NCBI GenBank assembly: GCA_902593165.1
Contig: CACJHI010000014.1
Location: forward strand, 1-39,022
Source: an uncultured Bacteroidota bacterium
GTDB taxonomy: Bacteria > Bacteroidota > Bacteroidia > Flavobacteriales > Flavobacteriaceae
Direction: 5' to 3'
Length of the DNA: 39,022 nt
In this document: positions 1 through 39,022 of the stretch, one piece after another
Layout: each line of letters starts with the position of its first letter
How positions within the stretch are numbered: position 1 is the first letter of the stretch
Made by a program: the position numbers and the translations under genes
The notes under the pieces: model-generated
The model's input: the letters and a program-made list of their open reading frames with translations, nothing else
Databases searched by the model: none
Told to the model about the DNA's origin: nothing

Positions 1-3
1 TAA

Positions 4-705
4 TTAAGTTAATAATACGAATGCCATTATTATCATTAAGGCATTTTCAATAAAAGTTGCTTCAGTCATTGGAAGCTTTAGAGTTGTACCAAGACATGCA
101 CAGCTTATTGATTTTTTATTCAAAAGTGTTTGAGTTACACCTATGGTTGTAATACCAAGAACTATAATTGTTAATATTATTGCAAGCTCAACTTCAATTC
201 TTGTTAAAAGCATAATACCCAATAATATTTCTATAAAGGGATATATAATTCCATATAACGGTACTTTTTTTGCAAGCGGGTCATACATTCTAAATGAGAT
301 TGAAAACCCCTTGATATCAAGAATTTTAAAAAAGCTAAAAATAATATAGAATAGTCCCATAAAATCAAGCATTGCGTTAGTTGAATCCCAATTTTTGAAA
401 TTTAATAATAAGCTTGTAATTGATATATATGTAAGAATTATAAATAAAGGTTTAAGTTGTTTAATCTTACTTACTTTTATTGTCTCATTATTTTGACTAT
501 TTGCCGTTCTTGTTACTTTGTATTTTGGCGGCAAGGAATCGGATATTAATGAAAAGCTAATAGGGTTCTTGGAATGAACAATTGCTTCACCTTTAGTTAA
601 ATCTACATATGCTCTATCAACCCCATTTAGTGAGCTTAATTTATCTTCTACTGATAATTTACAACCATTACAAGTCATTCCAGATATTTTGAAGATGCTT
701 TTCAT
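4..705 (-). CDS. HMA-domain / MauE-like membrane fusion protein
   Basis: The 233-residue protein begins with a heavy-metal-associated domain (about residues 1-68) carrying the metal-binding GMTCNGC loop, with C12 and C15. After a linker come about four hydrophobic segments (residues 85-233) with a late SCACLG Cys pair, as in MauE/DoxX-type redox membrane proteins. The family link suggests copper or other soft-metal handling, or thiol-redox maturation at the inner membrane; the substrate is not shown by sequence. There is no signal peptide before the HMA domain, so that domain should be cytoplasmic. It is complete, with its stop at the window edge, and lies 29 bases from the divergent DUF1080 gene. 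The methylamine role of the name-giving MauE is unlikely because no mau genes are nearby. Confidence 0.75.
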   Translation of the reverse strand: MKSIFKISGMTCNGCKLSVEDKLSSLNGVDRAYVDLTKGEAIVHSKNPISFSLISDSLPPKYKVTRTANSQNNETIKVSKIKQLKPLFIILTYISITSLLLNFKNWDSTNAMLDFMGLFYIIFSFFKILDIKGFSISFRMYDPLAKKVPLYGIIYPFIEILLGIMLLTRIEVELAIILTIIVLGITTIGVTQTLLNKKSISCACLGTTLKLPMTEATFIENALMIIMAFVLLT

Positions 706-734
706 ACTATAAAATTACCTAAATTTATAATTAT

Positions 735-1364
735 ATGCCTGGAACAAGAACAATTCTAGTAATTCTTTCTCTATTCTTTATAGAGTCTTTTAGTGTCTAT
801 GATTTTACCTTACCTAATAATGAAAAAAATGAGTTAATTCAATTATTTAATGGAGTTGACTTATCTGGATGGATAATTCATGGAACTGAGAAGTGGTATG
901 TTGAAGATGGTGAGCTGGTTTGTGAAAATGGACCTGATAATCAATACGGTTATTTATCTACTTCTGAATATTATGATGATTTTATATTGACACTTGAATT
1001 TAAACAAGAGTCTAATGGAAATAGTGGAGTTTTCTTTAGATCGACTCTTGAAGGTGTAATAATTAACGGTTGGCAAGTGGAAATTGCACCTCCTGGATTT
1101 TCAACAGGTGGAATATATGAATCTTATGGGAGAGAGTGGCTTATCAAGCCTAATCCAAAAGATGAAAATTTAAATATTGGAGATTGGAATTCAATGAAAA
1201 TTATGGTTGATGGGGATGTTGTAAAGACTTGGTTAAATGGGACTGAGATGATAAGTCTTGAAGATGAATTAATAGGAAGAGGAAAGGGGTCTATTGCTCT
1301 TCAAATTCATGAAGGAGACGACGTAAAGGTAAGGTGGCGAAATATTGAATTAGAAAAACTGTAA
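735..1364 (+). CDS. Secreted DUF1080 (3-keto-disaccharide hydrolase-like) protein
   Basis: 209 residues: an N-terminal hydrophobic export signal (about 1-20) followed by a single DUF1080 domain, a concanavalin-like beta-sandwich. Family marks are LFNGVDLSGW near residue 38, GNSGVFFRS in the middle, WNSMKIMVDGD and the closing GSIALQIHEG with the KVRWRNIELEKL end. Characterised relatives hydrolyse 3-keto-glycosides; many others have no proven activity. It is probably periplasmic or surface-exposed. A Bor-like lipoprotein gene follows after 21 bases on the same strand, so the two may be co-transcribed. The substrate is not predictable from the sequence. Confidence 0.8.
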   Translation: MPGTRTILVILSLFFIESFSVYDFTLPNNEKNELIQLFNGVDLSGWIIHGTEKWYVEDGELVCENGPDNQYGYLSTSEYYDDFILTLEFKQESNGNSGVFFRSTLEGVIINGWQVEIAPPGFSTGGIYESYGREWLIKPNPKDENLNIGDWNSMKIMVDGDVVKTWLNGTEMISLEDELIGRGKGSIALQIHEGDDVKVRWRNIELEKL

Positions 1365-1385
1365 AGAAGTTTTTAAATTGTACAT

Positions 1386-1664
1386 ATGAGAAACTTAATG
1401 CTACTTACTTTTTGTTTATTTTTTCTGAATTCTTGTAGTGTTCATACTTTTACCTATGGAGATGGTCCAAAAGAGAATTTTAAAAAAACCGTAAAACAAA
1501 ACAATTATGTTGGAGGTTTTATTTCTGACGGCACTCCCAAATTAGAGGAGCTCAATAATCTAAAAGACTATAAACTAATTGTAAAACACACATTTTGGGA
1601 TGGTTTAATATCAGTTTTTTCATTTGGGTTATACACACCCACCACTATTATTATAATCATGTAA
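1386..1664 (+). CDS. Bor/Iss-like small lipoprotein
   Basis: 92 residues with a lipoprotein signal ending in LNSC (C17). The mature part matches the Bor layout as I know it: SVHTFTYGDG at the start, a short variable segment, then KHTFWDGLISVFSFGLYTPTTI at the end. Bor of phage lambda and its relatives are outer-membrane lipoproteins linked to serum survival. In free-living Bacteroidota they are common and their role is unknown. The gene lies 21 bases after the DUF1080 gene. There is no phage gene around it, so a prophage origin is not supported. Confidence 0.7.
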   Translation: MRNLMLLTFCLFFLNSCSVHTFTYGDGPKENFKKTVKQNNYVGGFISDGTPKLEELNNLKDYKLIVKHTFWDGLISVFSFGLYTPTTIIIIM

Positions 1665-1693
1665 TAATTAATTGAATTACAAGTAGTTATAAA

Positions 1694-2590
1694 TTAAACT
1701 TCAACTAAAAATTTATCTGAATTTTTATTGTTATTTGTAAAGTTAAAGTCTATCTTTCCCACAAAAACACCACTAGATCCAACTTGATTAATTATAACTT
1801 CTTCACCCAAATAATTATTTAAAATTAAAGGCTCTTTCAAAAGTGTATGAGTGTGTCCACCAATAATAAGATCAATATTTGATGTCAGCTTAGCAAGCAG
1901 AGTGTCACTAATCTTATCATTTTGATATTGATGACCTAAATGTGAGATGCAAATGACTAAATCACATCCTTTTTCATATTTGAGTTTTGTTGATATATCC
2001 TTTGCTATGTCTACTGGGTCATAATATTTAGTTTCACCATATAATAAAGGACTTACAAGTCCCCTAAGCTCAATGCCTAACCCAAAAACTCCAACCTTTA
2101 TTCCTCCCTTATTATAAATTTTGTATTTATCTGTAAGTCCTTCTAGTTCAGTATTAGTAAAATCATAATTTGAGGATATAAATTGAAAATCATTATTCAA
2201 AATATTCTTTTTGAAAGTTTTTAAACCAGCATCAAACTCATGATTACCAATAGTGGCTGCATTATAACCCATCTTTTTCATTAAATTAAGCTCTAATTCA
2301 CCCTGAAAGAAGTTAAAATAAGGTGTTCCCTGAAAAATATCACCTGCATCAAAGATCAATGTATTAGGATTGATAGTAATTAACTCTTTAAATAGACTAG
2401 CTCTTTTTGCAAATCCTCCTTTATTTGGATAAAGATTGTGATTTGAAGGGAATGGATCAATTTGACTATGAACATCGTTGGTATGAAGAATTGTAATCTT
2501 AAGATTTCTAGAATTTATATTGCATGAATTTAGGCCCATTACCGAAAGGGATGCAAGTCCAGAATTATATATGAACTTCCTTCTATTCAT
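1694..2590 (-). CDS. 5'-nucleotidase N-terminal (metallophosphoesterase) domain protein, Tat-type lipoprotein
   Basis: 298 residues. The N-terminus has a twin-arginine start (NRRKFI), a hydrophobic stretch and a lipobox LNSC at about residue 23, which suggests Tat export and lipid anchoring. The body is the calcineurin-like metal domain of UshA/5'-nucleotidases: HTNDVHSQ (D39, H41), FDAGD (D84), IGNHEFD (N116, H117), ISHLGH and GGHTHT. The substrate-binding C-terminal domain is missing here and is encoded by the gene just upstream on the same strand, with an 8-base overlap. It probably dephosphorylates nucleotides or related phosphoesters in the periplasm together with that partner. Confidence 0.85.
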   Translation of the reverse strand: MNRRKFIYNSGLASLSVMGLNSCNINSRNLKITILHTNDVHSQIDPFPSNHNLYPNKGGFAKRASLFKELITINPNTLIFDAGDIFQGTPYFNFFQGELELNLMKKMGYNAATIGNHEFDAGLKTFKKNILNNDFQFISSNYDFTNTELEGLTDKYKIYNKGGIKVGVFGLGIELRGLVSPLLYGETKYYDPVDIAKDISTKLKYEKGCDLVICISHLGHQYQNDKISDTLLAKLTSNIDLIIGGHTHTLLKEPLILNNYLGEEVIINQVGSSGVFVGKIDFNFTNNNKNSDKFLVEV

Positions 2591-3323
2591 TTCTTATAAA
2601 ACGATTATCAATTTTTGATGAAAGATATAAGTTAGACTTTGTATAATCAATAAATGCATCTCTAAGAGAATAGCCAATCCTGTATACCTTAGTATTTTTA
2701 TTAAAGAAAAACATGTTATCACCACCAGTTAACAAATAATCATTTGTTGCTATATAGTATTTATTTGTTGGGATAATAAGGCTGTTTTGAACTAAGACCT
2801 CATTTCCATTAATTGTTAACCCGGAAAATGGATGAGGTGTTGTTTCGTTCTTGAGAAAAGATACTATTTCAGGGAGGTGCTCCCCATCCATTTCAACAAT
2901 AACAATTTCATTTTCAAATGGGAGTATTTTATATGCATCAGTTAGCTTGACTTCACCTTTAGGTAGAGATGCTCTAATTCCTCCATGATTTTGAATTACA
3001 AAGTCAATATTTTTGTTTTCGTGATATTTAAAGACAGAATCAGATTGAATAAATATTACGTCAGCAATTAAGTTCCCTAGAGTTGAATTGAACCTCTCAT
3101 AGCTAAAATCTCCTTTAGTATATAAGCGGTCAGAGAATCCTATAACATTGTCAAGGTTAGCGTCAATTGAGTCTTTATAGATACTAATTACATCCGATAT
3201 CATTCTACTTTCTTGACCAGTTAACTCAATTCTTGAATAGGATATAGAATCTATGTTGAGGTCACTACAACCTATTATATAAAATGAACAACAAACAAAT
3301 ATTATTTTAAAAAATTTTTTCAA
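2583..3323 (-). CDS. 5'-nucleotidase C-terminal domain lipoprotein
   Basis: 246 residues: lipoprotein signal (lipobox IIGC, C19) followed by the 5'-nucleotidase C-terminal domain, with the adenosine-binding motif IQNHGGIRASLPKGEV, then LPFENEIVIVEM and TNDYLLTGGDNMF. These motifs hold the base and position the substrate in full-length enzymes. It is the first gene of the pair and overlaps the metal-domain gene by 8 bases, so the domain order on the DNA is reversed compared with single-chain UshA-type enzymes. The two products should form a complete periplasmic enzyme. There is no sign of a frameshift: each half has its own signal peptide. Confidence 0.85.
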   Translation of the reverse strand: MKKFFKIIFVCCSFYIIGCSDLNIDSISYSRIELTGQESRMISDVISIYKDSIDANLDNVIGFSDRLYTKGDFSYERFNSTLGNLIADVIFIQSDSVFKYHENKNIDFVIQNHGGIRASLPKGEVKLTDAYKILPFENEIVIVEMDGEHLPEIVSFLKNETTPHPFSGLTINGNEVLVQNSLIIPTNKYYIATNDYLLTGGDNMFFFNKNTKVYRIGYSLRDAFIDYTKSNLYLSSKIDNRFIRNE

Positions 3324-3327
3324 AAAA

Positions 3328-3414
3328 CTAGGGATGTTTTGAAAATAGGATTAATAATCCAGCAAGCATTAGTACAAAAACTATAAATCCAATGAAGAAA
3401 ATTAAAGATTCCAT
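3328..3414 (-). CDS. 28-residue single-TM microprotein (tentative)
   Basis: A 28-codon frame from an ATG to a TAG, ending 4 bases before the 5'-nucleotidase C-domain gene starts on the same strand. The product has a short MES start, one hydrophobic helix (about residues 4-24) and a short KHP end, so it would sit in the inner membrane. The tight spacing to the next gene is the main support. I recognise no family. It could be a chance frame in AT-rich DNA. Confidence 0.35.
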   Translation of the reverse strand: MESLIFFIGFIVFVLMLAGLLILFSKHP

Positions 3415-3477
3415 ACTTTAATTTACAGAATTTTTATGAATTTTCAATAGATTTAATTATACTTAAGATTCAATAGT

Positions 3478-3564
3478 ATGAATGAAACTGAATTCTTCAG
3501 AATAATTTTCACAATTATATTTGTCGTATTAGCTCTAAGATTTTTGTTAAAAAAAAGAAGATAG
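3478..3564 (+). CDS. 28-residue single-TM microprotein (tentative)
   Basis: A 28-codon frame encoding an acidic start (MNETEFF), one hydrophobic helix and a strongly basic tail (LLKKRR), a good positive-inside membrane anchor. It lies between two divergent units, 58 bases before the secreted-paralog gene. The charge layout is better than expected from random AT-rich DNA, but there is no homology that I recognise and no ribosome-binding evidence. Confidence 0.35.
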   Translation: MNETEFFRIIFTIIFVVLALRFLLKKRR

Positions 3565-3622
3565 GCAAATACTTTTCTGCTTATATATTGATTAAATTAG
3601 AGGATAACTTTAAATCAAAATT

Positions 3623-4354
3623 ATGAAAACAAGAATTTTTATGTTAGTAGCATTATTTGTTACTACCATGGGATTTTCTCAAAGAAATCCAAACAATACT
3701 TACATGTCCACTTTTACATATAAGGCAAAAGCTGGAATGGTAGATAAATTTGAAAAAGCTGCCGAGAAAAAAACAAAAATGTTTAATAAAGAGGAGGGAA
3801 GCATAATATTTACTTACAGAATATTAACTGGAAATAATAGTGGGGCATATGAAAGATATCTAGTTCGTCAATCTAATAAAAGCTATGATATGGATCGATC
3901 TGAAGAACTTGAATATTGGGAAAAAAATGTTGCACCTTATGCTGATCCAATTGGTGGTCAAGCTAGATGGATGTATGAAGAATGGGCTTCAATAGGCGAC
4001 CAGACTGAGCCACCCAAATATCTTCATAAAACTATTATGTTTTATAAGCCAGGCATGAGAGGTCATGTTGCTAGAAGCATATATCGTTCAGGTAAAGTTC
4101 TTGAAAAAAGAAATCCTAATGCTTTTAGAAGAGTGTTTAGCCCAGTATCAGGAGGTGGTCTAAATGTTTTAGTAGTTTTTTCTGGTTTTGATGAATTTGG
4201 AGCAGAGTGGGGTGATATGGAAACAACTTGGGAAGAAGATTATAATGAAATGTTTGGTTGGGAGCAATATTCCAATGACCAAAAAATGAGAGATAAGAGT
4301 TTGAGAGAATGGAATGGGATTTCAAGAACTACTATTGAAAAAGTTGATTGGTAA
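3623..4354 (+). CDS. Secreted two-repeat alpha/beta-barrel-like protein, paralog 1
   Basis: 243 residues with a Sec signal (cleavage near GFSQ, residue 20). The mature part looks like two ~100-residue halves, each starting with a beta strand followed by an amphipathic helix (first half: MVDKFEKAAEKKTKMFN, then FTYRILTG). This resembles the dimeric alpha/beta-barrel (ABM/Dabb) fold, but the function is unknown. It is clearly related to the tandem genes at 14852-15607 and 15618-16367: all share an F-x-KA-x(2)-KT motif, ILTG/ILSG, YW-x-KNV/TV, and a late YNEMFG-x(2)-SY/QY segment. It is monocistronic, closed by a strong terminator at 4374-4401. Aromatic and charged residues are abundant, and there are no cysteines in the mature chain. 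Confidence 0.7.
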   Translation: MKTRIFMLVALFVTTMGFSQRNPNNTYMSTFTYKAKAGMVDKFEKAAEKKTKMFNKEEGSIIFTYRILTGNNSGAYERYLVRQSNKSYDMDRSEELEYWEKNVAPYADPIGGQARWMYEEWASIGDQTEPPKYLHKTIMFYKPGMRGHVARSIYRSGKVLEKRNPNAFRRVFSPVSGGGLNVLVVFSGFDEFGAEWGDMETTWEEDYNEMFGWEQYSNDQKMRDKSLREWNGISRTTIEKVDW

Positions 4355-4373
4355 TATTTAAATTATAATTATG

Positions 4374-4401
4374 AAAAAGGCTCCCATAAGGAGCCTTTTT
4401 T
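4374..4401 (+). terminator. Rho-independent terminator after secreted paralog 1
   Basis: Perfect 6-bp GC stem ggctcc/ggagcc (4379-4384 with 4390-4395), a 5-base loop, flanking A-run and a 6-T run. It lies 20 bases after the stop at 4354. Confidence 0.9.
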
Positions 4402-4413
4402 ATTGTAGTAAAG

Positions 4414-4435
4414 AAAGAGCCCGGTTGGGCCCTTT
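4414..4435 (-). terminator. Terminator hairpin after FAS1 gene
   Basis: Stem aagagccc/gggccctt (4415-4422 with 4427-4434) around a ggtt loop. One pair fits only as a G-U wobble in RNA read leftward, which supports use by the minus-strand FAS1 gene ending at 4461. The following T-run is short. Confidence 0.65.
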
Positions 4436-4460
4436 CACCAAACAAAATAATTAAAATCAA

Positions 4461-4967
4461 TTATTCTGGAAGCACTACATTATCAATTGCGTGAATTACT
4501 CCATTTGAAGTTTCAACATCTGCAATAACAACTTTTGCTTTATTACCTTGAGTATCTTTTACGTATACGTTGCCTTCCCATAATTTTAGAGTTAGCTCAT
4601 TACCTTGTAAAGTCTTAACAGAAAACTGTCCACCATTATCGTTTATAGCTTTTACGACATCACCTGCCATAAATTGTCCAGCAACGACATGATACTTTAG
4701 AATAGATTGTAAAGTTGCTTTATTTTCAGGCTTTAAAAGTGTTCCTAAAGTACCTTCAGGTAACTTGTTAAAACCATCGTTAGTTGGGGCAAAAACTGTA
4801 AATGGACCTTCTGATGAAAGTGCATCTACTAATTCACCTGCTTGTACAGCTGCAACTAAAGTTGAAAAACTATCATTTGAAACAGCAGTTTCAACGATAT
4901 TCATATCATTAACATTAGATGATAGCACAAGACTTAAAATCGAATATTTAAGAAAATTAATTAACAT
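4461..4967 (-). CDS. Fasciclin (FAS1) domain exported protein
   Basis: 168 residues: a short hydrophobic N-terminal signal (1-17) and one FAS1 domain. The H1 region is VVxAA-like followed by GPFTVFAPTNDGFNKLP (about residues 55-72); the YHVVAGQ segment is central; the H2 region ends in NGVIHAIDNVVLPE. FAS1 domains mediate adhesion or ligand binding outside the cell; Bacteroidota often carry such single-domain versions. It is transcribed alone, with a leftward hairpin just after it, and divergently from the lipoprotein gene at 5096. No catalytic role is expected. Confidence 0.9.
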   Translation of the reverse strand: MLINFLKYSILSLVLSSNVNDMNIVETAVSNDSFSTLVAAVQAGELVDALSSEGPFTVFAPTNDGFNKLPEGTLGTLLKPENKATLQSILKYHVVAGQFMAGDVVKAINDNGGQFSVKTLQGNELTLKLWEGNVYVKDTQGNKAKVVIADVETSNGVIHAIDNVVLPE

Positions 4968-5095
4968 ACTTTTACTTAATTAAAATGAGCGACAAAAATT
5001 TAATTTTAATTCAAATATCAAAAAGATATACATCTGTTTAACTTTTATTTAATAAATGTTTTAACATAATTTTAAATATCATATATTGATTATCA

Positions 5096-6073
5096 ATGAC
5101 ATACACTATTAGGCTTTTTATCTGTTTTGTTTTTTTCTTTTTATTATCATGTAATAAAGAAGAGGAAAAAAAAGATGTTGTTTTAGAGTCTGAAGAGTTT
5201 ACTGAATTAGGAAGTGATGGTCCTTATCTTTATGGTGAAACTTACCAAGGTAGAAAAGGATACACTACATATTATCCTGGAAATATTCCAGTTATACTAA
5301 GTATTCCCCATGGAGGTGATATTTCTCCATCTGAGATTTCAAATAGAACATATGGTGTTACTGTTACTGATTCAAATACTATTGAGTTGGGTATTGCAAT
5401 TAGAAACTATTTTTATTCTAATCATAATATCAGACCTTATGTCATAATTAATAATCTCAAAAGAACGAAACTAGATGCAAATAGAGATAAAGTTGAAGCA
5501 GCACAAAATAACATCTATGCTGAAAGAGCATTTGATGAATTTCATTTTTATATAGAAAAAGCAAGAGAGGATATAATATCAAAATTTAGCACAGGCATCT
5601 TATTTGATATCCACGGTCATGGAATTAATCCAGATGGTTTCAATGACTTAAGGACTTGGATTGGCTACCTGTTAACTGCAGATGAATTAGATAACTCTGA
5701 CGATTATATTGATCAAAACATATCTATAAATGATGTCAGTATATATAGTCTATTAAACTCTTCAGGTCAAACTTTGTCAGAATTACTTAGTGGTCCAAAT
5801 AGTCTTGGAGCATTATTTGAAAATAATAATTATACAGCTTTGCCTAGTCCAGAAAGCAGAAGTCCTGAGGGAATGAGATATTTTAGCGGTGGATATAATA
5901 CATTTAGATATGGAACTAACAGAGAATTTAATTTTAGCTCAATCCAACTTGAATTCCCTTTTCAAGGTTTAAGAGATACACCTCAGTCTAGAACTCAATT
6001 CTCATCTATATTTGTTGACCTAGTTCATGAATATTTTCTTATCCATCTTAATATAGATCTTTTCTCCTTATGA
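5096..6073 (+). CDS. N-formylglutamate amidohydrolase-like lipoprotein
   Basis: 325 residues with a lipobox LLSC (C19). The body has FGase-type marks: SIPHGGD (H72), LKRTKLDANR (residues 121-130) and FDIHGHG (D171, H173, H175), which are the expected metal and substrate positions of the N-formylglutamate amidohydrolase fold. Classical HutG works in the cytoplasm on histidine breakdown products. A lipid-anchored form outside the cytoplasm points to another amide or peptide-like substrate. No hut genes are nearby. MarC follows after 22 bases with its own probable -7 box. Confidence 0.75.
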   Translation: MTYTIRLFICFVFFFLLSCNKEEEKKDVVLESEEFTELGSDGPYLYGETYQGRKGYTTYYPGNIPVILSIPHGGDISPSEISNRTYGVTVTDSNTIELGIAIRNYFYSNHNIRPYVIINNLKRTKLDANRDKVEAAQNNIYAERAFDEFHFYIEKAREDIISKFSTGILFDIHGHGINPDGFNDLRTWIGYLLTADELDNSDDYIDQNISINDVSIYSLLNSSGQTLSELLSGPNSLGALFENNNYTALPSPESRSPEGMRYFSGGYNTFRYGTNREFNFSSIQLEFPFQGLRDTPQSRTQFSSIFVDLVHEYFLIHLNIDLFSL

Positions 6074-6074
6074 T

Positions 6075-6082
6075 TATATTTG
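6075..6082 (+). promoter_or_regulatory. Possible Bacteroidota -7 box for marC
   Basis: Exact TATATTTG (consensus TAnnTTTG) ending 13 bases before the marC ATG at 6096. No clear TTTG -33 element is visible at the usual distance, so the call rests on the -7 box and its position. Confidence 0.35.
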
Positions 6083-6095
6083 CAAAAAAAAACCA

Positions 6096-6662
6096 ATGGA
6101 CTATAAAGAGATATTTACTGCTAGTATGATTCTGTTCGCTGTAATTGATATTATAGGGGCAACTCCAATTGTAATATCACTTAGAGAGAAAGTAGGAAAA
6201 ATTCAATCAGAGAAAGCCACCCTTGTAGCTATGGCAATTATGATTGGTTTTCTTTTTGTCGGGGAGGAAATATTAAATTTAATTGGCATTGATATAAATT
6301 CGTTTGCAGTTGCGGGTGCTATAGTTATTTTCTTTATAGCACTAGAGATGGTTCTTGGTGTGACGATCTTTCAAGGTGAGGAGCCAGAAACTGCTTCTAT
6401 TGTTCCTATTGCTTTTCCAATAATTGCAGGTGCCGGTACTTTAACAACCTTACTATCCTTGAGAGCAGAATACCAATTAATCAATGTTATTATTGCTATT
6501 ATAATAAATTCCTTATTTGTCTACATAATACTCAAATCATCAAATACAATTGAAAAAATTCTCGGTAAAAATGGGATTGGAATAATTAGAAGAGTTTTTG
6601 GAATTATCCTTTTATCAATCTCTGTTAAGCTTTTTTCAACAAATATTAGCCTAATTGTTTGA
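6096..6662 (+). CDS. MarC family integral membrane protein
   Basis: 188 residues with six predicted hydrophobic segments and no signal peptide. It matches the MarC/UPF0056 family in length and in the AVIDIIGATPI start (usual form: VDPIGAPPI), the middle VPIAFPIIAGAGTLTTLL segment and the RRVFGIILLSISV end. The family's function is not settled; the old link to multiple antibiotic resistance was not confirmed. Its TGA stop overlaps the ATG of the next gene (TGATG), so the two are translationally coupled. Confidence 0.88.
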   Translation: MDYKEIFTASMILFAVIDIIGATPIVISLREKVGKIQSEKATLVAMAIMIGFLFVGEEILNLIGIDINSFAVAGAIVIFFIALEMVLGVTIFQGEEPETASIVPIAFPIIAGAGTLTTLLSLRAEYQLINVIIAIIINSLFVYIILKSSNTIEKILGKNGIGIIRRVFGIILLSISVKLFSTNISLIV

Positions 6663-7036
6663 TGAAGTATTTTAAGCTTTTTACAATATATTTTATGTCA
6701 ATTGCTTATACATATGTTGGTTTTAGACACTTTATTGATCCAGATTTTTTTTTGGCAATAATGCCAAACTATCTTTCAATGCATTTATTTTTTGTATACT
6801 TAACTGGGATAATGGAATTTGTCTTTGGTATTTTATTAGCCTTTAAGAAGACTAGAACATTTGCTTCATATGGAATCATTGTATTACTAATATCTGTATT
6901 CCCTGCAAATTTACATTTAGTTGAAAGTGAGTTGTCCCAGTCAATTTTAGATGTTACAAAAGAACAAACTATTATAAGACTTCCATTCCAAGGCTTATTT
7001 CTTCTTCTAGCATATTGGCACTCAAAAAATAATTAA
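6662..7036 (+). CDS. DoxX-like four-helix membrane protein
   Basis: 124 residues, four hydrophobic segments, with the FRHFIDPDFF start and the GIMEFVFGILL helix typical of small DoxX-like membrane proteins. I chose the ATG at 6662, which overlaps the marC stop by one base; a TTG one codon earlier is less likely. DoxX relatives are linked to thiol and quinone redox systems, but no specific role can be assigned. It is second in a marC operon and is followed by a 46-residue gene after 8 bases. Confidence 0.7.
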   Translation: MKYFKLFTIYFMSIAYTYVGFRHFIDPDFFLAIMPNYLSMHLFFVYLTGIMEFVFGILLAFKKTRTFASYGIIVLLISVFPANLHLVESELSQSILDVTKEQTIIRLPFQGLFLLLAYWHSKNN

Positions 7037-7044
7037 TTTTGAGT

Positions 7045-7185
7045 ATGAACAGTTTCTTTAAATGGCACGATAAGATGATATGGAAAATTTCAAAAGAATT
7101 TAACTTAAGTAAATATCAGGTGCTAATACTAACTTGGCTTGAGGGAATTCTTATTGGTGTAATACTCTGCAAGTTTATATTTTAA
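7045..7185 (+). CDS. 46-residue small membrane-anchored protein
   Basis: A 46-codon frame with ATG start, 8 bases after the DoxX-like gene. The product has a basic, amphipathic first half (KWHDKMIWKISKEFN) and a C-terminal hydrophobic helix (about residues 28-46). It ends 11 bases inside the 3' end of the convergent dapF. Operon-like spacing and a sensible membrane layout support it. The family is unknown to me. Confidence 0.5.
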   Translation: MNSFFKWHDKMIWKISKEFNLSKYQVLILTWLEGILIGVILCKFIF

Positions 7186-7960
7186 CTTCAATAAATCCTT
7201 CAAAGACTAGCTTTGCAGGACCAGTTATACTAATTTCTTTATAACCCTTTTCAGAAGAATTAAATTGAACATTTAAATCACCTCCTTTACAATGCATTGT
7301 AATATTCCTGCTATTTGTCTTTCCAAGGAAATTCATGCATATTGCAGATGCTGTGGAACCAGTTCCACATGCTAGTGTTTCATTTTCAACTCCTCTTTCA
7401 TATGTTCTAATTTTAAACTGATTATCAGAAATCTTTTCAACAAAATTTACATTAACACCTTCTTCTTTATAAAAATCATTGTATCTAATCAATCTCCCTT
7501 CATTATTAACATCTAACTTATCAGTATCATTCTTTTCAACTACAAGATGAGGTGACCCAGTATCAAGCCATGTACCGTATGAATTACTTACGATATCAGA
7601 GTTTACCTTCATTTCCATTTTAATAAGTCCGTTGTCTAATATTTCGGCATTATGAATACCATCAAAGGCATGAAATACTGTGTTTTTACTAATAATATCT
7701 TTATTGTATGCAAATAAAACAGCACATCTCGAACCATTTCCACATAATGATCCTAAATTTCCATCAGAAGTATAGTGAAGAATTTCAAAGTCAGAGTTAC
7801 TAGATTCCTTTAAAATGATTAAGCCATCTCCTCCAATTCCAAAATGTCTATTACACAAGTAGCTTATTAACGACTTATTATCACTAATTAGATTTTCTCT
7901 GTCGTCAATTAAGATAAAGTCATTTCCTGCACCATTATATTTACTGAAATTAATTTTCAT
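7175..7960 (-). CDS. dapF: Diaminopimelate epimerase
   Basis: 261 residues, normal length for DapF. It interconverts LL- and meso-diaminopimelate without a cofactor, the last step before meso-DAP enters lysine and peptidoglycan synthesis; it is cytoplasmic. Both active-site cysteines are present: C73 in LCGNGSRCA and C198 in ACGTGSTAS. The N-terminus has the expected FSKYNGAGNDFILID. It is transcribed alone, with a TAGATTTG -7 box 7 bases before the start. The 3' end overlaps the convergent 46-residue gene by 11 bases. Confidence 0.97.
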   Translation of the reverse strand: MKINFSKYNGAGNDFILIDDRENLISDNKSLISYLCNRHFGIGGDGLIILKESSNSDFEILHYTSDGNLGSLCGNGSRCAVLFAYNKDIISKNTVFHAFDGIHNAEILDNGLIKMEMKVNSDIVSNSYGTWLDTGSPHLVVEKNDTDKLDVNNEGRLIRYNDFYKEEGVNVNFVEKISDNQFKIRTYERGVENETLACGTGSTASAICMNFLGKTNSRNITMHCKGGDLNVQFNSSEKGYKEISITGPAKLVFEGFIEVKI

Positions 7961-7967
7961 AAAGGCG

Positions 7968-7975
7968 CAAATCTA
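7968..7975 (-). promoter_or_regulatory. dapF: Possible -7 box for dapF
   Basis: Reads TAGATTTG leftward (consensus TAnnTTTG), followed by CGCC, and ends 7 bases before the dapF ATG. Transcription would start almost at the start codon, giving a very short leader. Confidence 0.4.
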
Positions 7976-8010
7976 AATAAATAAACTTATAATTATTAAG
8001 TCTAAGGCTC

Positions 8011-8232
8011 TTATTTTCCGTTTTGAATAGGTTCTGTGTCTGGCATCATCTTATTAAGTATAAAATATACTGGACAAAACTTTGTAAAAGGACTTATAAT
8101 TTGAAGAAAACCAACACCTATAGCTATATATATAAGGTTAGCATTAACAAACATTGATCCTGCAACTGAAATCAGATATGTCATCCCTACAATTGCATCG
8201 TGAGCTCTAACTTTTGAAATATTTTTTTCCAT
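8011..8232 (-). CDS. DUF2892 (YgaP-like transmembrane) protein
   Basis: 73 residues: a short cytoplasmic start, two hydrophobic helices and the SPFTKFCPVYFILNKM segment. This matches DUF2892 proteins, whose C-terminal FCPxY box follows the second helix; the same pair of helices anchors the rhodanese YgaP. The function is unknown, with a possible link to sulfur or thiol chemistry through the conserved Cys. It lies 9 bases after the 134-residue membrane gene, forming a two-gene unit. Confidence 0.75.
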   Translation of the reverse strand: MEKNISKVRAHDAIVGMTYLISVAGSMFVNANLIYIAIGVGFLQIISPFTKFCPVYFILNKMMPDTEPIQNGK

Positions 8233-8241
8233 TTTTTTAAA

Positions 8242-8646
8242 TTAAATATTACCTCTTTTAGCCCCGTATAATAATATACCCATGGTTAATAAGTTTGCAA
8301 TAATTACAGGAATAGGGGCTGTGGGTTTTCCTGATATTCCGAAGATTAAATCTGGTAGAGCTAGAAATCCCATTATAACAAATAGAAGAAATGATAGTCT
8401 TCTAAGTGCGGATAAATCTCTTATTGATAATGAGCCTAGAATAAGACATATAATACCAATTATAACTGAGCTCAAAACAAAAGCAAAAGTCTCAAACATC
8501 AATACTGCATCGTTACTCACTTCTGAACCAAAGGTATCTGCTAGTAGCATTGTTTTAATATCAACAGAAAACAGTGATAGGATTAATGGTGCTACTTGAA
8601 AAAGAAGTAGTATGCTTACTATAATAAAGATGGTTTTAATCCTCAT
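8242..8646 (-). CDS. Four-helix membrane protein of unknown function
   Basis: 134 residues with four hydrophobic segments (about 5-27, 48-72, 84-105, 111-128) and a basic end (GAKRGNI). There are no conserved catalytic residues that I can name. It is followed after 9 bases by the DUF2892 gene on the same strand. The alternating layout resembles small DUF4345-like membrane proteins, but I would not assign a family. Confidence 0.6.
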   Translation of the reverse strand: MRIKTIFIIVSILLLFQVAPLILSLFSVDIKTMLLADTFGSEVSNDAVLMFETFAFVLSSVIIGIICLILGSLSIRDLSALRRLSFLLFVIMGFLALPDLIFGISGKPTAPIPVIIANLLTMGILLYGAKRGNI

Positions 8647-8770
8647 ACTTAAATTTAAAAAAAAAATACATAAAAGAAATAAGATTTTACGTTAATTAAA
8701 TATCAGTGAAAACTTACTTTTTAACGATTTAATTCATAAATTAAAACCTAAATCAATTTAAAATTATATT

Positions 8771-9454
8771 ATGAAAAAATTTTTATTATTTATTGCTTTT
8801 ATTACTGTAACTGCATTAAATTCTCAATCGTTTAGTGTTTTTCATATTCAGGTAGAAAAAGGTGGTGAACAGGCACTTTTGAAACTTTTTGATGACACAT
8901 TTGGAGATAAAGAATTTAAATCAGGCGGTGTTCAAATAGAATCAATACATGTTGGAGATATCGATGGATATGCTTCACATAGAATTGCCTTTATAGGTGA
9001 TCCATCTAATTGGGGAACAGTTGATGAGTGGGAACCAAACGAATTTCAATTATTTTGGTCAAGAGCTCAGGACCACTTCGAGTGGAAAAGATCTGTTTCT
9101 GGTAACTTTTTAAGTTATGATGGAGGTGCTATAAGCGAGTATAACTATTATCAAATTTATGAAATCGATGTAGATGACCCAGCAGCCTTTAAGTCTGCTC
9201 ATGACAAAATTGTTAAACAACTTTCTGATTCTAGAGAAGGTAGACCAGTTGCTCTTGGAGATTTCTCAATAGGAGGAAATGGTGCTTCACATTGGGTAGG
9301 TGTTGGTGCTAAAAATTGGCAAGATTTAATGATTCAAAAATCTAAGAATGAGTCTTATTCAAAAGAATGGCAAGCCTACTATAATAATAGAGGTAAAGTT
9401 GAATCTTTGAGAAATTATACTTTCTACGTAGTTAAAAGATATGGTGATCTTTAA
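8771..9454 (+). CDS. Secreted protein, likely divergent relative of the two-repeat paralog family
   Basis: 227 residues with a Sec signal (cleavage near LNSQ, residue 19). The mature chain seems to contain two similar halves, each starting with a strand-helix unit (FSVFHIQVEKGGEQALLKLF; YYQIYEIDVDDPAAFKSAHD). The layout and size resemble the secreted proteins at 3623, 14852 and 15618, but sequence identity is low and key motifs such as YNEMFG are absent, so the relationship is tentative. The fold may be of the dimeric alpha/beta-barrel type. It is transcribed alone and closed by a strong bidirectional terminator. Confidence 0.6.
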   Translation: MKKFLLFIAFITVTALNSQSFSVFHIQVEKGGEQALLKLFDDTFGDKEFKSGGVQIESIHVGDIDGYASHRIAFIGDPSNWGTVDEWEPNEFQLFWSRAQDHFEWKRSVSGNFLSYDGGAISEYNYYQIYEIDVDDPAAFKSAHDKIVKQLSDSREGRPVALGDFSIGGNGASHWVGVGAKNWQDLMIQKSKNESYSKEWQAYYNNRGKVESLRNYTFYVVKRYGDL

Positions 9455-9462
9455 ATTATAAT

Positions 9463-9491
9463 AAAAAGCCCTCTTCACGAGGGCTTTTTTT
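9463..9491. terminator. Bidirectional terminator
   Basis: Stem gccctc/gagggc (9468-9473 with 9479-9484), 5-base loop, A-run before and 7-T run after. It serves the rightward gene ending at 9454 and the leftward gene ending at 9490, whose stop codon overlaps the T-run. Confidence 0.9.
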
Positions 9492-10482
9492 ATTCTCCAT
9501 AAATAACTTTTTTTATATCTCCCCAGTTTACAAGTTTAATATCATTGTCTTCTAATACTTTCTTAAACTCATCTGAATTAAAAACATCATAGTCTAACTG
9601 TCTCCAAAGAGATCCATATTCTGGATGATCAACGGTTACTGCTCTAAGTTCTTCATTATCATAACCTAGGTGAAGTAAAAAAACGTTTAGTCCAGGTGTT
9701 AATGACTTTACTTTAGAAGAATAAAGGTTAAAAAAATCATCATATTTATAAACATCGTTAACAATTAAAGTATTAGCAATATCCTCATTTGCAGCATTTT
9801 CTAGAAATGTTCGGTCAGCTTCAGGATAAAGCATGTATATATCATTTACTGGTACAATATAGTCAGGTACAGGGAAGTCCTCGTCAAACAAGTTAAAGAC
9901 TCTGGATTTTGTAGCCATGGATACTAATTTATTTTTGTGACCAACTTCTATGTAAACTCTCCATAAATCTTTATTTACTGCTATTGCTCCCATATGTGAA
10001 TCAATATGTGATGGATTTATTCCTAGAGATCTTGCATAATCAATTTGAGCTTGCAGTTCTTTTCTTACCTCTTCAGGATTGGCATTTATATTAACATCAC
10101 TCGTATTATCATAGAACTCATTATATTCGTTTAACAAGGATGGGATCTCATTAGATGAAGAAATACCACCCCACTTGTAATTCTTCCATTCAGCTGTCAG
10201 GGTAAGGTGAATACCAATATCATATTTGGGGTGTTTTTTGTGAAATTCTGCCACCTCTTTTATCCATGGAGATGGAATCATTGCAGCTCCAGAGTTGATG
10301 GCATTATTTTTATAGGCATCAAATGATGCAATATTAATAGAGTGTGCAATACCAATATCATCAGCATGAATAATAAGCAATTTTGCATTTTTATCATAAC
10401 CAAGTCTCTCAGCTATATTGTTAATCTGAGAATTAATATTAATTGAATAAAAAATTGATAAAAAAAGAATTAAATATTTCAT
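9490..10482 (-). CDS. YdjC/ChbG-family carbohydrate deacetylase, exported
   Basis: 330 residues, with a signal peptide (about 1-18, ending NINSQ) that cytoplasmic ChbG lacks. The YdjC fold motifs are present: LLIIHADDIG (H39, D41, D42), GIHLTLTAEW (H92) and SHIDSHMGA (H159, H163), the expected metal and catalytic positions. ChbG removes an acetyl group from chitin oligosaccharides. Here the enzyme would act in the periplasm on an N-acetylated sugar. It is divergent from the isoaspartyl peptidase gene. The chain is longer than ChbG (about 250), with extra sequence in the C-terminal half. Confidence 0.85.
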   Translation of the reverse strand: MKYLILFLSIFYSININSQINNIAERLGYDKNAKLLIIHADDIGIAHSINIASFDAYKNNAINSGAAMIPSPWIKEVAEFHKKHPKYDIGIHLTLTAEWKNYKWGGISSSNEIPSLLNEYNEFYDNTSDVNINANPEEVRKELQAQIDYARSLGINPSHIDSHMGAIAVNKDLWRVYIEVGHKNKLVSMATKSRVFNLFDEDFPVPDYIVPVNDIYMLYPEADRTFLENAANEDIANTLIVNDVYKYDDFFNLYSSKVKSLTPGLNVFLLHLGYDNEELRAVTVDHPEYGSLWRQLDYDVFNSDEFKKVLEDNDIKLVNWGDIKKVIYGE

Positions 10483-10533
10483 AAGTCACTAGTTTTAATA
10501 TAATATAAGTATATTTTAAATAAATTCATTAAG

Positions 10534-11526
10534 ATGAAAAAATTTATAATTTCATTTATACTACTTCTAATCTGTTCATGTCAATCTAGTGAATCAGAAA
10601 ATAATATTGCTATTGTTATCCATGGTGGTGCAGGAACAATACTTAAGGAAAATATGACTCCAGAATTAGAGGCTGCCTATATAGGTAAATTAGAGGAAGC
10701 AGTTATGACTGGGTATGAAATACTAAAAGCTGGAGGATCTAGTCAATCAGCAGTTAAAGAAACAATAATAATAATGGAGAACTCCCCATTATTCAATGCA
10801 GGAGTTGGAGCAGCTCTAACTAATAAAGAAACAGCAAGTCTAGATGCTTCTTTTATGGAAGGGAAAAACCTTAATGCTGGAGCAATAGCTGGTTCAAAAT
10901 ATATCAAGAACCCAATAAATGCTGCAATCTCTGTAATGGAAGATTCACCTCATGTTTTACTTTCTTCTGATGGAGCTGATGAATTTGCAATTAAAATGGG
11001 TTTAGATACTGTCCCTAACTCATACTTTATAACTGAGAGACGATTAAATTCAGTTAGAAAAGCAAAAAAAGATGACATGGTCTCATTTGAAGATAGCTTT
11101 ATCAACGATTCAAAATATGGAACAGTTGGTTGTGTTGCAATTGATAAAATGGGAAATATAGCATCTGGTACTTCAACCGGTGGCACAACAAATAAAAAAT
11201 GGGGAAGGATTGGGGATGTCCCAATAATAGGTGCAGGAACATATGCTAATAATGATTGTTGTGGTATTTCAACTACAGGATGGGGAGAGCATTTTATAAG
11301 AAATGTTGTAGCATACGATATAGCTGCACAGATCATTTATGATAATAAAAGCATCAAAGAAGCATCAGTTAAATCATTAGATAAAGTTATGGAGACAGGT
11401 GGAGATGGAGGTGTAATTGGTCTTGATAATAAAGGTAATATATCAATGGAGTTTAATACAGCAGGAATGTACAGAGCATCTGTAGATATAAACGGAAAGG
11501 TGACAATCAAAATTTACTCTGATTGA
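10534..11526 (+). CDS. Isoaspartyl peptidase / L-asparaginase (Ntn-hydrolase) lipoprotein
   Basis: 330 residues: lipobox LICSC (C16) and a plant-type asparaginase domain. AIVIHGGAGT is at residues 26-35. The autoprocessing site is before T197 in KYGTVGCVAID, where this Thr becomes the N-terminal nucleophile of the beta chain. STGGTTNKKWGRIGDVPIIGAG and the ISTTGWGE segment complete the active site. These enzymes cleave isoaspartyl dipeptides and free asparagine. The lipid anchor places it outside the cytoplasm. It ends 13 bases inside the 3' end of the convergent penicillin acylase gene. Confidence 0.92.
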   Translation: MKKFIISFILLLICSCQSSESENNIAIVIHGGAGTILKENMTPELEAAYIGKLEEAVMTGYEILKAGGSSQSAVKETIIIMENSPLFNAGVGAALTNKETASLDASFMEGKNLNAGAIAGSKYIKNPINAAISVMEDSPHVLLSSDGADEFAIKMGLDTVPNSYFITERRLNSVRKAKKDDMVSFEDSFINDSKYGTVGCVAIDKMGNIASGTSTGGTTNKKWGRIGDVPIIGAGTYANNDCCGISTTGWGEHFIRNVVAYDIAAQIIYDNKSIKEASVKSLDKVMETGGDGGVIGLDNKGNISMEFNTAGMYRASVDINGKVTIKIYSD

Positions 11527-13865
11527 TCTGAGGGTCTATAGACCTTTCTATCACTAAGATTCATTAACACCTTGTTTTTTGAGTAAAGAAGTGGAAAGAA
11601 CTTATCATTTGCCCAATCCTCATATAAATTTTTATAAAATTTACTTTTAGGATTACCGCTTTGTCCAGGTGAATTAGTTGCAAAACTATTATCCCAATCT
11701 TTTGTATTAATTACAACTCTAAAACTACCGCCAGATCTTTGGTTTAATTCACTTGATGTAGAACCTGGAGTGAAACCATCTCCACCTCTTGGATACGTAT
11801 CTAATCCAATTATGTCTTTAATAGAGTCATTAACAACTTTTTCTAGTGGGTGGTATATTTTTACGTGTTTATAGTTTTCTTGCCCATATACCCATTTGCT
11901 ACTCTCGTCACCATACTTTTCAATTAGACTCTTTATTGTTAAATTAAAAGTCTTATTTAGAAATTCAGTCTTTTCTTGAACACTCATTTTTGAAATACCT
12001 TCAATAATTTTATATATCTGAACATATATATACTCTTGAACTGACTCTGGAACAAACTTTTTCATAAACTCATAATAAATCTGAGTTTGCCATTCAATAT
12101 ATATACCTGCCTCTATTGAATCTTTATCAAGTATATTATTCCACTCAATAAGTTTTTTAAAGTACTCAAGATTATTTGTAATATAATCTTTAGACATATC
12201 AATTATTTGCTTTGACGGAATAGAATAATAGTCAATTTGAAGATTAGTCATATCTTCCATATTAAATTTATCCTTACTCTCTAAAAAGCTGTTAACTCTA
12301 TCACCTCTATATGGATCAGCCCAGTCATATCCAATCACATCCCATCTGTTATAATCATCTGGAGTTACATTTTGATTAGCAGTCGCTATATATCCCTTTT
12401 CTGGATTAAAAAGATTAGGTTTTTCAATTATTTCTATATAGTTCTCCCATTCAAAATTACCATTTCCACTAACGGGAACAAGACCACTATGAGTTTTTCT
12501 AATAGGAGCTATTCCCACGGCTTGCCAACCTATATCTCCATATTTGTCAGCCCAAACCATATTTTCTCCAGGAATGTTAAAATAATTAGAAGCTTCTCTG
12601 TATTCTTCCCAATTTTTTGCTTGATCCATCCTTAGTGATGCTAAATAAGGTGATCCTCCAACTTCAGACCAACCATTTTTAACTGCATATGCTTTTTTTC
12701 TTTTTTTATCTATGAAAGTAACAGGGCCATGAACTGAGTAGAATAACTCAACATTAACATCTTCTTTATCTTTAACAGCAATAGATTCATTTACTATTTC
12801 AAAGTTTCTCCACTTACCTTTATGCATGTACTGTAAATCATTATTTGGATTTAAATCATAAACATATAAATCTTCAGCATCTGTCCTAAAAACAGTTAAT
12901 CCCCATGCTCCAATTCCGTTATGTCCTATTGATATTCCAGGGATCTCAGGTTCTCCTCCTCCAATCACATTCCATCCAGGTGCAACTAAATGAGCCATAT
13001 ATCTCAAAGATGGATTTGAAAGAGACCTATGAGGGTCATTTGCTAGTAAAGGATATCCATTAAATGATTTATCTCCAGAAATTGCCCAATTATTACTCCC
13101 GATAGTGTACTCATCATTAATATGAATATTGGACTTAGTAAAAGCAATTTCATCTTTAGATTGATATTTATCTAAAATATAATTTTTCTTAAACTCAATT
13201 GGTTCTCTATAAGCATTATATAGTCTTAAGATATCTTGTTTTAAGTCTTCATATGTAAGATCATTATCTAAGCTTATATCAGGTTCTTTTGGATGAAACC
13301 ACATAAGTTCTTTGACTCTCTCTTCACCAATTAGTGAAACAGCCCTTCCTATATTTAGTTCCTGCTCAATATTTCCTAAAAGTCCTTGATGACGTGAAAT
13401 TACATCTTCATTAGTCCACTTCTCAGGCTTTATATCTAATAACTTAAATTCAATTGGAAGCTGCAATGGAGTCTTGTTTATTTCTTCTATATATTTATTA
13501 ATTCCAGAGACAAATGATGAAACAATTTCAAAACCATCTTCATGATAGTGATTAAGTTCATCTTCCATATTACCTCTAAACTTAAAAAGCCTGGTTCCTA
13601 TATCTCTATCTAATTCTTCCTCTCCAAAGATTTCTGAAACTGTTCCAGTTGCCTGCCTTCTCCATATTTCAAATTGAAAAAGCCTATCTTTTGCAGCTAG
13701 ATATCCTTGCATAAAAAATAAATCATTCTGGTTATTTGCATATATGTGATTTATTCCATACTTATCTCTGAGAACTTCAACCTCATCTGTTAGGCCATCT
13801 ATTTTAGATATATTAGTACAAGAGTAAATTAGAATTGCTGAAATTATTAAAACATATTTTTTCAT
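11514..13865 (-). CDS. Penicillin acylase family amidohydrolase, lipoprotein
   Basis: 783 residues with a lipobox IYSC (C16). The Ntn-hydrolase layout is clear: A-chain region with KYGINHIYANNQNDLFFMQGY and a DRLFQFEIWRRQATG segment; spacer; then the B-chain nucleophile S257 in YTIGSNNWAISG, followed by PLLANDPHR, and later the GGDGFTPGST and SFRVVIN segments. Family members hydrolyse N-acyl bonds: penicillin, cephalosporin side chains, or acyl-homoserine lactones. The natural substrate here is unknown; cleavage of acylated amino compounds outside the cell is the safe statement. Its start is 24 bases after the HDAC-like gene, so they may share a transcript. Confidence 0.92.
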   Translation of the reverse strand: MKKYVLIISAILIYSCTNISKIDGLTDEVEVLRDKYGINHIYANNQNDLFFMQGYLAAKDRLFQFEIWRRQATGTVSEIFGEEELDRDIGTRLFKFRGNMEDELNHYHEDGFEIVSSFVSGINKYIEEINKTPLQLPIEFKLLDIKPEKWTNEDVISRHQGLLGNIEQELNIGRAVSLIGEERVKELMWFHPKEPDISLDNDLTYEDLKQDILRLYNAYREPIEFKKNYILDKYQSKDEIAFTKSNIHINDEYTIGSNNWAISGDKSFNGYPLLANDPHRSLSNPSLRYMAHLVAPGWNVIGGGEPEIPGISIGHNGIGAWGLTVFRTDAEDLYVYDLNPNNDLQYMHKGKWRNFEIVNESIAVKDKEDVNVELFYSVHGPVTFIDKKRKKAYAVKNGWSEVGGSPYLASLRMDQAKNWEEYREASNYFNIPGENMVWADKYGDIGWQAVGIAPIRKTHSGLVPVSGNGNFEWENYIEIIEKPNLFNPEKGYIATANQNVTPDDYNRWDVIGYDWADPYRGDRVNSFLESKDKFNMEDMTNLQIDYYSIPSKQIIDMSKDYITNNLEYFKKLIEWNNILDKDSIEAGIYIEWQTQIYYEFMKKFVPESVQEYIYVQIYKIIEGISKMSVQEKTEFLNKTFNLTIKSLIEKYGDESSKWVYGQENYKHVKIYHPLEKVVNDSIKDIIGLDTYPRGGDGFTPGSTSSELNQRSGGSFRVVINTKDWDNSFATNSPGQSGNPKSKFYKNLYEDWANDKFFPLLYSKNKVLMNLSDRKVYRPSDQSE

Positions 13866-13888
13866 AGGAATAGAGTTGATTCAATTTA

Positions 13889-14791
13889 TTAAAAAAATAT
13901 TTCCTGAGCTAATCTAAAAGTATTTGAATGAGCTTCAATTATATTTTTTAAAATAACTGAATAACCTCCACCCATTGACACTTGAACAGGTATTGAATTT
14001 TTTTTACATATATCCAAAATAAATCTGTCTCTTTCTTTGCATCCATTAATAGTTAATGACAACCTCCCTAGCTTGTCATTCTCAAGCACATCAACACCAG
14101 ATAGATAAAAGATAAAATCAGGGTTAAATTCATCGATAATTTTTGGGATAGTCTCCTTTAAAATCTTTAGATACTTTTGGTCACTTGTATTATCATCAAA
14201 CTCAATATCTAGGTCACTCTTTTCTTTTCTAAATGGATAGTTTTTTTTACCATGAAACGAAAGTGTAAACACATTATTGTTAGATCTAAATAAAGATGCT
14301 GTGCCATTTCCTTGGTGGACATCTAGATCAATTATTAGTATTTTTTTGGATAAACCTTTATTTATAAGATAGTTTGCCGCTATTGCTTGATCATTAAGCA
14401 TGCAAAATGCTTCTCCACGATCATAAAATGCATGATGAGTTCCACCAGCAATATTCATTGATATTCCATGCTCAATGGAGTAGTGAACACCTTTTATGGT
14501 TCCATCTGCAATTTGTAGCTCTCTGTCAACTAATTCTTTGCTAAGAGGAAACCCAATTTCTCTAATTTCTTTTTTAGATAAATGTAGTGATTTGAACCTT
14601 TCAAAATATTCTTTTTGATGAGTAAATAGAACAATGTCATCATCAACTTTTTCTGGATTAAAAAAGTTGTTTTCTGAGCAAGTACTTTCTCTAACTAACT
14701 GCTCTGGAATTAACTCATATTTAATCATAGGAAATCTATGATTTTCTTCAAGTGGATAGATATAGTTTTTATTGAAAGCAATTTTTAGCAT
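13889..14791 (-). CDS. Histone-deacetylase-family amidohydrolase
   Basis: 300 residues, no signal peptide, so cytoplasmic. The class II-like deacetylase fold is complete: GGTHHAF (H119, H120), LIIDLDVHQGNGT (Zn ligands D157 and H159) and YLSGVDVLENDKLG (third ligand D234), and a late VQVSMGGGY. Bacterial relatives include AcuC and acetylpolyamine amidohydrolases, which remove acetyl groups from small amines or protein lysines. The gene starts just after a strong terminator and precedes the penicillin acylase gene by 23 bases. Confidence 0.92.
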   Translation of the reverse strand: MLKIAFNKNYIYPLEENHRFPMIKYELIPEQLVRESTCSENNFFNPEKVDDDIVLFTHQKEYFERFKSLHLSKKEIREIGFPLSKELVDRELQIADGTIKGVHYSIEHGISMNIAGGTHHAFYDRGEAFCMLNDQAIAANYLINKGLSKKILIIDLDVHQGNGTASLFRSNNNVFTLSFHGKKNYPFRKEKSDLDIEFDDNTSDQKYLKILKETIPKIIDEFNPDFIFYLSGVDVLENDKLGRLSLTINGCKERDRFILDICKKNSIPVQVSMGGGYSVILKNIIEAHSNTFRLAQEIFF

Positions 14792-14803
14792 TTAGATAAA
14801 TAT

Positions 14804-14834
14804 AAAAAAAAAGACCTCATAGAGAGGTCTTTTT
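14804..14834. terminator. Terminator after the tandem secreted paralogs
   Basis: Stem gacctc/gaggtc (14813-14818 with 14824-14829), 5-base loop, with a T-run on both sides. It follows the leftward gene ending at 14852 and stands before the HDAC-like start at 14791. The same stem sequence returns at 18594-18609. Confidence 0.9.
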
Positions 14835-14851
14835 ATTTGTGTGAATATTCT

Positions 14852-15607
14852 CTACCAACTTGAGCTTAACTCCGGTAAATATTCATGGTGTCTAATTGAC
14901 CTTCCATTTTCCTCTAAAGACTCTGCCATTTTAGCACTATCCTGAGCATAAGATTCATCTCCAAATATTTCATTGTACTTTGCAATCATATTTTGAAGTG
15001 GTTCACCATAATCTGAGCTCTGTCCAACAAAACCATCATGATGGAATCTAACTTGGACCACGTTACCGTTACATCCAGAATTACAGACTAAAACACTCAC
15101 TCTTGAAGGATATCCTGACTCAGTCATTGCTCTTTTTACTCTTCCTCTGAATCTCCAAAAATCTTGTTCTCCAGAATCTTTATAATTATAATAAATGATT
15201 CTTCTATGACTCTGAGGTTGAGAATCTTCTGGTACATATGATGACCAATTATTTCTAGCCCAATATCTATTTCCTAATGAAGTGTGAAGGGGGCCTACTG
15301 TTTTCTCCCAATATGCGTTACCCTTTATATCTTCATTATCAAAATCAGATACATCTGTTGTAAGTTGCATTCTCAGATAATTGTTAGCCTGAGGACCAGA
15401 AAGAATTCTAAATGTTACCCATCTAGGTTGATCTTCTTTGCTGTTATACATTTCAGTCTTTTTAGCAACTGCTTTTTCAAAAGCTGAAATATCAGATTGA
15501 TTAACCTGAAGAACTCTTGCTCTAAACAACCACTGCTGTGGTGTTGATTCCTGAGCAACAGAAGGAGTTATTGTTAGTACTGCTAATAATAATAGTAATT
15601 TTTTCAT
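14852..15607 (-). CDS. Secreted two-repeat alpha/beta-barrel-like protein, paralog 2
   Basis: 251 residues with a Sec signal (cleavage near SVAQ, residue 19). The mature chain opens with a strand and the helix ISAFEKAVAKKTEMYN, then FRILSG, AYWEKTVG, and a second half with IIYYNYKDSGEQDFWRFR and a final KYNEIFGDESYAQD...NGR segment. It shares a 15-residue identical stretch (YNYKDSGEQDFWRFR) with its neighbour at 15618, which shows recent duplication. A CNSGC pair in the second half may form a disulfide; the neighbour has CASGC, while the 3623 paralog lacks it. Function unknown. It is the second gene of the pair, 10 bases after the first. Confidence 0.7.
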   Translation of the reverse strand: MKKLLLLLAVLTITPSVAQESTPQQWLFRARVLQVNQSDISAFEKAVAKKTEMYNSKEDQPRWVTFRILSGPQANNYLRMQLTTDVSDFDNEDIKGNAYWEKTVGPLHTSLGNRYWARNNWSSYVPEDSQPQSHRRIIYYNYKDSGEQDFWRFRGRVKRAMTESGYPSRVSVLVCNSGCNGNVVQVRFHHDGFVGQSSDYGEPLQNMIAKYNEIFGDESYAQDSAKMAESLEENGRSIRHHEYLPELSSSW

Positions 15608-15617
15608 ATCTATAATT

Positions 15618-16367
15618 TTAATTTGAAGTTGCTTCTCTTATCACTCTCATGTGTACAACTCTTCTTCCATTAGGCATTAATGAAGCATCAACAGACTCAA
15701 CGTCCTGCTCATATGAACCACCTCCGTACATTTCGTTATACTTTTCAACAAGTTTAGGCAGCTCATTAGCGTTAATCTCTCTTTGGTGTTCAAAGCTTTC
15801 ATACGTAAAGAATATAGCTACCCAGTTACCATCACATCCTGATGCACAATTCATAACGTGCATTGCTGAATTTACTTGATCATCTCCCATTGCAGCTCTT
15901 GCTTTAGCTTGTCGAAGCCTGAACCTCCAAAAGTCTTGTTCTCCAGAATCTTTATAGTTGTAGAACATAACCATTCTTAAATCATGGTCTCTAGTTGATT
16001 CTGGCCATACAGAAGCATCTGCGCTTCTTGTCCACATAACAGTTCTCCCTGAAGAATTAGATTTAATGTATTTATTTACATTTTTTGACCAATAGTTTGC
16101 TTCTTCTGGATCTAGTCCACCATCCATCATTTCTGGAGAACCAATTTGAACTCTAAAAATTTTACCGGTATCTGTACCAGATAATATTTCAAAAGTAGAA
16201 AAGGCAAAGTTGTCTTCACTATTGTTAAATTTCTGGGTTTTCTCACCAGCTGCTTTAACAAAGTTTTCCATTTGACCTGGTTCAACTTCAATAATTCTAG
16301 AAGTATAAATTTGACTAGAAGCTACAGAAAAGCTGAGGGTCAATAAAAAAATTAGAATTTTTTTCAT
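15618..16367 (-). CDS. Secreted two-repeat alpha/beta-barrel-like protein, paralog 3
   Basis: 249 residues with a Sec signal (cleavage near ASSQ, residue 19). The first half has MENFVKAAGEKTQKFN, FEILSGTDTG and NYWSKNV; the second has MVMFYNYKDSGEQDFWRFR, NCASGCDGNW and KYNEMYGGGSYEQD. It is first in a two-gene unit with the paralog at 14852. A 19-bp perfect inverted repeat lies 47-65 bases before the start (16414-16432) and could be an operator. The doubled domain, export signal and abundance of aromatic residues suggest a binding or small-molecule-handling protein in the periplasm. I cannot name a substrate. Confidence 0.7.
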   Translation of the reverse strand: MKKILIFLLTLSFSVASSQIYTSRIIEVEPGQMENFVKAAGEKTQKFNNSEDNFAFSTFEILSGTDTGKIFRVQIGSPEMMDGGLDPEEANYWSKNVNKYIKSNSSGRTVMWTRSADASVWPESTRDHDLRMVMFYNYKDSGEQDFWRFRLRQAKARAAMGDDQVNSAMHVMNCASGCDGNWVAIFFTYESFEHQREINANELPKLVEKYNEMYGGGSYEQDVESVDASLMPNGRRVVHMRVIREATSN

Positions 16368-16413
16368 TTGAATTAGTTTAAGTTATAATTCATAAATATA
16401 AGTTATACTAATC

Positions 16414-16432
16414 ATTTAGAATAATTCTAAAT
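16414..16432. repeat. 19-bp perfect inverted repeat upstream of secreted paralog pair
   Basis: ATTTAGAAT-A-ATTCTAAAT with a single central base. It sits between the last small ORF of the 16.4-17.6 kb chain and the start of the gene at 16367. It could be a regulator site for the paralog pair or a weak AT-rich hairpin ending the small-protein transcript; there is no T-run. Confidence 0.5.
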
Positions 16433-16446
16433 AATAAAAATCAATA

Positions 16447-16530
16447 TTAATAAGTTAATATGTTGATAATCAGCATTAGAAAAAGAATGATAAGGACTAA
16501 CGAGCTAAAATTTTTTACAGGTTCCTTCAC
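16447..16530 (-). CDS. 27-residue single-TM microprotein (GTG start, tentative)
   Basis: A 27-codon frame with a GTG start that overlaps the TGA of the preceding small ORF (GTGA). The product has a basic start (KEPVK) and one strongly hydrophobic helix. It would be the last member of an overlapping leftward chain starting at 17630. The overlap is the main support. Confidence 0.35.
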   Translation of the reverse strand: MKEPVKNFSSLVLIILFLMLIINILTY

Positions 16531-16637
16531 TTTTTTAGTCTTTTTTCAATTATAAATTTCCAAATTACTATAAATAATAATGTAAAAATTAAAACTTTAA
16601 TATCTATTGAATCAGTATAATTTAGAAAGTCTCTCAT
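16527..16637 (-). CDS. 36-residue single-TM microprotein
   Basis: A 36-codon frame starting one base after the stop of the 268-residue gene. The product has a polar start (MRDFLNYTDSID), one hydrophobic helix (about residues 13-27) and a basic tail (EKRLKK). The one-base spacing strongly suggests coupled translation. Family unknown. Confidence 0.5.
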   Translation of the reverse strand: MRDFLNYTDSIDIKVLIFTLLFIVIWKFIIEKRLKK

Positions 16638-16638
16638 G

Positions 16639-17445
16639 TTAATCTTCTATTATAAACGTAGTAGTTTTTCTTTTACTTAATTCCACTCCCTCTTCACTCA
16701 CTTCTACCTCTAAAGAAGTAAGAGTTCCTGTTCTCTTTTTTAAATCTAGGTTCAATGAAAATATAGCTCTTTCCTTAAAGTTGATTCGTCCTGCAACTAT
16801 ACCTTTTTTTATGAACTCGATATTAGTATTCAACTCTGAATCATAAGTTCCTTCAAATTTTGTAAGAGTAGGCAAATTAGTTTCTATTATTACTCCCTTT
16901 TGATCAAGCTTCAAAGATCCCTTAATATTGAGGTCAAAATAATTAACACCATTATCTCTAAAAACTTTTATTTTATACTCTCCAAGAAGATTAACATCAT
17001 CTAAATAGCCCCCAACTAATCTATCACTACTAAGTTTTAAGTATTCATCCTCATCAACAAAGTTGAAATAATCTCTAAAGTAGCCTGAAAAAATACGATC
17101 TGATGCTAATACCTCAAGTTGCTTGTTAGAGTATTCCCATTTAGCTAACTTTTGAACTTCACTATATTCTCCTTTTAATATCAAATATGATAGATACTTA
17201 TTTCTTTTATCACTTTGCTGAAGAAGCCAGTGAATACTATCACCTCTAACAATTGTATATCTATTACCATAGTAGGATATAATATCCTCAATAGGTCCAT
17301 TTATTTTGTAATCCTGAAATTTTAGATTAGCGTTTCTATTTGAAAAGTCAATAAAATATTTTAAATCATTTGAATCATAATACTTTTGGGATGAAACACT
17401 TGCGGAAATTAACAAAAAGAAAATTGTATAGATATAGTTGTTCAT
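16639..17445 (-). CDS. Exported protein of unknown function
   Basis: 268 residues with a Sec signal (cleavage near VSSQ, residue 19). The rest is mixed alpha/beta: a charged, helix-rich first half with DSIHWLLQQSDK and a beta-rich second half with repeated short strands (KIKVFRDNG; FDLNIKGSLKLDQKG; FEGTYDSELNTNIEF), which looks like a small lipocalin-like or barrel-like sheet. I recognise no family and no catalytic motif. Its ATG overlaps the stop of the preceding small membrane gene (ATGA), and a 36-residue ORF starts one base after its end. This suggests a small complex of membrane peptides with one periplasmic protein. Confidence 0.6.
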   Translation of the reverse strand: MNNYIYTIFFLLISASVSSQKYYDSNDLKYFIDFSNRNANLKFQDYKINGPIEDIISYYGNRYTIVRGDSIHWLLQQSDKRNKYLSYLILKGEYSEVQKLAKWEYSNKQLEVLASDRIFSGYFRDYFNFVDEDEYLKLSSDRLVGGYLDDVNLLGEYKIKVFRDNGVNYFDLNIKGSLKLDQKGVIIETNLPTLTKFEGTYDSELNTNIEFIKKGIVAGRINFKERAIFSLNLDLKKRTGTLTSLEVEVSEEGVELSKRKTTTFIIED

Positions 17446-17630
17446 TTATTCCAAAAGTATTTAAATGCAATAATCAAAAATAATATAAAACCTATAGCGA
17501 GTATTATAAAAGGATTAATAAAAGCATAAATTAAATCTGATAACATCATTAAAGCAAGAATGTTTAATGAAATCGACACTAAAAGAATTATTGTAAAGTA
17601 AAGATCTCTCAAATCAGAATTATTTGACAA
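17442..17630 (-). CDS. 62-residue two-TM membrane protein (TTG start)
   Basis: Two hydrophobic helices (about residues 10-31 and 38-57) with a short basic end (KYFWNK). No in-frame ATG is available near the front, so the start is TTG at 17630 or the TTG six codons later (MRDLYF...). The stop overlaps the ATG of the exported 268-residue protein by 4 bases. First gene of a four-ORF leftward chain, with a structured leader upstream. Family unknown. Confidence 0.5.
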   Translation of the reverse strand: MSNNSDLRDLYFTIILLVSISLNILALMMLSDLIYAFINPFIILAIGFILFLIIAFKYFWNK

Positions 17631-17663
17631 TTTAAGAAATTTAATGAACTGTCATTAAAGTTG

Positions 17664-17713
17664 AAGACCCCTATTTCTAGAGGTCTTACTTTAACTGACT
17701 TGACAAAGTCAAG
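17664..17713 (-). ncRNA. Structured leader with two hairpins before the small-membrane-protein chain
   Basis: Read leftward, a possible -7 box (17718-17725) is followed by hairpin cttgac-ttt-gtcaag (17713-17699) and then a 9-bp stem aagacctct/aggggtctt (17687-17664) with one G-U pair. The second stem is perfect only in leftward RNA. It is not followed by a T-run. It lies between two divergent genes where no transcript should end, so a leader or small RNA is more likely than a terminator. Confidence 0.35.
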
Positions 17714-17717
17714 AGCG

Positions 17718-17725
17718 CAAATTTA
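17718..17725 (-). promoter_or_regulatory. Possible -7 box for the 17.6 kb leftward unit
   Basis: Reads TAAATTTG leftward, followed by CGC as at the dapF promoter (TAGATTTG-CGC). A start just after it would give a leader of about 80 bases. Confidence 0.4.
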
Positions 17726-17781
17726 ATAATACAATTGATTCAGTTTTCTTAAAAAAAAGATAAAGTTTTGTTTCATTAAGA

Positions 17782-17798
17782 TATATTTGTTAACAAAT
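17782..17798 (+). promoter_or_regulatory. -7 box overlapped by a 14-bp palindrome
   Basis: TATATTTG (17782-17789) fits the Bacteroidota -7 consensus. The perfect palindrome ATTTGTTAACAAAT (17785-17798) overlaps its 3' half and would cover the transcription start of the 2OG oxygenase gene, a typical place for a repressor site. Confidence 0.4.
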
Positions 17799-17809
17799 GA
17801 TAAATACAT

Positions 17810-18589
17810 ATGCTTCCTTTTAACTTAAAAGCCATACTAGGTGAAAAATACAATGATGAGTTCTTTTCGAATGGTGACAAATATTACGAAATACTTGAGA
17901 GTGAAGGTATATTAATATTTAATTCATTTATTAGTAATAATGGACTAGCTATTTTGCAAAAAGAAGCTAATGATCTAAAAGATCTATCATATAAAAGTTC
18001 CTCTAAGTATAATGTATATGTATCTGAGCATGATAGTTCTTTTTCTGATAATAGTCCTAGGAATAGAATCATGAGTACATCAAAAAAATGTATTCCAAAT
18101 GATCTTATTCCAGATAATTCTATACTTCAGAAAATATATGATTCAAAAATAATAAGATCTTTTTTTAAAGATCTGTTAAATAAAAACGAGTTGTACCCAT
18201 ACTCAGACCCTCTTTCTAGTATTAATATTAACTATTATGATAAAGGGGATGCACTAGGATGGCATTTTGATAATTCTGACTTTACCATAACATTACTTGT
18301 TAAAAATTGTGAAAAAGGTGGGATATATGAGTTCTTTAACGATATGAGATATAAAGATGGCAAAGAAGACTATGGTTTTGTAGAGAAAATATTAGATAAT
18401 AAAGTCTCTGGAACTAAAGTAGATAGTTTTGAAGGAGACTTAATGATATTCAAAGGAAATAAATCTATTCATCAAGTAACTGCAGTGGAAGAAGGGGAGA
18501 GGATATTAGTTACTTTTAACTATAATGAAGTTGAGGGAATTCCTTTATCAGAGCAATCAAGAAAAACTTTTTTTGGAAGGTTAAAATAA
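17810..18589 (+). CDS. 2-oxoglutarate/Fe(II)-dependent oxygenase
   Basis: 259 residues, no signal peptide, cytoplasmic. The facial triad is visible: H152 and D154 in LGWHFDNSDF, H221 in KSIHQVT, and the 2OG-binding R231 in GERILVTFNYN. The C-terminal part ends with PLSEQSRKTFFGR. The layout resembles the small-molecule/amino-acid hydroxylases related to the ArpA and HalD group; the intact Asp in HxD argues for hydroxylation, not halogenation. It is monocistronic, with its own -7 box and palindrome, and is followed directly by a terminator. The substrate is unknown. Confidence 0.85.
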   Translation: MLPFNLKAILGEKYNDEFFSNGDKYYEILESEGILIFNSFISNNGLAILQKEANDLKDLSYKSSSKYNVYVSEHDSSFSDNSPRNRIMSTSKKCIPNDLIPDNSILQKIYDSKIIRSFFKDLLNKNELYPYSDPLSSININYYDKGDALGWHFDNSDFTITLLVKNCEKGGIYEFFNDMRYKDGKEDYGFVEKILDNKVSGTKVDSFEGDLMIFKGNKSIHQVTAVEEGERILVTFNYNEVEGIPLSEQSRKTFFGRLK

Positions 18590-18611
18590 AAAAGACCTCC
18601 GAAGAGGTCTT
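18590..18611. terminator. Bidirectional terminator
   Basis: Stem gacctc/gaggtc (18594-18599 with 18604-18609) with a cgaa loop. The T-run is strong leftward (after the NTF2-like gene ending at 18618) and weak rightward. Confidence 0.85.
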
Positions 18612-18617
18612 AATTAA

Positions 18618-19133
18618 TTATTCAGATACAGCCCTCTGTTGTTCGTATACATTAAAGTTTATTACCTTTCCATCACTTATAACTGCATCATGGACTTGAT
18701 AAAAAATAGTTTCTTCTCCATCAATAGTAAATGTCATTTGATGTCCTGAAGTAACATAGTTATTAACTTGACCTGTTTCAGTATTTTCTCCTGTATTATT
18801 GATGAACCATTGAGGTGTCCATTTTACATCTGTAGCCGCAACCCATTCTTTGAGAAACTCAATGTGAGCATCATTCCCTTTAATGTATTGGCCAGCTGGA
18901 CCCCAAACTTCTATGTCATCTGAATTCATTTCAGACAACTTTTCATAATTTCTATCATTATGAGCTGTTACATACTCAAGCCATATCTCAGCAACATCAG
19001 ATTCTAATGTTATATCTGATCTTTCACCGTTTTCTCCAGTGCTGAATCCTATAACAACAGGGGAGTTGTCTGGAGTATCACATGAGAATGAAATCATCCC
19101 AATTGATAATAATAGTATTAATATTTTTTTCAT
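18618..19133 (-). CDS. NTF2/SnoaL-like lipoprotein 1
   Basis: 171 residues: lipobox SFSC (C18), a short linker and one NTF2-like domain (about residues 45-165) with the usual start DVAEIWLEYVTAHNDRNYEKLSEM, a DDIEVWGPAG strand, and a beta-rich end (GHQMTFTIDGEE, FYQVHDAVISDGKVINFNVYEQQ). Such domains form a cone-shaped pocket and act as enzymes or binders. Here it is anchored outside the cytoplasm. Two more lipoproteins of this kind lie at 26050 and 38011. The reaction is unknown. Transcribed alone between the rhodanese gene and a terminator. Confidence 0.8.
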   Translation of the reverse strand: MKKILILLLSIGMISFSCDTPDNSPVVIGFSTGENGERSDITLESDVAEIWLEYVTAHNDRNYEKLSEMNSDDIEVWGPAGQYIKGNDAHIEFLKEWVAATDVKWTPQWFINNTGENTETGQVNNYVTSGHQMTFTIDGEETIFYQVHDAVISDGKVINFNVYEQQRAVSE

Positions 19134-19159
19134 AATTAATTTTTTAAATTTGAATAAAG

Positions 19160-19528
19160 TTAAGTATTATTTCTCAGGTCTTTTAGATTTGACCACCTAC
19201 CACCATTCACAACTTGGTACCCTCTCTTTTTAAAAAACTTTTTTGCTGATTCAGCGCGCATTCCAATAGTACATACTGTAATATATTTTTTATCTTTTTT
19301 GAATTCATTAATTCTATACATTAAATCCTTAAGAGGAACATTTACAGAACCCTCTAAATTTCCAGAATTAAATTCAGATTCGGATCTAACATCTATAATA
19401 ACTGCATTATTATCAATAAACTCCTTGATATTGTTTGTTTTTTTGAGATTTTTAAAAGATCTAGATATTAATATCACTATCGATATAATAATAAGAATTA
19501 GCCACCAGTAATTAGACAAATATTCCAT
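19160..19528 (-). CDS. Membrane-anchored rhodanese-like protein
   Basis: 122 residues: one N-terminal hydrophobic helix (about 8-24) and a rhodanese domain with VIIDVRSESEFNSGNLEGSVNVPL and the active loop CTIGMR with C86 and R91. It can take up sulfur as persulfide; the intact Cys suggests activity. Its ATG overlaps the stop of the MFS gene by one base (TAATG), so the two are coupled, as often seen for sulfur-compound transport and handling. The side of the membrane facing the domain is not certain. Confidence 0.88.
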   Translation of the reverse strand: MEYLSNYWWLILIIISIVILISRSFKNLKKTNNIKEFIDNNAVIIDVRSESEFNSGNLEGSVNVPLKDLMYRINEFKKDKKYITVCTIGMRAESAKKFFKKRGYQVVNGGRWSNLKDLRNNT

Positions 19529-20766
19529 TAGATATTATTAATTTTTTTGAATTTCAAACTTACATATATTCCAATTAAAGATGAAATTGCAAGAATTAAA
19601 TATACTAGCTGATGCCCCTTGATTCCTTCATATGTATCTAAAAGATATCCGTATAAAGGCGTGGCAAAAATATCTGGAGTATATCCAATGATTGATACAA
19701 TACCAATTGCAGTTCCACTGAGTGTGGCAGGAATTTTACCATCCTTAAGTATTGAAAAATAAAGACCTCTTATAATGTAAGTACCAGTAGCAACAATAAC
19801 CAATGATAAAATAAATAATGAATTTAAACCAGCTACAACAATTCCGCTGGTAAATAAAATTGCACCAACTAACATTATTGCAAAACCTCCAATAATAACA
19901 TTGATATTACCGGATTTGTCTGCAAAAAAAGCTATTGAAATACATGCTAGTGGTCTAAGGTATTGTTGATAAGCTCCAATTCTAGCCGCTTCAATCTCGT
20001 CAAACAACATTATTTCAGAAGCATATAATGAATAAATATCAGTTATTTTATATCCCATATAAGCGGTTAAAATTATCAAACCAATTAATACAACAGATTT
20101 AGATTTCATTAGCTTTTTCATATCCCTAAAATCTCCAATCTTAGCTTCACTATCAATCTCGATATTCAAAAAATTGTATACAATTGTACCAGTTATAAAA
20201 ACAATTAGAGAAGATGCCCCAATTACATAACTAAATGCATCCCTTTTTTCTTGTAGAGTCGAATTACTAATATCTCCAACTACTACAAAAGCAAAAATTA
20301 AGACACCTATTATACCAATTGATGAAGCAACAATTCCTCTTCCAGCATCCAAAAAGCTAAAAGTTTTACCTTGTTTTTTTAATCCTCCAATAATTGAAGT
20401 TGCTTTAATCATCGGAGCCCAAAAAAGAAAAACAGTAGTAAAGCCCCAATATGCATATATCAATTGCAGTGTAAAATACGAAGGGTAGCTCATCATAAAA
20501 AATCCACCTAAAGATGTGAGCATTAATGAGTATGCGAGTAACTTTCTTGGTGAAAACTTATCTGCTAGAACACCACCAAAGATATAAGAGAGAAAAGCAA
20601 CAGAGCCATATGTTGAGAAAAGAGTACCAAGTTCTAAATTAGTCAAGTCGAAGACATCTAGAAAAGTTGGTCTAAAGACTCTAGCTAAGACATATGGAAG
20701 TATATAAATCGATTCAGCTGCTAGAATTAGTGTAAAAAGATATTTATAATATTGATCCCTGATGAT
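19528..20766 (-). CDS. MFS transporter with non-standard start
   Basis: About 413 residues. The major facilitator core is visible, with the first-loop signature GGVLADKFSPRKLLA, and twelve hydrophobic segments overall. The best frame reaches back to 20769 with no ATG, GTG or TTG before a TTG at 20646; starting there would remove the first helix (YKYLFTLILAAESIYILPYVL), which is clearly part of the protein. The likely start is one of two ATC codons at 20764-20766 or 20761-20763, or the original ATG was lost. The rhodanese gene overlaps its stop. Resembles sugar-phosphate- or organic-anion-type MFS proteins; the substrate is unknown. Confidence 0.8.
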   Translation of the reverse strand: MIRDQYYKYLFTLILAAESIYILPYVLARVFRPTFLDVFDLTNLELGTLFSTYGSVAFLSYIFGGVLADKFSPRKLLAYSLMLTSLGGFFMMSYPSYFTLQLIYAYWGFTTVFLFWAPMIKATSIIGGLKKQGKTFSFLDAGRGIVASSIGIIGVLIFAFVVVGDISNSTLQEKRDAFSYVIGASSLIVFITGTIVYNFLNIEIDSEAKIGDFRDMKKLMKSKSVVLIGLIILTAYMGYKITDIYSLYASEIMLFDEIEAARIGAYQQYLRPLACISIAFFADKSGNINVIIGGFAIMLVGAILFTSGIVVAGLNSLFILSLVIVATGTYIIRGLYFSILKDGKIPATLSGTAIGIVSIIGYTPDIFATPLYGYLLDTYEGIKGHQLVYLILAISSLIGIYVSLKFKKINNI

Positions 20767-20818
20767 TAATTAGCTTTTTGTTAAGATATAATAATTTAAT
20801 TTATTAATAGTTTTGAAG

Positions 20819-21355
20819 ATGTTTAAAATATACTTTCAACTATACGCAATTATTATTTCTTTAATGTTTCTATCTTGTTCAAAAGATGATATTTCTCTTT
20901 TTTACGATCAAGTTGAAGGTAAAGTTTTTGTCAGAGTTGATCTTATAGAGTCACAAAATAAATCACTCGATCAAGTTGATCCAGCTGAATTCGCTTTTGT
21001 AAAAAATTTCAGTCCTAACAAAGGTCATACTGTGATGTATTTCGTTGATAACAGTGAAACTTGTACAATATTTAATGCCTGGTTTGACATGAATGTAATA
21101 AAGCACACTTCAAATGTTGTTGAGGCAGATGTAAAATATGGAAAGATCTATGATTTAAAAGACCACAAAGTTAAATATGAAATTATTCAAAAAAAACCTT
21201 TAAGAGTGACATATAATCTAGCTAATGGAACGCAGATAGTAGCCGAGGAGATAGAAAAAGCAATTTTTTATAAAGCTAAGGATAGTTGGCTCTACAAATC
21301 AAGAAATACAGTTGATACCACTTTTTCTAAATGTTCAAATCTAAATTTAGATTAA
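20819..21355 (+). CDS. Lipoprotein of unknown function
   Basis: 178 residues from the ATG at 20819 (a TTG two codons earlier is possible). Lipobox MFLSC (C20) followed by KDD. The mature part is beta-rich, with GKVFVRVDLIESQ, GHTVMYFVDNSETCTIFNAWFDM and a later FYKAKDSWLYKSRN. Two Cys in the mature chain (in ETCT and KCSN) may pair. I recognise no family. It stands alone between divergent and convergent neighbours. Confidence 0.6.
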   Translation: MFKIYFQLYAIIISLMFLSCSKDDISLFYDQVEGKVFVRVDLIESQNKSLDQVDPAEFAFVKNFSPNKGHTVMYFVDNSETCTIFNAWFDMNVIKHTSNVVEADVKYGKIYDLKDHKVKYEIIQKKPLRVTYNLANGTQIVAEEIEKAIFYKAKDSWLYKSRNTVDTTFSKCSNLNLD

Positions 21356-21366
21356 TAAATTAATTT

Positions 21367-21936
21367 TTAACCAACTAAATTTAATAGGTCTTCTGATTTG
21401 AGTATACTAGCAAATTCGTTCTTGAGGCTAGCCATAGAAGATTCATAAATAACTTCACAGTCTATCTCTTTTCCATCTAAACCAATGGTGTTATAACAAG
21501 CAGTTGAATCTGAGATTAAATAAGTTTCATACCCTAAATTGCCAGCCATTCTCACCGATGTTGATATACAATGATTTGTTGTCATCCCTACAACTACCAA
21601 TGTATTAATATTTAAATCCTTAAGTATTTCATCTAGACCGGTACCTATAAATGCACTATTAACTTTCTTAGTTAATACTTTCTCACCTGCTTTTGGCTTT
21701 ACAAAGTCATTAAATTCAAATCCAGGTTTTGATTTATGTAGCTTTGAGTCAGGATTTGTTGAACTATGTCTGACGTGGATTACATTTAAACCAAGTTCTC
21801 TCCATCTTTCTAGAATTTTTCCACAGATTAGTTCAGCATCAAGATTATTTCTTTTCCCTCCTGGATAATCTTTATCTAAGAATGCTTTTTGAATATCTAT
21901 AAGTAAAAGAGCAGGATTTTTAGTTATAAATTCCAT
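21367..21936 (-). CDS. Isochorismatase-family cysteine hydrolase
   Basis: 189 residues from the ATG at 21936; a longer form from 21978 would add 14 residues and run almost into the divergent start at 21980, so it is less likely. The catalytic triad of the nicotinamidase/isochorismatase fold is present: D14 in LLIDIQKAF, K90/K91 in VLTKKVNSAF, and C123 in TTNHCISTSVRMA with the preceding cis-peptide turn VGMTT. It probably hydrolyses a C-N bond in a small amide in the cytoplasm. Neighbours do not suggest a specific pathway. Confidence 0.88.
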   Translation of the reverse strand: MEFITKNPALLLIDIQKAFLDKDYPGGKRNNLDAELICGKILERWRELGLNVIHVRHSSTNPDSKLHKSKPGFEFNDFVKPKAGEKVLTKKVNSAFIGTGLDEILKDLNINTLVVVGMTTNHCISTSVRMAGNLGYETYLISDSTACYNTIGLDGKEIDCEVIYESSMASLKNEFASILKSEDLLNLVG

Positions 21937-21979
21937 GATTGAATAAATTGTTTTTAACTTAATAATAAATATATTCAAA

Positions 21980-22954
21980 TTGAATCAATTACTTAAAATT
22001 CATGCTATTTGGAATCCTCATGTATATCACGGATGGGGTAGAGATAAAAAATTTTTTGAAGGTTGGTATTATAAAATTGTTGATAACTCTCAAAATAATG
22101 CTTTTGCAATAATACCAGGGATAGCAATGGATGAGAACGGAAAAAAGCAGTCATTTATTCAAGTTTTGGATGGTAAAAATTTAAAAGCTGATTATTTTAA
22201 ATTTGATTCAAAAGAATTCAAACCTACTCCCAAAAAACATGACCTTCATATTGCTGAAAATCATTTCAGTATGACTAATATATCTTTGAACTTACCCAAC
22301 CTCAAAGGGAAACTAAATTTTAAAGATTTATCTCCTTGGTCAAATTCATTTCTTTCCCCAGGGATAATGGGTCCTTATTCATTTGTCCCTTTCATGGAAT
22401 GCTATCACGGAATAATTAGTATGAATCATAACATAGAGGGTAACCTTGTCTACAATGGAAAACAAATATCTTTTAGTAATGGTAAAGGTTATATGGAGAA
22501 AGATTGGGGTCATTCCTTTCCTAAAGCATATGTATGGATGCAAAGTAACCATTTTTCAAACAGTGGGATTTCATTCAAGTCTTCTATAGCTATCATTCCA
22601 TGGTTAAAAAGCTCTTTTATTGGACATATTGCCGGAGTTCTTATAGATGGTAAATTGATTGAATTTACCACCTATAATGGTACAAAACTTATTTCCTGCA
22701 AGATTTCTCAAAAAGAGGTAAGCATTGTTATGGAAAATAGGCTATTTCTAATAAAAATTAAAGCTTTAAGGGAGCTAGCAACAACATTAGCTGCACCAAT
22801 TAGTGGTTTTATGGATGGCAGGATTGATGAAAGTATGAAAGCACGAATTAAAGTTAAACTGATAGATAAAAAATCTAACAAGACTATTTTGAATGACATT
22901 GGTGAATCAGCAGGAATAGAAGTCGCAGGTGATTTTGAAAAATTAATAAAATAA
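21980..22954 (+). CDS. Tocopherol-cyclase-like family protein (TTG start)
   Basis: 324 residues, no signal peptide. Matches the tocopherol-cyclase-like family: NPHVYHGWGRDKKFFEGWYYKIV at the front, PYSFVPFMECYHGI in the middle and GYMEKDWGHSFPKAYVWMQ as the conserved core. Plant VTE1 makes the chromanol ring of vitamin E, but bacterial relatives lack the rest of the pathway, so tocopherol synthesis is not implied; a lipocalin-like lipid or isoprenoid-binding role is possible. The first residues of the family motif lie right after the TTG at 21980 and no ATG is near, so TTG is the likely start. Confidence 0.85.
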   Translation: MNQLLKIHAIWNPHVYHGWGRDKKFFEGWYYKIVDNSQNNAFAIIPGIAMDENGKKQSFIQVLDGKNLKADYFKFDSKEFKPTPKKHDLHIAENHFSMTNISLNLPNLKGKLNFKDLSPWSNSFLSPGIMGPYSFVPFMECYHGIISMNHNIEGNLVYNGKQISFSNGKGYMEKDWGHSFPKAYVWMQSNHFSNSGISFKSSIAIIPWLKSSFIGHIAGVLIDGKLIEFTTYNGTKLISCKISQKEVSIVMENRLFLIKIKALRELATTLAAPISGFMDGRIDESMKARIKVKLIDKKSNKTILNDIGESAGIEVAGDFEKLIK

Positions 22955-22955
22955 A

Positions 22956-23468
22956 CTAATCAATAATTAATCCCCCTTCACACTTATCGTTTTGCCATAG
23001 TTGTCCAACTTTATCCATATATCTTTCAGTTACTTCTTCTTCACTAAAAAAATTCTTTCTTAGAAGTGCAAGTTTATTTTCAGGATTTGTAATTATAGAT
23101 ATAAAAAGTGGTTTTGTCTCATCGATAAATGTTACAAAATTTTTATAAACCATATAAGTTTCTGCATATCCTACCTCTTTAAGATCAGCAACACCTGAGA
23201 TCATTAATGCAAAAGTTTTCCAGTCTTCGAGTTGATTAAATTTAAGTATTCCAATGTCCATTTTTTCTGGTTCATTTTCATTTTTAAAGTACCATAATAT
23301 TTGAGAATGAGAAAACTGATTACATGAATCTTCACTACTTAAGGTAACTTGCCTAAGTTCAAAAGGTTGTCCCCAGTAGGTGCCTTCAAGTAAAGTCTTA
23401 TAAACATCTTGGCTAAATGAGTGGCTGCTTAATAATAAAGTAAAGATTACAACTATTCTTTTATACAT
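22956..23468 (-). CDS. Exported protein of unknown function
   Basis: 170 residues with a Sec signal (cleavage near SFSQ, residue 20). The mature part has two Cys (SEDSCNQFSH and NDKCEGG) that may form a disulfide joining the two ends. The middle is mixed, with DWKTFALMISGVADL and AETYMVYKNFVTFID. No family that I recognise. Ends one base after the convergent tocopherol-cyclase-like gene stops. Confidence 0.55.
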   Translation of the reverse strand: MYKRIVVIFTLLLSSHSFSQDVYKTLLEGTYWGQPFELRQVTLSSEDSCNQFSHSQILWYFKNENEPEKMDIGILKFNQLEDWKTFALMISGVADLKEVGYAETYMVYKNFVTFIDETKPLFISIITNPENKLALLRKNFFSEEEVTERYMDKVGQLWQNDKCEGGLIID

Positions 23469-23567
23469 GATGATTATTTGAGTTTATTGTTAAGAACTTG
23501 TCTGGTTATTTTTACTAAAGTTAGGAATTACTTAATAAATTTATTCTTTAACTATAAATAACTAATA

Positions 23568-23993
23568 ATGAACGAAATAGAAATTTTAAATTATGCTCAA
23601 ATGAATTTTATTCAAAACGGTTTATACATGGTAGCTTTTACAGCTTTTGTATTCATTACGTTTAGACTTATGAGATTTCAAAGAGAGCAGAATGCTAATA
23701 TATTTGGAAAAGTTTTAGTAACCATATTTGGTCTTTGTACAGTTTTCTTTGGTTATAATGTTTTTTCATTTTTATATGTAAACCAACTTGGTCAGTCATA
23801 TAGACTATCCGAGCTACAGTCTTCGGGGGTCGAATTATCTGCACTTTCACAAAATTGGATTGATTATATTGGTTATACAGTAAGTGATGGACTTCCAATC
23901 CCATTTAGTCCAGAACCTGCAGCTTATATATTTTTAATTACTCTTGCAGTTATGGTAATTGCTGGAGTTTGGGTAAACCTATCTAAAAAATAA
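23568..23993 (+). CDS. Three-helix membrane protein of unknown function
   Basis: 141 residues with three hydrophobic segments (about 16-34, 46-70, 115-137). Between the second and third is a polar loop of about 45 residues with GQSYRLSELQSSG and DGLPIPFSPEP, probably facing the periplasm. A central FRLMRFQREQN segment would lie in the cytoplasm. No catalytic motif. Followed by the zinc-ribbon microprotein gene after 70 bases. Confidence 0.55.
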   Translation: MNEIEILNYAQMNFIQNGLYMVAFTAFVFITFRLMRFQREQNANIFGKVLVTIFGLCTVFFGYNVFSFLYVNQLGQSYRLSELQSSGVELSALSQNWIDYIGYTVSDGLPIPFSPEPAAYIFLITLAVMVIAGVWVNLSKK

Positions 23994-24063
23994 ATACTAT
24001 CCTCTGATGAAGCAAAAAGCCAGAAATGGTAAACAGTAGTCAGAGGATTTTTTATACTCTTTT

Positions 24064-24228
24064 ATGAGAAAAAAAGATTGTAAAAAATGTAAAAAGTCAT
24101 TTACAAAGATGTATAGAATAAGACACACCAAAACAGTAAAAGATTGGGTGTTTATGTGTGAAACATGTCTAATTGAGGTTAAGAAAGACAATAAGTTTTA
24201 TCAATATGGGGGGACCTGGAAAGGTTAA
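24064..24228 (+). CDS. 54-residue zinc-ribbon protein
   Basis: Two CxxC knuckles (CKKC near residue 6 and CETC near residue 37) about 30 residues apart, with a basic surface in between and a YQYGGTWKG end. This is a compact zinc ribbon of a kind common in small flavobacterial proteins. No known function; nucleic-acid or protein contact is possible. It lies 18 bases before the AMP nucleosidase gene, whose -7-like box overlaps the end of this unit. A longer frame on the opposite strand over the same DNA is a shadow. Confidence 0.65.
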   Translation: MRKKDCKKCKKSFTKMYRIRHTKTVKDWVFMCETCLIEVKKDNKFYQYGGTWKG

Positions 24229-24234
24229 TTTACC

Positions 24235-24242
24235 TAACTTTG
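24235..24242 (+). promoter_or_regulatory. -7 box close to the AMP nucleosidase start
   Basis: Exact TAACTTTG ending 4 bases before the ATG at 24247. If used, transcription would start at or next to the ATG, giving a leaderless mRNA. Confidence 0.35.
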
Positions 24243-24246
24243 TAAT

Positions 24247-25017
24247 ATGAAGACTAAATCTGAAATTGTTGATAATTGGCTTGTAAGATACACTGGTCTT
24301 GAACTAGATAACTTTGGAGAGTACATACTTCTGACAAATTTTGACAAGTATGTAAGAATTTTTGCTGAAAGGCTGAATTGTAAAGTTCAAGGAGAAGATA
24401 AGAATATGACTTCTGCAACATCAAAAAATATCACAATTATAAATTTTGGTATGGGGAGTCCAAATGCTGCGACAATAATGGATCTATTATCTGCTATAAA
24501 CCCTAAGGCTGTCCTTTTTCTTGGTAAGTGTGGTGGATTAAAGAAAAGAATTAATATTGGTGATTTTGTATTGCCAATTGGAGCAATTAGAGGAGATGGA
24601 ACTTCTAATGATTATTTTCCGCCAGAAGTTCCTGCTATGCCTTCATTCTCATTACAGAAAGCAATTTCTACAACTATTAGAGAATTTAAAACAGATTATT
24701 GGACTGGCACTGTATATACGACAAATAGAAGAGTCTGGGAATATGATAAAGGATTCAAGGTTTACATTAAAAAGACTAGGGCATATGCAATTGATATGGA
24801 AACTGCTACTTTATTTACTGTTGGATTCCATAATAAAATACCTGTTGGTGCTTTATTGCTAGTCTCAGATTCACCAATGACGCCAGAAGGAGTAAAAACT
24901 CTTGAAAAAGATGAAATAAATTCAAGAGAGCATGACGAAAAACATATTGAAATAGGTGTGGATTCATTAAAAAAATTGATGGATAACGCGGAAACAGTCA
25001 GACACCTGAAGTTCTAG
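24247..25017 (+). CDS. amn: AMP nucleosidase, short bacteroidotal form
   Basis: 256 residues in the phosphorylase/nucleosidase fold. Core motifs: IINFGMGSPNAATIMDLL, FLGKCGGLKKRINIGDFVLPIGAIRGDGTSNDYFPPEVPA, YAIDMETATLF (catalytic region with the Asp-Met-Glu of the family) and LLVSDSPMTPEGVK. It cleaves AMP to adenine and ribose-5-phosphate. E. coli Amn is almost twice as long; the short form lacks its N-terminal regulatory domain and is the usual type in Bacteroidota. Cytoplasmic. The next gene (esterase) begins 4 bases later. Confidence 0.9.
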   Translation: MKTKSEIVDNWLVRYTGLELDNFGEYILLTNFDKYVRIFAERLNCKVQGEDKNMTSATSKNITIINFGMGSPNAATIMDLLSAINPKAVLFLGKCGGLKKRINIGDFVLPIGAIRGDGTSNDYFPPEVPAMPSFSLQKAISTTIREFKTDYWTGTVYTTNRRVWEYDKGFKVYIKKTRAYAIDMETATLFTVGFHNKIPVGALLLVSDSPMTPEGVKTLEKDEINSREHDEKHIEIGVDSLKKLMDNAETVRHLKF

Positions 25018-25021
25018 TTCA

Positions 25022-25996
25022 ATGAGGTTTATATTCATTTCAATATTTCTACTTATCATAAGTTGCACTAAGGATGATACCGGTATTTCTGAAAAAAATT
25101 CTGACGATTTTAACTCATCTTTAAAGGATAGTTTTAATAGATTTATATTTTATGAAGGTCAAGCAACTTATTCAATAAATCATAATGGACTTGATAGAGA
25201 GTATATACTTTATATTCCACCTAATATCGAGTCTAGAACTAATCTTCCTGTAATTTTTAATTTTCATGGGTATCAAGGTCGTGCGAATCAATTTTTTAAT
25301 ATGACAGATTTAATTAAAATTGCTGATGATAACGGAGTTGTCCTAGTTTACCCTCAGGGTGCTCCTCTTGATGGGGGACCTTCTCATTGGAATGCTGCTC
25401 CTCTCAATTCCTCAACACCATCATTTGTCAATAAAAGCAATGTGAATGACTTAGAGTTCTTTTTTTATTTATTAGATGATGTTAATCGAAATAATATACT
25501 TGATCTAAATAGGGTTTACGCTATTGGTTATTCTAATGGAGGTATGTTCTCCCATTTTTTAGCATGTAACACAGAAAATATTTTTGCTGCAATAGGAGAT
25601 GTTGCAGGTACAATGCTTCTTGATACCTATAATAATTGCAACCCTTCATCACCAGTTCCAGTTTTAAAAATTCATGGAACATCTGATAATGTAGTATCAT
25701 ATAATGGATTTGATCAAGCTGGCTTTAAGACTGTAGAAGATGTTGTAAATTTTTGGAAGACAAATAATAAGTCTAATGAGCAGTTTATTCTAAACAATTT
25801 TGTAAGTTCTTCCTGGGCAAATTATATGGGACCAGTAAATTTTGAAAAGTATATATATGAATCTAATGAAAATGATTCTGAGGTTATTCATTATAAAATG
25901 CTAGGTGGAGGTCATTGGTGGGATTATAGTTTGGATCAAAATCTAAAAACTAGTTCATTGTTATGGGATTTCTTTTCAAGACACTCAAAAAATTAG
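25022..25996 (+). CDS. PHB-depolymerase/feruloyl-esterase-like lipoprotein
   Basis: 324 residues: lipobox IISC (C15) and an alpha/beta hydrolase of the LpqC/CE1 type. Oxyanion segment FNFHGYQGRANQF, nucleophile S171 in AIGYSNGGMF, acid in HGTSDNVV, and the catalytic His in GGGHWW. PSHWNAAP is also typical. It hydrolyses ester bonds, probably of polysaccharide-linked phenolic or acetyl groups or short polyesters, outside the cytoplasm. It starts 4 bases after amn and may share its transcript. Closed by a bidirectional terminator. Confidence 0.85.
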   Translation: MRFIFISIFLLIISCTKDDTGISEKNSDDFNSSLKDSFNRFIFYEGQATYSINHNGLDREYILYIPPNIESRTNLPVIFNFHGYQGRANQFFNMTDLIKIADDNGVVLVYPQGAPLDGGPSHWNAAPLNSSTPSFVNKSNVNDLEFFFYLLDDVNRNNILDLNRVYAIGYSNGGMFSHFLACNTENIFAAIGDVAGTMLLDTYNNCNPSSPVPVLKIHGTSDNVVSYNGFDQAGFKTVEDVVNFWKTNNKSNEQFILNNFVSSSWANYMGPVNFEKYIYESNENDSEVIHYKMLGGGHWWDYSLDQNLKTSSLLWDFFSRHSKN

Positions 25997-26002
25997 TTAA
26001 TA

Positions 26003-26028
26003 AAAAAAGAGGCTAAAAAGCCTCTTTT
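26003..26028. terminator. Bidirectional terminator
   Basis: Stem gaggct/agcctc (26009-26014 with 26019-26024), 4-base loop, A-run before and T-run after. It separates the esterase gene from the convergent NTF2-like pseudogene. Confidence 0.9.
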
Positions 26029-26049
26029 CTTAAATCATTTATGGAAATT

Positions 26050-26560
26050 TTATTGTAATGCTAGGAATATACTTCCTGCGTCAAAGAACTCCCATATAAA
26101 AGTGGTGTTTCCATCCTCATCAAATTGCTGAACTGAGTAATAAGATTGTTCAAATTCAGTTCCAGTTGCTTTGTGATTAAATGTCCATGTTCCATAACTT
26201 CTTACTCCTCCATCAGGTAAAAAAACGTGTATCATCAACTCCTGGATAATATTGTCTATTTGTAAATTTGAAATTTTCAAATTCATTATGCCAGCCTTTC
26301 ATGCCTTCCATCCAAGCATCTTTTGATAGTGAATCACCTTGTGGACTGTTCCAAATTAAATTATCTGAAGTTCCATCAAACATTGTTTGAAGATCACCAT
26401 TTTCAAATGCTGTAAATTCAGCGTCAACTTTTTCTACGTTAACGATATACTTCTGCATACCTGATTGAAACATAGTAGCACCATCAATTCTAGCTTGATC
26501 TTCAGGTGAAACACATCCAATCATAGATATTGTAATAATTAATATTAAGAATTTTTTCAT
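26050..26560 (-). pseudogene. NTF2-like lipoprotein 2, frameshifted in a 7-T run
   Basis: The first frame (26560 to 26213) gives a lipoprotein signal with lipobox MIGC and the first two thirds of an NTF2-like domain (GDLQTMFDGTSDNLIWNSPQGD, FENFKFTNRQYYPGVDDT). It then stops. The rest (LPDGGVRSYGTWTFNH... to FFDAGSIFLALQ) is in the next frame. The break is a run of seven T (leftward reading; seven A at 26219-26225). With six T the frame reads VDDTRFLPDGGVRSYG and gives about 169 residues, the same length as the intact relatives at 18618 and 38011. It may be a sequencing error, a recent mutation or a slippage site. Confidence 0.8.
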
Positions 26561-26627
26561 TTTGTTTATTTTAAATTATAATGTAAATCTATGAAAAAGA
26601 AATTTTATCAATTACATTAGCTTTAAC

Positions 26628-26849
26628 ATGAATATACCTGAAAATTTGAAGTTTGATTATTTGTTATCACTTGATAAGCATATTGAGACAGAAGGAAAAG
26701 ATAATAAAGAGGAGACATTAAAAAGAATTTTCGAGATAACTAAAAAAATTGCTGATCTGGGTTTTGGAGAGAATGATATTCATGCGATTGTTAAAGATGA
26801 GGAATTATACTTGAAATATGAACAATGGAGGAAGGATAACGAACTTTAA
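26628..26849 (+). CDS. Small acidic helical protein, copy A
   Basis: 73 residues, mostly helical and acidic, no signal and no membrane segment. It begins with MNIPENLKFDYLLSLD and ends with KYEQWRKDN. It shares start, middle (KKIADLGF/KKIIDLGF) and end with the protein at 28529, so the two are paralogs. Function unknown; the size and charge suit a small partner or regulator protein. It precedes the ACT-domain gene by 32 bases. Confidence 0.6.
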   Translation: MNIPENLKFDYLLSLDKHIETEGKDNKEETLKRIFEITKKIADLGFGENDIHAIVKDEELYLKYEQWRKDNEL

Positions 26850-26881
26850 AAAAATTCCAAATAATTTTATATCATTGAAAT

Positions 26882-27247
26882 ATGAATAAATCTTTAAAAC
26901 CTAAACTAAATCAAGGCGAATATGTATTTGTTTTAATTGATCATATAGATGGAATAAATGAAGAAGATATTTTATGTTCATTTAAAGAGGACGGTAAATA
27001 CAGTTTAATTTTAAAAAAAGAATTTGCAAATAAATACGGTATGTCATATGACTTTATTGCTGCCTGGATATCTTTAGGTTTACATTCATCTCTTAACTCC
27101 GTTGGTTTGACATCCTTATTCTCACAAGCACTTGCAGATAATAAAATTAGTTGTAATGTTATTGCGGGTTTCAATCATGATCACATTTTTGTAGATTATG
27201 ATAATAGAGAAAAGGCATTTGATGTTTTGAACAAACTAAAGTTTTAA
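26882..27247 (+). CDS. ACT-domain protein
   Basis: 121 residues. Matches the two-part ACT family (ACT_3 plus ACT_7): LNQGEYVFVLI at the front, FKEDGKYSLILKKEFANKYG, AAWISLGLHSSLNSVGLTSLFSQALADNKISCNVIAGFNHDHIFVDYDNREKA. The NVIAGFNHDHIFV segment is diagnostic in my memory of the family. ACT domains bind amino acids; single-chain forms like this are of unknown specific role. Cytoplasmic. Confidence 0.85.
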   Translation: MNKSLKPKLNQGEYVFVLIDHIDGINEEDILCSFKEDGKYSLILKKEFANKYGMSYDFIAAWISLGLHSSLNSVGLTSLFSQALADNKISCNVIAGFNHDHIFVDYDNREKAFDVLNKLKF

Positions 27248-27266
27248 CTATAAAAAATATAATTAA

Positions 27267-27455
27267 ATGAAACAGTGTAAAGAATGTCATGAAATGTATG
27301 AACTTCCTCATCCTACTGCAGGTTTTGGTAAATTTCGTCCTTTTGGGGACCATTGTCCTTATTGCGGTTCTTTTAACTCAGATATAAATAAAGATTCAAT
27401 AATTACTTTAGTTATTGCTGCAGTTATTTTTGGACTTATTTATTTCTTAACATAA
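27267..27455 (+). CDS. Zinc-ribbon membrane microprotein
   Basis: 62 residues. A front zinc ribbon with CKEC (C4, C7) and CPYCG (about residues 30-34), then a C-terminal hydrophobic helix (about 44-61). The ribbon would face the cytoplasm. It lies 19 bases after the ACT gene and 10 bases before the hydrolase gene. Function unknown. Confidence 0.6.
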   Translation: MKQCKECHEMYELPHPTAGFGKFRPFGDHCPYCGSFNSDINKDSIITLVIAAVIFGLIYFLT

Positions 27456-27465
27456 ACTTGATAAA

Positions 27466-28386
27466 ATGAAAAAAGTTTTTCTAATATTTTTAGCGTCTAT
27501 ATACTCTTGTAGTGAATCTATAAACTATGAATATGTTATAAAAGATGAAAATTTCAGAGCTAAAGTTTTAAAAACCAATCCAGGTAATTATATTGAACTT
27601 GAGAATGGTTTCACATATTACGAGGAGGCAAATCTAGAGTCAAATCTGGGAACAGTTGTCCTGGTTCATGGATTCTCAGTTCCTTCATACATATTGGAAA
27701 CTACCTTTAACTCAATTGAGAATAAGGGTTTTAGAGTTATAATGATGGACTTATTTGGAAGAGGTTTCTCTGATAATCCAGATCTTCCTCAGACTGATGA
27801 ACTAAGAGCTAACCAAGTCATTGAATTATTAGATAAAAGAAATATTAAAGATGCTTCTTTAGTCGGCTTGTCCAATGGTGGTAGAATCATCTCCAAAATT
27901 GCTTATTTAAAACCAGAAATTGTAAATGAACTTTTTTATATAGCCTCATCAGGATTCTATGAATATCCAGATATAAATGAGAGAGATGTAACCTTGAGCG
28001 AAATAAATGATTTAATAAAATCTTATCCAGAAATGGCTAAGGGTCAAAAAAATGACTTTTTTAATCCTGGACAATATCCTGACTGGATTGATAAATATCA
28101 AGAACTTCAAAAGCACAAAGGATTTGCTAGAGCTCTTATCTCAACTACAAAGAATTTAGTTACTTTAGACTATGTCCATAACAAAATTGATTCATTAAAT
28201 ATACCTGTCTATGCATTTTGGGGAGAATTTGACACAGTAGTAATATATGATGAATTTAAAGATAGATTAAATAGAGTTTTACCAAACAGAACAGAATTCT
28301 TCATTTCTAATTCAGGACATTTACCTCACATGGAAAATCAAGATGAATTTGAAAGTATATTTTTTAAATATTTAAATAGTAATTAA
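27466..28386 (+). CDS. Alpha/beta hydrolase lipoprotein
   Basis: 306 residues with a short lipoprotein signal (lipobox IYSC, C15). Hydrolase core: VVLVHGFSVPSYI (oxyanion), MMDLFGRGFSDNP, nucleophile S136 in LVGLSNGGRI, acid D256 in WGEFDTV, and H285 in SNSGHLPHMEN. The order and spacing match meta-cleavage-type esterases and hydrolases. Probably periplasmic; substrate unknown. The next small ORF begins 5 bases after its stop. Confidence 0.85.
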   Translation: MKKVFLIFLASIYSCSESINYEYVIKDENFRAKVLKTNPGNYIELENGFTYYEEANLESNLGTVVLVHGFSVPSYILETTFNSIENKGFRVIMMDLFGRGFSDNPDLPQTDELRANQVIELLDKRNIKDASLVGLSNGGRIISKIAYLKPEIVNELFYIASSGFYEYPDINERDVTLSEINDLIKSYPEMAKGQKNDFFNPGQYPDWIDKYQELQKHKGFARALISTTKNLVTLDYVHNKIDSLNIPVYAFWGEFDTVVIYDEFKDRLNRVLPNRTEFFISNSGHLPHMENQDEFESIFFKYLNSN

Positions 28387-28391
28387 TAAAG

Positions 28392-28532
28392 ATGAGGTTT
28401 CTCCAATTAATACTTACATGCTCTATTTTATATGGTCTATACTCAATAGTAACTGATGACTGGAGCGGTTTAATATGGTTAATTGGAGGTCTTTCCTTTC
28501 TTTTTTTAAGTAATAAATGGATGAAAAAATGA
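28392..28532 (+). CDS. 46-residue two-TM membrane protein
   Basis: A 46-codon frame starting 5 bases after the hydrolase gene. Two hydrophobic helices (about 4-19 and 27-40) separated by TDDWSG, with a basic end (NKWMKK). Its TGA overlaps an ATG of the following gene (ATGA at 28529-28532), which supports both this gene and the chosen start of the next. Family unknown. Confidence 0.55.
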   Translation: MRFLQLILTCSILYGLYSIVTDDWSGLIWLIGGLSFLFLSNKWMKK

Positions 28533-28744
28533 AAATACCAAAAGATTTAATGTTCGAATATTTACTCTCACTTGAGAACTACAGTGAATCTCATCCAACC
28601 TTAAAGGACATCACAATGAAAGAGGCCTTGGATGCACAAAAAAAGATTATTGATTTAGGTTTCACTGATAAAGATATATTAGAAATGAAAAGTCAAGAAT
28701 TACTTTTAGAATATAAATTATGGAGAAAAGAAACAGGTCAGTAG
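28529..28744 (+). CDS. Small acidic helical protein, copy B
   Basis: 71 residues from the ATG at 28529, which overlaps the previous stop and makes the start MKIPKDLMFEYLLSLEN line up with copy A at 26628 (MNIPENLKFDYLLSLD). An ATG four codons earlier is possible. It shares KKIIDLGF and the final YKLWRK with copy A. Function unknown; a local duplication 1.7 kb apart with five other small genes between the copies. Confidence 0.6.
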   Translation: MKIPKDLMFEYLLSLENYSESHPTLKDITMKEALDAQKKIIDLGFTDKDILEMKSQELLLEYKLWRKETGQ

Positions 28745-28765
28745 TTTTATTTGCTGGCTATGTAT

Positions 28766-28773
28766 TACCTTTG
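28766..28773 (+). promoter_or_regulatory. Possible -7 box for the ABC operon
   Basis: Exact TACCTTTG (consensus TAnnTTTG), ending 22 bases before the ATG at 28796. A TTTG 12 bases further upstream is too near to be a normal -33 element. Confidence 0.35.
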
Positions 28774-28795
28774 GCGTTATCCATAAACCAAAAGA

Positions 28796-29722
28796 ATGAA
28801 CAATTTATTATCAATTGATTCTGTCTCAAAGCATTACGGTGATTTCACTGCCTTAAACAAAGTCTCTCTTAATATTAAAGAAGGATCTATATTTGGTCTT
28901 TTAGGACCTAATGGTGCTGGTAAAACTACCTTAATCAGAATTATCAATCAAATAACTCAACCTGATGAAGGTAAAGTATTATTTAATAATGAACCACTTA
29001 ACATTAAACATATAAAGGATATTGGATACCTCCCTGAAGAGAGAGGTTTGTATCCAAAGATGACTATTGGTGATCAAGTGGTATATCTTGCCCAACTTAA
29101 AGGTTTGGATAGAGATACTTCTAAATCTGAATTAAGAAAATGGTTTGACAAGTTTGAAATTGAGGATTGGTGGAATAAAAAAGTAACAGAACTTTCTAAG
29201 GGTATGGCTCAAAAGGTTCAGTTCATTGTTACAGTTCTACATAAACCTAAACTATTAATTTTTGATGAACCATTTTCAGGTTTCGATCCAATCAACGCAA
29301 ACTTAATAAAAGATGAGATACTTGATTTACGAGAAAAAGGTGCTACAATAATATTTTCTACACATCGAATGGAATCTGTTGAAGAACTCTGTGAAGATAT
29401 AGCCCTTATAAATAAATCAAATAAAATTTTAGATGGTAACTTATATGATATAAAGACAAAATTCAAGTCAAATATTTATGAAGTTGGTGTAAATGCTAGT
29501 AATCCGGATTCACTCAACAAAGAACTTGATTCAATCTTTGAAACCGCAAAACCATCATTTAAAACAATTGGTGAGAACTTAAAGCTAAATATAAAATTGA
29601 ATGATAAACAAAATTCAGATCAACTATTAAAGATCTTAAATCAAAGTGGAAAGGTTATTCACTTTAAAGAAGTAATCCCTAGTGCAAATGAAATATTTAT
29701 AAACTCTGTAGAAAATAATTAA
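28796..29722 (+). CDS. ABC transporter ATP-binding protein (NatA-like)
   Basis: 308 residues. Walker A GPNGAGKTT (37-45), Q-loop region, signature LSKGM (133-137, a variant of LSGGQ common in ABC-2 exporters), Walker B LLIFDEP (153-159) and the H-loop FSTHRMES. About 90 C-terminal residues follow the ATPase core, as in NatA-type subunits. It pairs with the permease gene 1 base after its stop. The likely role is export of sodium or a small compound from the cytoplasm; the substrate is not shown. Confidence 0.92.
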   Translation: MNNLLSIDSVSKHYGDFTALNKVSLNIKEGSIFGLLGPNGAGKTTLIRIINQITQPDEGKVLFNNEPLNIKHIKDIGYLPEERGLYPKMTIGDQVVYLAQLKGLDRDTSKSELRKWFDKFEIEDWWNKKVTELSKGMAQKVQFIVTVLHKPKLLIFDEPFSGFDPINANLIKDEILDLREKGATIIFSTHRMESVEELCEDIALINKSNKILDGNLYDIKTKFKSNIYEVGVNASNPDSLNKELDSIFETAKPSFKTIGENLKLNIKLNDKQNSDQLLKILNQSGKVIHFKEVIPSANEIFINSVENN

Positions 29723-29723
29723 C

Positions 29724-31031
29724 ATGGAACACTTTTCAATAATAACTACAAGAGAGTTTTTAAATAAAATTGGTAACAAATCTTTTATTTTAATGACAAT
29801 TTTGTTACCCATCATTCTTTCTGGAATAGGCTTTTTACTGACTTTTCTTTCTTCAATTAATAATGACACTTCAAAGGTTATATCAGTTGTTGATAAGACC
29901 GGATATATTTATGAAAAACTAGATTCATCTAATGATATCAAGTATGATTTAATAGGGACGAGCAGTTCATTAGATGAAGCCAGGAGCATTTCAGAGAGTA
30001 AATCTGATTATGGGCTTCTATTTATAGATAATTTTGATACTCCTGAGAAGATTGCTGAATCAATTGTTTTTATCACAGAGGATTCTCCATCATTTAGTGT
30101 TATAGATAGAATTGAATCTGAACTTGAAACTATTCTAACAAATGAAAACTATAGAATTGAGGGAATAGATATAAACCTAATAAATTCATCTAGAATATAT
30201 ATTAATTTATTTCAAGAAAGTTTTGATGGAGAAGAGACAAGCAGAATTGATGGATTGGTTTCACTTATGTTTGGTTTCTTCCTTGGATTTCTTTTATACT
30301 TCTTCATTTTTGCCTACGGGAGTATGATTATGATGAGTGTTATGGAGGAAAAAACTAATAGAATTATTGAAATTATTATTTCATCTGTCAAACCTTTTAA
30401 CTTGATGACTGGAAAAATTATTGGTGTTTCTCTAGCTGGATTAACACAAGTATTTATTTGGATGGTTATGTTCTTTGCATTTTCATTTATTTTCTCAACA
30501 ATTTTTGGAATAGATGGTTCTTATGATTCAGGTGAGATAATGTTATCATCAAATAATGAAGCTGGTGTATCATCTTTTGTTCTTGAAATGATTTCAGCAT
30601 TTATGAATCTGCCATTAACAAATATATTTATTGCATTTATTCTTTATTTTATTGGAGGATACCTCCTTTATGCAGCAATTTTTGCTTCAATTGGTGCTGC
30701 AATTGATAATCAAGCTGATGCTCAACAATTTATGATTCCTATAACTCTTATAGTAATAATAGCCTTGTACGTAGGAATATTAACTATTCCTGAGGATCCT
30801 AATGGAATAGTCGCTCAAATTTTCTCATACATACCTTTTACATCTCCAATTGTAATGCTAATGAGAATACCAAATGGAGTCCCATTATATGAACAAATAA
30901 TTTCACTTACAATACTATTCTCATCAGTTGTATTTATGATATGGATAGGAGCAAAGATTTATAGAATAGGTATTCTTATGTATGGAAAAAAAGTTACATA
31001 TGGTGAAATAATAAAATGGCTTAAATACTAA
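29724..31031 (+). CDS. ABC-2 family permease (NatB-like)
   Basis: 435 residues: N-terminal helix (about 22-42), a large loop outside the cytoplasm (about 43-175) and five or six C-terminal helices. Family marks are EFLNKIGNKSFILMTILLPI at the front and VMEEKTNRIIEIIISSVKPFNLMTGKIIG before the second helix block, plus the GAAIDNQADAQQFMIPI segment. This is the NatB/YhaP-type exporter layout. It follows the ATPase gene by one base, so the two form a complete half-pump pair. Confidence 0.9.
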   Translation: MEHFSIITTREFLNKIGNKSFILMTILLPIILSGIGFLLTFLSSINNDTSKVISVVDKTGYIYEKLDSSNDIKYDLIGTSSSLDEARSISESKSDYGLLFIDNFDTPEKIAESIVFITEDSPSFSVIDRIESELETILTNENYRIEGIDINLINSSRIYINLFQESFDGEETSRIDGLVSLMFGFFLGFLLYFFIFAYGSMIMMSVMEEKTNRIIEIIISSVKPFNLMTGKIIGVSLAGLTQVFIWMVMFFAFSFIFSTIFGIDGSYDSGEIMLSSNNEAGVSSFVLEMISAFMNLPLTNIFIAFILYFIGGYLLYAAIFASIGAAIDNQADAQQFMIPITLIVIIALYVGILTIPEDPNGIVAQIFSYIPFTSPIVMLMRIPNGVPLYEQIISLTILFSSVVFMIWIGAKIYRIGILMYGKKVTYGEIIKWLKY

Positions 31032-31063
31032 TTCTCTTATAGAAATTTAAAGGAAATTATACA

Positions 31064-32125
31064 TTACCATACTTTATTAAGAAAGTCGATAAAATTTTGA
31101 CTCATAATCTTCTCAATATCTAAATCAGAATATCCTTTTTTAGAAAGCATCAGGGGTACTTTCTGTAAATCAGCTATTGTATCTAGATCTTGTGGTGTTT
31201 GTTCTTTTCCAAATGCACCATCTAAGTCAGAACCAATTCCTACATGAGAGGAATTTCCTGATAATTGACAAATATGATCAATATTATCTATCATTTGATT
31301 TAAAGTCACACCCATCTTTTCTGGAGTTGATTCTCCTCTAATCCAATTTGGTACCATCATCCAAGCATCTAGAGGTACTCCAATAACAGCATCTCTAGAA
31401 ATTAGTTCAATAATTTGTTCATCAGAATATTGCCTATTATGATCTACAAATTTTCTACAGTTATTATGACTTGCCCATAATGGTCCATTATAGATTTCCA
31501 ATGTTTCCCAAAAGCTAATATCACACAAATGTGTAGTGTCAAGGATTAGATTTAATTCTTCAATTTTTTTTAATAACTCTTTTCCTTTAGGTCCAATTCC
31601 TCCAACTGAGTCAGTTCCATGTGCATAAACACCTGGTCCATAATGAGCAGGACCTATTGCTCTTAATCCTGATTCGTATGATTTCTCTAAATAATTCATA
31701 TTGACAATTGAATCTGCTCCTTCAAGGCTCAATATATACCCTATAGGTTTTTTAGAAATATCTTCACTCCTCCATAGTTTTAGATGCTTATTAAGCTGAT
31801 TAGTATTTTTAATTTGGACCATTTCTCCAATCTCCTCCATTGATTTATACCATGCTAGCTGGTTTTGAGTATGAGCCCAGGCTTCTTCTTGTGAATTCCA
31901 ACCAGGTAGCTCTTTATTATCGCTAACTCTGGCAATTTGAGTTGCAACACAAATTCCAATATTTCCTTTTCGCATTGCATCCAGAGATACAGTATTATTC
32001 TGTCTGTCTGGCTTGTCACTCATTCCAAATTCACTCTCTCTGATTTGCTGAACACTTTTGGTTAGATCTCTATTCCATTCTACAGCATTCATTGCTAAGT
32101 CAAGGTGAGCGTCAAGAATAAACAT
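31064..32125 (-). CDS. M19 (membrane dipeptidase)-family metallohydrolase, cytoplasmic
   Basis: 353 residues, with no signal peptide: the metal motif begins at residue 5 (DAHLDL, H7, D9). Further metal and catalytic positions: E135 in LSLEGADS, H199 in DTTHL, H220 in ASHNN and D300 in GIGSDLDGAFG. This is the complete renal-dipeptidase layout. Family members cut dipeptides with a D-residue at the C-end and other N-acyl-D-amino acids. As the last gene of the KDG operon (11 bases after the PLP enzyme gene), its likely job is removing an acyl or aminoacyl group from a D-configured hydroxy-amino acid, for example N-acetyl-D-glucosaminate. That role is inference; a plain dipeptidase is the alternative. 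Confidence 0.88.
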   Translation of the reverse strand: MFILDAHLDLAMNAVEWNRDLTKSVQQIRESEFGMSDKPDRQNNTVSLDAMRKGNIGICVATQIARVSDNKELPGWNSQEEAWAHTQNQLAWYKSMEEIGEMVQIKNTNQLNKHLKLWRSEDISKKPIGYILSLEGADSIVNMNYLEKSYESGLRAIGPAHYGPGVYAHGTDSVGGIGPKGKELLKKIEELNLILDTTHLCDISFWETLEIYNGPLWASHNNCRKFVDHNRQYSDEQIIELISRDAVIGVPLDAWMMVPNWIRGESTPEKMGVTLNQMIDNIDHICQLSGNSSHVGIGSDLDGAFGKEQTPQDLDTIADLQKVPLMLSKKGYSDLDIEKIMSQNFIDFLNKVW

Positions 32126-32136
32126 ATTTGTCTTGT

Positions 32137-33240
32137 TTAATTATTATAATCTCTAGCAGCAACTAACCACTTTCCTGTTACTTTATTATCTACAACAGTT
32201 AATACTTTTTTATACTTTGGAACTGTAGGGCAAATATGCATTGGAATAGCATAACAAATATCACCAACATTAATATTGTCTCCTTTGTCACATTTACATA
32301 CAAGGTGTTCCTCACTATGACTTATCTGTTTAAAATTTTTCATATTGAGAAGTTTCAGTCTTGGAAATTCCATTTCTGAAGCAACAGATTTATGTCCAAA
32401 ATTTAAACAAATTACATCTTCACTAGGTCTACTTATAACTGACCCAACTAAAACTCCAGCATGCAAAAAGTTTAAATCTTTAAATAACTCTCCATATCTT
32501 TCATCCCATAGCAGCGAAGTTCCTGGACTAACTTCTATATTATCTCTTTTTGAATGAATTGGGAATGTAGGAGTTCCACCAGCAACAATCTTTTTGACCT
32601 CCATCCCTAAAGATTCAATTTCCTCCTTTAATTCAAAAACTTTCTCAAACTGTAAATCACAATTTTCTTTTCTTCTATTAATATCTGAATCTCGGATATG
32701 TCCATCATAAACGTGAAGACCCTCAACAATTAAATTTGAGGACTGATAAATATCTTTATATAATAATGCAGCTTCATTATTTGGAGATATACCTGTTCTA
32801 TTGTTCCCATTATTTATATCTAACCATAGGCTAGTTTTAATATTACTATTTTTTGATGCCTCATTAAATTTTACAATTGATCCCTTATTATCTACTATTG
32901 TTGAAAATTTTGTCTCGGGATACTTACTAACTAATTCAATGAAATTATAAATTCCAATTCCAGTCATTTGCATTGCTAATAGGACATCCTTGGCATTACA
33001 TTTAGCTAGTAGTTCTGCCTCAGATAAAGTAGCACATTTAAATTTTGTGATACCATGATCTAATTGCATATTTATTATCTCTGCTATTTTATGGGTTTTT
33101 ATATGTGGCCTTAGTATATCAGTTCCTCCAGCAATCTGGATCATTAACTTAATATTTGCTTCAATTCTTTTAGGAAAAACAACAAGAGAAGGAGACAAGA
33201 TATTCTCAACGTTATTTATTCTGTACCAATCTTTATCCAT
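32137..33240 (-). CDS. Fold-type III PLP enzyme, D-threonine aldolase / D-serine dehydratase-like
   Basis: 367 residues, cytoplasmic. The N-terminal barrel has PLP-lysine motif RPHIKTHK (K48 likely), and the C-terminal domain has the zinc pair H335-x-C337 in MHICPT, as in metal-dependent D-serine dehydratases and D-threonine aldolases. These enzymes act on beta-hydroxy-D-amino acids. D-glucosaminate is such a compound (C2 amino, C3 hydroxyl, D at C2), and loss of water and ammonia gives 2-keto-3-deoxygluconate, the substrate of KdgK in the same operon. It is flanked by ridA (6 bases) and the M19 gene (11 bases). D-serine or D-threonine remain possible substrates. Confidence 0.88.
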   Translation of the reverse strand: MDKDWYRINNVENILSPSLVVFPKRIEANIKLMIQIAGGTDILRPHIKTHKIAEIINMQLDHGITKFKCATLSEAELLAKCNAKDVLLAMQMTGIGIYNFIELVSKYPETKFSTIVDNKGSIVKFNEASKNSNIKTSLWLDINNGNNRTGISPNNEAALLYKDIYQSSNLIVEGLHVYDGHIRDSDINRRKENCDLQFEKVFELKEEIESLGMEVKKIVAGGTPTFPIHSKRDNIEVSPGTSLLWDERYGELFKDLNFLHAGVLVGSVISRPSEDVICLNFGHKSVASEMEFPRLKLLNMKNFKQISHSEEHLVCKCDKGDNINVGDICYAIPMHICPTVPKYKKVLTVVDNKVTGKWLVAARDYNN

Positions 33241-33246
33241 TTGGAC

Positions 33247-33711
33247 TTATTTTAACTCAAACATTGCCTCAATTTCGACAGGGATTCCACCAGGCAGCAT
33301 CATACCCACTGCACTTCTAACACCAATACCATTGTCACTCCCAAAGATATCAGCCATCAATTCACTAAAACCATTAATTACATATGGATGTTTTTTAAAA
33401 TCAGGAGAGCAATTTACCATCCCTAAGACTTTAACAATTCTTCCAATCTTATCTAGACTACCATAATGTGTTTGGATAGTTGACAACATAGTTAATCCGA
33501 CTTGTCTTGCAGCTAATTTTCCTTGATCTTCATTAATGTCATCTCCAACTCTACCTAACATTAATGATCCATCTAAATTAACAGGTCCTTGACCTGATAC
33601 ATATAGAGACTTTCCTACAACTAGTATTGGTTTATATACTCCTGCAGGCTTGGGTGCAGGTGGTAATTTAATACCTAATTCTTCAATTATCTGTGATGGT
33701 AATTTTTTCAT
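33247..33711 (-). CDS. ridA: RidA-family imine/enamine deaminase
   Basis: 154 residues in the YjgF/RidA fold. The active-site Arg is R132 in GVRSAVGMMLPGGIPVEIE, with E148 in the closing VEIEAMF; YVSGQGPVN is the usual front loop. RidA hydrolyses enamine or imine intermediates released by PLP dehydratases to the keto acid and ammonia. Its place between gntP (1-base gap) and the PLP enzyme (6-base gap) suggests a dedicated partner. The chain is longer than the common 128 residues because of an N-terminal stretch, as in the RidA-like group sometimes found with catabolic operons. Confidence 0.9.
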   Translation of the reverse strand: MKKLPSQIIEELGIKLPPAPKPAGVYKPILVVGKSLYVSGQGPVNLDGSLMLGRVGDDINEDQGKLAARQVGLTMLSTIQTHYGSLDKIGRIVKVLGMVNCSPDFKKHPYVINGFSELMADIFGSDNGIGVRSAVGMMLPGGIPVEIEAMFELK

Positions 33712-33712
33712 T

Positions 33713-35029
33713 TTATATAAATATATTTAAGATTAATACTCCGATTAGACCAGTAATTCCAACTATTGTTTCCATAACTGTCCACGTAGAAAGAGTTTCT
33801 TTAACAGTTAAATTAAAATATTCTTTAAACAACCAAAAACCAGCATCATTAACATGAGAAAGCATTAAGCTTCCTGAGCCTATTGCTAATACCATCAATT
33901 CTGGACTAACATCTGAATTAGAAATCAATGGGAGAACTATACCTGCAGCAGTTAAACCTGCTACTGTTGCTGAACCAACGCAGACTCTTATTACTGTTGC
34001 TATCAACCATGCTAATATTAATGGTGATACTAAAGATCCTTCAAGTAAAGATCCTATATAGTCGCTGACTCCACTATCGATTAAAATTTGTTTTAATGCT
34101 CCTGCTCCTGATATAATTAAAAGTACCATTGTTATACTAGACACTGAAACAGAAATAGAGTTCATTAACTCCTTCATCTTCTTTCCCCTTGATAATCCAA
34201 GAGTATATATAGCTACTAGAACTGAAATAAGCATGGAAATAACAGGATTACCTATAAATAAAATTATTTCTTTTATTAATGATTCCGAAGGAAATACAAT
34301 TGTATATAGTGAAGAAAATATTATTAATATAACAGGTAATAATGCAGTAAATACACTTACTCCCATACTAGGCATCTGATTGTCTTTTAATATTACAGGA
34401 TTATAAAATTCTTTTAAAGGGGTTGCATTAATATTTTTAATAGTCCTTGTGAATATTGGACCAGCAATTATTATGGCGGGTATTGCAATTATAATCCCAT
34501 ATAACAGTGTTCTTCCAATGTCTGCATTAAACATTGTAGATATAGCAGTTGGGGCAGGATGGGGAGGTAAAAAGCCGTGAGTCACAGACAAAGAAGCAAG
34601 CATTGGTAATCCAACGTAAATTAATGGAAGTCCTGAAGCAGCTGCAACAGTAAAAACTAATGGAATTAAAATAACAAATCCTACCGAGTAAAACATAGGT
34701 ACACCTACTATAAAACCTGCTACTACAACTGCCCATTGAATGTTTTTTATACCAAAACTTGATATAAGGTGAGAAGTTATTCTTTGTGCCGCCCCACTAT
34801 CTGCAACAAGCTTTCCTAACATAGCACCAAAACCAAGTATTAGAACTAAAAATCCTAGTGTATCTCCTATTCCTTTCTGAATAGATTCAACTATTTTTAG
34901 CAATTCCATTCCTTGAAATAATCCAACAAATATGCATACTGTAATAAAAGAAATAAAGGCGTTAAGTTTAAATCTCGCTATTAAAATAAACAACAATATA
35001 ATTCCAGAAATTACAATGAATAAAGGCAT
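33713..35029 (-). CDS. GntP-family gluconate-type proton symporter
   Basis: 438 residues with about twelve hydrophobic segments. Family marks: GFGAMLGKLVADSGAAQRI, FLPPHPAPTAI (proline-rich loop) and IRVCVGSATVAGLTAAGI near the end. Members carry gluconate, related sugar acids or D-serine (DsdX). Third gene in the KDG operon, so a sugar acid or amino sugar acid with a carboxylate is the likely cargo; D-serine is the alternative. 11 bases after eda and one base before ridA. Confidence 0.92.
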   Translation of the reverse strand: MPLFIVISGIILLFILIARFKLNAFISFITVCIFVGLFQGMELLKIVESIQKGIGDTLGFLVLILGFGAMLGKLVADSGAAQRITSHLISSFGIKNIQWAVVVAGFIVGVPMFYSVGFVILIPLVFTVAAASGLPLIYVGLPMLASLSVTHGFLPPHPAPTAISTMFNADIGRTLLYGIIIAIPAIIIAGPIFTRTIKNINATPLKEFYNPVILKDNQMPSMGVSVFTALLPVILIIFSSLYTIVFPSESLIKEIILFIGNPVISMLISVLVAIYTLGLSRGKKMKELMNSISVSVSSITMVLLIISGAGALKQILIDSGVSDYIGSLLEGSLVSPLILAWLIATVIRVCVGSATVAGLTAAGIVLPLISNSDVSPELMVLAIGSGSLMLSHVNDAGFWLFKEYFNLTVKETLSTWTVMETIVGITGLIGVLILNIFI

Positions 35030-35040
35030 ATTATAATGAT

Positions 35041-35715
35041 TTATTTTTTTCTATTTAATGATCTAATTCTCTCAAGGGTTTTTTTAACATTCTTCTTTAA
35101 TAGATCATAATCTTTATTTTCTAAAATCTCTTTAGAAATAAGTTTTGATCCCATTCCTACACATGTTACCCCAGAATCAAACCATGATTTTAAGTTATTA
35201 AGTTCCATTGAAACACCTCCTGTTGGCATTACTGATGTCCATGGTTGAGGTCCCTTTATGCTCTTTACAAATTTGGGTCCTAATACATCACCCGGAAATA
35301 ATTTTATTAATTCACATCCAAATTCCTCCGCTGTCGCTATTTCAGTTAAAGAACTACAACCAGCTGACCATAATAGTTTTCTTCTATTGCATATACGAGC
35401 AATATCTTCTCTAAAGACAGGCGTTACAACAAAATTTGCTCCTGCTAACATATATTGTGAAGCTGCTTTAGCATCTGTAACTGACCCTACACCTAATATC
35501 ATTCCAGGCAATTCATTGATTGAATACTTAATTACCTCTGTAAAAACCTCTAGTGCAAAATCTCCCCTGTTTGTAAACTCCATTAGTCTTGCTCCTCCAT
35601 CATAACAGGCCTTGATTACAGCTTTTGAAACTGTAACATCACTATGATAAAAAAGAGGAATCATACCTGATTCTTCTATCTGATTAATTACTTCTACTCT
35701 AGAATATTGTGCCAT
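35041..35715 (-). CDS. eda: KDPG / KHG aldolase
   Basis: 224 residues, class I aldolase fold. E46 in RLMEFTNRG and the Schiff-base lysine K138 in ELIKLFPGD are the two key residues; PTGGVSMELNNLKSWFDSG is the phosphate-binding end. It splits 2-keto-3-deoxy-6-phosphogluconate to pyruvate and glyceraldehyde-3-phosphate, and often also 4-hydroxy-2-oxoglutarate. Directly after kdgK (4 bases), whose product is its substrate. Cytoplasmic. Confidence 0.93.
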   Translation of the reverse strand: MAQYSRVEVINQIEESGMIPLFYHSDVTVSKAVIKACYDGGARLMEFTNRGDFALEVFTEVIKYSINELPGMILGVGSVTDAKAASQYMLAGANFVVTPVFREDIARICNRRKLLWSAGCSSLTEIATAEEFGCELIKLFPGDVLGPKFVKSIKGPQPWTSVMPTGGVSMELNNLKSWFDSGVTCVGMGSKLISKEILENKDYDLLKKNVKKTLERIRSLNRKK

Positions 35716-35719
35716 AACT

Positions 35720-36772
35720 TTATCGATTTACGCGCCCTGAGCTGTCACCATTCATTAGTTTATTAACTTCATCTACTGTAACAAGATTGGCATCTCCTTT
35801 TATAGTGTGTTTAAGACAGGATGCAGCTACTGCAAAGTCAAGAGAGGTTTGATCATCGGTAGGATTATTTAAAATGCCATAAATTAACCCACCCATAAAA
35901 GAATCTCCAGCTCCAACACGATCAACAATATGTGTTATTTGATATTCTTTGCTTTTAAACATTTTTTTACCATCATAAAGTATCCCAGCCCATGAATTAT
36001 GAGATGCAGAAATAGACCCTCTAAGTGTAACTGCTATTTTCTCTGCTTTTGGAAATTTTTGCATCATTTCTTTACAAACTGATAAATAAGCATCTCCATT
36101 CATGTCATGACCCTGAGACCTAGCATTTAATCCCTTTGGTTTTATACCAAAATGCATTTCAGCATCTTCCTCATTACATAAAATTATGTCACAGTATGAT
36201 GTAAGCTCTGTCATAATCTCTTGACGATTCCCTTTATATTTCCAAAGTTTAGATCTGTAATTAAGATCTGTTGATATTTTGATTCCAAGCTCATTAGCAA
36301 CTTTTAAACCCTCAAGACAAACATCTGCTGCACTTTTAGATATTGCCGGAGTAATTCCTGTCCAATGAAACCAAGAGACATCTTTAAATACCTTATTCCA
36401 ATCAATCATTCCAGTTTTAATCTCAGCCATAGCTGAATTTTCCCTGTCGTATATTACTTTACTACCTCTACTAACTGCTCCTGTCTCAAGAAAATAGATT
36501 CCTAGACGACTACCACCATATATTATATGAGATGTTCCGACACCTCTTCTCCTTAGCTCCATAATAGCAGAATTTCCAATATCATTTTTAGGTATCCTAG
36601 AGACAAATTCAACAGGTATTCCATAATTTGCTAGTGAAACAGCAACATTAGCCTCGCCTCCTCCATAAAATACATCTAAGCTATTTGCTTGAGAAATACG
36701 AAGAGAGTTTGGCGAAGAGAGCCTTAACATAATCTCCCCAAATGTCACTACTTTATTTGTTTGCCTAGACAT
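35720..36772 (-). CDS. kdgK: 2-keto-3-deoxygluconate kinase (PfkB family)
   Basis: 350 residues. PfkB fold with FGEIMLRLS at the front, GGGEANVAVSLANYG (sugar site), YDRENSAM (residues 108-115, typical for KDG kinases) and the ATP/catalytic motif DRVGAGDSFMGG (D284, catalytic D290). Phosphorylates KDG to KDPG for Eda. First gene of the operon, 37 bases from a divergent secreted-protein gene. I see no clear -7 box or operator in the short upstream region. About 30-40 residues longer than E. coli KdgK, mainly by an insert near residues 210-225, as usual in Bacteroidota. Confidence 0.92.
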   Translation of the reverse strand: MSRQTNKVVTFGEIMLRLSSPNSLRISQANSLDVFYGGGEANVAVSLANYGIPVEFVSRIPKNDIGNSAIMELRRRGVGTSHIIYGGSRLGIYFLETGAVSRGSKVIYDRENSAMAEIKTGMIDWNKVFKDVSWFHWTGITPAISKSAADVCLEGLKVANELGIKISTDLNYRSKLWKYKGNRQEIMTELTSYCDIILCNEEDAEMHFGIKPKGLNARSQGHDMNGDAYLSVCKEMMQKFPKAEKIAVTLRGSISASHNSWAGILYDGKKMFKSKEYQITHIVDRVGAGDSFMGGLIYGILNNPTDDQTSLDFAVAASCLKHTIKGDANLVTVDEVNKLMNGDSSGRVNR

Positions 36773-36809
36773 ATCCTTTATAAAACTCTAATATAACTAC
36801 AAAATAATT

Positions 36810-37247
36810 ATGCTCTATAATCCTTATATTAGATATGTGAAAATCAATTATCTTTTTTTATTAATTTTTTTAGTATCTACGTCTGTCTTTTCCCAAAATA
36901 ACTTTGTGAGCGATGAAGAATTCAATTCTAAGATTACTTGGCTTGAACCACATGAAGTCCATTTAGAATTTAGAGATGTGCTTAGGAAAATTCCTGGTGC
37001 TAAATATGAATATGGGTGGATAGTAGATGGAATATTATATAATGCACCTCCTCAACTTTACGCAAGTCAAGTCAGATATGTAGAGGTAGTAAATAATATT
37101 CTTCAATCCAATACTTGTCAGTGTTCACTAATAATCAAGACAGCAGTAAATGAGAAAGAACTTAATAGTAGAAAAAATATTTTAAATAGGCTCAATAAAA
37201 ATAGAATAGAGAAACCTAAAAAGAAAAAAAAGAAGAAAAAGAATTAA
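36810..37247 (+). CDS. Exported protein with a poly-lysine tail
   Basis: 145 residues. With the ATG at 36810 the signal peptide has a long front; the GTG at 36837 would give a normal signal (KINYLFLLIFLV... cleavage near VFSQ), so the true start may be GTG. The mature part has no motif that I know; SDEEFNSKITWLEPHEVHLEFRDV looks like the front of a small alpha/beta domain, and CQC in the middle may bind metal or form a disulfide. The last residues are a run of eight Lys after KPK. A poly-lysine end would bind acidic surfaces or nucleic acids. Confidence 0.55.
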   Translation: MLYNPYIRYVKINYLFLLIFLVSTSVFSQNNFVSDEEFNSKITWLEPHEVHLEFRDVLRKIPGAKYEYGWIVDGILYNAPPQLYASQVRYVEVVNNILQSNTCQCSLIIKTAVNEKELNSRKNILNRLNKNRIEKPKKKKKKKKN

Positions 37248-37412
37248 ATGATAAGAAGAGAATTTCAAGAGTATCTTGATAAATTAGAATTGAAATCAGA
37301 AGAAGTTAAAGAATATTGGACATTATATGATAGGATTTATGAGCCAAGCTCACCCTTGACATATAACCAGAAAGCAAATTTATTATTATCTGAGTTAAGA
37401 AAAATGAAATAA
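37248..37412 (+). CDS. 54-residue helical protein, tentative
   Basis: A 54-codon frame whose ATG immediately follows the stop of the previous gene. The product is charged and helical (RREFQEYLDKLELKSEEVKEYW, then ANLLLSELRKMK), without signal or membrane segment. It lies 15 bases before the nitroreductase gene. The spacing on both sides supports it. No family recognised. Confidence 0.5.
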   Translation: MIRREFQEYLDKLELKSEEVKEYWTLYDRIYEPSSPLTYNQKANLLLSELRKMK

Positions 37413-37427
37413 ATCTAAACCTTTAAC

Positions 37428-37982
37428 ATGGACAGAGAAACCTTAAATAAAATAATTAGAAATAGAAAAACAATTTATCCTACGCAGTTTTCAAATAAAG
37501 AGATTCCAAAGAGTGTAATAAATGAAATACTTGAAAATGCTATTCATGCTCCTACACACAGAATGACTCAACCATGGTTTTTCAAGATATACAAAGGAAA
37601 ATCAAAAGATGTTTTGTGTGAAATTATTCAGAAAATAGATAAAGAGAAATATTCAGCGGTTAAGATTAATAAGTTTATTGAAAAAGTAAAATTATCAGAT
37701 ACCGTTATTTCAGTTTGTATGACTAGAGATGTAAATGATCGTGTTCCTGAGTGGGAAGAGATAGCTGCTGTGTCAATGGCAGTCCAAAATATGTGGCTAT
37801 CATGTTATGTAAACAACATTGGATCATATTGGAGCACACCTGCTCTTAAAGATGATTATGCAAAACATTCAGGTTTGAGTAGTAATCATAAATCACTAGG
37901 GTTTTTCTTTATGGGAAGTTATAAGCATGTTGAGATTCCTAAAGTAAGAGAGGGACTTGAAAGCAAAGTTGAGTGGGTATAA
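37428..37982 (+). CDS. Nitroreductase-family flavoprotein
   Basis: 184 residues, single-domain FMN-binding fold with the front RNRKTIYPTQF and APTHRMTQPWFF (FMN site, usual form SPSxxNxQPW), the dimer helix AAVSMAVQNMWLSCY and LGFFFMGS near the end. Such enzymes reduce quinones, flavins or nitro compounds with NAD(P)H in the cytoplasm; the natural substrate is unknown. Ends right at a bidirectional terminator. Confidence 0.88.
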   Translation: MDRETLNKIIRNRKTIYPTQFSNKEIPKSVINEILENAIHAPTHRMTQPWFFKIYKGKSKDVLCEIIQKIDKEKYSAVKINKFIEKVKLSDTVISVCMTRDVNDRVPEWEEIAAVSMAVQNMWLSCYVNNIGSYWSTPALKDDYAKHSGLSSNHKSLGFFFMGSYKHVEIPKVREGLESKVEWV

Positions 37983-38006
37983 AAAAAGCCCTAATTAAAG
38001 GGCTTT
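37982..38006. terminator. Bidirectional terminator
   Basis: Stem aaagccct/agggcttt (37985-37992 with 37999-38006) with a 6-base AT loop. It ends the nitroreductase gene and the leftward SnoaL-like gene at 38011. Confidence 0.85.
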
Positions 38007-38010
38007 ATAT

Positions 38011-38520
38011 TTACTCCATTAATCCGAGCTGTCTATAGAAATCAAGATTATCAAAAAAGTCTTGTTCTTGCTTAATCTTTCCATCCTCCATTAGAATAAG
38101 AGTAGTTCCTGATAGGTCAACTTTACTACCTGTTGCAGGTATGCCAAAAAAATCACCATCATGAGTTCCTTTAAAATTCCAATGCTTTACTAATTTGTCA
38201 CCCTCACCAAAGAGATCAACAAAGGTAAACTCAGCATCAGAGAATCCATTTACATAATTACCATAATAGTTCTTTAGTGCTTCTATACCAACCAAATCAT
38301 CACCTGGTAAAACAACTTTAACATCTTCTGTAAAGTAATCACTGTTTATAATATCCATATCTCCTTTGAAAAACTTATCCCATACCATTTCGTATGTTGA
38401 TGAATTTTGTGAAAGTTTAGAACTCTCGTTTTCTAAGTTTATATATTTTTCAGGAACATTTGTACATCCTACAAAGATTAAAGTAATCAATGCAATGTTA
38501 AAAATATTCTTAAACGTCAT
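38011..38520 (-). CDS. SnoaL/NTF2-like lipoprotein 3
   Basis: 169 residues from the ATG at 38520, which gives a clean lipoprotein signal (MTFKNIFNIALITLIFVGC); an ATG seven codons earlier at 38541 is possible. One SnoaL-like domain (about residues 45-165) with WDKFFKGDMDIINSDYFTEDVKVVLPG, WNFKGTHDGDFFGIPATG and the ILMEDGKIKQEQDFFDNLDFYRQLG end, which is typical of the ester-cyclase branch. The role is unknown; an isomerase, cyclase or binding function outside the cytoplasm is possible. Third member of this kind in the window. Confidence 0.82.
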   Translation of the reverse strand: MTFKNIFNIALITLIFVGCTNVPEKYINLENESSKLSQNSSTYEMVWDKFFKGDMDIINSDYFTEDVKVVLPGDDLVGIEALKNYYGNYVNGFSDAEFTFVDLFGEGDKLVKHWNFKGTHDGDFFGIPATGSKVDLSGTTLILMEDGKIKQEQDFFDNLDFYRQLGLME

Positions 38521-38607
38521 ATGTAAGTCTGATTTTCTCATTTTCAGTAGTTTATAGTTTAATTAAATTTAAGAAAATAAATAATAGTACATTTAAATTA
38601 TTATTAA

Positions 38608-39022
38608 ATGTTTAATATGAGCGTATCTAAAAATAAGAAGTGGAATGAAATAAAAACAAATGACTCATGGTCAATATTTAAAATAATGGGTGAATTCGTT
38701 GAAGGATATGAGAAATTAAGTGCCATAGGTCCTTGTATATCAATATTTGGTTCTGCTAGAACAAAACCAGAAGATAAATACTATAAGCTTGCAGAGGAGA
38801 TTGCAGCTGAAATAGTTAATAGAGGGTATGGAGTAATCACTGGAGGAGGTCCTGGTATCATGGAAGCAGCTAACAAAGGTGCTAACAAGAATAAAGGTAA
38901 ATCAGTTGGATTGTGTATAAAATTACCATTTGAGGATACACATAATAAGTTTATAGATAAAGACAAACAATTGGACTTTGACTATTTCTTTGTAAGAAAA
39001 GTAATGTTTGTTAAGTATGCCC
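38608..39022 (+). CDS. LOG-family / TIGR00730 Rossmann protein, partial
   Basis: The 3' end is cut by the window end; about 138 codons are present. The start is the ATG at 38608 or at 38617 (MSVSKNKKW). Visible motifs: ISIFGSARTKPEDKYY, YGVITGGGPGIMEAANKGA and the LPFEDTHNKF segment. The PGGxGTxxE box that completes the family should lie beyond the window. LOG-family proteins hydrolyse nucleoside monophosphates to base and ribose-5-phosphate. The EYEKLSAIGPC front is the longer N-terminal type. Confidence 0.85.
   Translation, partial: MFNMSVSKNKKWNEIKTNDSWSIFKIMGEFVEGYEKLSAIGPCISIFGSARTKPEDKYYKLAEEIAAEIVNRGYGVITGGGPGIMEAANKGANKNKGKSVGLCIKLPFEDTHNKFIDKDKQLDFDYFFVRKVMFVKYA

What the first reader, a model, noticed from the sequence alone, without database searches (positions are those of the whole stretch)
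31064..36772. Six-gene operon fits a complete catabolic route for oxidised amino sugars (D-glucosaminate / N-acetyl-D-glucosaminate) in a flavobacterium
Seen: kdgK, eda, gntP, ridA, a fold-III PLP enzyme with K48 and zinc pair H335/C337, and an M19 metallohydrolase are packed with gaps of 1-11 bases on one strand. Known: KdgK and Eda take 2-keto-3-deoxygluconate to pyruvate and glyceraldehyde-3-phosphate; D-serine-dehydratase-like enzymes act on beta-hydroxy-D-amino acids; RidA finishes their reaction; GntP proteins carry sugar acids or D-serine. Inference: D-glucosaminate is a beta-hydroxy-D-amino acid whose deamination gives exactly KDG, so all six genes join one pathway. From memory (not checked), a marine Pseudoalteromonas degrades C1-oxidised chitin by D-amino-acid-like steps ending in KDPG and was discussed for Gammaproteobacteria; this would be a flavobacterial version.
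Basis: partly seen in the sequence, partly recalled or inferred. Interest (0 to 1): 0.82.

Follow-up and report, generated by a model that had tools for sequence, protein, structure and literature searches.

The report
Oxidised amino-sugar catabolism operon, flavobacteria
A six-gene operon in a small-genome, probably marine bacterium looks like a self-contained route for eating oxidised chitin sugar, assembled from different enzymes than the one known route of this kind.

Summary
The six genes are real and packed as described: kdgK-eda-gntP-ridA-PLP enzyme-M19, gaps 4, 11, 1, 6, 11 bases. The oxidised amino-sugar reading gains comparative support, with corrections.
(1) It is no orthologous copy of the gammaproteobacterial ong cluster: OngC is a separate clade, about 20% identical to the PLP enzyme; OngB is another family than M19; transporters differ.
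(2) The core is gntP-ridA-PLP-M19. kdgK+eda joined it from three gene lineages at three positions. One Flavobacteriaceae genus (g17) adds GH20 in 12 of 12 loci and SusC/SusD in 7; Aquimarina adds GH20, a lactonase and GH18.
(3) No LPMO in 43 genomes and no GH18 in 11 of the window's genus, suggesting a scavenger.
The PLP enzyme has the dehydratase H-x-C motif, not the aldolases' H-x-D. M19 as GlcNAc1A deacetylase is inferred. Against: two genus members have the core but no kdgK/eda found, and the genus has an unlinked OngB-like gene. No activity was tested.

The parts
35720..36772 (-). kdgK: PfkB-family sugar kinase, predicted 2-keto-3-deoxygluconate (KDG) kinase
   Evidence: PF00294 1.1e-31; best NCBIfam hit is the kinase half of NF041633, below its cut-off; 73-75% identical to five KdgKs that sit away from the cluster in other Flavobacteriaceae genomes, with which it groups
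35041..35715 (-). eda: KDPG/KHG aldolase
   Evidence: PF01081 3e-31; NCBIfam PRK07114 356 bits, over its cut-off of 275
33713..35029 (-). gntP: GntP-family permease, predicted importer of the sugar acid
   Evidence: PF02447 1.6e-164; TIGR00791 574 bits, over its cut-off
33247..33711 (-). ridA-like protein, predicted enamine/imine deaminase helper
   Evidence: PF14588 3.3e-12, over the cut-off; PF01042 just under its cut-off
32137..33240 (-). fold-III PLP enzyme of the D-serine dehydratase / D-threonine aldolase superfamily, predicted D-glucosaminate deaminase giving KDG
   Evidence: PF01168 + PF14031; K48, H335, C337 invariant in 37 sequences; H-x-C metal motif as in chicken D-serine dehydratase, against H-x-D in four aldolases; AlphaFold2 model pLDDT 93.6, best PDB match 4v15, TM 0.90
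31064..32125 (-). M19-family metallohydrolase (no signal peptide evident by eye), predicted N-acyl-D-amino-sugar-acid hydrolase (GlcNAc1A deacetylase)
   Evidence: PF01244 8.2e-45; H7, D9, E135, H199, H220, D300 and R231 invariant in 38 sequences (roles recalled); AlphaFold2 model pLDDT 93.0, closest to solved M19 dipeptidases; close relatives found only in PLP-positive genomes of the order sample

Best explanation
The operon takes up an oxidised amino sugar, most likely N-acetyl-D-glucosaminate (GlcNAc1A) and/or D-glucosaminate (GlcN1A), through GntP. The M19 hydrolase removes the acyl group from the D-amino-acid-like GlcNAc1A in the cytoplasm. The Zn/PLP enzyme eliminates the beta-hydroxyl of GlcN1A to an enamine, RidA helps hydrolyse the enamine/imine to KDG and ammonia, KdgK phosphorylates KDG, and Eda splits KDPG into pyruvate and glyceraldehyde-3-phosphate. 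Shown here: the gene content, the families, the conserved residues, the linkage, and the separate sources of kdgK/eda. Inferred: every substrate, and above all the M19 role. The pathway logic matches the ong pathway of Pseudoalteromonas, but the genes are not orthologous. In the window's genus it would be a scavenging route, because no LPMO and no GH18 chitinase was found in its (incomplete) genomes.
For: (a) kdgK+eda attach to the gntP-ridA-PLP-M19 core in three arrangements: upstream of gntP (window genus), between ridA and PLP (g17), after M19 (Aquimarina, L114). Trees place the three sets in different lineages. (b) In the window's genus kdgK occurs in 11 of 25 genomes: 9 in the full operon, and 2 on contigs that end inside it. 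(c) In g17, 12 of 12 clusters hold GH20 and a DeoR-type regulator, and 7 of 12 hold SusC/SusD, exactly those with kdgK/eda (Pfam run on L046 and L047 only). Aquimarina L114 has GH20, an SMP-30-type lactonase and GH18 on the same strand. (d) The metal motif is H-x-C, as in D-serine dehydratase and in three OngC-type proteins, not H-x-D as in four aldolases. (e) No OngB homologue was found at E<=1e-5 in 12 of 12 g17 genomes, leaving M19 as the only N-deacylase candidate inside their clusters (other deacetylase families not searched). (f) The close M19 relative occurs in 16 of 19 PLP-positive and 0 of 376 PLP-negative genomes. (g) In the ong pathway a PLP enzyme of the same superfamily deaminates GlcN1A to KDG, and the RidA and KdgK genes are needed for growth on GlcNAc1A (PMC9537276, sections 8 and 13 and passages).
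Against: G012 and G021 carry the core but no kdgK or eda was found in them (81% and 85% complete). Most core loci outside the three groups have no local kdgK/eda: of 80 named loci, only 3 window-genus loci and L114 have both, and L117 has eda alone; of 25 further phylum loci none has either. Eight Flavobacteriaceae genomes with the PLP gene but no local kdgK/eda do carry an aldolase elsewhere; kdgK was seen beside a distant eda in the loci fetched for seven of them (G133, G310, G315, G148, G182, G386, G040), and G235 was not fetched. The core itself is not constant: of the 25 phylum loci 24 have PLP, 15 M19, 12 RidA and 5 GntP, so it may serve other substrates. The PLP enzyme scores closer to D-threonine aldolases and 3-hydroxy-D-aspartate aldolase than to D-serine dehydratase overall. 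OngC also deaminates D-serine and D-threonine (PMC9537276 section 13), so the chemistry does not fix the substrate. All 11 PLP-positive genomes of the window's genus have an OngB-family gene elsewhere (N-terminal piece 28-36% identical; only a fragment in G001), which could be the deacetylase instead of M19. No LPMO was found in 43 genomes.
Confidence: 0.6

Rival explanations
1. The core gntP-ridA-PLP-M19 degrades D-serine/D-threonine or other beta-hydroxy-D-amino acids released by M19 from L-Xaa-D-Xaa dipeptides. kdgK-eda is a neighbouring uronate/gluconate module with no metabolic link.
For: Solved M19 relatives are named dipeptidases. GntP also matches the D-serine transporter DsdX model, far below its cut-off. 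The core occurs widely without local kdgK/eda. The window genus's kdgK/eda group with genes found away from the cluster in other Flavobacteriaceae. G012 and G021 have the core and no kdgK/eda was found.
Against: kdgK/eda of three lineages joined the same core at three positions, and in g17 and L114 GH20 is there too. Pyruvate from D-serine needs neither gene.
Confidence: 0.22
2. The route serves another oxidised or acidic amino sugar, for example D-galactosaminate or a longer N-acyl or aminoacyl amino-sugar acid. M19 cleaves the amide and the product enters through KDG or KDGal.
For: KdgK also matches models of bifunctional KDG/KDGal kinases, below their cut-offs. An ong-like cluster on a Klebsiella plasmid is annotated with KDGal kinase and aldolase. 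M19 dipeptidases cleave aminoacyl amides (family knowledge).
Against: GH20 and GH18 neighbours in relatives point to chitin-type glycans, though GH20 is not specific to chitin.
Confidence: 0.12
3. The deacetylation step is done by a separate D-aminoacylase-family protein elsewhere in the window's genome. The operon's true substrate is free D-glucosaminate and M19 has another job.
For: An OngB-like match in an open frame of 543 aa lies at G000:C9:7165-8697, and such matches were found in all 11 PLP-positive genus genomes tested.
Against: It is not linked to the operon, and 12 of 12 g17 genomes with the related cluster gave no match. M19 tracks PLP closely in the order sample.
Confidence: 0.06

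Closest known systems
ong cluster / oxidative chitin utilisation pathway of Pseudoalteromonas prydzensis (PMC9537276)
   Same: Same set of functional slots: importer, metal-dependent N-deacylase candidate, fold-III PLP deaminase with an H-x-C metal pair, RidA protein, KDG kinase, and (in Vibrio, Klebsiella, Serratia per the paper) KDPG aldolase. In g17 and Aquimarina relatives also GH20.
   Different: PLP enzyme about 20% identical to OngC and in another clade. M19 instead of the D-aminoacylase OngB. GntP instead of SSS OngIT. No RpiR regulator. No LPMO in 43 genomes.
GlcNAc1A deacetylase OngB (PMC12017989, abstract and passages read)
   Same: Proposed reaction: metal-dependent deacetylation of an N-acetyl-D-amino-acid-like sugar acid.
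   Different: M19 gives no meaningful sequence match to two OngB-type proteins. A search of the paper's text found no 'M19' and no 'Bacteroid'.
Peptidase M19 / renal-type dipeptidases (3neh, 3ly0, 3id7, 1itq)
   Same: Family, fold, and conserved site residues.
   Different: 16-23% identity to the 20 M19-type fold matches. The window's protein belongs to a group 51-95% identical to it in 37 relatives from several phyla.
D-serine dehydratase (3anu) and D-threonine aldolase (4v15)
   Same: Superfamily and fold; PLP lysine in a PHxK-type motif.
   Different: Overall closest to the aldolases, but it has the dehydratase H-x-C metal pair.
[quoted passage not shown] mentioned in passages of PMC12343721)
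   Same: Ends in KDPG from an oxidised amino sugar.
   Different: It acts on the phosphorylated sugar with another PLP enzyme (recalled). None of the six genes was named as such.

Membership tests
ong cluster (oxidative chitin utilisation) | OngB-type D-aminoacylase-family deacetylase in the cluster | tested here: not met
   M19 protein in its place; no match to one D-aminoacylase reference at E<=1e-6 in any of 136 mapped loci
ong cluster (oxidative chitin utilisation) | OngC orthologue | tested here: not met
   same superfamily and H-x-C motif, but about 20% identity and a separate 100/100 clade
ong cluster (oxidative chitin utilisation) | RidA-family protein (OngD) | tested here: inconclusive
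   RidA-like family present, PF14588, but only a marginal match to the Klebsiella OngD (29% over 69 aa, E 0.007) and none to the Pseudoalteromonas one
ong cluster (oxidative chitin utilisation) | KDG kinase, with KDPG aldolase in some clusters | tested here: met
   24% identical to the Pseudoalteromonas cluster's kinase
ong cluster (oxidative chitin utilisation) | SSS transporter OngIT and RpiR regulator OngR | tested here: not met
   GntP instead and no regulator among the six genes; DeoR type in g17
ong cluster (oxidative chitin utilisation) | GH20 OngA in the cluster | tested here: not met
   absent from the window's cluster (a GH20 lies elsewhere, G000:C4); present in 12 of 12 g17 clusters and in L114
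ong cluster (oxidative chitin utilisation) | LPMO in the genome | tested here: not met
   0 of 43 genomes, many incomplete; 1 of 395 Bacteroidota genomes
ong cluster (oxidative chitin utilisation) | GlcNAc1A converted to KDPG, acetate and ammonia | not testable with these tools
   needs enzyme assays
D-threonine aldolase | H-x-D metal pair near the C terminus | tested here: not met
   PMHICPT in the window against H-x-D in four solved aldolases
D-serine dehydratase-type PLP enzymes | PF14031 domain, PLP lysine, H-x-C metal pair | tested here: met
D-serine dehydratase-type PLP enzymes | elimination of ammonia from a beta-hydroxy-D-amino acid | not testable with these tools
   needs enzyme assays
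Peptidase M19 | PF01244 domain with intact metal site | tested here: met
   (roles of the residues recalled)
Peptidase M19 | dipeptidase activity | not testable with these tools
   needs enzyme assays

The most novel reading that the evidence does not exclude
Nature assembled the oxidised-chitin monomer pathway at least twice, from non-orthologous or different-family parts at the steps compared. The Bacteroidota version uses a 'dipeptidase' (M19) as a sugar-acid deacetylase and a separate PLP deaminase lineage. It is carried by organisms in which no LPMO was found, including (probably marine) flavobacteria with genome assemblies of about 0.8-1.3 Mb (54-95% complete), which would live on oxidised amino sugars released by other microbes.
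Probability: 0.45. Interest if true: 0.78.

Novelty: new variant of a known kind. Interest (0 to 1): 0.62.

Why it matters
If right, the fate of C1-oxidised chitin is not limited to LPMO-bearing Gammaproteobacteria. A widespread Bacteroidota gene set would scavenge the products, making oxidised chitin a shared good between species. It would give a substrate to an unassigned M19 subgroup (annotated 'membrane dipeptidase' in the two annotated plasmids seen) and to its D-TA-type PLP partner. It would also be a clear case of one pathway assembled separately from different families. The g17 and Aquimarina clusters show relatives in which it can be tested directly.

Tried and rejected
Considered and set aside: (1) the idea that the operon is a transferred ong cluster. 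Rejected after finding ong-type clusters in Pseudoalteromonas, Vibrio and Klebsiella records and comparing them. (2) A D-threonine aldolase function. Disfavoured by the H-x-C motif. (3) LPMO coupling. Rejected for these genomes. (4) Hits at first taken for possible ong clusters: the V. campbellii hit shows no ong-like neighbours among its unannotated frames, and the CF6-2 hit is another cluster. (5) In one search two tree rows (Cupriavidus, Variovorax) were chosen as the longest frame and sat on very long branches; they were dropped and the tree was rebuilt without them. (6) GH20 as a linked marker inside the window's genus: found in 8 of 11 PLP-positive and 8 of 14 other genomes, so uninformative there. 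(7) SSF transporters were found in all 26 genomes tested, so uninformative. (8) Promoter/terminator scan: 32 promoter-like sites against 33.7 expected and 4 terminator-like against 2.4, so uninformative. (9) In the maps L166, L169, L177 and L100 gave no PLP frame by my ORF filter although a match lies there; they stay in the denominators. A second PLP gene in G362 (L048) and the distant one in G331 (L049) are counted with the 7 other loci of the order, not with g17.

Not done: direct comparison with the P. prydzensis proteins themselves (only related ong clusters were at hand); docking; deacetylase families other than OngB's; any activity test. Related genomes are not independent, so the Fisher values are descriptive.


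Full report
Observation. K48, H335 and C337 of the PLP enzyme are invariant in 37 aligned sequences, the window's included. The window is contig C14 of an incomplete genome (1.23 Mb, 75% complete).

Conservation in the genus. Of 25 genus genomes (54-95% complete), 11 carry the PLP enzyme. Ten loci were fetched besides the window. All 11 have gntP-ridA-PLP-M19 in that order (M19 in two pieces with unread letters in L039), and 9 of 11 also have kdgK and eda upstream. kdgK is found in 11 of the 25 genomes: nine are the full operons; the other two, G010 and G003, lie on contigs that end inside the operon (G010 breaks off in ridA; G003 at the end of kdgK). eda is found in 10 of the 25, nine in the full operons plus G010. 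In this genus the two genes were therefore seen only in this operon. Against the reading, G012 and G021 (81% and 85% complete) have the core, but no kdgK or eda was found in them.

Wider conservation. In a sample of 395 genomes of the order, 19 have a PLP match at E<=1e-30 and 16 have an M19 match at E<=1e-60; all 16 are among the 19 (Fisher value, genomes not independent, 12 of them one genus). In one of the 16 (G315) the M19 gene is far from the PLP gene. In 7 of 12 the cluster also has SusC, SusD, kdgK and eda, always together (Pfam on L046 and L047). The other 7 loci of the order (5 genomes besides G362's second PLP gene and G331) have M19 in 2, RidA in 3, GntP in 3 and neither kdgK nor eda. 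Of 80 named loci (the best 80 of more), 77 gave a PLP frame in my map, 58 an M19, 67 a RidA, 50 a GntP, 4 a kdgK, 5 an eda and 0 a D-aminoacylase. In Aquimarina megaterium (L114) the same strand carries GH20, an SMP-30/gluconolactonase-type protein, gntP, ridA, PLP, M19, kdgK, eda and a GH18 protein, with two other frames between. In 25 further phylum loci PLP was mapped in 24, M19 in 15, RidA in 12, GntP in 5, kdgK and eda in none. The core is thus wider than the full route and may serve other substrates elsewhere.

Separate sources of kdgK and eda. Trees of 38 aldolases and 34 kinases put the window-genus genes among genes found away from the cluster in other Flavobacteriaceae (aldolase clade of 23 rows, 97/95; the kinases of the window genus do not form one clade of their own and mix with five such genes, 82/93). 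The g17 cluster genes form a 100/100 clade apart in both trees, and the Aquimarina genes lie apart from both. Some long branches meet, as the tool warns, so the exact joins are unsure. The three sets also sit at three different places relative to the core. Repeated joining of KDG-handling genes to one deaminase core is the strongest sign that the deaminase makes KDG. Eight Flavobacteriaceae genomes with the PLP gene but without local kdgK/eda have an aldolase elsewhere, and in seven of them kdgK was seen beside one.

Enzyme features. Profile alignments with solved structures show H-x-D in four aldolases and H-x-C in chicken D-serine dehydratase; the window has PMHICPT. Three OngC-type proteins also have H-x-C. 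Overall, however, the profile scores the aldolases higher than the dehydratase. The M19 model (pLDDT 93.0) is closest to solved M19 dipeptidases. E135, H199, H220 and D300 align with conserved residues of these, and H7-x-D9 is seen in the sequence; their roles as metal ligands, and that of R231 in binding the carboxylate of the D-residue, are recalled. M19 dipeptidases take substrates whose C-terminal residue is a D-amino acid (recalled), and GlcNAc1A is an N-acyl-D-amino acid, so deacetylation by an M19 enzyme is chemically reasonable but unproven.

Comparison with the known pathway. The paper (PMC9537276; outline, passages and sections 8, 13 and 17 read) shows that OngB deacetylates GlcNAc1A, OngC deaminates GlcN1A to KDG and also acts on D-serine and D-threonine, KdgK phosphorylates KDG, and the RidA gene ongD is needed for growth. 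In its survey all 298 marine strains with cluster and LPMO were Gammaproteobacteria, and its Figure 6 legend names one Betaproteobacterium as the only exception among strains with the complete pathway. I located ong-type clusters in Pseudoalteromonas shioyasakiensis (L215: deaminase, RpiR, D-aminoacylase, RidA, an unlisted frame, sugar kinase, GH20), Vibrio sp. (L216; families) and a Klebsiella plasmid (L217). Their OngC-type proteins form a 100/100 clade separate from the 100/100 clade that holds the window's enzyme (26 rows). Identities to the window's proteins are about 20% (PLP) and 24% (KdgK against the Pseudoalteromonas kinase), with no meaningful match for M19 against OngB, and for RidA a marginal match to the Klebsiella OngD only. 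OngB homologues at E<=1e-5 were found in 0 of 12 g17 genomes and not in G310. They were found in 11 of 11 PLP-positive window-genus genomes (a fragment in G001), unlinked to the operon, in G133, and weakly in G315.

Ecology. LPMO_10 was found in 0 of 43 genomes of interest and in 1 of 395 Bacteroidota genomes; a 2016 paper states that none had been discovered in Bacteroidetes (PMC5127042, passages read). GH18 was found in 0 of 11 window-genus genomes, 12 of 12 g17 genomes, G133 and G315, and not in G310. The window's organism would therefore use oxidised monomers made by others; g17 and Aquimarina would use them together with their own chitinases. A GH20 does occur elsewhere in the window's genome.

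Literature. Eight full-text searches listed no paper whose title or abstract start describes this cluster, an M19 GlcNAc1A deacetylase or an oxidised-chitin pathway in Bacteroidota. Three of them listed only part of their hits (20 of 37, 15 of 84, 15 of 75), and subscription journals and preprints are not covered. PMC12017989 (abstract and passages) and PMC10535946 (passages) speak of the gammaproteobacterial pathway.

Verdict. Observation confirmed. The pathway reading is the best available at 0.6, with M19 as deacetylase the least certain step. It is a separately assembled variant of a known kind of pathway, not a member of the ong family.

Noticed in passing
L036:2205-4054, L037:13887-15736, L038:14311-16145, L040:2850-4673, L192:5058-6895: In one part of the genus two genes that look like a gluconokinase and a 6-phosphogluconate dehydrogenase (by eye) lie just upstream of the operon. 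A fused gluconokinase-6PGDH lies near the core in L117.
   Followed up: partly
L036:7058-7438, L038:11391-11771, L039:6711-7091, L040:6448-6828, L192:1683-2063: A 126-aa membrane-protein-like gene sits between eda and gntP in part of the genus but not in the window.
   Followed up: no
L131, L139, L152, L153, L155, L156 (directly after M19): A GDSL/SGNH hydrolase follows M19 in 6 of 80 named loci; its role is unknown, possibly a deacylase of the same substrate.
   Followed up: no
L076, L090: In other Bacteroidota the PLP and M19 genes lie in different clusters, with genes that look (by eye) like a class-III aminotransferase, an NAD-binding dehydrogenase and a neutral-ceramidase-like protein, so the core may serve more than one substrate.
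   Followed up: no
L217:3748-10152: An ong-like cluster on a Klebsiella plasmid is annotated with KDGal kinase and KDPGal aldolase rather than KdgK/KdgA, which may mean a galactosaminate variant or mere annotation.
   Followed up: no
L216:16849-17877 and L114:2415-3287: A sugar-lactonase-type gene of a different family each time (PF10282 and PF08450) lies beside the GH20 gene in the Vibrio ong cluster and in the Aquimarina cluster, a further parallel.
   Followed up: partly
window 36810-37247 (+): A fast-changing small protein with a poly-lysine tail lies next to the operon; L032 has two copies (52 and 76% identity).
   Followed up: no
L225 (G055:C1:2317637-2318158): The only LPMO_10 match among 395 Bacteroidota genomes; it is in the same genus (g5) as G331, which has a distant PLP homologue.
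   Followed up: no
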